This document shows positions 1 to 38,341 of a stretch of 38,341 nucleotides of DNA, piece after piece. Location: contig CAMBTO010000012.1 of the NCBI GenBank assembly GCA_945870865.1, positions 1 to 38,341 of the forward strand, read 5' to 3'. A program made the position numbers and the translations under genes. This DNA is from Klebsiella pneumoniae (GTDB lineage: Bacteria > Pseudomonadota > Gammaproteobacteria > Eutrophobiales > Eutrophobiaceae). The notes under the pieces were generated by a model. It ran no database searches and had not been told where the DNA came from. It saw only the letters and a program-made list of their open reading frames with translations. Position 1 is the stretch's first letter; every line of letters begins with the position of its first letter.

Positions 1-50
1 TCCATGCGGCACACGGTCTTACGCAACCATACCGGGCGGCTGATATTGCT
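1..50 (+). repeat. 3' part of a structured intergenic repeat, truncated by the window edge
   Basis: tccatgcggcacacggtcttacgcaaccataccgggcggctgat resembles 1243-1288 tccatgcggctaacggtctttcacaattataaccagacggctgat in the same orientation. Confidence 0.6.
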
Positions 51-86
51 GACGAATTTAATCGATATTAGATACATCTACTACAT

Positions 87-1151
87 ATGAACTCGAATTT
101 ACAAGTAGCGTTGAACCCTGGCGGGGTACTAACCTTGTATGGTATTCAACCTGTTAGCATTACGTCGCTCGACATTGGCCTGATTAACCGTACCTGGCTG
201 GTTACTGACACACATCACAAATACATACTGCAACAGGTCAACCCGATGTTCAGCCCCGCGATCCATCAGGATATCGACGCGGTTACCACTTACCTGTTTA
301 ATGAGGGCATAGTCACACCGAGACTGATTCATACTCTGGATAAACAACCCTACTGCGAAGTGGACAAAAGTATCTGGCGGATGTTTGACTATATAGATGG
401 TTACACCGTTAACAGTGTGGACAAACCTGCGATGGCATTTGAAGCGGGTGCATTACTGGCACGATTTCATACCGCATTAAACGAAATGCTATACACGTTC
501 CAGCAGCAACGCACTGGTGTGCATGACACAGCACGTCATTTGCAGGTCTTACGCAGTGCACTGGAAAACCGGCAGGATCATCAACGTTACCGTGACATCG
601 AACCACTTGCGATAGAGATACTCGAAACGGCCACTCGTCTGCCTGTATTACCTGACACCGGGCTACGCAAGGTCCATGGCGACCCGAAGATTAATAACTT
701 CCTGCTGGACAGGCAAACAGGCCGGGGCATCTGTATGCTCGACTTTGACACGCTGGGCAATATGGCATGGGCACTGGAGATGGGTGATGCGATGCGCTCA
801 TGGTGTAATCCGGTCGGCGAGAACAGCACCGACACATTTTTTTCCATGGAGAACTACGGTGCCGGCCTGCAGGGTTATATGTCCTCTGCCCCTGACTTTA
901 TCAGCGACGCCGAATGGGCTTCAATTTTACCTGCCACGCAAATCATCTACGTCGAACTCGCTGCCCGTTTCTGTGCTGATGCACTTAACGAAGATTATTT
1001 CAGCTGGGACAGCAATCGCTTTGCCAGCCACAGTGAACATAGTCAGTTGCGAGCCATCAGTCAATTCAATGCCTACAAATCACTGAAGGCACAGATACTG
1101 GACGTGGCGCGGGTTGAATCACATCTGGCAGATTGTATCTGCTGTCATTAA
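87..1151 (+). CDS. phosphotransferase-family (APH/homoserine-kinase-like) kinase
   Basis: 354 aa ORF; kinase-like motifs VHGDPKINNFLLD and CMLDFDTLG; N-terminal INRTWLV...YILQQVN typical of APH-fold sugar kinases. Confidence 0.8.
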   Translation: MNSNLQVALNPGGVLTLYGIQPVSITSLDIGLINRTWLVTDTHHKYILQQVNPMFSPAIHQDIDAVTTYLFNEGIVTPRLIHTLDKQPYCEVDKSIWRMFDYIDGYTVNSVDKPAMAFEAGALLARFHTALNEMLYTFQQQRTGVHDTARHLQVLRSALENRQDHQRYRDIEPLAIEILETATRLPVLPDTGLRKVHGDPKINNFLLDRQTGRGICMLDFDTLGNMAWALEMGDAMRSWCNPVGENSTDTFFSMENYGAGLQGYMSSAPDFISDAEWASILPATQIIYVELAARFCADALNEDYFSWDSNRFASHSEHSQLRAISQFNAYKSLKAQILDVARVESHLADCICCH

Positions 1152-1169
1152 ATAATTGGTAGGGACCCA

Positions 1170-1292
1170 GGCAACATCAGCCATCTGGTTATAATCGTTC
1201 AAGACACGCTGTGAATACATCGATGTACGCTCGAGCGCCGCATCCATGCGGCTAACGGTCTTTCACAATTATAACCAGACGGCTGATGCCAA
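1170..1292. repeat. structured palindromic intergenic repeat
   Basis: Outer inverted repeat 1175-1195 catcagccatctggttataat / 1268-1288 attataaccagacggctgatg (one mismatch), with inner palindromes acatcgatgt, gctcgagc and gccgcatccatgcggc; partial copy at 1-50. Confidence 0.75.
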
Positions 1293-1332
1293 ACATTGAT
1301 TAAAACTGACGCATTCGTAAGACAGCAGCGAA

Positions 1333-1815
1333 TTAAACACCTTTCAACCACTCGTCCAGAAGCTCCTGCGTCAGTTTGCCACTGATACCGATACGGCTCG
1401 AGTCGGTGTCATAGATATAATTGCGCGGCAGCTCACCGAACCATTCCGGGTCGATACTGTAGCGCAGTTTTTCGATGTTCGGATCGGCAAACAACCAGGA
1501 ATCAATGTCGCCCAGACCGTGAGATTCCAGCATCGCACTGATTTCCTGCTGCTTGCTGATATCATCCGTCGATATCATCACCACATTGGCGTCCGGATGT
1601 GCCTTCTTCAGTTTGCCCAGCAAGGCCATCTCTTCATGACAGGGAAAACAGCTGATCTCCCACATAACCATCAGGAACGTCTTGCCTGCGTATTGCTGTT
1701 CGATCTGTTTCAGACTGTCTGCCCTGAAGGCCTTGTGATCAGCACTGACCGGTGCGGACAGGATCAGACTGGTACTTAAAAAAAGCGACAGACACAATTT
1801 CATTATGGTATTCAC
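1333..1815 (-). CDS. exported TlpA/thioredoxin-like protein
   Basis: Signal peptide followed by KTFLMVMWEISCFPCHEEMALL (CxxC in thioredoxin context); GTG at 1815 or ATG at 1803 possible as start. Confidence 0.75.
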   Translation of the reverse strand: MNTIMKLCLSLFLSTSLILSAPVSADHKAFRADSLKQIEQQYAGKTFLMVMWEISCFPCHEEMALLGKLKKAHPDANVVMISTDDISKQQEISAMLESHGLGDIDSWLFADPNIEKLRYSIDPEWFGELPRNYIYDTDSSRIGISGKLTQELLDEWLKGV

Positions 1816-3083
1816 TGAACACCGCCTGCACGGTTCAAGGGAATGACACGTAGTCCTTCCTTGCCGGTATGCCAGCTCAGGAATACCTGCTCACCTGCCG
1901 TAATCAACAGCGGGTGATCGGACGCGTCAGCCGTATCTGCCACCACGGAGGCTGGTTGCCAGGAAGTGCCTTCATCTACCGAGATCAATAATTTAATCGT
2001 CGTCTTTTCGCCATCAAACTGTTTCCAGACCAGATATAACCTTTCGCCAACACGGGCCAGTGATGGATGACTGGCCCCGGCCGCTGCGACCGGAAACAGG
2101 TTTTCGATCACACCCAGTTCCGGACTATAACGGCCATAATAAATTCCCTTGTTCTTGTCTCCGAGCGTGAACCAGCTCAGATGATAGGTACCGTCACTGG
2201 CCGTTACCATCGCTGGTCCATGATGAGGACAGGCCTCAATCTGCCAGTTATCATCGGTCGCACGCTGGGCCGGTGTGACCACACCGTCGGTGGCCAGTTC
2301 GGCAAATCCGTGATCGCGTGTGGTTTCATTGTAGATATGGCGCCAGAACGCGGCAACATCCCCATACTGTGTCTCGCTCAGCGCTATACGGCAGCACTCA
2401 CAACTGTAGTCAGCAACCTTGATATTTTTAGCAAAGGTCACGCCGTCATCACTCGACCATGTGTAATACAGGGCAGCACCGATATACTTGCGCCCGGCGG
2501 CTTCTGCAGCGACCATATCGCGCTTGTCCAGCCATGCCATGAAGATATTACCGGTACTCGTCACCAGCATGGATTCAAACCGATGACTGGTCGTCAGACC
2601 GTCATCATTGATCGTCCTGACCGGTTCAAACGACTTGCCACCATCAACTGAGCGGGTGAAACGGATATCACCAAAAAATGGCCCGTCAAGCACCTTGGTC
2701 CATGACACATAAACTTCACCATTACGACCGAAGGCGACCTTGGCTCGGTTCTCGCCATTGGTATAAACAGGCTCCGGCTCTGCATTCACCCTTACCGGTT
2801 CACTGAATTGTTTGCCCTGGTCATTCGACCAGGCAACATAAACATATTCACCGACGACGTAACTGACCCACAGCTTGCCATCCTTGTCGTAAGCCGTGGT
2901 TGGCGTGCGTCCACAATGTACCGACGTCACCGGTGTAAATGCACAGGGTGTTTCGGTCGCGTCCATATGCATCATCACTGGTTGACGGGCGCAACCGGCG
3001 AGCAGGAACAGCAAACCGAAGGCAACCATCCGTAGCGGATGCAGCATCGGACGAGGTACTACAGAGGGTGCCTTACAGTTCAT
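1812..3083 (-). CDS. BNR/sialidase-like beta-propeller lipoprotein with Cys motifs
   Basis: Lipobox LLAGC; repeated S.D.G..F / S.DEGTSW BNR motifs; CECCR and CPHHGP motifs. Confidence 0.75.
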   Translation of the reverse strand: MNCKAPSVVPRPMLHPLRMVAFGLLFLLAGCARQPVMMHMDATETPCAFTPVTSVHCGRTPTTAYDKDGKLWVSYVVGEYVYVAWSNDQGKQFSEPVRVNAEPEPVYTNGENRAKVAFGRNGEVYVSWTKVLDGPFFGDIRFTRSVDGGKSFEPVRTINDDGLTTSHRFESMLVTSTGNIFMAWLDKRDMVAAEAAGRKYIGAALYYTWSSDDGVTFAKNIKVADYSCECCRIALSETQYGDVAAFWRHIYNETTRDHGFAELATDGVVTPAQRATDDNWQIEACPHHGPAMVTASDGTYHLSWFTLGDKNKGIYYGRYSPELGVIENLFPVAAAGASHPSLARVGERLYLVWKQFDGEKTTIKLLISVDEGTSWQPASVVADTADASDHPLLITAGEQVFLSWHTGKEGLRVIPLNRAGGVQ

Positions 3084-3146
3084 TTTAATAACTCCCTATT
3101 ACTCATCAATCTGATCGAAATGGCTGACTGATACGATGCATCCGGA

Positions 3147-4004
3147 TTATTTCGAATGCTGGTGTTCAGCATGTTCATGCTCCGGCTTTTCAGCTGAACT
3201 GGTCACCGGCGCAGCCTCTTCTTCATGTTTGTGACTGGAATGATCGTGCTCCGGTTCCGCTACCACCTCTCCGGCGACCGTTTCGGATTCCAGGTAAGAC
3301 CATAACGAAATCTCGCCCTGCTTGCGGATAAATGACCTTCTGACGATACGGTCCTTCCACTTTGCCAGATCCGAGGGACCGTTACCGACACGACCGTGTG
3401 TATACACAGCCATCGTTTTATCGCCGATAGTAATCATAAAACTGGTGCCACCATCCGGATTGGTTTTTTCTTCAACGCTGGATACCTTGCCTACGGGTCC
3501 GATAGCTACACCTTTTTTCTCCAGCAATAAGCTACCCTCCGGGGAGATCAGACCGGCGAGGATATAACTGGCCGCCTGCGCACGTGTGGGAACGGTGGCT
3601 GCCTGTGATGCATCATGTTTGTCCTGGAAAAACAGTGTGTTGATATCGGCATAGGTGGCATTACCTTCGAGTATCATCACCAGGCCCTTTGCCTTGGCCG
3701 CGTTTGCCAGCATATTGACATCGGGCTTTTCACCCTCTGGCGCCAGCTTCGCCTCCATCGCCGCCCACACCGCCAGATCAAACCGGGACAGCTTTCTTTC
3801 CGGTTCAAAGGAGGTTGTCTCCGGGATGAAACCCAGACCAACTAGAACCAGGATATCAAACCGTGCCTCGGACGACTTGACGTCGGGGAACTGGCTGGTA
3901 TCGGTCTTGATATGTGCCATCACCGGCGTAAATGCCAGAAATGAACACAGTAATGTTATGGAAACAATGCCGGTCCTTATACATTTTGAAATTGTTTTCT
4001 TCAT
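3147..4004 (-). CDS. exported protein with SLH-like segment and His-rich C-terminus
   Basis: Signal peptide; C-terminus EPEHDHSSHKHEEEAAPVTSSAEKPEHEHAEHQHSK. Confidence 0.6.
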   Translation of the reverse strand: MKKTISKCIRTGIVSITLLCSFLAFTPVMAHIKTDTSQFPDVKSSEARFDILVLVGLGFIPETTSFEPERKLSRFDLAVWAAMEAKLAPEGEKPDVNMLANAAKAKGLVMILEGNATYADINTLFFQDKHDASQAATVPTRAQAASYILAGLISPEGSLLLEKKGVAIGPVGKVSSVEEKTNPDGGTSFMITIGDKTMAVYTHGRVGNGPSDLAKWKDRIVRRSFIRKQGEISLWSYLESETVAGEVVAEPEHDHSSHKHEEEAAPVTSSAEKPEHEHAEHQHSK

Positions 4005-4043
4005 AAAATTCTCCTGATTATCGGATTAAAAGTTCCTTCTGTA

Positions 4044-6329
4044 TCAATAGTCCAGTGCCGCCTCCAGAAAGATCGTACGCATCGGATACGGGTGATTTAC
4101 ATACGCCAGCTTGTTGAACAAATTGTCTACTGCCAGACTGAGCCTGACATTTTCGGTCAGCTTGTAGTTGGACTTCAGATTGACCATTGTATACTCGTCC
4201 ATCACCGCATAGGTCTGTCTGCCAATATCAGAATTGTCGAGTTGCTGGAACGCCTTGGTTGCATAGCGTACACCACCTCCGAAATCCCAGTCGTCGGTAA
4301 TATGATAGGTCAATATCAGATTACCCCGCCACTTGGGTAACCGGGGAAACTCTTTGCCCACGATGGCCGGATTCAGGCTGTTGCGGGTAATTTCCGATTT
4401 CATCAGCGTCAGGTTGGCGCGTATATCAAGCTTGCCATTCAGCATGCCATTCTGCGTGTAGACCGTTTCCACACCTCTGGTTTCCACCTCATCCACCGGC
4501 AGGAAGGTACGGATCAATACATTATCCACCGTTCCATTCTGACTGAAGATGACGTCCTTGATGGTTTCATAAAGAAAATTTAACCTGACATAACCGTTGC
4601 CCTCACCGATAGCACGTTCGACCATCAGGTTATGATGCAACCCGTCTTCCGGCGCGAGGTTAACATCTGCGAGTCCCGTACCCACTGTGTTACTCTCATA
4701 AGAGAACAACTCCTCCACGATCGGGAAGCGGTAGGCCTTGGCAATGGAATAGCGGAACAACCAGTCATTGCCCGGTGTATATCCGACAGAAAATTTGGGG
4801 GAGAAGTGGTTGACCGAACGATCCGCATGGTCCTGCAGATTGTTGGTGGCATAGTTATACAACATGCCATTATTACTTTCCCAGAACTCCTGACGACCAC
4901 CCACTACGACGTCCCACTGCTCCGTAACGTCCCAGCCTAACTGTGCATACAGAGAATTGGCCACTGTTTCACCACCGCTGGTATTACGTGCCGTACCAAA
5001 TACACCCGCCAGATAGTCCGGAGAATTATAGTCAGTCAGACTCAGACTGTAGTTTGCATACTGGTAACCGGTCACCAGTTCCAGATCTTCTCGTCCCAGA
5101 AATTGATCCGTCTCCACCTTGATGTCAGCAGTCTTCCAACCGATATCATCAAAATCTCGTATACGGCCAGCCGGTGTAAAAGTCGGGTCGCCTGGATGTT
5201 GCAGTGAACTGCGGGTCTCATCCTCTAAGATCTTGTAGTAGCTCAGGTTCATCTCCAGCCACCAGCTCTCGGTAACCGGTCCCTGCAACCTGCCGGCGAC
5301 CAGGATATTCTGGCGATCCGATGCATCCTCGGTAAAACTGCTACGGGTGACGTTGAATAACTGGCCTTCCGGTGTCCTGAAGTTTCCATTCCACACCGGC
5401 TGGCCGGTCGTGGTGGAAACCAGATAATTATTGACGTTATCGGTCTCGCGGACACGGTTCTCATAGGCGACATTGAACAGCGAGAACCAGTCACCGAAGT
5501 CATAACCCAACTTGACCTTGAACTGGTCGGTATTCGCCTGCTGTGTCCCGGTATCACCCCAGTTGATCACATCGGTATCGGTTGAGCTCTTGCCCGGGAT
5601 GCCGCCCGTAACCGTGTCTATCGTTCCCGTCGCCGAGGCCAGCACATTGGAGAAACGGTAATCCATCGGATGACTGTCATTTTCTAGGTGGATCCAGGAG
5701 GTATACAGACTCAGGTTTCCGAATTTGTCACCGTACGAACCAAAGACCCTGCGACCATTCAGCTTGTCCTTGAATCCGACCTCTTCATAGTCGTTCTGGA
5801 ACATTGATCCTTCCAGATGGAAGCTGCGCTCGGTCGGGATCTTCGTTTCAAAATTGACAACACCGCCCATCGCATTGCCACCGTATTCTGCAGAGAATGG
5901 CCCATAGACCACTTCGATCGTGCCAATCTCATTGGCTCCCACCAGCGCCCAGCGTGGTGAACCGTTAAATGCGGTCTGCAGAAAATAGTGCAGCGGGACA
6001 CCATCTGCGTAAACGGATGTGCGAGCAGTCTGGAACATACTGGCAGTACGCAGACCCATCATGCCATTCGGGTCGCCGATATAACGCTGACGGATGATCA
6101 GGCTTGGTTCAAACTTGAGCAAATCTTCCGTCGTCATCGGATTGATACTGACCAGATCATCCTGGCCAAGTAAAACCGTTGAACTGCTTCGGTGCGATTG
6201 GTCTACCAGTCTGCCTTGCCCGAAGACGGTGATCTCTTCCACATCTTCGTGGGCTGTAACAAACAAAGGTGTACTTCCAATGACTGCTGTCAACAATAAA
6301 TGCGACAACGCGCTTTTTTCAAGATTCAT
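4044..6329 (-). CDS. TonB-dependent outer membrane receptor
   Basis: 761 aa; plug domain (EITVFGQGR...IGTIEVVYGPFSAEYGGNAMGGVVNFETK) and C-terminal beta-barrel ending in aromatic Y. Confidence 0.92.
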   Translation of the reverse strand: MNLEKSALSHLLLTAVIGSTPLFVTAHEDVEEITVFGQGRLVDQSHRSSSTVLLGQDDLVSINPMTTEDLLKFEPSLIIRQRYIGDPNGMMGLRTASMFQTARTSVYADGVPLHYFLQTAFNGSPRWALVGANEIGTIEVVYGPFSAEYGGNAMGGVVNFETKIPTERSFHLEGSMFQNDYEEVGFKDKLNGRRVFGSYGDKFGNLSLYTSWIHLENDSHPMDYRFSNVLASATGTIDTVTGGIPGKSSTDTDVINWGDTGTQQANTDQFKVKLGYDFGDWFSLFNVAYENRVRETDNVNNYLVSTTTGQPVWNGNFRTPEGQLFNVTRSSFTEDASDRQNILVAGRLQGPVTESWWLEMNLSYYKILEDETRSSLQHPGDPTFTPAGRIRDFDDIGWKTADIKVETDQFLGREDLELVTGYQYANYSLSLTDYNSPDYLAGVFGTARNTSGGETVANSLYAQLGWDVTEQWDVVVGGRQEFWESNNGMLYNYATNNLQDHADRSVNHFSPKFSVGYTPGNDWLFRYSIAKAYRFPIVEELFSYESNTVGTGLADVNLAPEDGLHHNLMVERAIGEGNGYVRLNFLYETIKDVIFSQNGTVDNVLIRTFLPVDEVETRGVETVYTQNGMLNGKLDIRANLTLMKSEITRNSLNPAIVGKEFPRLPKWRGNLILTYHITDDWDFGGGVRYATKAFQQLDNSDIGRQTYAVMDEYTMVNLKSNYKLTENVRLSLAVDNLFNKLAYVNHPYPMRTIFLEAALDY

Positions 6330-6421
6330 AATACAAACTCAATTGTTCACAATTTGCTGTGTACACACCTGCACGCAGATGCATAAATAATCCAGTCGAA
6401 ACTACGACTGAAATCAGATTG

Positions 6422-6856
6422 TTAAATTATGAATACGACAGGAGGGGCGCGAGGCTGTTGAGGTTGTTGACGGAATAAGGGGTGGGTAAATGAAGAACTG
6501 ACGGTAACATACTGATCCGGACCTGCCGGAAACAGATGGTCACTGACAAAGGCGATTGTTTCAACAAAGGTCGAACTGGTCGACCATAAACCGCAGGTCT
6601 CACCTGCCATGCCGGCACTGGCATCTTCATCCGTTGCAGCATTGCCATGGTGTTTATGGATTGCATGCGGGTCATCTGACGGAGAACTCGTAGTTTTTCC
6701 ATTCAAGCCTTCGCAGAGGACTATAGACAAACCGAGTGGACCGTCGCCACCGGTTTCGAGCATGAAACCAGGCGCGATCAGCGCGCGCAAGCCGACTGTT
6801 ATGGCCAGTAACCATAAAAACAGACTGTTACGGTGCGCCTTGCGTATGACGTTCAT
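6422..6856 (-). CDS. DUF2946-like small membrane/periplasmic protein
   Basis: N-terminal TM (LFLWLLAITVGLRALIAPGFML), HKHH segment and C-terminal RAPP motif as in DUF2946-type proteins. Confidence 0.55.
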   Translation of the reverse strand: MNVIRKAHRNSLFLWLLAITVGLRALIAPGFMLETGGDGPLGLSIVLCEGLNGKTTSSPSDDPHAIHKHHGNAATDEDASAGMAGETCGLWSTSSTFVETIAFVSDHLFPAGPDQYVTVSSSFTHPLFRQQPQQPRAPPVVFII

Positions 6857-6973
6857 GTCTAAAGTGTATACGTTGCGATCAGGAAATTACAACTAGTATC
6901 TTATTCACAACGCTATCTTCAATAATTTTTACACAATTCTTTATACCGGCGGATCTTATGATTACACAGACAG

Positions 6974-8275
6974 TCAGTTTCCAGCATCCGGCTCAGGTAG
7001 CTTACCGGTTAACGTGTTTAAAAATGCCTCCAGATCTGTCAGTTCGGAGGACTTTAGTTTCAACGGAACGATCTCCGGCACGCGCCCATTCAGCGATCTC
7101 GCACCATTGTAATGCGCAAGGACCTCGGTCAGTGTCTTCATTTGCCCGTCGTGCATATACGGTGCGGTCTGTGCAATATTGCGCAGACCCGGAGTCTTGA
7201 ACGCGCGAAACAAACCGGATCCGGTGGCCCGGAGAAAACGCAGGTGAGTGCATTGTTCAGGACGGGCATCGCTGTAACTACCCAGACAGTTAAACGGATC
7301 CTGTTTTACCCCAACCACACCCTCTAGGCGCCCGGTGTCCTCCCCTGCTGCCGGACGTATACCGGTATTATGAAAAGAATAATTGGTCAGCAGTGGCCCG
7401 TTATGGCAGTTAATACATTGTGCCTTGCCGATAAACAGGCGCAAACCGTTCGCCTCGGCCGGGGTATAGCGGGACTCCATTGCTGCAACATCATCAGCAA
7501 GGACCGCGTTGATATAGTCATCAACGGGCGCCGGTGCAGGCATGAGCAGACGTTCATACGCCGCAATGACCTTGCCAACGTTCGCAAATATCCGGTTGAT
7601 AACATCCTGATCCGCATCAGACATGTTGTCCCAGGCCTTGTGAATTTGTGGATCATCGACTGGCCCGGCAGCCACAGGAAACCGGACCACATCACTGATA
7701 TCCGGAAACGGCCCAAAGATCGCCTCGTACTGCTGATGATACAGAGGGTCATCTTGCAACAGATGTGCAATCCGGTTGCGGTTGCTGCCATGTTCAACAC
7801 TGTTCTCCAGCGGACCCAGCGCCTGCGACCACTGGCTGTCCTTGCGGCCGTCCCAGAAAAACCAGAGGTTATAGGCGGCGCCTGTCAGCGTCATGGCATG
7901 GCGTCTGATCACGCCCACACCGTTGGCCAGGGCCAGACCGTCAGTAAAATAGAGTGAGGGCTGGTGACAGGTAGCACAGGCTACCTTGCCATTAACACTC
8001 ATACGGGCGTCGAAAAAGAGTTGCCGTCCAAGGCGGGCCGCCAGCGAATTATCTGCGACAGCATTGGAGGGATCAGGGGGCAGTGGTCGTATTTTTTCTA
8101 GCGAAAGTGTTGCAAGCAGTTTTTTTTCTGACGGCGTCCACCCATGTGGATTTACAGTTTCTATCCCGGTCTGCTGCGCACCGGTATCGCGGATCAGGAT
8201 TAACAGACAGATTGTCACACATAACAACACACTGACCAGCAATCGGGAACGACAAGCAGGCAACTGCATGAACAT
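6974..8275 (-). CDS. di-heme cytochrome c peroxidase / MauG-family protein
   Basis: Two CxxCH motifs (CATCHQP, CINCHNG) and PYMHDGQMKTLTEVLAHYN; ATG at 8275 preferred over the longer ORF start. Confidence 0.88.
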   Translation of the reverse strand: MFMQLPACRSRLLVSVLLCVTICLLILIRDTGAQQTGIETVNPHGWTPSEKKLLATLSLEKIRPLPPDPSNAVADNSLAARLGRQLFFDARMSVNGKVACATCHQPSLYFTDGLALANGVGVIRRHAMTLTGAAYNLWFFWDGRKDSQWSQALGPLENSVEHGSNRNRIAHLLQDDPLYHQQYEAIFGPFPDISDVVRFPVAAGPVDDPQIHKAWDNMSDADQDVINRIFANVGKVIAAYERLLMPAPAPVDDYINAVLADDVAAMESRYTPAEANGLRLFIGKAQCINCHNGPLLTNYSFHNTGIRPAAGEDTGRLEGVVGVKQDPFNCLGSYSDARPEQCTHLRFLRATGSGLFRAFKTPGLRNIAQTAPYMHDGQMKTLTEVLAHYNGARSLNGRVPEIVPLKLKSSELTDLEAFLNTLTGKLPEPDAGN

Positions 8276-8283
8276 GATGCGTC

Positions 8284-8790
8284 TTACTCCACTATCAGAT
8301 CCATGATTACCGTATCGGACGTACTGCCCGAAGTGATATACAACATCATCTGCCATAAGCCTGGCATATGGAAGGTCATGCCCTCTATCAGATAATCACC
8401 CTTCCCCATGTTTTTTGTCACTATCGGGACAGACGACATTTCATGATCATGGGCCGGCATGCCTCCACTCAACTCGATAACAGCATCTTCCAACGACTGA
8501 CCCTCGGCCGTCTCCACATGCACGGTCCACTGATGAAATTGATTGATAACTACCGGATTAAGGTCGCTGGTAACCAAAATCGTAAACACACCCCGGTTTG
8601 ACTTTCTGGGCGTACTCAATGCAGGTACTGTCTGATCCGCTGTATTTGTTGTGTCACCGGTATGCTCCCGGACCAGCGGCTGGTACGGTGGAACCTGGGC
8701 CGCAATCTGGCGTTGCGGCGTCAGCAACACTATAAGTATCGTTAATATAAATGCAGTTATGTTGCACAGTTTGTATGTCACGATCATCAT
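8284..8790 (-). CDS. FixH/YtkA-like exported protein
   Basis: Signal peptide; NPVVINQFHQWTVHVETAEGQSLEDAVIELSGGMPAHDH...GMTFHMPGLWQMMLYI pattern; 8 bp upstream of the di-heme gene. Confidence 0.7.
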   Translation of the reverse strand: MMIVTYKLCNITAFILTILIVLLTPQRQIAAQVPPYQPLVREHTGDTTNTADQTVPALSTPRKSNRGVFTILVTSDLNPVVINQFHQWTVHVETAEGQSLEDAVIELSGGMPAHDHEMSSVPIVTKNMGKGDYLIEGMTFHMPGLWQMMLYITSGSTSDTVIMDLIVE

Positions 8791-8933
8791 TTTTAGCCGG
8801 GTTGCGTATATAACCCTGATTATACATCATAGTCAATGTGGCAGATTCGCTGCCACTATTTCTATCCCGCCCTGCGTATATATACTCAGCGACATTGCAA
8901 TCAAATACATACGACCTGTAACATGCTGATACG

Positions 8934-9713
8934 ATGAAAACCGAGACAGACTGGCAATTTGCCCCTGAGGAAAACAAACCGGAACCGGGAACCCGGTTTC
9001 TGGTTCGCGCGGGTATAGCACTGGCCCTGGTGAACCTGCTAGTCATTATCGCGGCACCGTTATCCCGGGTATATCTGGATATCGCACCGCTGCTGGCGTT
9101 TCGCATCTTTTTCAATGCCGTGCAGGCGGGTGTCGCCCTCGCGGTGCTCGGGCTGCTGCTGATGATCATTACCGCCGTCACCCACAACCGGTTCGCAACC
9201 AAAGGTGGTCTGATGATGTTGATGCCGGGGATCCTTCCCGCTGCCATCGTCATTGCCCTCGTCGGCCCGGCGAACATGTCAAAACCCATGATCCACGACA
9301 TCACCACCGACATCAACAACCCGCCGATGTTTGTCGAGGCCAGAAAACTGCGCCAGCCGGATGAAAACACAATTGAATATGACGGTGCTGAACTGGCAGC
9401 AAAACAACAACTCGCCTATCCGAATCTGGCCCCGATACAGACCACAATGAACACTGATGATGCACTGACCGAGGCCATCCAGGTTGTAAAGGATCTGGGG
9501 TGGGAACTGGTAAACGTTGACTACAACCAGGGCATTCTCGAGGCGTATGACACCACGCAACTGTTCGGATTTATCGATGACATCATCATCCGCGTCCGCC
9601 GTGACGGTAACGGCAGCCGTGTGGATATCCGCTCGGTCTCACGTGTTGGCAAGGGCGATCTGGGCAAAAACGCCGAACGCATTCGCCGATATATTCGCGC
9701 CTATCGTCCCTAA
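8934..9713 (+). CDS. DUF1499-domain membrane protein
   Basis: N-terminal TM helices followed by a DUF1499-like region (LGWELVNVDYNQGILEAYDTTQLFGFIDDIIIRVR...VDIRSVSRVGKGDLGKNAERIR). Confidence 0.8.
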   Translation: MKTETDWQFAPEENKPEPGTRFLVRAGIALALVNLLVIIAAPLSRVYLDIAPLLAFRIFFNAVQAGVALAVLGLLLMIITAVTHNRFATKGGLMMLMPGILPAAIVIALVGPANMSKPMIHDITTDINNPPMFVEARKLRQPDENTIEYDGAELAAKQQLAYPNLAPIQTTMNTDDALTEAIQVVKDLGWELVNVDYNQGILEAYDTTQLFGFIDDIIIRVRRDGNGSRVDIRSVSRVGKGDLGKNAERIRRYIRAYRP

Positions 9714-9806
9714 TGGCACGCAAGAATGCCTCGGACAAATTGTTGAACGTGAAAGACTATTCGACGCTGATTCAAAAATGATAATAGTGATAAACAGGTA
9801 ACACGA

Positions 9807-10406
9807 TTGATGTCGATGAAATCCGGTTTTAGATTCGGTGCTGTTTACAGTCTGACAGTACTAATCACACTTGCATGGGCATACCCGACACTTGCCAACC
9901 CCGGCGATGAGCTGGTTATAATTAGTTCGCTGGTGAACCTGCGAGAACAACCGGATATGAATGCCCGGGTCATGACCAGGCTGGGACAGGGACGCCGGGT
10001 CGTCGAGGTCAGGTATCAGGGCGAATGGGTTGAGGTTTATGTTGATCGAGATGATATTGGTGCCGGCTGGATTTATAAATCGCTGCTTGCACCGGTACCG
10101 GACAACCATACCGCCGTTATCAATCATAGTGATGCCTATAACCGGTTTCTCGAGCCCTTCAACAAACTGAATGACGCGGCAAAACTGACGGACGGCACAA
10201 TCCCCTTCTCCGCACCGGACGAATATACCAACAACCGGATCCGTATCACCGCCGCAGCCGCCTGGTTGCAAACCGATCTGTCCGTTCGCGAACAGACAGT
10301 CGCCGCGATCTTTAAACTCTGGGCTCAGTCCGTCGGTCCAGGCTTGTCAGCCGAACTGGTCATACTCGATCCGGACGGCGCATCTGTCATGAGTATGTTC
10401 CGCTAA
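9807..10406 (+). CDS. SH3-domain exported protein
   Basis: Signal peptide, then SLVNLREQPDMNARVMTRLGQGRRVVEVRYQGEWVEVYV...GWIYKSLL (bacterial SH3). Confidence 0.75.
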   Translation: MMSMKSGFRFGAVYSLTVLITLAWAYPTLANPGDELVIISSLVNLREQPDMNARVMTRLGQGRRVVEVRYQGEWVEVYVDRDDIGAGWIYKSLLAPVPDNHTAVINHSDAYNRFLEPFNKLNDAAKLTDGTIPFSAPDEYTNNRIRITAAAAWLQTDLSVREQTVAAIFKLWAQSVGPGLSAELVILDPDGASVMSMFR

Positions 10407-10409
10407 TAA

Positions 10410-11831
10410 ATGAACAAAACAGGTGGCTATATGCAAATTAGAACAAGTCCGCCTTACACACGTGCATTAGTTCCACGGCTTTCCCGCATCGGCTTTGGCA
10501 CCCTGCTTTTGTGGTTGGTATCGGTCATACCCACACCCGCCTGGTCACATGCCAACTTACTCGAAACCGTACCTGGAAACGGCGCTGTGCTAGCTGAACC
10601 ACCTGCCACGATTTCACTCCGTTTTAACGAGCAGGTATCACCGGTACGCCTGCAATTACTTGATGGACAAGGTATACCTGTCACCCTGACACACACCGGA
10701 TCTGCAGACAACACGTTGATTTTTACACCGGCAGCGATGCCCGCAGAGGGACAATATCTACTCAGCTACCGGGTCTTGTCGATGGACGCCCAACCCATCT
10801 CCGGCAGTATCGGCTTTGCGGTCGGTGATTTGCCTGCGCCCGTGGCACATTCACTCGCAACCGCGGATATCGACACACTGTTACTGATACACAGCGTCAG
10901 GACACTGTTATTGATCTCCCTGCTCGGCTGTACCGGGCTGGTGCTGTACCCGTTATTGTTCACACATCCTGTCACGCTGGAAACCTGGCGGCGCAAATGG
11001 CTGGGCAGATTGTGTATTACCGGGATCAGTGCGGCCATCACCGGACTGGGTCTGTGGGGCGTACTGCTGGCAGAGGCGTCTCCACTGGCGTTGTTCCAGG
11101 AAGACATCTGGACACTGGCAAATTCGACATCACTGGCAAGAAGCATGGTGCTGGTCGTGTTGGGTCTGATCCTGATGTTGCTATCGATTGGTTATCCAAC
11201 CGGACTGGCGACACGACTGCTCGGCAGCGCGGGCGTGCTGATCGCCGGTATCGGTCTGGTCAGCAGCGGTCATGCCGCCGGCGCACCTGCCCTGATCGGC
11301 CCGGTGTTCCTGTTACATATCCTGCTGGCCGGAATCTGGTTCGGCTCATTGGCCATGCTGCTGGCAGTCACGTCGCAGTGCCAGGATAAAACCTTGATAC
11401 AGGTACTCAAACAATTCTCACCCCGTGCAACAACGATGGTTATCATTTTACTCATCTGCGCCGCCATCATGGGCTGGTATCAATTGGGGAGCGTCGGTGC
11501 GTTGTTTACCTCTGATTACGGTCGCTGGTTAATGCTAAAAATTGGACTGGTTACAGTAACGCTGATCCTCGCCGTATTGAACCGCTGGCGATATACGCCT
11601 GCACTTGAAGCGATGCGTCCTCATGCACGTTCACGATTACATTCCGCGATACGACTGGAAACTGCCGTCATGGTCATCGTCATTACGGTGACTACGATAC
11701 TCGCCTCCACGCCACCACCGGAAAAGACTGCGGCCCAAGCTACCATTTCAGCCAACTCTGCTGCGGATACTTCGCTCACGATTCAGGCATTAATCACACC
11801 GCCGGAACCGGCACTAATAACGTTGGAATGA
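10410..11831 (+). CDS. CopC-CopD fusion copper protein, C-terminus probably frameshifted
   Basis: SHANLLETVPGNGAVLAEPPATISLRFNEQV (CopC) followed by multi-TM CopD region (GHAAGAPALIGPVFLLHILLAGIWFGSLA). Confidence 0.85.
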   Translation: MNKTGGYMQIRTSPPYTRALVPRLSRIGFGTLLLWLVSVIPTPAWSHANLLETVPGNGAVLAEPPATISLRFNEQVSPVRLQLLDGQGIPVTLTHTGSADNTLIFTPAAMPAEGQYLLSYRVLSMDAQPISGSIGFAVGDLPAPVAHSLATADIDTLLLIHSVRTLLLISLLGCTGLVLYPLLFTHPVTLETWRRKWLGRLCITGISAAITGLGLWGVLLAEASPLALFQEDIWTLANSTSLARSMVLVVLGLILMLLSIGYPTGLATRLLGSAGVLIAGIGLVSSGHAAGAPALIGPVFLLHILLAGIWFGSLAMLLAVTSQCQDKTLIQVLKQFSPRATTMVIILLICAAIMGWYQLGSVGALFTSDYGRWLMLKIGLVTVTLILAVLNRWRYTPALEAMRPHARSRLHSAIRLETAVMVIVITVTTILASTPPPEKTAAQATISANSAADTSLTIQALITPPEPALITLE

Positions 11832-12127
11832 CATTCACTGATGGTGACGGTCTGGTGATACGGTAATCCCACTGAAAACAATGGCATTTCGAAGGAGATT
11901 TTTAGATGATATTTCATCCTTGGACCAGAATGGCCGGCTCATCTTCTGCATCAGTTTTTTCGTTTTCATCTTTCTACCCGCCCCACCTAAAAGTAGATTA
12001 CTTGCTACAGAATATAGCTGATATTTCCGGGCACTGGTCATGGATTTATTGCGTAACCTTTTTGTAGCTGACTGCTGGTATACCTCGTCGGTAGCATAGG
12101 TAATGGATTTATCTAATTATAGTTTTA

Positions 12128-12208
12128 CTGGATTCTGGTCGCTACGGACATCCATGTCCTCTCGCGACATTCCCCACATCCTGTGGGTCGCGTTTGCCAG
12201 AATGACGA
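12128..12208. repeat. intergenic palindromic repeat
   Basis: gattctggtcgc...ggacatccatgtcc...cgcgacattccccacatcctgtgggtcgcg...gccagaatgacg: nested inverted repeats. Confidence 0.6.
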
Positions 12209-12272
12209 CGGCGCAATTAAGTGCCCGTTTACTTATCTCTTTAAGGAAAGCAGTAACCTGAAGATCCTGCAA

Positions 12273-12306
12273 TAAAAAAGGCCGGCGACTCGTCATCACC
12301 GGCCCT
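12273..12306 (-). terminator. rho-independent terminator of the dienelactone hydrolase gene
   Basis: Minus strand ggccggtgatgacgagtcgccggccttttttatt: GC stem plus U-run directly after the stop. Confidence 0.8.
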
Positions 12307-12321
12307 AGATCTCTACATCAC

Positions 12322-13197
12322 TTATTTGAGGTTCTTGCCAAAAAACACGATCGAACGTGACCATGCCAGCTCGGCCGCCTCCTTCACATAACGATCCGGG
12401 CGGTCGTCCTGATTGAAGGCATGCTGGGTACCGGGATAGACATACAGTTCATAGGGCTTGCTGTTTGCCTTCATCTTTTCCTCGAAGGCCGGCAGGCCGC
12501 CTGTCAGCCTCGGGTCATTCTCGGCATAGTTCATCAGGATGTTCGCATTGATCTTCTCATACCCGGATTCCGGTTGTTCGCCATAGAAAGATACGGCGGC
12601 GTCCAGTAGCGGTGAGTTGACGGCGAGGCTGAGCACATGACCACCACCCCAGCAGAAGCCGATGACGCCGACCTTACCGGTTGTTTCCGGATTCGTCTTG
12701 AGGAATTCCACGGCCTTGACCAGATCCGCCTCCAGATCCGCACGGGGAATTTTCGCCAGTGCTTCCAGTGCGGCGTCACCTTCCGGACCACGTGAATCCC
12801 CGCCCGGCGTGCCGCCAGAACGTGATAACAGATCCGGTGCGATGACCACATAGCCTTCCAGGGCGACACGACGTGCCACGTCCTTGAAATGTTGCCACAA
12901 ACCGCGGTTCGCATGCAGGACTATGACAGCCGGTAATTTTTCGGTGCCCTTGGAACGGGCCTTGTAGGCGCTGACCTGGTTACCGGAGGCGCCCGGATAG
13001 GTGATCATCTCGATGCTGAGGCGTTCATCATTTTCCGGGGTAAGGTCTGCCATCGCACTTTTGCCTTCAATCAAGGCCAGCGTGGCATAGGCGGCGGCGG
13101 TGCCACCGGTCAATACGGCCAGACGGTTTAAAAACTCACGACGCCCCATACTGGAATGCAGGTATTCATCGTGTAAATCGGCAATTCGGCTATCCAT
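12322..13197 (-). CDS. Tat-exported dienelactone hydrolase family protein
   Basis: Tat motif GRREFLNRLAVLTGG; GFCWGGGHVLSLA nucleophile elbow; PGTQHAFNQDDRPDRY; ATG at 13197 preferred. Confidence 0.88.
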   Translation of the reverse strand: MDSRIADLHDEYLHSSMGRREFLNRLAVLTGGTAAAYATLALIEGKSAMADLTPENDERLSIEMITYPGASGNQVSAYKARSKGTEKLPAVIVLHANRGLWQHFKDVARRVALEGYVVIAPDLLSRSGGTPGGDSRGPEGDAALEALAKIPRADLEADLVKAVEFLKTNPETTGKVGVIGFCWGGGHVLSLAVNSPLLDAAVSFYGEQPESGYEKINANILMNYAENDPRLTGGLPAFEEKMKANSKPYELYVYPGTQHAFNQDDRPDRYVKEAAELAWSRSIVFFGKNLK

Positions 13198-13360
13198 TTT
13201 ACTCCCCCTGTGACTGTTTTTTGTGGTAACTACTGTCGAACATCTTATTACATCCGCTGTGTGTATTGAAGAAAAGCGGGCGAATTGATCAAATTTTAAG
13301 TAAATTGTGCAGATAATTCTAACTGATAGCATGACCCGATTTGATATCCCGGACCAGACA

Positions 13361-14106
13361 ATGACTGAACTACTTTATCACCAGAACAGCTTCTGGATAA
13401 TAATCCTGCTTGCCGGCATCATGGCCCTGGCGATTGAATCCGGCTACCGCATCGGCAGGCGGGACATGCACAGGACCAGCGAACTGTCACGCAACCAGAT
13501 CAACACGATACAGTCCTCCCTGCTCGGGATACTCGCGTTGATACTCGGTTTTACTTTTTCAATTGCACTCGACCGATACAACAGCCGCAGCTCGGCGGAG
13601 GTCGCTGAAGCGAATGTGATAGGCACGGCCTACCTGCGTTCAGAACTGCTGCCAGAATCTGTACGTCCACAGATCCAGTCAGCAATTAAGGAATATGTAA
13701 GCATGCGCATGCAGGACTCAACGATTTCACTGGATCGACAAACTGAACGAGAGGCACTGTTGAATCGTGCTGTTCAGCTGCAGACTACCTTATGGGATTA
13801 TGCAATTGAGGTCTCCACCACCGATCCGAATCCGGTCACCAGTGGAGACCTCAATTGCATATCCCTGAGTTCTTACTGGTACTGCTTTACAGTGCATTTA
13901 TCGTAGCCGGCGGCATGATCGGTTACACCGCCGGACTGGCTGATCATCGCCCGGCATTTGCGACATATATCATGGTGATGTTGATTATTCTGCTGTTGTT
14001 TATGGTCATCGATCTGGACCGTCCGCGCAGCGGTATTATCCAGGTCAGTCAACAGGGCATGATAGAACTGAATGCAACGATCAATAAAAACCAGGATTTA
14101 CAATAA
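13361..14106 (+). pseudogene. DUF4239 (bestrophin-like) protein gene, disrupted by an inverted repeat and frame change
   Basis: N-terminal half in frame of 13307..13906 (SLLGILALILGFTFSIALDRYNSR), C-terminal half in another frame 13855..14106 (PEFLLVLLYSAFIVAGGMIGY...DLDRPRSGIIQVSQQGM). Confidence 0.8.
13799..13861. repeat. perfect 20-bp inverted repeat with 23-nt spacer
   Basis: 13799-13818 tatgcaattgaggtctccac / 13842-13861 gtggagacctcaattgcata. Confidence 0.95.
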
Positions 14107-14256
14107 GCTGTAAAAGCTGTCAGTTGCTTACAAAAACCTGTTTGCTGGTCTACACTGCTTACAGGCTGACTAGAGCAGGGACTGGTGAACGTGTTACCTG
14201 ACTATTGCTTTGACAGATTCGGGCCAACCTTAAAATGAGAGAGACAGGAGTTCACA

Positions 14257-15603
14257 ATGCACACCCACCGGATTAAGTCATTACTACTTAATACTATACT
14301 GATAGTTGCGGCAACACAGGCGAGTGCCGCGCCGCCTCCACCCGAGTATGTGAAGTTTTCACCGGGTTCAACCAAGGGTGTCCTTTATTATCCCGACCCG
14401 GCAGAGTTTCCCAAACCGCATGTGGCCATGATACTGATGCATCGCAATTCGAACTTCCTGTCGCATATCGCAACCGGGGAAATGTCGAAACGCGGTATTG
14501 TGGTACTGGGCATGAATCCGCGCTGTGATAATAATGAGGCGATGTGTGCCCCCTGGGAAAACAATGCGCTGGATGTAAAACAGGGAATTGAGCTGTTGCG
14601 CAAGATCCCGGGCATCGAGAAGGTCGTCCTGTTTGGCCACAGTGGTGGCGGCCCGACGATGAGCTTTTATCAGGCCGTGGCCGAGAACGGGGCGGCCTAT
14701 TGCCAGAAACCCGAGCGTATCTATAAATGTGATGACACGCTGAATGGTCTGCCGAAGGCAGACGGCATCATCCTGTGGGACTCCCACCCCGGTAACGGGA
14801 TCAATGCTGTACGCAGCCTCAATCCGGCTGTTATCAATGATGAGGCGATTATCGAACGTAATGCCGCACCGGAGATGGATCCCGCACTGGATCCGTTCAA
14901 CCCGGCCAATGGCTACAACCCCGATGGCGAGTCGCATTACAGCGATGCGTTCAAGGACAAGTATTTCCGTGCCCAGTCTGCGCGCATGAATCGCCTGATC
15001 GATATCGCCCAGGGAAAACTGAAACAGATCGAGGCCGGTACCTACCGTTATCCGGACGACGATGCGTTTATCGTTCCCCGCGCAGATGCCAGTCGCCTGT
15101 TCAGCATGGATCTCAGCATCGAGAACGCTTCCCTGAAACCGGCAAAATTGATCAAGAACGATGGCAGTATTGAGCATTGTTGTGCGGTCACCAGTGTACG
15201 CATCGCAGGCCAGTCCCCGGATACGCAGAAGGAATTCTGGTCCGGAACGATATTCCTGACGCTCCGATCCTTCCTCACTGTCCGCTCGATACGCTCTACC
15301 CATTCAATCAACGGCATAGACTGGTGCTCCAGCAATAACTCGGCCCCGTGCAGTCTGCAGAAGGTCTCGGTACCGTTGCTGGTCGTGGCGATGGGCGGAC
15401 ATTACTTTATCCATGACGGTGAAATCATCCATGAAATGGCCGCCAGTAAGGACAAGGAATTTATTGTGATTGAAGGTGCAACCCACGGTGGTACGCCCTG
15501 CACCGATTGCATGCCCGCCGGACAGAAATATGATGGGCGTTACGACAATGCGGTGAAGAACAATTTTGACTATCTGGCCAAGTGGATCAACGACCGTTAC
15601 TGA
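14257..15603 (+). CDS. exported alpha/beta hydrolase
   Basis: Signal peptide; GHSGGG nucleophile motif; C-terminal EGATHGG with candidate catalytic His. Confidence 0.75.
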   Translation: MHTHRIKSLLLNTILIVAATQASAAPPPPEYVKFSPGSTKGVLYYPDPAEFPKPHVAMILMHRNSNFLSHIATGEMSKRGIVVLGMNPRCDNNEAMCAPWENNALDVKQGIELLRKIPGIEKVVLFGHSGGGPTMSFYQAVAENGAAYCQKPERIYKCDDTLNGLPKADGIILWDSHPGNGINAVRSLNPAVINDEAIIERNAAPEMDPALDPFNPANGYNPDGESHYSDAFKDKYFRAQSARMNRLIDIAQGKLKQIEAGTYRYPDDDAFIVPRADASRLFSMDLSIENASLKPAKLIKNDGSIEHCCAVTSVRIAGQSPDTQKEFWSGTIFLTLRSFLTVRSIRSTHSINGIDWCSSNNSAPCSLQKVSVPLLVVAMGGHYFIHDGEIIHEMAASKDKEFIVIEGATHGGTPCTDCMPAGQKYDGRYDNAVKNNFDYLAKWINDRY

Positions 15604-15722
15604 TCCTTTGCGGTACTGTCTTTCCGACCATTGATAGCACATTCCCGGATACCTGATAATCGCGGGTATCCGGGAGACCTGCAAATACCCTATACTTCGT
15701 CGTTTCGCAGGACGACGATGGC

Positions 15723-16604
15723 ATGAACCACGACTATATTTTCATAGATGATACAGCGGCATTAACCACGCTATGTGAACAAATGACCGGTTCGCCCTGG
15801 CTGGCCGTTGATACCGAGTTTGAGCGGGAGCGCACCTACTATCCTGAACTGTGCCTGTTACAGATAGCGAATACCGAAATTACCGCCATTATCGACCCGC
15901 TCACAATCCCGGATCTCGGCCCGGTATTTGACCTGCTTTATAACCCGGCCATCACCAAGGTGTTCCATTCAGCACGTCAGGATCTCGAGATATTTTTCCA
16001 TTTAAAAGGCAGCCTGCCACTGCCACTGTATGACACCCAGCTCGCTGGGGCCGCTGCCGGATATGATAATTCGATCGGTTATGCGAATCTGGTTGAAAAA
16101 ATGCTGGCGGTCACACTCGACAAGGCGCATACACGCACCGACTGGAAACGTCGGCCATTAAAGCCTTCTCATTTGCGCTATGCCGCCGACGATGTGATCT
16201 ATCTGGGTCTGATCTACGAACAATTGCTGACCCGGATTACCAACCCGGACAAGCTCACCTCGCTGCAAAACGAATTTCGTAAAATGAATGATCCGCTTTT
16301 GTATGTGCCTGCCCCGGAGACGATGTGGCAGAAGATCAGTGAGTCACGCAAATTCAGTAGCCCGGAACTTACCCTGTTACAGCAACTAGCCGCCTGGCGC
16401 GAGCTGACCGCACGGTCAGAAAACCTGCCGCGTAAATGGGTCATGCCTGACCAGATGCTGATTGATATCGCCCGTCTGATGCCCGCAACCGATGAGGAAC
16501 TCGCGTCCATCAAGGGCCAGCCGGCCGGTCTGTTACAACGACATGGTTCTACCCTGCTCGCACTGGTCAATATGCACTGCAACAAAAATGGACAGGACGG
16601 TTAA
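15723..16604 (+). CDS. rnd: ribonuclease D with short C-terminus
   Basis: DTEFERERTYYPELCLLQIA, VFHSARQDLEIF, DTQLAGAAAGYDNSIGYANLV, DWKRRPL, LRYAADDVIYL (DEDD exonuclease), one HRDC-like region. Confidence 0.88.
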   Translation: MNHDYIFIDDTAALTTLCEQMTGSPWLAVDTEFERERTYYPELCLLQIANTEITAIIDPLTIPDLGPVFDLLYNPAITKVFHSARQDLEIFFHLKGSLPLPLYDTQLAGAAAGYDNSIGYANLVEKMLAVTLDKAHTRTDWKRRPLKPSHLRYAADDVIYLGLIYEQLLTRITNPDKLTSLQNEFRKMNDPLLYVPAPETMWQKISESRKFSSPELTLLQQLAAWRELTARSENLPRKWVMPDQMLIDIARLMPATDEELASIKGQPAGLLQRHGSTLLALVNMHCNKNGQDG

Positions 16605-16704
16605 GAGGATATTTTGCCCTGTTCAAACTGGAACAAAACGTCTGACAGTTTACAAGCCCGGTGATATGCTAGAGTGCATGTGATTAACCATTTCCGGGGG
16701 AAAT

Positions 16705-18639
16705 ATGACGAACAGGCGAGAATTTATCAAGGGCGTGGCAGGCACTGTATCCGGTGTAGTTGCCACGACGGGGTTAGGTACTTCTCAACAGGCCTCTGCC
16801 CAGCAGGCACAGACGGCCGAAAAGGTCTCCGCCCAACCGCCAAGTCATTATGAAACCAGCATGGAAACCGGTGCCATCCCGGAAGGCTATACCGCCGAAC
16901 AGGCAAATCACTATTTCATCCAGAGCCCCGGTTCGGACTATATGGTTGATGTGGTCAAGAACCTTGGCATTGATTATATCGCCTCGAATCCCGGATCAAG
17001 TTTTCGCGGATTCCAGGAATCTATCACGACTTACGGTGGCAATAAAAAACCGGAATTTCTGACCTGCTTGCACGAAGAATCAGCCGCCGCACTGGCGCAT
17101 GGCTATTCCAAGATTGCCTATAAACCAATGGGCATCGCTGTCCATGGGACCGTGGGTCTGCAACATGCAGCGATGGGTATCTACAATGCCTATTGCGACC
17201 GCGCCCCGATGGTCATCTTCGCTGGTAACCACATGGAAATGACCGGTCGTCGACCCGGCGCAGAGTGGCACCACTCGGCACTCGATTGCGTCAAACTGGT
17301 ACGCGACTTTATCAAATGGGACGATATCCCGCTGTCGCTCGAACATTACGGCAGTTCACTGACACGCGCCTACAAGATTGCGGTGACCCCGCCGATGGGT
17401 CCGACCGCCATCGTGATAGACGGTCACCTGCAGGAAGAAGATTTCCACGGACGGGTCCCTGCCATACCTAAATACACCTCACCCAGCCCGCCCCAGGGTG
17501 ATATGGGAGCACTGACCGAGGCTGCCAGACTGCTCGCCAACGCAGAAAATCCGGTCATTCTGGCAGGCAACGCGGCACGCACACCGGTCGGCCTTGAACA
17601 CATGATTGCACTGGCAGAATTACTGCAAGCACCGGTGTCCGGTGGCGGACGTATGAATTTCCCGAACAATCATTATCTGTATCAGGGTGGAAGGGCGCTG
17701 GTCCGACAAGCCGATGTGATACTTGGAATGGAGACCCGGGATCTGTGGGGCCAGGTCAATAACTCGCGCGATCTGGTGCACCGGGTCAGCAGTCGGGTTG
17801 CGAGTGATGACGTCAAACTCATCTCTATCGGTGCGGACGATCTGTTCATGATGTCGAATTACCAGACCTTTCAGCGCTTCCAGCCGGTTGATCTGGACAT
17901 AACAGGTGATACCGAGGCATCGCTCCCGTTTCTTATCGAGGAGATCAAGCGCCAGCTACCAGCAAGCAAACGCGCTCAGGTAAAGGCTCGCGGCGAAAAA
18001 CTGAAGGCCTCTTTTGCGAAGGGTGTCGAGGAAGAACGCATTTCTGCAGCACGTGGCTGGAACGACGAGCCCATCAGCCTGTACCGGTTAAGTCTGGAGT
18101 TATATGATTCGATCAAGGATCGTGACTGGTCATTCGTATCACAACAACCGTCCGGCATAAACTTCTGGCCAATGACGAAACATTACCATCACATCGGCGG
18201 TTCAGGTGGCGCAGGTATCGGCTATGAGCTGCCTGCCTCCGTCGGTGCGGCACTCGCTAACCGCGAGCACGGCCGGTTTTCCGTGTCCATCCAGCCTGAT
18301 GGCGACTTCCTGTTTGCACCCGGAGTGGTGTGGACGGCAGCACATCACCGTATCCCTATCCTCTGGGTCATGCATAACAACCGCGCCTATCACCAGGAGG
18401 TCATGCATCTGCAGCGCATGGTCACACGGCGTCAGCGTGGCAATAATAACCTGGCGAAGATCGGTAACGTCTTCGAGGATCCGTTCATCAATTTCGCCAA
18501 ACTGGCTGAAGGTTTTGGCGTCTATTCGGAAGGGCCGATTACCAATCCGGACGATCTGGGGCCGGCGATACGCCGCGCCGCCGCGATTGTTGATAGCGGC
18601 ATGCCTGCCCTCGTTGATGTAGTCTGCCAGCCGGCCTGA
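16705..18639 (+). CDS. Tat-exported thiamine-pyrophosphate-dependent enzyme (acetolactate synthase/ThDP superfamily)
   Basis: Tat signal NRREFIKGVAGTVSG; catalytic-Glu region LTCLHEESAAALAHGYSK; ThDP motif PDGDFLFAPGVVWTAAHHRIPILWVMHNN. Confidence 0.88.
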   Translation: MTNRREFIKGVAGTVSGVVATTGLGTSQQASAQQAQTAEKVSAQPPSHYETSMETGAIPEGYTAEQANHYFIQSPGSDYMVDVVKNLGIDYIASNPGSSFRGFQESITTYGGNKKPEFLTCLHEESAAALAHGYSKIAYKPMGIAVHGTVGLQHAAMGIYNAYCDRAPMVIFAGNHMEMTGRRPGAEWHHSALDCVKLVRDFIKWDDIPLSLEHYGSSLTRAYKIAVTPPMGPTAIVIDGHLQEEDFHGRVPAIPKYTSPSPPQGDMGALTEAARLLANAENPVILAGNAARTPVGLEHMIALAELLQAPVSGGGRMNFPNNHYLYQGGRALVRQADVILGMETRDLWGQVNNSRDLVHRVSSRVASDDVKLISIGADDLFMMSNYQTFQRFQPVDLDITGDTEASLPFLIEEIKRQLPASKRAQVKARGEKLKASFAKGVEEERISAARGWNDEPISLYRLSLELYDSIKDRDWSFVSQQPSGINFWPMTKHYHHIGGSGGAGIGYELPASVGAALANREHGRFSVSIQPDGDFLFAPGVVWTAAHHRIPILWVMHNNRAYHQEVMHLQRMVTRRQRGNNNLAKIGNVFEDPFINFAKLAEGFGVYSEGPITNPDDLGPAIRRAAAIVDSGMPALVDVVCQPA

Positions 18640-18653
18640 TAAGGAGAACTGAC

Positions 18654-19052
18654 ATGAATGTTAATCTGCATACACTTGCACGACAGATGTTGCACACCGT
18701 ATCCGTACTGCTAACCCTGTCATCGTTACCTGCGCTCGCACAGGAAAAGACCTTGGACTTCAACGGCGAGGTAAATGACGCCGAGCATGCAGGCGGTTAT
18801 CGTGAATATGTAGAAAATGGCTGCTGGCAATGCCATGGCTTCCAGGGCCAGGGAATGGCCGGACCGGCGCTGGCACCGAATCCATTGCCCTATGAGGCAT
18901 TCTCTGTTCTGGTACGCAAGCCGGCCAATGTAATGCCCGCGTATTCTCCGAATGTACTCGACGATGCAAAGATGAAACGTATACACGAGTATCTGCTGTC
19001 GATACCAGCGTCACCGGATCCGGATTCAATCAGTCTGATTCCGAAAAAGTAG
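18654..19052 (+). CDS. exported mono-heme c-type cytochrome
   Basis: Signal peptide; NGCWQCHGFQGQG heme motif; distal NVMPAYSPNVLDDAKMKRIHEYL; aaggag upstream. Confidence 0.85.
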   Translation: MNVNLHTLARQMLHTVSVLLTLSSLPALAQEKTLDFNGEVNDAEHAGGYREYVENGCWQCHGFQGQGMAGPALAPNPLPYEAFSVLVRKPANVMPAYSPNVLDDAKMKRIHEYLLSIPASPDPDSISLIPKK

Positions 19053-19092
19053 TTTCTAAAACTATCACATCAACTTCACCTGAGGGGAGAAT

Positions 19093-19719
19093 ATGAAAAC
19101 AGTAAAAGCAGTTATCTCGGTAATCTCGTTATTGACCGTCGTAATGGTTCCGGTACAGGCACAGGAACAGAAGAATCCACTCGGCTTTTTTGTGACCAGT
19201 AACGGTCTCGGCAAAGGTGGTAATCTGGGCGGCCTTGCAGGGGCAGACAAACACTGTCAGGCACTGGCAGAAAAGGTTGGTGCCGGTGGCCGTACCTGGC
19301 ATGCGTATCTCAGCACACAGGGTGAAGATGCGGTGAATGCACGTGATCGTATCGGCATGGGTCCCTGGTATAACGCAGCAGGCAGGCTGGTGGGGCAAGA
19401 TGTGGACGAACTCCACAGTCAGCTGACCCGAGTGAGCGTCCGCGAGGCCATTGCCGAAAACGGTAACAACATCCCAGGCGGTGGCTTTACGCCGAACCGG
19501 CATGACATCTTGACTGGCTCACAACCAGACGGCACCGCGTTTCCGGCGGGTGATGACATGACCTGTAATAACTGGACCAGCAACGATGCCGGCAAGGCAA
19601 AAATTGGCCACCATGATCGAGCTGCCTGGAATTCTGCCCACGATACCCGTGGTTGCAGTCAGGAGGCCTTGATCAGTACCGGTGGTGACGGTCTGTTTTA
19701 CTGTTTTGCAGCGGACTAG
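19093..19719 (+). CDS. exported lectin-like/hypothetical protein
   Basis: Signal peptide; GFFVTSNGLGKGGNLGGLAGADKHCQALA...RTWHAYLST pattern; ggggag upstream. Confidence 0.6.
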   Translation: MKTVKAVISVISLLTVVMVPVQAQEQKNPLGFFVTSNGLGKGGNLGGLAGADKHCQALAEKVGAGGRTWHAYLSTQGEDAVNARDRIGMGPWYNAAGRLVGQDVDELHSQLTRVSVREAIAENGNNIPGGGFTPNRHDILTGSQPDGTAFPAGDDMTCNNWTSNDAGKAKIGHHDRAAWNSAHDTRGCSQEALISTGGDGLFYCFAAD

Positions 19720-19743
19720 TCTGCGGATCAGCTATCTTGATAC

Positions 19744-19778
19744 ATACGGGCCGAACCACGTTCGGCCCGTATTTTTTT
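19744..19778 (+). terminator. rho-independent terminator
   Basis: 13-bp stem atacgggccgaac-cac-gttcggcccgtat followed by T-run. Confidence 0.92.
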
Positions 19779-19793
19779 ATTACAGCGGGTGTA

Positions 19794-20990
19794 TCATTCC
19801 GGTTTTACATCGCTGACCTTCTCCAGACGTATCACCGGCGTCAATGAACCACCGCTGCGATCATCAATTATGACGTAGATAAAACCGTCAGGCCCCTGGC
19901 GCACATCGCGGATCCGACCATACCCCTGTAGCAAGGGTGGACGCTCCATCCGACCTATCTGATAGATGCCGTTTGCCTGTAACATGGGTAGTCGGTGTAA
20001 CTCCTTGCCGGAAAGACCACCTACAAACATATTACCCTGCCAGGCCGGGAATACACTGCCGGTATAAATCAACAGACCAGAGGGGGCGATAGACGGGGTC
20101 CAGTATTGTAACGGCTGTTCAAAACCTTCCTTCTCCCTGCTGGCATGAATGGCTGTACCGCCGTACATGACACCATAGCCAATGACAGGCCAGCCGTAGT
20201 TTTTACCCGGATGGATCTGGTTTAGCTCGTCACCGCCCTGGGCACCATGTTCTACCGTAAAGACATCACCCGTCTTCTGATCGATGGCCAAGCCTTGCAG
20301 ATTACGGTGACCATAACTCCAGATTTCAGGCAGCGCATCGGTGCGGCCGACGAAGGGGTTATCCTCGGGCACCCGGCCGTCATCATACAGACGGATGACC
20401 TTGCCCTGATGCAACATCAGGTTCTGTGCCGGATGTTGCTCACGTGGCACGCCGAGTGGATCAGCCGCGCGATCGCCGACGGTAATAAACAGATAGCCTT
20501 TCGGATCAAATGCCAGGCGCGAACCATAGTGACTACCACCCTCACTCCATGCCTTCGCCTCGAATATCTCCTCTACACCGCTCAGACTTTTACCGTCAAA
20601 CTTGCCACGGACGACGGCCGTTGTTCCCTGGGTTCCGTCCGCGTTCGGCTTGGAATAGCTGAGATATATCAGCTTGTTTGTCGCAAAATCAGGGTGCAGT
20701 ATCACATCGAGCAGACCACCCTGGCCCTGATAACGCACAGCAGGTGTCCCACTGACAGGTTCCGGGTCAAGCTTGCCGCTACGAACGATACGCAGTCGCC
20801 CAGGTCGTTCGGTTACCAGCATGTCGCCATTCGGTAGGAAGGTGAGAGACCAGGGGTCCTTCAGTGCCTCGATGACGGTGACGACCCGGTAGATATAATT
20901 ATCTGATTTATATTCGGTAGATTGCGCCCAGACCGGCAACACAAAACTCACCCACAGCAAACACACGATTAAATATCTGTTAATGGACAT
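19794..20990 (-). CDS. PQQ-dependent sugar (aldose/sorbosone-type) dehydrogenase, exported
   Basis: Signal peptide; DPWSLTFLPNGDMLVTERPGRLRIV, SYGHRNLQGLAIDQKTGDVFTVEHGAQGGDELNQIHPGKNYGWPVIGYG. Confidence 0.92.
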   Translation of the reverse strand: MSINRYLIVCLLWVSFVLPVWAQSTEYKSDNYIYRVVTVIEALKDPWSLTFLPNGDMLVTERPGRLRIVRSGKLDPEPVSGTPAVRYQGQGGLLDVILHPDFATNKLIYLSYSKPNADGTQGTTAVVRGKFDGKSLSGVEEIFEAKAWSEGGSHYGSRLAFDPKGYLFITVGDRAADPLGVPREQHPAQNLMLHQGKVIRLYDDGRVPEDNPFVGRTDALPEIWSYGHRNLQGLAIDQKTGDVFTVEHGAQGGDELNQIHPGKNYGWPVIGYGVMYGGTAIHASREKEGFEQPLQYWTPSIAPSGLLIYTGSVFPAWQGNMFVGGLSGKELHRLPMLQANGIYQIGRMERPPLLQGYGRIRDVRQGPDGFIYVIIDDRSGGSLTPVIRLEKVSDVKPE

Positions 20991-21115
20991 GTTTCAGACT
21001 CCTGAAAATTACGGGGTATACAGGATACTAAGGCGCCCGCCATACCACCGGTTTGAATCCGGTGATATGGCATCGGCTAATTCGACTAAACCCGTCTGCT
21101 AATGGACAGGCAAGT

Positions 21116-21637
21116 TTAACGCAAGGCAGTATTCAGCCCTGCCAGTTTGCTGGCCATATCTTCCGCCGATGTGGCTGGCTTGACTTCACGATCGATGGCA
21201 ACAATGACACCATTCGGATCGATATAGAAGGTATGACGCATTGCAAAACCGCGCTCATCGTTCAATACACCATAGGCCTTCGCGGTGTCCTTGGTCGGAT
21301 CACTTAACAACGGAAAATCGGCACTGTGCTCGGTGGCGAAGCCCTTGTTATCTTCAATCGGGTCGACACTGACCATAAAGTAGGTGTTTTTATACTTCTT
21401 CAACAGATGGCCATTTTCCGCCAGCGATTTGCACTCAATGGTGCAACCTTTTGTATACGCCTTCGGGAACCAGGCCAGTACGACCGACTCCTTGCCCTTG
21501 AAATCGGACAATTTATAGGTCTTGCCATCGGTCCCTTCCAGCTGGAAATCCGGGGCAGTATCACCTACTTCGAGGGCATGACTGATATTAGCAATTGAAA
21601 ACAGGAACAGGACCAACAGAACGCGCGTGAGCTTCAT
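21116..21637 (-). CDS. exported peroxiredoxin (AhpC/TSA, Bcp-like)
   Basis: Signal peptide; [48 protein letters not shown]. Confidence 0.88.
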
Positions 21638-21955
21638 ACAGGTATCTCCAGTTTTTGGGTAAAGGTTATTACTATAAGTATATCCTTGTTAATTTACTGA
21701 TGCGACTGTTGTTATCAGTTAAATACCCCTGAAGATAGCATGGTCTTTAATTACAACCGGCAAGGGTGCGTGTTTGCCCGGAAAATTGCTTGCAGCCCCG
21801 ATTTTCAGGTTTGTTTTAGTCCTTAGCGAATTCCCCCGGCAAGAGCTTGATCGGGATCAAATATAGCTTGATTGAATCCGGTGTATTCTGTGCTCGTCCA
21901 ACCTGATAGGCTGTAAATTGTCGGGTAAATCCAATCCATCGCGGAGAGTAAAATC

Positions 21956-22336
21956 ATGTACAAAAAACCCGATTTCAACAGACGGTTCCAAGTTCGGAAG
22001 CAAGGCTGTAACACACGGTGTGAACCTGGCCAAATCGGTAGGAGCCTCTGTCACCATCATCACCACGACCGAAATGTGGTCAGCAATTGATATGGCCAAG
22101 GCGGCCAAAAGTGGTAGCAATAACCCGATTAATGCCTATGAACAGGCCGCTGCAGAGTCTGCAAAAAAGATCCTGTCTGCTGCTGAATCCGTTGCCGCGA
22201 AGGCCGGGGTGAAGGCAGATACGATCCATATCAATGACAAACATCCGGCCGCCGTGGTATCGAAAAGGTGCTGATGGGCAGTGTTGCTTCCGAGGTTATT
22301 ACCCACAGCACTATACCGGTACTGGTTGTTAAGTAA
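21956..22336 (+). pseudogene. universal stress protein (UspA family) gene with frameshift and internal deletion
   Basis: Pieces in two frames: start ATGTACAAA (frame 2), body ISTDGSKFGSKAVTHGVNLAKSVGASVTIITTTE...INDKHPAA (frame 0), C-terminus RGIEKVLMGSVASEVITHSTIPVLVVK* (frame 2). Confidence 0.88.
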
Positions 22337-22407
22337 CTTCTGCACAAACCAGCCCTGACCTGATAGTCAGGACTGGTGTCTCACTGGCAAGTAAAAAATT
22401 CCAATAG

Positions 22408-24588
22408 CTAGGCCTGCAATGCCGCCAACACACGTTCGCGTGTAAACGGCATATGCGAAATGCGTTTGCCGGTCAGCCGGAAAAACGCCCCGGCAACCGC
22501 TGCCGCAATCGGTACATTACCAATCTCACCAAGGCCCTGCGGGCGGTCCTGTCCCGGGTCGACAAACTCGATATGGATCTGTTCCGGTGTATCGGACATG
22601 CGCATGACATTGTAGTCATGGAAATTGGTCTGCTGAACCACGCCACCTTTCACCGTGACCCTTTCATGTAACACACTGGACAATCCGTAGTTGATTCCAC
22701 TCTCGATGTTTGCACGTGCGGCGTCAGGCTGGACGACCAGACCACCATCGACCGCCATCCAGACCTTGTGGACCTTGATCTTGCCCAGCGCCTTGTTCAA
22801 CGAGGCCTCTACTACACAGGCCCCGAGTGAACCGGATCGCTCTGTGATTGATAGCCCCAGCGCACGTCCTTCAGGACGGGGTTTGTTCCATTCAGACATC
22901 GCAGCGACCTTTTCAAATACCTTGCGACCACGCGGGGTGATCGCCATCCGCTCCAGACGGAATTGAATCGGGTCGATGCCTTCGGCGACCGCCATACGAT
23001 CTATGAATTCCTCGATGGCAAAGACGTTAAACGGATGGGCAACGGCACGCCAGTGTTTCAGGCGGATGCCGTGTGATGTGCCGCGCAGGTCGATATACTG
23101 GTTTGGCACCTTGTAATAAAGGTCTATCTCCATGCCACCGGTCAGCAGGCTGGCGCCGTCACCGACGATACAATGTTTCCAACCAGTGACCTTGCCGGAG
23201 GCATCCAGCGCCGCCTCCAGGCATTGATAGTTTTGCGGACGAAACATGCCATAACCGATATCTTCCTCACGCGTCCAGATCAGCTTGACCGGTGTTTTCA
23301 CCTCGCGTGCGACCAGTGCCGCCTCAACCGCATAGTCACCCTCGGAACGGCGCCCAAATCCGCCGCCCATATAACACTGGTTTATCGTCACCTGTTTCTG
23401 ATCAAACCCGAGCGCCTGCGCCACCAGCTGACGACAGCGATCTGGCGACTGGCTGCCGTCCCACACCTCGACCTGGTCACCTGCCGCATTCAGACGCGCA
23501 ACGGCATTTAACGGCTCCATCTGGGCGTGATAACCATAATCTGCCCGGAAATCCGCCTTGTAGGTGCGTGCTGCACTGCCAAAGGCGGCATTGGCATCCC
23601 CGTTGGTAAAGACCGGTTCCGAGTTTGCGGCCGGATCGGCGTGCACCCGGACATAATCCTGTTCAAGTATGGTCTCGGAATCATATCCCGCTGAAAGCGT
23701 AGCGCCCCAGCTCACCTGTAATTGTTTACGGGCGGCCAGCACATGCGCGAACGATTCACCAACGATGGCCACACCGGTCGGTAACTTCACGGTTGCCGTG
23801 ATACCTTTCATGGCGCGGATATCGGCATCATTCCAGGCTTGCGGCGCCGCACCCTGCATCGGCGAATGGACGGTCGATGCGTACTGCATGCCCGGCAGAG
23901 ACACATCGATTGCAAATTGTGCAGTACCATTCACCTTTAACGGGATATCGCGGCGTGGCTGGGTCTTGCCGATCAGGCGGTATTGTTCCGGCTTTTTAAA
24001 ATCTGCCTCGCTGATCTCGGGTAGTTCTGTAACTTCGGCAAACTGGGCTATCTCGCCATAAGTAAGACGGCGCTGGCTTGCTGCATGAACTACGACACCG
24101 GGTTCGGTCATCAACTCGCTAACCGGTACATCCCAGTGCTTTGCAGCAGCACCCAGCAACACTTTACGCACCTGCGCCCCGGCTGTACGCATTACATCAA
24201 AATAACTGCGTACCGCACGTGAGCCGACAATGGCCATCGACTTGCGATCACCACTGCCATAACCATAGACCTGTACATCACTCGGTGCCCATTCCAGCTT
24301 CACCTTGTCCCAGTCCGCGTCCATTTCCTCAGCCAGCATCAATGGCACGCTGGTCATGGAGCCTTGCCCCATCTCTGCGCCAGGTGTATACATCGTAATG
24401 GTGTTGTCCGGGTGAATGGTCAGCCAGACCGAGATGGCGCTGCCGCCGGCCTGGGCCCTGGCCTCGGTTGCGGTGAGCAACATGCCGGCGCCGCTGCCAT
24501 TTACGGCAACGGCAAAACTGAACGCCGCCGTACCTTTCAGAAAATCACGGCGAGTAACATCTGTTTGTGGTTTGATAATCGTAGCCAT
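22408..24588 (-). CDS. Tat-exported xanthine-dehydrogenase-family molybdopterin subunit (isoquinoline 1-oxidoreductase beta-like)
   Basis: TRRDFLKGTAAFSFAVAV Tat signal; PGAEMGQGSMTSVPLMLAEEMDADW; GGGFGRRSEGDYAVEAALVA; GLGEIGNVPIAAAVAGAFF. Confidence 0.92.
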   Translation of the reverse strand: MATIIKPQTDVTRRDFLKGTAAFSFAVAVNGSGAGMLLTATEARAQAGGSAISVWLTIHPDNTITMYTPGAEMGQGSMTSVPLMLAEEMDADWDKVKLEWAPSDVQVYGYGSGDRKSMAIVGSRAVRSYFDVMRTAGAQVRKVLLGAAAKHWDVPVSELMTEPGVVVHAASQRRLTYGEIAQFAEVTELPEISEADFKKPEQYRLIGKTQPRRDIPLKVNGTAQFAIDVSLPGMQYASTVHSPMQGAAPQAWNDADIRAMKGITATVKLPTGVAIVGESFAHVLAARKQLQVSWGATLSAGYDSETILEQDYVRVHADPAANSEPVFTNGDANAAFGSAARTYKADFRADYGYHAQMEPLNAVARLNAAGDQVEVWDGSQSPDRCRQLVAQALGFDQKQVTINQCYMGGGFGRRSEGDYAVEAALVAREVKTPVKLIWTREEDIGYGMFRPQNYQCLEAALDASGKVTGWKHCIVGDGASLLTGGMEIDLYYKVPNQYIDLRGTSHGIRLKHWRAVAHPFNVFAIEEFIDRMAVAEGIDPIQFRLERMAITPRGRKVFEKVAAMSEWNKPRPEGRALGLSITERSGSLGACVVEASLNKALGKIKVHKVWMAVDGGLVVQPDAARANIESGINYGLSSVLHERVTVKGGVVQQTNFHDYNVMRMSDTPEQIHIEFVDPGQDRPQGLGEIGNVPIAAAVAGAFFRLTGKRISHMPFTRERVLAALQA

Positions 24589-24590
24589 AT

Positions 24591-25043
24591 TTAACCCTCC
24601 ACCGCTGCACGCTCTATCGCGGCTATTATCCGGTTGTAGGTGCCACACCGGCAGATATTGCCATCCATGTGGGTAATGATTTCATCGCGGGACGGTTTCG
24701 GGTTTGCACTCAACAACTCCGCCGCCTTCATGATCTGACCGGACTGGCAATATCCACATTGCGGGACCTGCTCGACTACCCAGGCCTTTTGTAAGGGATG
24801 GGATGCATCGGGCGACAGTCCCTCGATGGTGACGATATTACTTCCCGCTACATCACTGACTTTAATCGCACAGGAGCGCAAGGCCTTGCCATCTATATGG
24901 ACGGTACAGGCGCCACACAGGCCGGCACCACAACCGTATTTTGTACCGGTAAGATTAATGTGATCCCGGAGGACCCAGAGCAAGGGAGTATCGTTGTCGA
25001 CCTCAAGCGATACCGGATTGCCGTTCAGGGTAAATTCAAGCAT
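24591..25043 (-). CDS. (2Fe-2S)-binding subunit (isoquinoline 1-oxidoreductase alpha-like)
   Basis: [20 protein letters not shown] and [11 protein letters not shown]...[18 protein letters not shown] at 25043. Confidence 0.93.
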
Positions 25044-25169
25044 TACCACCCCCATAGAGCGATAGTGGAAAGATAAGACCAAAGTAATTACAGCTGATAC
25101 AAAAGCTACACGCGGATGCCGCGTCTGTCAATTTATGGATTGGCCCCTGACCGACACCTCACTTACCGG

Positions 25170-26720
25170 CTACTCTCCGGTGGGGGCCTCCGCCTCGGAC
25201 ATCCTGACAGTTCTTGGTTTGGCACCCAGTTTGACCAAAAGTTCTGCTGTGCTGGCATGATGGCCATACAGACCCCGGCTACCATAATCCGGGCTGATAC
25301 CGGATGCCATCGTCCACGGTGTTTCACCCTCCTCATTCACAGGGTCAATACCCGCACCGTTGTCTGCCAGATACTGCACCACGGAATCTGCGCCAGTAAA
25401 TGCAGCAATATGCATCGCTGTTCTACCCGTAGCGTCAACCGCATTGATGTCTACACCCAGCTTCAGCACTTCCTTAACGGTAACCAGCGCCTGGTCGATG
25501 TTTTCCCGGTTAGCGATATTTCCACCGGCCTGATAAGCGCAGGTTCCTGTACAAGCCACCTGGGCCGCTGCCATCAGTAACGTAATTCCCTGCTCATTTT
25601 TGATGGCGGGGTTTGCGCTGGATTTCAACAAAATCTGCATCATACGGGCCTCGGCCGAGGCCGTAGCAAGTAACAGCGGTGTGGCGCCGGCCATCGTAAA
25701 CGGATAGCCGTCTGGCCCCAATAGTTGTTCTTCACGGATTTGTACGTCTGGATCCGCCCCGGCCTGCAGTAAGGCCTCGGCCAGCCGGTACTGATTCCGT
25801 GGACGCAGACGGTAGACATTATCGTAGATAACCCCGTTTAACAGGGACAGTCCACTGCCTACCGCATGGTGCAGGGCGGTAATGCCGTTTTCATCGGCCG
25901 ACTTGATATCAGCACCGCGTTCGATCAAATAAAGGGCGAGGTCTTCGTGACCGCCAGCGCTGGCGATTACCAAGGAGTTCCCCTGTAGCAGGGTCGACTC
26001 ATTCGGGTCTGCACCGGCATCCAGCAAGGTTTTTGCCATCTCGATATCACCGGAGCGCGCAGCAAACAATAAGGCGGTGAAATCCCCGGAGGACACCTTC
26101 CAGTCACAAACACGACAGGTACCTGGTAACGTGGCTACCCCGGGCCGGGTACGTGTATGGAGATCAGCGCCACGCTGCAGTAACAAATCGACAATATCGG
26201 CATGTCCGGCGGCGGCAGCCCACATCAACGCGGTCTGCCCGCTTTCCGCCTCTGCATGATTCACATCCGCACCGGCATCCAGCAACAGAACGGCTGCCTC
26301 ACGCGCCCCGGTCCGCGCGCAATTCATCAGCACTGACTCACCCGACAAAAGTCCGGCATTCACATTTACAGCAGCCTGGAACAAGGCCTGCACCATCGCC
26401 GTGCTGCGGTTCGTGCAGGCCAGATACAACGGCGATACACCATATTCATTCACTGTATCCGGTCTGGCGCCGGACTGCAGCAAACGTGTCGCCAGCTCGA
26501 CATCATCATGTAAGACAGCCCAGTGCAGCGCCGTGGTCCCGTCCGGCATCGTGGCATTTACATCAACGGATTCATCCAGCAACACACGGACCGCCACGCG
26601 GTCACCTGACTTTACCGATTCAATCAGGGTTAAACCTGACGCAGCTGCCAGAGACAGACCCGGTATCAGCAATGACAGCATCACAGAACTGCGGGACAGC
26701 AACGACAACAATCGTGTCAT
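25170..26720 (-). CDS. exported ankyrin-repeat protein (module A)
   Basis: Signal peptide MTRLLSLLSRSSVMLSLLIPGLSLAAA; many ankyrin repeats (DGTTALHWAVLHDDVELATRLLQSGARPD); ATG 26720 with upstream acagga, longer start 26750 possible. Confidence 0.88.
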   Translation of the reverse strand: MTRLLSLLSRSSVMLSLLIPGLSLAAASGLTLIESVKSGDRVAVRVLLDESVDVNATMPDGTTALHWAVLHDDVELATRLLQSGARPDTVNEYGVSPLYLACTNRSTAMVQALFQAAVNVNAGLLSGESVLMNCARTGAREAAVLLLDAGADVNHAEAESGQTALMWAAAAGHADIVDLLLQRGADLHTRTRPGVATLPGTCRVCDWKVSSGDFTALLFAARSGDIEMAKTLLDAGADPNESTLLQGNSLVIASAGGHEDLALYLIERGADIKSADENGITALHHAVGSGLSLLNGVIYDNVYRLRPRNQYRLAEALLQAGADPDVQIREEQLLGPDGYPFTMAGATPLLLATASAEARMMQILLKSSANPAIKNEQGITLLMAAAQVACTGTCAYQAGGNIANRENIDQALVTVKEVLKLGVDINAVDATGRTAMHIAAFTGADSVVQYLADNGAGIDPVNEEGETPWTMASGISPDYGSRGLYGHHASTAELLVKLGAKPRTVRMSEAEAPTGE

Positions 26721-26739
26721 TTGATTTATCCTGTCCGTC

Positions 26740-28083
26740 TCAACCTGCATTCAACAGATTCAGACTGCCATTGCTGTCACCGAACCTGTCCACCGGCAGA
26801 TCCAGTTTATCCAGGAGGGTCAGATACAGGTTCGTCATCGGTGTCTTGTCCGGATAACGCAGGTGCATACCCCCCTGCAGATGACCGCTGCCGCCACCGA
26901 GCAGCACGACCGGCAGGTTTTGCAGCGCGTGCGCATTACCGTCACTGATCGAACTGCCAAACATGACCATGATATTGTCAAACAGCGAGCCGTCCACATC
27001 TGGCGTGGCACGCAGACGGTCCAGATAATAGGTCAGCAACGAGACATGATAATTGTCAATCTTTGCCAGTTTTTCCAGATTGCCCGGGTCGTTACGGTGG
27101 TGTGATATCGAATGATGGACATCGGGCACCCCGATCTGCGGGTAGGTGCGGTTGCTCTGTTCCGGGGCCATCATAAACGTAATCATGCGCGTCATGTCGG
27201 TCTGGAATGCGAGTATCTGCAGGTCAAACATCAGTTTCAGATGTTCGGTAAACTCCGGCGGGATACCGGCGGGACGCTCCATCGCGGGAAGTTCGCGCGC
27301 GGACTGCTGTTCGGCCATCTGGATCCGCCGTTCGACATCACGCATACCATCGAGGTACTGTGACAGGCGGGCACGGTCAGCTGCGCCGACATGACCCATC
27401 ATGGCAGTCGCCTCGGCAGTGATGTCGTCAAGTATACTTTTTTCCTTGTGTATCCGTGTCAGACGATCTGCGGTATTGGTGCTGTTACTCGCGCCGAACA
27501 GACGTTCGAACACGGCCCGTGGGCGATATTCCACCGGCAACGGTGTCGAGGGCGTACGCCAGGACAAGGTATTCATAAAGGCACAACTCCAGCCTTTTTC
27601 ACAATTACCTGCCACGTCCTTGCTGTGCAGTCCGAGTTCCAGTGAGGCGAGCTGGGTTTGCTTGCCGAGTTCATGAGCAATGATCTGATCGATTGAAATA
27701 CCGGTGATACCTTCACTCTTCGGATGCACACCGGTCAGGAATACACCGCCGGCCCGTTCATGTGGTGCAGTCTCGCCCTCGCCTGGCAGGGCATTACCGG
27801 CGCTGTTGCACAGACCGGTCAATACCAGCATGTTCTCGCGATAGGCGGCAAGCGGTTGTAACGTCCGCGACAGTTCGTAGGACTTGCCGGTGGCTGCCGG
27901 AGTCCAGTGCGCCATGTTCATGCCGTTCGGCGAGTATATAATTGACATGCGGCGTGGGGCCTGTGTCTGACGGTCTGGACTAGCCAGCACCGGTATCATT
28001 GCGTCCAGCATCGGTAAGGCCACGGCCGCGCTGGCGCCGCGCAAAAAGGTACGACGCGCCATTGGTTTCCTAGTTATCAGCAT
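26740..28083 (-). CDS. DUF1552-domain protein, Tat-exported (module A)
   Basis: MARRTFLRGASAAVALPMLDAMIP; SIIYSPNGMNMAHWTP; PHERAGGVFLTGVHP; TFMMAPEQSNRTYPQIGVPDVHHSISHH. Confidence 0.88.
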   Translation of the reverse strand: MLITRKPMARRTFLRGASAAVALPMLDAMIPVLASPDRQTQAPRRMSIIYSPNGMNMAHWTPAATGKSYELSRTLQPLAAYRENMLVLTGLCNSAGNALPGEGETAPHERAGGVFLTGVHPKSEGITGISIDQIIAHELGKQTQLASLELGLHSKDVAGNCEKGWSCAFMNTLSWRTPSTPLPVEYRPRAVFERLFGASNSTNTADRLTRIHKEKSILDDITAEATAMMGHVGAADRARLSQYLDGMRDVERRIQMAEQQSARELPAMERPAGIPPEFTEHLKLMFDLQILAFQTDMTRMITFMMAPEQSNRTYPQIGVPDVHHSISHHRNDPGNLEKLAKIDNYHVSLLTYYLDRLRATPDVDGSLFDNIMVMFGSSISDGNAHALQNLPVVLLGGGSGHLQGGMHLRYPDKTPMTNLYLTLLDKLDLPVDRFGDSNGSLNLLNAG

Positions 28084-30493
28084 GGTCAGGGACCCTCCTC
28101 GTCTGAAACGGTTGACTCTCAACAACATTCATAATTAATGAAGACAAACTGTGTTTATCCGCCTCTGTGCGGCGCATGATTTGGCGCATGGCAGGTGCAT
28201 CGGTATGGATCAGTCCACGGCCGAGTGCATAGGTGAGCAATTTTTCAATCGCCGTCATTACGAAATCATAATTGCGCTGCTGCACGAGTACCTTGCGCAA
28301 CTGGTCCGGCCCTTCGAAAGGTGTACCGTCCGGCAAGGTGCCGGTTGAATCTATCGGTGAACCAGACTTTGCATCGACCGTACGCCAGCGTCCAATGGCA
28401 TCATAGTTTTCAAGCGCAAAGCCTAACGGGTCCATGACCTTGTGACAACTGGCACACACCGAGTTCGCCCGGTGCTGTTCCATTTGCTCGCGCATCGTCA
28501 GTACCTTGCCTTCATCATTTTTGTCACGCAAACCGGGTACGTTGGGCGGCGGCGGCGGCGGCGGCGCACTCAGAATATTCTGCAGCACCCATTTGCCCCG
28601 TATCGTGGGTGCAGTCCGGTTGGCGTAGGAGGTCACGGTGAGGATGCTGCCCTGTCCCAGCAGTCCGCCACGCGTCCGGTCCGGCAAGCTGACCCGACGG
28701 AAATGACTGCCGTACACGCCGGGGATGGCATAGTGCCGCGCCAGACGTTCATTGATAAAGGTGTAGTCCGCATCCAGCAGTTCCAGCAAGGGCCGGTTAT
28801 TGCGCATCACGTAGTCAAAAAACAGCTCTGTCTCCTTGCGGAAGGCCACACGCAGATTGTCATCGAAATACGGGAACTGTTCGCCGTTCGGGGCGGCAGT
28901 GCCGAGCTGGTTCAGATTGAGCCACTGCGAGGCAAAGTTCTGGATCAGGGCGGTTGAACGCGGATCATTTAGCATGCGTTCAACCTGCTGCCTTAGTACC
29001 TCCGGTTTATGCAATCGGTCTCTGGCAGCAACGTTAAGCAATTCGTCATCCGGAATACTGCTCCAGAGAAAAAGTGCCATACGTGTCGCGAGATCAGTAT
29101 CCGCCAGTGGATATACCTCTCCTGCATCCAGCCGTTCGGGTCTCTGCTCGCTGATAAAAATAAATTTCGGACCGGCCAGTATCCTCTCCAGTGCGAGTCC
29201 GATGCCTTCATCGAACCCTCCCTTCTCCTGCCCCTGTTTGTAGAAGGCCATCAGTCCGTTCAACTCTGCCGCAGTCAAGGAACGACGGTAGGCACGTTGC
29301 CCCAGCGTAGACAGTATCTTTTTCGCACAGGCGGGGTCATCGTTGCGTTTTGGTTGGCAGACATAGACGCGCTGGTGACTCGGGCTGGCAGTGGACAATT
29401 TCGGATTGAATGGACCTTCAACAATGACCGTACTGACACCGGGCACACCGGCCTTGTATTGTGCATAGTCGATAATCGAATGTTCCGTATATAGCGGCTG
29501 CTCCGATATTGTTGTCGTGTCGACAAAGGCCACTGTTAATTCGCGTGTACCTGCCTTTGCCTCAAACTGCACCTCAAGGGCCTCGTCTGCAAAGCGTTCG
29601 TACTGTTCCTGCTCCGGCACACCCTGTGCACTGGTTGAATAGATACCACCCGACTTGCCATGTTTCTCGCCACCGATACTGAGCTTGCTGATCCGTACGC
29701 CATCGATACGCAAATCTATCTGATGGGCACCGTTCAACAGCCCGCGGATGTAGTCCCTGGAATTACGCTGCAAACGGATACGGACGATGTATTCACCGTC
29801 CATCGGGAAGTGATGTTTGACTGTCATTCCCCCGCGCGTACCTAACGGCATCGCCTCTCCAAGCCAGTCATCCTGCATCAGATAGCGTGGGACATTATAG
29901 GTCACCATGTCCGGCGGCATATCCGGCTGGCCCAACGCAAGCCGGCGTATCGTACGAGCGGCGACGATATATTGCTCAGCGAGCAACGGAGACAGGGTCA
30001 ACACTGCCCCGACATTATCAAAACCATACATGGTGTCATCGGGGGGTAGCAGTGTGTCATCATTGATTTCAACGGCGAGCAGTTCACGGATCGCATTGAA
30101 ATATTCTGTGCGATTCAGACGTCTTAAGGAGGCAAAGGCCGGCTGCGGATGCTCTGCACCGTATTTATCGAGGGAGGTTTCGAGATAAGCAGCAAACGAT
30201 TCGTAGGTTGCAAGGTCAGGACGCGGCATGCCGGCCGGAGGCATGGAACGGACCTTCAGTTTACGCAACACCCTTTCCCAGACCTCCGCCCCCAAACCAA
30301 CATCGGTCGTATTGATACCTTGCAGGCTCAGTCCGGCAGTGCGCAATGTATCATTATGGCAGCCAACACAGTACTGGTTGATGGTACCCTGATAGTCGAC
30401 TGGACCCGAGGGAGCAGTCGTTTGCTGCGCCGCACAAACTGACGCGTAACCAATCAGGCCGGCAACTATCCGAAAAACGACCCACTTTTGCAT
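28070..30493 (-). CDS. DUF1587/DUF1592/DUF1588/DUF1585-type cytochrome c-like protein (module A)
   Basis: Signal peptide; CVGCHND and CASCHKV; LRRLNRTEYFNAIRELL; LATRMALFLWSSIPDDELL; MDPLGFALENYDAIGRWR. Confidence 0.9.
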   Translation of the reverse strand: MQKWVVFRIVAGLIGYASVCAAQQTTAPSGPVDYQGTINQYCVGCHNDTLRTAGLSLQGINTTDVGLGAEVWERVLRKLKVRSMPPAGMPRPDLATYESFAAYLETSLDKYGAEHPQPAFASLRRLNRTEYFNAIRELLAVEINDDTLLPPDDTMYGFDNVGAVLTLSPLLAEQYIVAARTIRRLALGQPDMPPDMVTYNVPRYLMQDDWLGEAMPLGTRGGMTVKHHFPMDGEYIVRIRLQRNSRDYIRGLLNGAHQIDLRIDGVRISKLSIGGEKHGKSGGIYSTSAQGVPEQEQYERFADEALEVQFEAKAGTRELTVAFVDTTTISEQPLYTEHSIIDYAQYKAGVPGVSTVIVEGPFNPKLSTASPSHQRVYVCQPKRNDDPACAKKILSTLGQRAYRRSLTAAELNGLMAFYKQGQEKGGFDEGIGLALERILAGPKFIFISEQRPERLDAGEVYPLADTDLATRMALFLWSSIPDDELLNVAARDRLHKPEVLRQQVERMLNDPRSTALIQNFASQWLNLNQLGTAAPNGEQFPYFDDNLRVAFRKETELFFDYVMRNNRPLLELLDADYTFINERLARHYAIPGVYGSHFRRVSLPDRTRGGLLGQGSILTVTSYANRTAPTIRGKWVLQNILSAPPPPPPPNVPGLRDKNDEGKVLTMREQMEQHRANSVCASCHKVMDPLGFALENYDAIGRWRTVDAKSGSPIDSTGTLPDGTPFEGPDQLRKVLVQQRNYDFVMTAIEKLLTYALGRGLIHTDAPAMRQIMRRTEADKHSLSSLIMNVVESQPFQTRRVPDHADN

Positions 30494-30635
30494 CGAAAGC
30501 CCCCGCTCCGGGTAACACTGGATACATCTGCAACTGACACTAAATCATTGTAGAACTGTATTCCAAATAAGTCTGTACATCAATCCCGGCAAACCTGACA
30601 ACAATTCTGGCGAGATACTATCCGGGGCCACTTAA

Positions 30636-31109
30636 TTACTCCCCATCCGAACCCTCTATATATACCTCAACGGGCTTCAGTCCGGGCAGATTGTTAATTA
30701 CGGCCATCACTGCCGCAACAAACGATTGTTCAGGGTTTGCCCGGCATACCCGGTACATCGTGTACAACAGCCCCGCCAACTTCGACGGTGTCATGCTGAG
30801 GTACTTTTCCAGTGTATTTTCCGTCGTGTAATCTGAAAGTTGGCTACCCAACCATTCCCGATAATTGGCTGTTACGTGGGCGTGACTTTGTGCCTCAGTG
30901 ACACCGTAGGCATTAAAGTCATGGGAGTGATTTGGATCAGTTGAATTATGTTCATAGGTGGCGGCAAACTGGCCACAGCTACTCGCTTCAATTCCGGATG
31001 AGATGCGGGAAGGCGGTGCAGGCGATTGGCTGAAATAATAACCGGCACCGATAACAACCACCATCATCGCGAACAGGACCTTTGTGGTCAGTTCACGGGA
31101 TATATGCAT
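30636..31109 (-). CDS. hypothetical membrane-anchored protein
   Basis: 157 aa ORF with N-terminal TM (VLFAMMVVVIGAGYYFS), in line with neighbouring minus-strand genes. Confidence 0.5.
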   Translation of the reverse strand: MHISRELTTKVLFAMMVVVIGAGYYFSQSPAPPSRISSGIEASSCGQFAATYEHNSTDPNHSHDFNAYGVTEAQSHAHVTANYREWLGSQLSDYTTENTLEKYLSMTPSKLAGLLYTMYRVCRANPEQSFVAAVMAVINNLPGLKPVEVYIEGSDGE

Positions 31110-31143
31110 TGGTTGTTACGGTGCCGGCACAGGTAATGCAGGA

Positions 31144-32346
31144 TCAGGCGCAGAGGCGCTGGACTATCCCCTTGAACTCATCATCCGTTACCAGACGGCC
31201 CTGGCTCGTACCGATCTCCTTCACTTCATTCAGTACTGCACCCTTCTTGTCATCCGGTATGTTCAGGCCGAATTCCTTGCCCTTCATATCAATACTGACC
31301 AGACCACTCTTCTTGCCGAGTACGATCTTGCGATCCGCACCGACGATTTCTGCGGAATAAGGTTCAATCGCTTCCGGGATATGGAACTGACTGACGACAC
31401 CACCGCTCTCGCGGGTGAACAGAAAATCACCGACAACCGGCTTCCAGCCATCCACCTGGTATTTACCGGCCTTCTGCACGTACTTGGATATATCGCGTGC
31501 CTTGGTCAGATCCAGCTCGACCGGCATCTTGTACAGGGCCGACAGGGCAAGTGCTGCTTCGCAGATGTCCAGATTACCGGCACGCTCTCCCATACCATTG
31601 ATCGTACCCTGAATCCAGCTTGCACCACCACGCACAGCCGCTATCGCCGCTGCCGTTGCCAGACCAAAATCGTTATGACCGTGCCAGTGTACCGGGATAT
31701 CCGGTCCGACCCAGCTTTTGACTTCACGGATCAGGCGCTCCACGACTTCCGGTGCGCATACACCGATGGTGTCAACTACAGATACCTCTTCCGCACCTGC
31801 CTCAATTGTCTTCGCGTAAACATCTTTCAGATAACCGAGGTCACTGCGGGTGGAATCGACAGCGAAAAAGTTGACCTTCTTGATCCCGGCGTCCTTTGCA
31901 TGTTTGATCGCATCAACCGCTCGCTGCATGACCTTGTCACGGGTAAACCCGAACGCTTTCATCTTTCTGTCGCTGGTGGTGATCTCGATTAACAGATATT
32001 CAGTCCCGAGTTCAATATGCGCATCGACATCAGCGATCATCGCGCGGGCAAATCCCCAGATCTCGGAGGACAAGCCTGCGTCGAGGATACGACGTACGGC
32101 TCGGGTATCGTCATCTGAAACGCGAGGAAAGCCGGATTCAATCCTGCCCACACCCAGCGCTGCCAGTTTGCATGCTATCTGGAACTTGTCTTCGGTTGAA
32201 AACGACACGCCAACAGACTGTTCGCCATCGCGTAGCGTGGTGTCATAAAAACGAACCGGTTTGGAACGGTCAAATCCCGCCTGCACTTCAGGCGCGTCAT
32301 TTAGTTCGGTGGTCCAGAGGTTTTCCTTGTTAAATTTGATAGTCAT
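31144..32346 (-). CDS. homocitrate synthase / isopropylmalate-synthase family (HMGL-like) acyltransferase
   Basis: FYDTTLRDGEQSVGVSFS; VHWHGHNDFGLATAAAIAAVRGGASWIQGTINGMGERAGN. Confidence 0.88.
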   Translation of the reverse strand: MTIKFNKENLWTTELNDAPEVQAGFDRSKPVRFYDTTLRDGEQSVGVSFSTEDKFQIACKLAALGVGRIESGFPRVSDDDTRAVRRILDAGLSSEIWGFARAMIADVDAHIELGTEYLLIEITTSDRKMKAFGFTRDKVMQRAVDAIKHAKDAGIKKVNFFAVDSTRSDLGYLKDVYAKTIEAGAEEVSVVDTIGVCAPEVVERLIREVKSWVGPDIPVHWHGHNDFGLATAAAIAAVRGGASWIQGTINGMGERAGNLDICEAALALSALYKMPVELDLTKARDISKYVQKAGKYQVDGWKPVVGDFLFTRESGGVVSQFHIPEAIEPYSAEIVGADRKIVLGKKSGLVSIDMKGKEFGLNIPDDKKGAVLNEVKEIGTSQGRLVTDDEFKGIVQRLCA

Positions 32347-32880
32347 CGCAACATGCTCTCGTTAAATTATGAAACTGGTCAGAAACGGCAGGCTCAGCTA
32401 GCAGCTGATGATTACATCACCGGATCACGGGCTAGGACTTTCAATATAGACGAACTGCCCGGATGGAACAAGTTACCATGCGCCTGGGCAGTGTCTCAGA
32501 CTAAAATAGTCTGTCTTTTCCAAGGTGCGTAGCGACCCGGAAATCTTGCAATTATAGAGAGATAATATCCCTCGAACACATGTTCCTGACGTTTTCTACC
32601 GCCTATATCCCTGTAGGCGTCGACTACGCAGGGATGACAACCAGAGACAATACCTGCGTCTTCAGTAGTGGTCCGGGCAGAATGCAATAGCAGGATCGGC
32701 GCCTCAAAAATTTGTTCCAGACGTTTTTCCAGGACCTGTATCCGTTCAAGGGTCCCCGCCTTTGCAAATTGCTCAACCCTCGGGTGGACGTGAAATTCTC
32801 CCCCAGTTAAGTTCCTCGAAGGAATCTATCCTCCGCCTGTTATTAACCCGTAATTTTGTACTTCTGATTACGTTATATTT

Positions 32881-32897
32881 GCGTTATAATGTAACGC
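32881..32897 (+). promoter_or_regulatory. putative operator/-10 region of the RHH-ParC-like operon
   Basis: gcgtta-taatg-taacgc inverted repeat overlapping a tataat box, about 26 bp before the start codon; cgttata repeated 11 bp upstream. Confidence 0.45.
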
Positions 32898-32922
32898 ATT
32901 ATGCACTACTCTCAAGCCTGAT

Positions 32923-33120
32923 ATGGCCGCTAAAAAGACCACAACTCTGAATCTGCGGATTGATGCCTCGATCAAGGAGGCAATCAAACTCGCTGCCGAG
33001 AAGGACCATCGCAGCATAACGAATTTTATAGAACTACTGGTACGAAACCACTGTGAATATGTGGGAATTACCATACCGGAGCAACAAACCCTTTTTGAGG
33101 AAACGCGAGATGAACATTAA
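32923..33120 (+). CDS. ribbon-helix-helix-like DNA-binding protein
   Basis: TTTLNLRIDASIKEAIKLAAEKDHRSITNFIELLVRNH resembles an RHH/CopG/DUF1778 fold. Confidence 0.65.
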   Translation: MAAKKTTTLNLRIDASIKEAIKLAAEKDHRSITNFIELLVRNHCEYVGITIPEQQTLFEETRDEH

Positions 33121-33367
33121 AATCTTCAGGGCACTAATAGAGGCCGGCGCGATCAAACGGGTCCATATTATTGCTGAAGGTGACTTCTTCCGTATTGAGG
33201 CCGTGACCCAGACTGGTACCAATCAGTTAAATACGCTGAATGGAAAACTGAAAACCTGGAGCAGTCTGGATGCAACTGCCAAATGGTTACACGGCATGGG
33301 TATAGGCAACTGTCAGGTAGATATGAGTCGGTGGCAACCTGAACAACGAGGATTCAGGCTGGGATAA
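33110..33367 (+). CDS. ParC-like (plasmid partition-associated) small protein
   Basis: MNIKIFRALIEAGAIKRVHIIAEGDFFRIEA...KTWSSLDATAKWLHGMGIGNCQVDMSRWQPEQ; ATG overlaps the upstream stop by 11 bp. Confidence 0.55.
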   Translation: MNIKIFRALIEAGAIKRVHIIAEGDFFRIEAVTQTGTNQLNTLNGKLKTWSSLDATAKWLHGMGIGNCQVDMSRWQPEQRGFRLG

Positions 33368-33370
33368 CGT

Positions 33371-33408
33371 AAAAACGGGCTGCAGCTTCATCAGCTGCCA
33401 AGCCCGTT
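33371..33408 (-). terminator. rho-independent terminator of module B operon
   Basis: aacgggct-gcagct...agctgc-ca-agcccgtt stem; minus strand ends in ttttt (33371-33375). Confidence 0.75.
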
Positions 33409-33431
33409 ACGCAGACTTGAGTCGGATTATT

Positions 33432-35099
33432 TTATTGCCCGGACATGTTCCGATATTTACCGGTAAATGGTTTTGCACCGAGCTCCAACAATAATTCAAC
33501 CATCTCCTTGTCTTCATTCATACCGGCATTATTGGTAGCACGGCGATATCGATGGTCATAATCGCCATCGCCAATATTACGGTAGTAACGACCTTCAGGA
33601 TCACCCATCGCAAGCATCAGCGGTGTCATGCCGTATCGATCTTTCGCATTGATATCAGCACCATTTTCAACCAGGAAACGTGTCAAATCAAGCCAGCCTA
33701 CAGTTACGGCAAAATGCAGTGCCGTCCTGCCATCGGCAACACCTTTCGCGGGGCCATCAGGGGCAGGTTCTGTCAACTGATCCTTGACACTGCCACCCAG
33801 CGTAAGTACGAGTTTCGCCGCATCAATAGCTTCCTGCTCACTTCGTGCACCACGCTCGGCACCGGCGCCGGATGCAAGCATAAATAATGTCGCACCACCT
33901 GCTGTGGTTGCCTTTATATCGGAAACTTCTTCAAGTATTTCCATCGCCTCCATATTGCCGGCCGCCGCAGCTATCAATAACGGCGTTGCTCCTACAGGAT
34001 CAATCTGCGGGGGGTCATCATCAGAAATGGCCATAAACGGATTATCCAGGTACGGATAGGAATATTTAATGCGAACATTCGGATCTGCACCGTGGTCCAG
34101 CAGTGCATTAACCAGTTTCACCATGTCCGGGCGTTTCCAGGCAGGACGATCAACCGCAGAAGGTCTGAATCCATTCAGGAACAACAAACCGTTATGCAGT
34201 GCAAAATGCAGCGGGGCAACACCCCAGGCATCGGTAATATTCGGGTCAGCGCCCTTGTCGAGCAAAAAGCTTGCGAGTGCTTCATGTCCGCTGGCAATCG
34301 CGATTATTAACGGGCTTCCATGTTCAGCGTGTGGAGTATTAACATCCGCACCTGCGTCCAGCAAGACACGAGCAGAATCAACGTCACCCTGTTGAGCAGC
34401 AAAATGAAGCGCAGTGAATCCGCCCGATACCTTGGCAAAGCGGACGGAAGCCGGATAATTACCACCCCACACACTCCTGCCTGCAGGTAGTTTGATGACA
34501 TACGGTTCCGGTTCAGGCGTCAGTTTCGAACGCGCATGCACATCGGCACCCTTGTCAACGAGGGCCTTGACTATATCACTGTGCTGTTCTGCCACCGCCC
34601 ACATCAAGGCGGTCTGCTCGTCCTTGTTTTCCCTGGCATTCACCTCTGCACCATGTTCAAGCAACAGTATTACAGCTTCTTTTGCACCGACATTTGCACA
34701 TACCATCAATGGTGTAACACCGGTTGTTTTTGCCAGATCCGGATTCGCATCCGCTTCAAGCAGGCTTTTCACAATTGTGGAATTACCATTCTCACAGGCC
34801 AATGACAACGGACTGACACCGAGATCATCCGCGATATTGACATCAGCGTCATTACGTAACAACAGATCTACAGCCTGCTGATCATTGTTATAAACGGCCC
34901 AGGCCAGGGCAGTCGTTCCATCCCCGCGCATCGTATTTACATCACGGCTGGCCTTACCCTTCAACAGTGACTGCAGGGCAGCAATATCACCATCCCTTGC
35001 CGCATCCAGCAATTGCAGTTGATCAGCCCAGGTAGAACTTCCCGTCAGACACAAGACTGCCAATGAACACATCTGTACACTTCTTATCAACTGAAACAT
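33432..35099 (-). CDS. exported ankyrin-repeat protein (module B)
   Basis: Signal peptide (MCSLAVLCLTGSSTWA) and multiple ankyrin repeats (DGTTALAWAVYNNDQQAVDLLLRNDADVN). Confidence 0.88.
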   Translation of the reverse strand: MFQLIRSVQMCSLAVLCLTGSSTWADQLQLLDAARDGDIAALQSLLKGKASRDVNTMRGDGTTALAWAVYNNDQQAVDLLLRNDADVNIADDLGVSPLSLACENGNSTIVKSLLEADANPDLAKTTGVTPLMVCANVGAKEAVILLLEHGAEVNARENKDEQTALMWAVAEQHSDIVKALVDKGADVHARSKLTPEPEPYVIKLPAGRSVWGGNYPASVRFAKVSGGFTALHFAAQQGDVDSARVLLDAGADVNTPHAEHGSPLIIAIASGHEALASFLLDKGADPNITDAWGVAPLHFALHNGLLFLNGFRPSAVDRPAWKRPDMVKLVNALLDHGADPNVRIKYSYPYLDNPFMAISDDDPPQIDPVGATPLLIAAAAGNMEAMEILEEVSDIKATTAGGATLFMLASGAGAERGARSEQEAIDAAKLVLTLGGSVKDQLTEPAPDGPAKGVADGRTALHFAVTVGWLDLTRFLVENGADINAKDRYGMTPLMLAMGDPEGRYYRNIGDGDYDHRYRRATNNAGMNEDKEMVELLLELGAKPFTGKYRNMSGQ

Positions 35100-35149
35100 T
35101 TCGCCATCATTCCTCAGTTTTATACAGTCAGTGTTACTTAAGCCGGTTA

Positions 35150-36511
35150 TCAGGCCAGACCTTTCAACATACCGGTAGAATCACTGGTTTCATTCGACAG
35201 GTACTCCTCGGAAGGAGCGCCAAACATGTCCAGAACAGCCACATGCAGGTTAGACAATGGCTCAGACTTGAAACGTATATGACGTCCTCCCCTGATCCGG
35301 CCTTGACCATTACCAAACAATGCAATCGGGACGTCGTTATGGACATGATTATTCGCGTCACTTAATGCGCCACCGGCCACAATGATCGTGTTGTCAAGCA
35401 GAGACGAGCCATCTGACTCTTTTGCAGCACGCATCTTCTCAAGGAAATAGGCCAGCATTTCACTTTGATACCGATCCACTTTCTTCAATGAGTCAATTGC
35501 GGTAGATACACCCTTATGATGCGAGAGGGAGTGATGACCATCCTGCGCGCCCAGTTCGGTATAGTTACGGTTGGTGCCTTCATGGCCAAGCATAAAGGTA
35601 ATTACCCTGGTCATGTTGGTCTGGTATGCCAGCAGCATTAAATCAAACATCAGTTTACTGTGATCCATCACATTGTCCGGGATACCCGCCGGGCGCCTGA
35701 TATCCATCTGGGCAAGGCCATCCTTGTTACTGTCAGTTCTTGATTCCGAGGCCTGTATGCCACGCTCAACATCACGTACTGCATCAAAATATTCTTCCAG
35801 CTTGTAACGATCACTTTCGCTGACTGCACCCATCATGTCCCTGATCCGGACACTGACGGAATCAAGCACACTGCTCTGTCTCTGCATGCGCCGACGCATC
35901 GCCTCGGGATCCAGTGTGTCGGTATCACCAAACAGTCGTTCAAAAACCTTGCGTGGATTGTTTTCCGCGGGTAAGGCGGCTGTGGAGGTACGCCAGCTCA
36001 TTGTGGCTGTGTAAAATCCGTTATAATCAGCCGCTTGCTGGCCCGCCCACTCTGCCGGGTCGAGTCCCAGTTCCATGGAGGTTAACGGGGTGTCCTTGCC
36101 GATATGATTTGCGATTACCTGATCGACCGAAATACCAACACGATCCGCAAACGGATGTACACCCGTCAGGTAAGAGGCACAAGGACGCTCATGTGGTCCA
36201 CCACGTTCACCAGGATGTAAATCAGCCGCCTTGACATCCAGACCACTCAACACCAGCATCTGGTCCCGGAACGAGGCCAGTGGTTCCAGCGTCGGCGTTA
36301 TTTCAAAGTTTTCACCTTCAACCTTCGGTATCCAGTTCTCCATAATCCTGCCTGTGGGCAGGTAAACATAGCCTATCCTTAGTGGGGGAGTTCCAGCGCT
36401 GCTGGATGCTGCAAAGGCAGGAACCATGGCATCCAGAAATGGCAAGGCCAACGCCGTACCTGCTCCGCGTAAAAAAGTACGACGGGGTAATGCTTTTTTA
36501 AAGATTATCAT
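35150..36511 (-). CDS. DUF1552-domain protein, Tat-exported (module B)
   Basis: LPRRTFLRGAGTALALPFLDAMVP; PHERPCASYLTGVHP; ITFMLGHEGTNRNYTELGAQDGHHSLSHH; homologous to 26740..28083. Confidence 0.88.
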   Translation of the reverse strand: MIIFKKALPRRTFLRGAGTALALPFLDAMVPAFAASSSAGTPPLRIGYVYLPTGRIMENWIPKVEGENFEITPTLEPLASFRDQMLVLSGLDVKAADLHPGERGGPHERPCASYLTGVHPFADRVGISVDQVIANHIGKDTPLTSMELGLDPAEWAGQQAADYNGFYTATMSWRTSTAALPAENNPRKVFERLFGDTDTLDPEAMRRRMQRQSSVLDSVSVRIRDMMGAVSESDRYKLEEYFDAVRDVERGIQASESRTDSNKDGLAQMDIRRPAGIPDNVMDHSKLMFDLMLLAYQTNMTRVITFMLGHEGTNRNYTELGAQDGHHSLSHHKGVSTAIDSLKKVDRYQSEMLAYFLEKMRAAKESDGSSLLDNTIIVAGGALSDANNHVHNDVPIALFGNGQGRIRGGRHIRFKSEPLSNLHVAVLDMFGAPSEEYLSNETSDSTGMLKGLA

Positions 36512-38341
36512 GGCTTGCAACCCTCCTGTATTGAAACGGTTTACTCTTGATGACTCCCTGGATCACGTCTGACCAGGTATGGTTTTCAGATTTTGTCTCT
36601 TCCACGATGCTGCGTACCGCGGGTGCATCATAATAATCAAGCGGCCTGCCCAACGCGTAGGTAAGTACCTTCTGGGTTGCGGTATGAACAACCCTTTGAG
36701 AATGCTTCATAAATGCCTTGCGGAATTCCTGCGGGCTGCTGAACTGACTGCCATCAAACAGAACGCCGGAAGAGTCCACTTCAGCGTTTGCATCCAGATA
36801 TCTGCTTCGGTAAGAGCCGATCGCATCAAAGTTTTCCAGTGCAAATCCGATCGGATCCATGAGCTTGTGACAGGAAGAACAGACTGGATTGGCGCGATGG
36901 GCTTCCATCGCCTGTTTCAATGTCAGCGCCTTGCCTCCTGCACCCTTGACCTGTAATGCGGGCACATCCTCCGGAGGCGGTGGCGGCGGCATATTCAGCA
37001 GATTCTCCAGTATCCATTTCCCGCGTAATACCGGTGACGTTCGATTATTAAAGGCAGTCGCAAGTAACAAACCTCCCTTACCCATCAGGCCCTGCCTTTC
37101 CTCGTATCCCGCCAGAGACACCCGGCGGAACTTGCTGCCGTAGACATCCTTGATACCGTATTGCTGTGCCAGTCTTTCATTAACAAAGGTATAATCCGAC
37201 GTAAGTAACTCCAGCACACTGTGATCTTCACGTATCATACTTTCAAACCAAAGTGCTATCTCCTGTTTGTAGGCCTCACGTAATTCACCATCAAACGCGG
37301 GGAATAAATCCAGTAACGGTTCTGAAATCTCCAGTTTGGTAAGTGATAACCATTGTTTGCCGAAATTCTGTATAAAGATTTCGAACCGTAGGTCGGCCAT
37401 CATACGTTCGACCTGCTTTTCCAGTGTCCCTGGTTCATGCAGTTTTCCCTTTTCTGCCACCTTGAGCAATTCTTCATCTGGAACACTGCTCCAGAGGAAA
37501 AATGACAAGCGGGAAGCGAGTTCAATATCGCTGATGGGATACACGTCGCCCGGTTTTGCATCCGCCGGATCCTTCTCTATACGGAACAGGAACTCCGGAC
37601 CGGCCAGTATGCTTTGTAAAGCGAGGTCGATACCGCTGGTAAAATCTCCGTCCTGACTTCCGGTACGGAACAGGCCCATCAGCTGATCCTTCTCCTTGTC
37701 TGTGACTGTCCGGCGATAAGCCTGACGGGCCAGATTGTTCAGTATTTTTTCTGCACAACGCGCGTCATCCTGCGAGGCCGGTGTACATATAAATATTTTC
37801 TGTCTGCTTTTTGTCTCGCCCGGTCCTTTCGCATTATACGGTCCGGTGATTGTCACATTTGCTACAGCTGGTTTACCACCCTTGTAAGACATCATGTTTT
37901 GCAGTGATAACTGAGGTGCCTGAATACCGGTTGGTTTGGTGTCCTGCTCAAGAAATGCCACACTGACCTTGTGGGCACCTGCACTGGCCGAGATACGAAA
38001 CTCCAGCTTTTCATCCGCTGTAAATTCATACCCAATCTGCTCTGGATCCCCCGCATAATGTACAACCTGGTTTTCGGTGAAAATCGGGCCGGAACGACCA
38101 TGGACTTCACCGCCGATTTTCATTGCCCCCAGGCGTTCATGATCCAGACGAACTTCAAGTGTATGCTCATCCCTCAGACCACGGATATATCCCTCAAGAT
38201 TTCGGAGCAGGGTAATTCTGACGGTATATTCACCCTCCATCGGGAAATTATGACTGATGACTGTGCCCCCACGACTGCCAAACGGCATGTCATCATTCAT
38301 GCGATCCGTTTGTCTGAGTGTATCTGCAAGATTGTATGTCT
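36498..38341 (-). CDS. DUF1592/DUF1588/DUF1585-type cytochrome c-like protein, N-terminus beyond the window (module B)
   Basis: CSSCHKLMDPIGFALENFDAIGSYRSR; LASRLSFFLWSSVPDEELL; frame stays open to 38341 (TYNLADTLRQTDRMNDDMPFGSRGG, compare TYNVPRYLMQ in module A). Confidence 0.88.
   Translation of the reverse strand, partial: TYNLADTLRQTDRMNDDMPFGSRGGTVISHNFPMEGEYTVRITLLRNLEGYIRGLRDEHTLEVRLDHERLGAMKIGGEVHGRSGPIFTENQVVHYAGDPEQIGYEFTADEKLEFRISASAGAHKVSVAFLEQDTKPTGIQAPQLSLQNMMSYKGGKPAVANVTITGPYNAKGPGETKSRQKIFICTPASQDDARCAEKILNNLARQAYRRTVTDKEKDQLMGLFRTGSQDGDFTSGIDLALQSILAGPEFLFRIEKDPADAKPGDVYPISDIELASRLSFFLWSSVPDEELLKVAEKGKLHEPGTLEKQVERMMADLRFEIFIQNFGKQWLSLTKLEISEPLLDLFPAFDGELREAYKQEIALWFESMIREDHSVLELLTSDYTFVNERLAQQYGIKDVYGSKFRRVSLAGYEERQGLMGKGGLLLATAFNNRTSPVLRGKWILENLLNMPPPPPPEDVPALQVKGAGGKALTLKQAMEAHRANPVCSSCHKLMDPIGFALENFDAIGSYRSRYLDANAEVDSSGVLFDGSQFSSPQEFRKAFMKHSQRVVHTATQKVLTYALGRPLDYYDAPAVRSIVEETKSENHTWSDVIQGVIKSKPFQYRRVASHDNL

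Follow-up and report, generated by a model that had tools for sequence, protein, structure and literature searches.

A TonB receptor operon with a CruR-like DUF2946 leader, a four-cysteine propeller lipoprotein and a TlpA-like thioredoxin: a likely copper-import locus

We examined a 38,341-nt window and identified seven consecutive ORFs, all on the minus strand, spanning positions 1333–8790. This study locus lies on contig C12 of a genome of 2.17 Mb in 97 contigs. In the order of transcription, the ORFs encode a YtkA-domain exported protein, a di-heme MauG/CCP-type enzyme, a DUF2946 protein, a TonB-dependent outer-membrane receptor, an exported protein with a His-rich tail, a BNR beta-propeller lipoprotein and a TlpA-like periplasmic thioredoxin. 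The seven-gene row described in the first-pass annotation is real at these coordinates, and the families named there were correct, although three of them are marginal in Pfam: DUF2946 just passed its cut-off (23.9 against 23.7 bits; relatives within the class reach 59 bits), while BNR_2 (30.4, cut-off 31.4) and AhpC-TSA/TlpA-like (25.5, cut-off 26) fell slightly below theirs. The receptor scored 139.5 bits for the barrel and 42.2 bits for the Plug, YtkA 46.9 bits (cut-off 25.9) and CCP_MauG 128 bits (cut-off 25.6). A gap of 117 bp precedes the DUF2946 gene, and the row probably comprises two transcription units, YtkA-MauG followed by DUF2946-TonB-(His protein)-BNR-TlpA; sigma-70 promoter matches at the locus were not in excess over shuffled sequence. 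Thus, the line of seven genes stands, but their roles differ from those first proposed, as it had been overlooked that the DUF2946 gene is the regulator, a leader, and that the receptor, BNR and TlpA genes form the core.

The DUF2946 ORF (6422–6856, minus strand) encodes 144 amino acids with a signal peptide, C48, a His-rich stretch, C88 within CGLW and a C-terminal RAPP-VVFII arrest motif. By this anatomy, read from the sequence, it is a CruR-type leader rather than a structural component, a small protein able to stall the ribosome and probably to act as a copper sensor. The DUF2946 protein CruR heads a receptor operon of Bordetella pertussis (Roy et al., PMC9426467), where expression of the downstream genes in the absence of copper depends on RAPP, their shut-off by copper on the CXXC, and termination is Rho-dependent (PMC9426467); arrest at RAPP was demonstrated in vitro, with RGPP also being strong (PMC12992588). 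In the study-locus leader, RAPP occupies residues 136–139, five residues before the end, and RAPP or RGPP lies 4–5 residues from the C-terminus in all leaders of the group. The CXXC, on the other hand, is not intact: only its first Cys is kept, and Trp or Ala stands in place of the second throughout the leader family (CGLW, CSFW, CSHW, CGFW and CSVA). Since the CXXC is missing, we filed the leader as a variant rather than as a standard CruR. The distance from C88 to R136 is 48 residues, and that from the last Cys to the Arg is 47–48 in relatives; in canonical gammaproteobacterial DUF2946 proteins, the first Cys of the CXXC lies mostly 47–50 residues from the Arg, with one at 53.

Among six leaders showing 28–92% identity to that of the study locus, only L17, R24, G30, C48, H67, C88, R136, P138 and P139 were invariant. 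The invariance of C48 suggests that a metal site has been rebuilt in these leaders; its counterpart in CruR is probably C51, a semiconserved Cys that is dispensable in B. pertussis (PMC9426467). The same CxxW leader type precedes OprC-like receptors at two other loci (L052 and L115), for which TIGR01778 was the best model with 196 and 208 bits, below its cut-off, and this ties the leader type to copper. Among the BNR-TlpA module loci, RAPP leaders are confined to the family of the study locus: a search for them ahead of the receptors at the other loci found none. A search for plasmid relatives of the leader found none either.

A C-rich and G-poor stretch (6417–6496, minus strand; 31 C and 6 G), a candidate Rho loading (rut) site, covers the RAPP codons; no other 80-nt segment of the 7.4-kb operon shows so large an excess of C over G. 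The C>G maximum within the leader gene falls at its 3′ end in all seven leader genes examined. Compared with synonymous codons drawn from local usage, the excess was significant in three of six leaders (P = 0.005 at the study locus, 0.003 in L050 and 0.032 in L052b) and not in the other three (P = 0.18–0.29), so part of it reflects amino-acid content and we take it as supporting evidence only. From these sequence features, a Rho-type mechanism is plausible. The intergenic region between the leader and the receptor (6330–6421, minus strand, 92 nt) holds a possible stem-loop at 6412–6391. We considered it as an intrinsic attenuator and rejected it, as the predicted hairpin is shared with the closest relative alone, while every leader has the C-rich tail.

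The receptor (4044–6329, minus strand, 761 aa) does not belong to the known copper receptor types. It scored 29.4 bits on the OprC model TIGR01778 (cut-off 472.45), and in a 33-sequence tree it stood in a clade of its own, which we refer to as clade A (100/100, with a long stem), and was set apart from L107 and L112, the receptors of DUF2946-receptor-PepSY_TM loci that served as stand-ins for CrtA. CrtA receptors are marked by conserved ligand residues, His358 among them, and by a PepSY_TM gene that follows in over 75% of loci; here, the receptor is followed by the His-tailed protein and BNR genes, with no PepSY_TM gene. The receptors paired with BNR-TlpA fall into two groups that resemble each other hardly, if at all: clade A is weakly placed beside the OprC-type receptors (65/61), and clade B is nearer to PqqU and to those receptors that have a PepSY_TM gene behind them. 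Neither groups with FepA, CirA or BtuB, so that the clustering with siderophore or cobalamin receptors that would have spoken against the first proposal did not occur; an identity as a siderophore or B12 receptor found no support from profile models either. In the phylogenetic comparison with copper receptors that had been suggested, the OprC type is weakly nearest, and the receptor lies inside neither the OprC nor the CrtA type. The structure model of the receptor was of low confidence (pLDDT 59) and was not used.

As to gene-set conservation, we compared 24 gammaproteobacterial loci (L049–L072) with a BNR homologue of at least 30% identity, two of which (L053 and L055) are truncated where their contig ends. 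A TonB receptor lies directly upstream of the BNR gene and in the same direction in 19 of the 24 (in L055, a hemerythrin gene lies between), and TlpA is directly downstream or fused in 20. The receptor was found at E ≤ 1e-40 in 5 of 53 genomes of the order, all five of which also had BNR at 45% identity or more; across the class, a BNR match was present in 34 of 369 genomes, about 20 of them strong. Since the order recurs at low identity across Gammaproteobacteria, the linkage of receptor, BNR lipoprotein and TlpA thioredoxin is not due to chance and these three genes are the conserved core; the lack of conserved linkage that would have spoken against the first proposal was not observed. The TlpA gene (1333–1815, minus strand, 160 aa) overlaps the BNR gene by 4 bp, and W52, C56, C59 and P130 of its product, with CFPC as the active-site CXXC, were invariant in 20 sequences. 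In L052 and L064, BNR and TlpA form a single ORF, strong evidence that both proteins work together. As the same BNR-TlpA accompanies two unrelated receptor clades, it is the pair that stays constant and the receptor that has been exchanged. TonB, ExbB or ExbD genes adjoin the module in seven loci (L056, L058, L059, L061, L065, L066 and L069), and a cation-efflux gene does so in L056. Nothing relevant was found in the open-access literature on a BNR-TlpA pair with copper or TonB.

The BNR lipoprotein (1812–3083, minus strand, 423 aa) carries the lipobox LAGC. C228, C230, C231, R248, R256, D257, W280, C285 and P286 were invariant in 29 sequences, some being only about 20% identical, and H288 was nearly so. 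The AlphaFold model is a confident propeller (pLDDT 88.5), in which the two Cys sites probably lie on the same face, as judged from the strand order that places them in successive interblade loops. The fold search returned sialidases, lectins and a lyase (TM about 0.5, with sialidase-like propellers at about 0.4–0.6 and 10–16% identity), matches that inform on the fold and not on function; no NCBIfam model, and hence no enzyme model, matched, and no solved relatives were found by sequence. Distant homologues, annotated as 'sialidase family protein', occur in Pseudosulfitobacter, Roseovarius, Roseobacter and Adhaeribacter among copper ATPases, copper oxidases, plastocyanin, CopC/CopD or CusA, and the invariant cysteines are kept also in these Roseobacteraceae and Adhaeribacter copper islands. 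As such islands confer resistance, the propeller could also serve detoxification. Less telling are the homologues of Spirosoma and of Marinovum, the latter with two multicopper oxidase genes at a distance of a few kb.

The remaining genes are less widely shared. MauG (6974–8275, minus strand, two CXXCH motifs, with a start near 8275 being more likely than at 8356) and YtkA (8284–8790, minus strand), directly upstream of it, are present in the study locus, L049 and L050 only and absent from L051 and more distant loci, and are thus accessory. MauG reached 136.1 bits on the MbnH model TIGR04039 (cut-off 362.85) and was also under the MauG cut-off; YtkA matched neither the MbnP model TIGR04052 nor any other NCBIfam model, and its sequence gave no solved relatives. 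The nearest solved relatives of MauG are di-heme peroxidases, with BthA (6e1c) for the C-terminal half, and MauG has a Tyr at the position aligned to the BthA Tyr; that MauG and YtkA are a modification pair is speculation. The His-tailed protein (3147–4004, minus strand, 285 aa, no Pfam match) was found only in the study locus and its closest relative, L049. The CopC-CopD gene noted about 1.6 kb away was borne out as one fused ORF at 10410–11831 on the plus strand (CopC 62.4 bits, CopD 74.4 bits, Pfam); it lies close to the operon in L049 and L050 as well and is probably a separate unit.

The link to copper proposed at the outset is supported by the RAPP-ended DUF2946 leader, by the OprC-like receptors behind such leaders and by the copper genes around BNR homologues, among them a copper-translocating ATPase at L061 (TIGR01511, 590 bits). 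RegB/RegA-like redox two-component genes adjoin the module in four clade B loci, the kinase in L061 and L065 being called by Pfam only. The study genome has two COX1 (heme-copper oxidase) genes and thus needs copper. Since the heme-copper oxidases of B. pertussis are supplied through CrtA (PMC12914433), it is reasonable, by analogy, that the module would supply copper to oxidases.

Could the locus serve copper protection or cuproprotein maturation instead, with a CutF-like leader at which copper prolongs the stall and switches the downstream genes on? CutF is also a DUF2946 protein and copper raises expression there (PMC9973294), a stem-loop is predicted near the leader stop codon, and the resistance islands of the distant BNR homologues would fit. 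We consider this unlikely, as a DUF2946 leader ahead of a TonB receptor acts off-with-copper where tested (PMC9426467), the stem-loop is confined to the closest relative while all leaders keep the C-rich tail, and the pairing of a TonB receptor with its own TonB/ExbBD speaks for import. Similarly unlikely is a metal-free BNR protein whose cysteines form disulphides or a catalytic site, with TlpA assisting its folding or redox state in a different uptake task. TlpA-type thioredoxins do act on disulphides, and the enzymes and lectins of the fold search point the same way, whereas CxCC...CP is an odd disulphide pattern to be kept as identity drops to about 20%, and the genomic company of copper genes and the lack of an NCBIfam enzyme match speak against this reading.

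Import of another metal or metal-chelate (zinc, nickel, cobalt or iron), with the copper signature being borrowed, would account for the loss of the leader CXXC beside a retained His-rich stretch, His-only DUF2946 clusters being neighbours of Ni/Co genes (PMC9973294), as well as for a receptor that is no known copper receptor and for the cation-efflux gene in L056; the same CxxW leaders ahead of the OprC-like receptors of L052 and L115 and the copper genes accompanying BNR relatives make it quite improbable. The analogy drawn in the first-pass annotation to methanobactin-type uptake, or to that of another chalkophore, in which YtkA would be a copper-binding protein matured by MauG, on the pattern of MbnP/MbnH or CorA/CorB, fared worst. 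What recommends it is the partial score on the MbnH model, the Tyr shared with BthA, the position of MauG directly after a small exported protein and the MbnPH-like genes reported near DUF2946 genes. However, the absence of MbnB noted for the locus extends to the whole genome, in which the MbnB family (PF05114) had no match, so we rejected a methanobactin locus; neither MauG nor YtkA passes the corresponding model (MbnH, MbnP), and the pair is missing from relatives that keep the core, which leaves chalkophore uptake in general very improbable.

We therefore favour a copper-import operon of the CruR type, to which we assign a probability of roughly 0.6 on the sequence evidence. In the scheme that we infer, for the metal and the direction of regulation as well as for Rho, TlpA and copper binding by the propeller, a ribosome translating the leader in a copper-poor cell would stall at RAPP and cover the C-rich rut-like stretch, and transcription would reach the receptor, BNR and TlpA genes. 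In a copper-rich cell, the nascent leader would bind copper not by a CXXC but by C88 together with C48 and/or H67, the stall would be relieved and Rho would end transcription ahead of the receptor. The receptor would import a copper complex into the periplasm, where the four-cysteine propeller lipoprotein may accept or hand on the copper and TlpA may maintain its cysteines in the reduced state. More tentatively, and at somewhat less than even odds, BNR (CxCC...CPHH) and TlpA could be a new periplasmic copper acceptor/reductase pair serving different TonB receptors, a third outer-membrane import route besides OprC and CrtA, which in the study lineage has come under a leader with its copper site rebuilt from C48, H67 and C88.

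Outer-membrane copper import is poorly understood and few receptor families are known. In a conserved module of receptor, Cys-bearing propeller and thioredoxin, so far annotated 'sialidase' or hypothetical, the receptor would gain a partner in the periplasm, a step that is missing for OprC and CrtA. The CxxW leaders amount to naturally occurring variants of CruR, through which its copper sensing becomes directly testable, with C48 expected to be essential in them though its likely CruR counterpart is dispensable. While the control principle is known, the open literature searched appears to contain no description of the CxxW sensor, of the receptor clade or, most notably, of the BNR-TlpA module.

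Among known systems, methanobactin operons with MbnT, MbnP and MbnH (PMC3621798) likewise combine a TonB receptor with a nearby MauG-like di-heme enzyme and its small exported partner, but the study locus is without MbnB and, by model, without MbnH or MbnP, and its MauG-YtkA pair is not conserved with the core. The 'sialidase family proteins' of the Roseobacteraceae and Adhaeribacter islands share the propeller family and its CxCC and CP cysteines but are only about 20–25% identical, lack an adjoining TonB receptor or TlpA and are set among copper ATPases and oxidases. OprC-type receptors share the arrangement of a TonB-dependent receptor headed by a DUF2946 leader and are weakly nearest in the tree, whereas the study receptor remains at 29 bits against a cut-off of 472, in its own long-stemmed clade. 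CutF of the Rhodobacter capsulatus cutFOG operon (PMC9973294) is a DUF2946-family leader with a signal peptide, a Cys metal site and a Pro-rich end; unlike it, the study-locus leader ends in RAPP, is followed by a receptor rather than by a multicopper oxidase and lacks a conserved stem-loop at the ribosome-binding site that follows. The CruR-crtA(bfrG)-PepSY_TM operon of B. pertussis (PMC9426467, PMC12914433) likewise has a DUF2946 leader in first position, ending in RAPP and directly upstream of a TonB-dependent receptor, with similar Cys-to-RAPP spacing and a C-rich region in the leader. The study locus differs from it in having CxxW for CXXC, with invariant C48 and H67, a leader-receptor gap of 92 bp against 162 bp, a receptor of another clade, and BNR-TlpA downstream in place of a PepSY_TM gene.

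The closest relative of the window locus is L012, from a public MAG record (CAMDWI010000011.1), at which the BNR propeller lipoprotein and the TonB receptor showed 92% and 97% identity, respectively, to their window counterparts. Elsewhere in the window, two minus-strand ORFs (25170-26750 and 33432-35099) match ankyrin repeats, their resemblance to named families being weak and in all cases far below cut-off. Two genes in the region 19794-24648 score below the model cut-offs: one resembles PQQ dehydrogenases of the glucose/sorbosone type, the other molybdopterin-dependent aldehyde or xanthine dehydrogenases.

In two gammaproteobacterial loci, L071 (1510-3177) and L072 (7369-9592), the BNR and TlpA-like thioredoxin genes are retained together with no adjoining TonB receptor, so that the receptor is the less constant element and the BNR-TlpA pair the more constant one. 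In L055, a hemerythrin gene (1515-1907) separates the receptor from BNR, and in L056 a cation-efflux (CDF) gene (5305-6189) lies upstream of the module.

Redox two-component genes resembling ActS/PrrB/RegB and ActR/PrrA/RegA adjoin the receptor-BNR-TlpA module in four loci with clade B receptors (L059, 10597-12409; L061, 11041-12911; L065, 11485-13370; and L070, 3161-4965). The RegA assignment was made with NCBIfam in all four, while the kinases of L061 and L065 were assigned by Pfam only.

A DUF2946 leader with CxxW directly precedes an OprC-like receptor in L115 (3172-5828), whose genome belongs to the same family as that of the window, and a di-heme peroxidase gene is located near this pair. 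In L052 (7891-13264), two leader-receptor units were identified in tandem, in the order DUF2946 (RAPP), OprC-like receptor, DUF2946 (RGPP) and clade A receptor; a gene fusing BNR and TlpA comes after them. The OprC-like receptors of L115 and L052 showed 67% identity to each other.

What the first reader, a model, noticed from the sequence alone, without database searches (positions are those of the whole stretch)
25170..38341. Two divergent copies of a DUF1592 / DUF1552 / exported-ankyrin operon in one locus
Both sets have the same order on the same strand: multi-domain heme-c protein (DUF1592 class), Tat-exported DUF1552 protein, then an ankyrin protein with a signal peptide. In both sets the DUF1592 stop and the DUF1552 ATG overlap by the same 14 bp (28070-28083, 36498-36511), with an aggaggg ribosome-binding site 9 nt upstream of the ATG. 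The copies are clearly diverged, so this looks like a maintained paralogous module with possibly different substrates. DUF1552/DUF1592 are domains of unknown function best known from Planctomycetes/Verrucomicrobia. Pairing them with a periplasmic ankyrin protein suggests a three-part exported redox or binding complex.
Basis: partly seen in the sequence, partly recalled or inferred. Interest (0 to 1): 0.8.

Follow-up and report, generated by a model that had tools for sequence, protein, structure and literature searches.

The report
Multi-copy exported cytochrome–ankyrin three-gene module
An uncultured gammaproteobacterium carries ten diverged copies of an undescribed three-gene set (an exported two-heme protein, a twin-arginine-exported protein with a sulfatase-like fold, and an exported ankyrin-repeat protein) that is inherited as a unit in Acidobacteriota and some other bacteria, so it is a real module of unknown but testable function.

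Summary
The window's two sets are two of ten DUF1592–DUF1552–ankyrin triads in this 2.17 Mb genome (10/10/10 adjacent). Sister species carry 13–20 DUF1552 genes; 20 other members of the family have at most one. Among the 80 best-matching named public loci, 79 have DUF1592 directly upstream of DUF1552 and 72 have an ankyrin gene directly beside the pair. In a complete Vicinamibacterales chromosome 31 of 40 DUF1552 genes and 30 of 36 ankyrin clusters are linked (chance 3.5). Distances of the three proteins co-vary (r 0.82–0.91 within the genome).

New here: DUF1552 is predicted to have the alkaline phosphatase/sulfatase fold, with an invariant His where sulfatases keep the nucleophile. DUF1592 is a two-heme protein with a CBM35/36-like jelly roll and otherwise no fold match. 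TonB-dependent receptors and PQQ dehydrogenases are enriched nearby. I found no paper describing the triad in the open-access full text searched. Most likely it is a substrate-specific exported redox complex acting on carbohydrate-like compounds, with the ankyrin as dedicated scaffold or assembly factor. That function is inferred, not shown.

The parts
25170..26750 (-). set 1 ankyrin-repeat protein with N-terminal signal-like segment (526 aa)
   Evidence: Ank_2 2e-54; start overlaps DUF1552 stop by 11 bp
26740..28083 (-). set 1 DUF1552 (HXXSHH) protein, Tat-type signal, AP/sulfatase fold predicted
   Evidence: PF07586 7e-96; AF2 pLDDT 86; Foldseek 1p49 E 2.4e-7 prob 1.0
28042..28056 (-). twin-arginine motif of set 1 DUF1552 (RRTFL, residues 10-14)
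   Evidence: alignment A1; Tat-like motif in 82/83 relatives
27760..27762 (-). codon of invariant His108, at the position of the sulfatase nucleophile (inferred)
   Evidence: invariant in 91 sequences; motif spacing compared with sulfatases and DUF1501
27097..27114 (-). HxxSHH-type His cluster (residues 324-329)
28070..30493 (-). set 1 DUF1592-class protein: N-terminal cytochrome c, DUF1587, CBM-like jelly roll, DUF1595, DUF1592, DUF1588 (second heme), DUF1585
   Evidence: AF2 pLDDT 91.8
30356..30370 (-). first CxxCH heme motif (residues 42-46)
   Evidence: alignments A2 and A5
28442..28456 (-). second CxxCH heme motif (residues 680-684)
   Evidence: alignments A2 and A5
29399..29911 (-). jelly-roll domain (residues about 195-365), CBM35/36/6-like fold, no Pfam match
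   Evidence: AF2 secondary structure; Foldseek hits to CBM35/CBM36/CBM6, prob 0.99-1.0
33432..35099 (-). set 2 ankyrin protein (555 aa)
   Evidence: Ank_2 2e-64
35150..36511 (-). set 2 DUF1552 protein
   Evidence: PF07586 8e-90
36498..38341 (-). set 2 DUF1592-class protein, N-terminus cut by contig end

Best explanation
Shown: the three genes form one inherited module, copied many times per genome and kept as orthologous lineages between species. Inferred mechanism: the two-heme DUF1592 protein is exported, binds a carbohydrate-like or similar organic ligand with its CBM35-like jelly roll, and passes electrons between that substrate (or a neighbouring PQQ, molybdenum or FAD dehydrogenase) and the periplasmic cytochrome pool. 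The DUF1552 partner is folded in the cytoplasm, exported by Tat, and is a sulfatase/alkaline-phosphatase-fold protein whose nucleophile position is an invariant His; it probably makes a modified metal- or substrate-binding site beside the cytochrome. The ankyrin protein is the dedicated exported scaffold or assembly factor that pairs each cytochrome with its own DUF1552. Diverged copies serve different substrates, often imported by a neighbouring TonB-dependent receptor.
For: 10/10/10 adjacency in the own genome. Sister genome G001: 20/20 DUF1552 with an ankyrin next door, 2 ankyrin genes elsewhere (compared by hand). 72 of 80 public loci linked. Complete chromosome OY282382: 31/40 and 30/36 linked against 3.5 expected. 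Co-divergence r 0.82-0.91, p 0.0001-0.0002 within the genome and r 0.83-0.91 within each arrangement class. Export and heme motifs. Sulfatase/AP fold for DUF1552, with weak profile support to DUF1501 (E 0.002) and of DUF1501 to sulfatases (E 9e-5). CBM-like domain. TonB receptors and PQQ enzymes near triads: G002 8/27 and 5/11 within 8 kb, P 7e-4 and 9e-4; G000 TonB 5/26, P 0.014, PQQ 1/3, not significant; PQQ is the commonest Pfam family among 108 flanking genes (9). Cbp2D of Cellvibrio japonicus, whose annotation includes DUF1587, is a redox protein needed for growth on cellulose (PMC8981238, PMC12542752).
Against: No biochemistry was found for any of the three. Most of the DUF1592 protein has no fold match, and its jelly roll also hits TNF/C1q folds, so sugar binding is not established. 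Neighbours differ from copy to copy and half the copies in the genome have no TonB receptor nearby. About a fifth of DUF1552 genes in OY282382, several of them divergent, lack a neighbouring ankyrin, so the pair can exist without it. Whether X132 of Cbp2D equals the DUF1595-1585 part was not tested by sequence here.
Confidence: 0.45

Rival explanations
1. The ankyrin is a maturation or protection factor, not a lasting subunit: it helps fold, load or protect the heme protein, as periplasmic AnkB does for catalase KatB in Pseudomonas aeruginosa.
For: A periplasmic ankyrin in an operon with a heme enzyme and needed for its full activity is described for AnkB/KatB (cited in PMC2830190). The triad ankyrin is likewise exported and next to a heme protein.
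Against: Co-divergence with DUF1552 is as tight as with DUF1592 (r 0.83 and 0.82), and one ankyrin is kept per copy (ten per genome); a general helper would not need one for each paralogue. Heme c is attached by its own machinery (general knowledge).
Confidence: 0.25
2. DUF1552 is the enzyme proper, a hydrolase or lyase of the sulfatase/phosphatase superfamily using a His nucleophile or a rearranged metal site, and the cytochrome only binds ligand or recycles a cofactor.
For: Sulfatase/AP fold; invariant His108, 324, 328, 385 at and around the expected active site.
Against: The Asp-Asp metal ligands after strand 1 of sulfatases are replaced by PNG, and no Ser, Thr or Cys occupies the nucleophile position. 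A non-catalytic structural role is also possible.
Confidence: 0.15
3. The three genes are only a co-transferred cassette: linkage and matching trees come from block duplication and transfer, without functional coupling.
For: Patchy distribution (6 of 299 sampled Pseudomonadota including the window's own genome), genus-level gain in one family and close Acidobacteriota relatives in the tree suggest horizontal spread.
Against: Linkage persists over deep divergence in several phyla and in two different arrangements (38 downstream, 34 upstream and mostly divergent), which must have arisen by rearrangement that kept the three together.
Confidence: 0.1

Closest known systems
PSCyt/PSD (planctomycete-specific) cytochrome genes beside families of unknown genes, noted in freshwater Verrucomicrobia (He et al. 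2017, PMC5615132)
   Same: PSCyt3-type heme proteins carrying PSD domains, usually next to a family of unknown genes; high copy number; proposed role in carbohydrate use
   Different: The passages read do not mention an ankyrin partner, co-divergence or a fold for the partner; here most full-length pairs carry an ankyrin gene
Cbp2D (X183-X132) of Cellvibrio japonicus (PMC8981238, PMC12542752)
   Same: Exported redox protein with two CxxCH domains; annotation includes DUF1587; linked to polysaccharide use
   Different: Cbp2D carries CBM2, FN3 and X158 domains; no DUF1552/ankyrin partner is described in the passages read
AnkB/KatB of Pseudomonas aeruginosa (cited in PMC2830190)
   Same: Periplasmic ankyrin protein encoded beside a heme enzyme
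   Different: Partner is a catalase; no DUF1552 or DUF1592
Alkaline phosphatase/sulfatase superfamily
   Same: Predicted fold of DUF1552
   Different: Canonical nucleophile and Asp-Asp metal ligands not conserved; Tat-type signal; cytochrome partner

Membership tests
DUF1592 (PSD/PSCyt3) multi-domain cytochrome | DUF1587, 1595, 1592, 1588, 1585 in one protein with CxxCH | tested here: met
   two CxxCH in 69/71 relatives
DUF1552 (HXXSHH) | PF07586 match and HxxSHH-type motif | tested here: met
   7e-96 and 8e-90; motif in A1
Alkaline phosphatase/sulfatase superfamily | characteristic fold | tested here: met
   predicted model only: Foldseek E 2.4e-7 prob 1.0, TM about 0.4
Alkaline phosphatase/sulfatase superfamily | Cys/Ser/Thr nucleophile and Asp-Asp metal ligands | tested here: not met
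   invariant His108 at the nucleophile position, PNG in place of DD; residue pairing by motif spacing and topology, not by superposition
Polysaccharide utilisation locus | glycan-specific CAZymes with a TonB receptor in one locus | tested here: not met
   TonB receptors near 5 of 10 copies but no glycoside hydrolase among the neighbours scanned
AnkB-type helper of a heme enzyme | ankyrin needed for activity of the adjacent heme protein | not testable with these tools
   only the arrangement is comparable
X183-X132 redox proteins (Cbp2D) | sequence homology of X132 to the DUF1595-1585 part | not tested
   papers annotate DUF1587 in Cbp2D and a Cellvibrio CBM2 protein as DUF1592; sequences not compared

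The most novel reading that the evidence does not exclude
A new class of multi-copy, substrate-specific exported redox complexes: a CBM-bearing diheme oxidoreductase plus a sulfatase-fold partner whose nucleophile has become histidine, each pair locked together by its own periplasmic ankyrin, acting as an oxidative counterpart of glycoside-hydrolase loci in Acidobacteriota and some gammaproteobacteria.
Probability: 0.3. Interest if true: 0.85.

Novelty: new variant of a known kind. Interest (0 to 1): 0.64.

Why it matters
The DUF1592/DUF1552 family has no assigned function that I could find, yet single genomes carry 10 to 40 copies. Adding a third, co-inherited partner and two fold assignments turns 'unknown domains' into a defined module with testable contacts, cofactors and substrates. 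It also bears on how Cbp2D-type redox proteins act in cellulose degradation, a question left open in a 2025 paper (PMC12542752).

Tried and rejected
Sequence searches of the PDB with both proteins and their profiles found no credible relative. Full-text searches for DUF1552 with DUF1592, for HXXSHH and for ankyrin with 'planctomycete-specific cytochrome' returned no paper. Rfam found no RNA in the window. NCBIfam named none of the three (ankyrin hits are far below cut-offs). Direct profile comparison of DUF1552 with sulfatases was weak (E 0.09), so the fold assignment rests on the model and on the DUF1501 bridge. The 14-bp overlap was considered as a module signature and dropped: only 5 of 10 copies have it. 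The apparent eleventh ankyrin (contig C46 end) is nearly the same sequence as the cut-off C61 ankyrin, so probably an assembly variant or a recent copy rather than a lone gene. Linkage in Planctomycetes and Verrucomicrobia could not be sampled.

Full report
Observation. The window is a complete contig of a 2.17 Mb draft genome, and the second DUF1592 gene is truncated by its end. The genome holds ten DUF1585-containing (DUF1592-class) proteins, ten DUF1552 proteins, and ankyrin matches in eleven places, ten of which lie directly after a DUF1552 gene. The eleventh, at a contig end, is nearly identical to the cut-off ankyrin of another triad. So this genome's detectable Ank_2 ankyrins are dedicated to the module.

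Spread. Four sister species carry 20, 18, 17 and 13 DUF1552 matches; of 20 further family members in other genera only one has a single copy. Only 6 of 299 sampled Pseudomonadota, the window's own genome among them, have any. In G001 all 20 DUF1552 genes have an ankyrin beside them and two ankyrin genes lie elsewhere (compared by hand). In G002 the ankyrin list was truncated; with my own models on the fetched neighbourhoods 17 of 18 DUF1552 genes are in full triads. A genome-collection scan returned 80 loci from Acidobacteriota, Pseudomonadota, Gemmatimonadota and a MAG labelled Acidimicrobiia. 79 have DUF1592 directly upstream of DUF1552; 38 have the ankyrin directly downstream and 34 directly upstream of DUF1592, mostly on the other strand; four with room on both sides lack it. 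These are the 80 best matches to the query, so a complete Vicinamibacterales chromosome was checked as a less biased sample: 31 of 40 DUF1552 genes and 30 of 36 ankyrin clusters are linked, against 3.5 expected by random placement, maximum 10 in 5000 trials. My own models add one more linked case (L137), and several of the unlinked ones are divergent, with shorter or weaker DUF1592 matches.

Co-inheritance. Pairwise distances of the three proteins among the ten own copies correlate at r 0.91 (1592/1552), 0.82 (1592/ankyrin) and 0.83 (1552/ankyrin), permutation p 0.0001-0.0002. Within 28 downstream-ankyrin loci r is 0.83-0.89 and within 21 divergent loci 0.86-0.91. In the DUF1552 tree most own copies pair with a G002 copy, so the paralogues predate the species split and have been kept; Acidobacteriota sequences lie next to and among them. 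Together with the gap in the rest of the family this suggests gain by transfer followed by expansion (inference).

What the proteins are. The DUF1592 protein has two conserved heme motifs, at residues 42-46 and 680-684. Its model is confident (pLDDT 91.8), and the only part with a fold match is a jelly roll at about residues 195-365, missed by Pfam, resembling CBM35, CBM36 and CBM6; TNF/C1q-type jelly rolls also match. The DUF1552 model (pLDDT 86) matches steroid and aryl sulfatases and other members of that superfamily. The stretch HERAGGVFLTG lines up in spacing with the sulfatase CSPSRASLLTG helix and with the H-x8-TG stretch of several DUF1501 proteins. This puts invariant His108 where the sulfatase nucleophile sits, and the order of strands and helices in the model agrees. 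Profile comparison supports the kinship weakly: DUF1552/DUF1501 E 0.002, DUF1501/sulfatase E 9e-5, DUF1552/sulfatase E 0.09. The metal-binding Asp pair of sulfatases is absent. DUF1552 has a Tat-like motif in 82 of 83 relatives and the ankyrin has a signal-like start in 63 of 70.

Context. In the own genome, TonB-dependent receptors lie beside five triads (C62, C44, C39, C10, C61), and FAD, PQQ or molybdenum oxidoreductases beside four (C31, C39, C10, C12 set 1). Near-triad enrichment within 8 kb: G002 TonB 8/27 (P 7e-4) and PQQ 5/11 (P 9e-4); G000 TonB 5/26 (P 0.014) and PQQ 1/3 (not significant). These tests assume random placement and were not corrected for multiple testing. Among 108 flanking genes of other loci the commonest Pfam family is PQQ (9 genes); no distance-matched control set was scanned.

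Interpretation. Linkage, co-divergence and maintenance are shown. That the three proteins form a complex, that it transfers electrons, and that copies differ in substrate are inferences from export signals, hemes, the CBM-like domain and neighbours. Literature gives a partial anchor: Cbp2D of Cellvibrio japonicus, annotated with DUF1587, has a cytochrome domain able to reduce LPMOs and is needed for growth on insoluble cellulose (PMC8981238, PMC12542752). He et al. noted PSCyt genes beside unknown families and proposed a carbohydrate role (PMC5615132). Full-text searches found no paper joining DUF1552 with DUF1592, or ankyrin with these cytochromes; the library covers open-licence papers only, so absence is not proof.

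Verdict. A real, widespread, apparently undescribed three-gene module; a new variant of the PSCyt/DUF1552 kind. The mechanism proposed is the best fit but unproven.

Noticed in passing
window 22408-25082 (-): Two-gene molybdenum hydroxylase (2Fe-2S subunit and MoCo-binding subunit) directly downstream of set 1; NCBIfam matches to aldehyde/xanthine dehydrogenase types are far below cut-offs.
   Followed up: partly
window 31144-32346 (-): Single-domain isopropylmalate/homocitrate-synthase-like gene between the two sets; no NCBIfam model reaches its cut-off.
   Followed up: no
L028, L180, L185: Head-to-head (divergent) pairs of triads, so two copies may share a promoter region.
   Followed up: no
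L040/L067/L070 (OY282382.1, G338): One Vicinamibacterales chromosome with 40 DUF1552 matches.
   Followed up: yes
L193 and others (G342): A Blastocatellia MAG with 32 DUF1501 matches; several DUF1501 proteins share the His-x8-TG stretch with DUF1552.
   Followed up: partly
L027 end and L026 start (contigs C46, C61): Nearly identical ankyrin ends on two contigs: assembly variant or recent duplication.
   Followed up: partly
L026:7939-9146 (+): IS3-like transposase pair close to the C61 triad.
   Followed up: no
window 14257-15603 (+): 448-aa ORF with no Pfam or NCBIfam match and a relative on contig C19.
   Followed up: no
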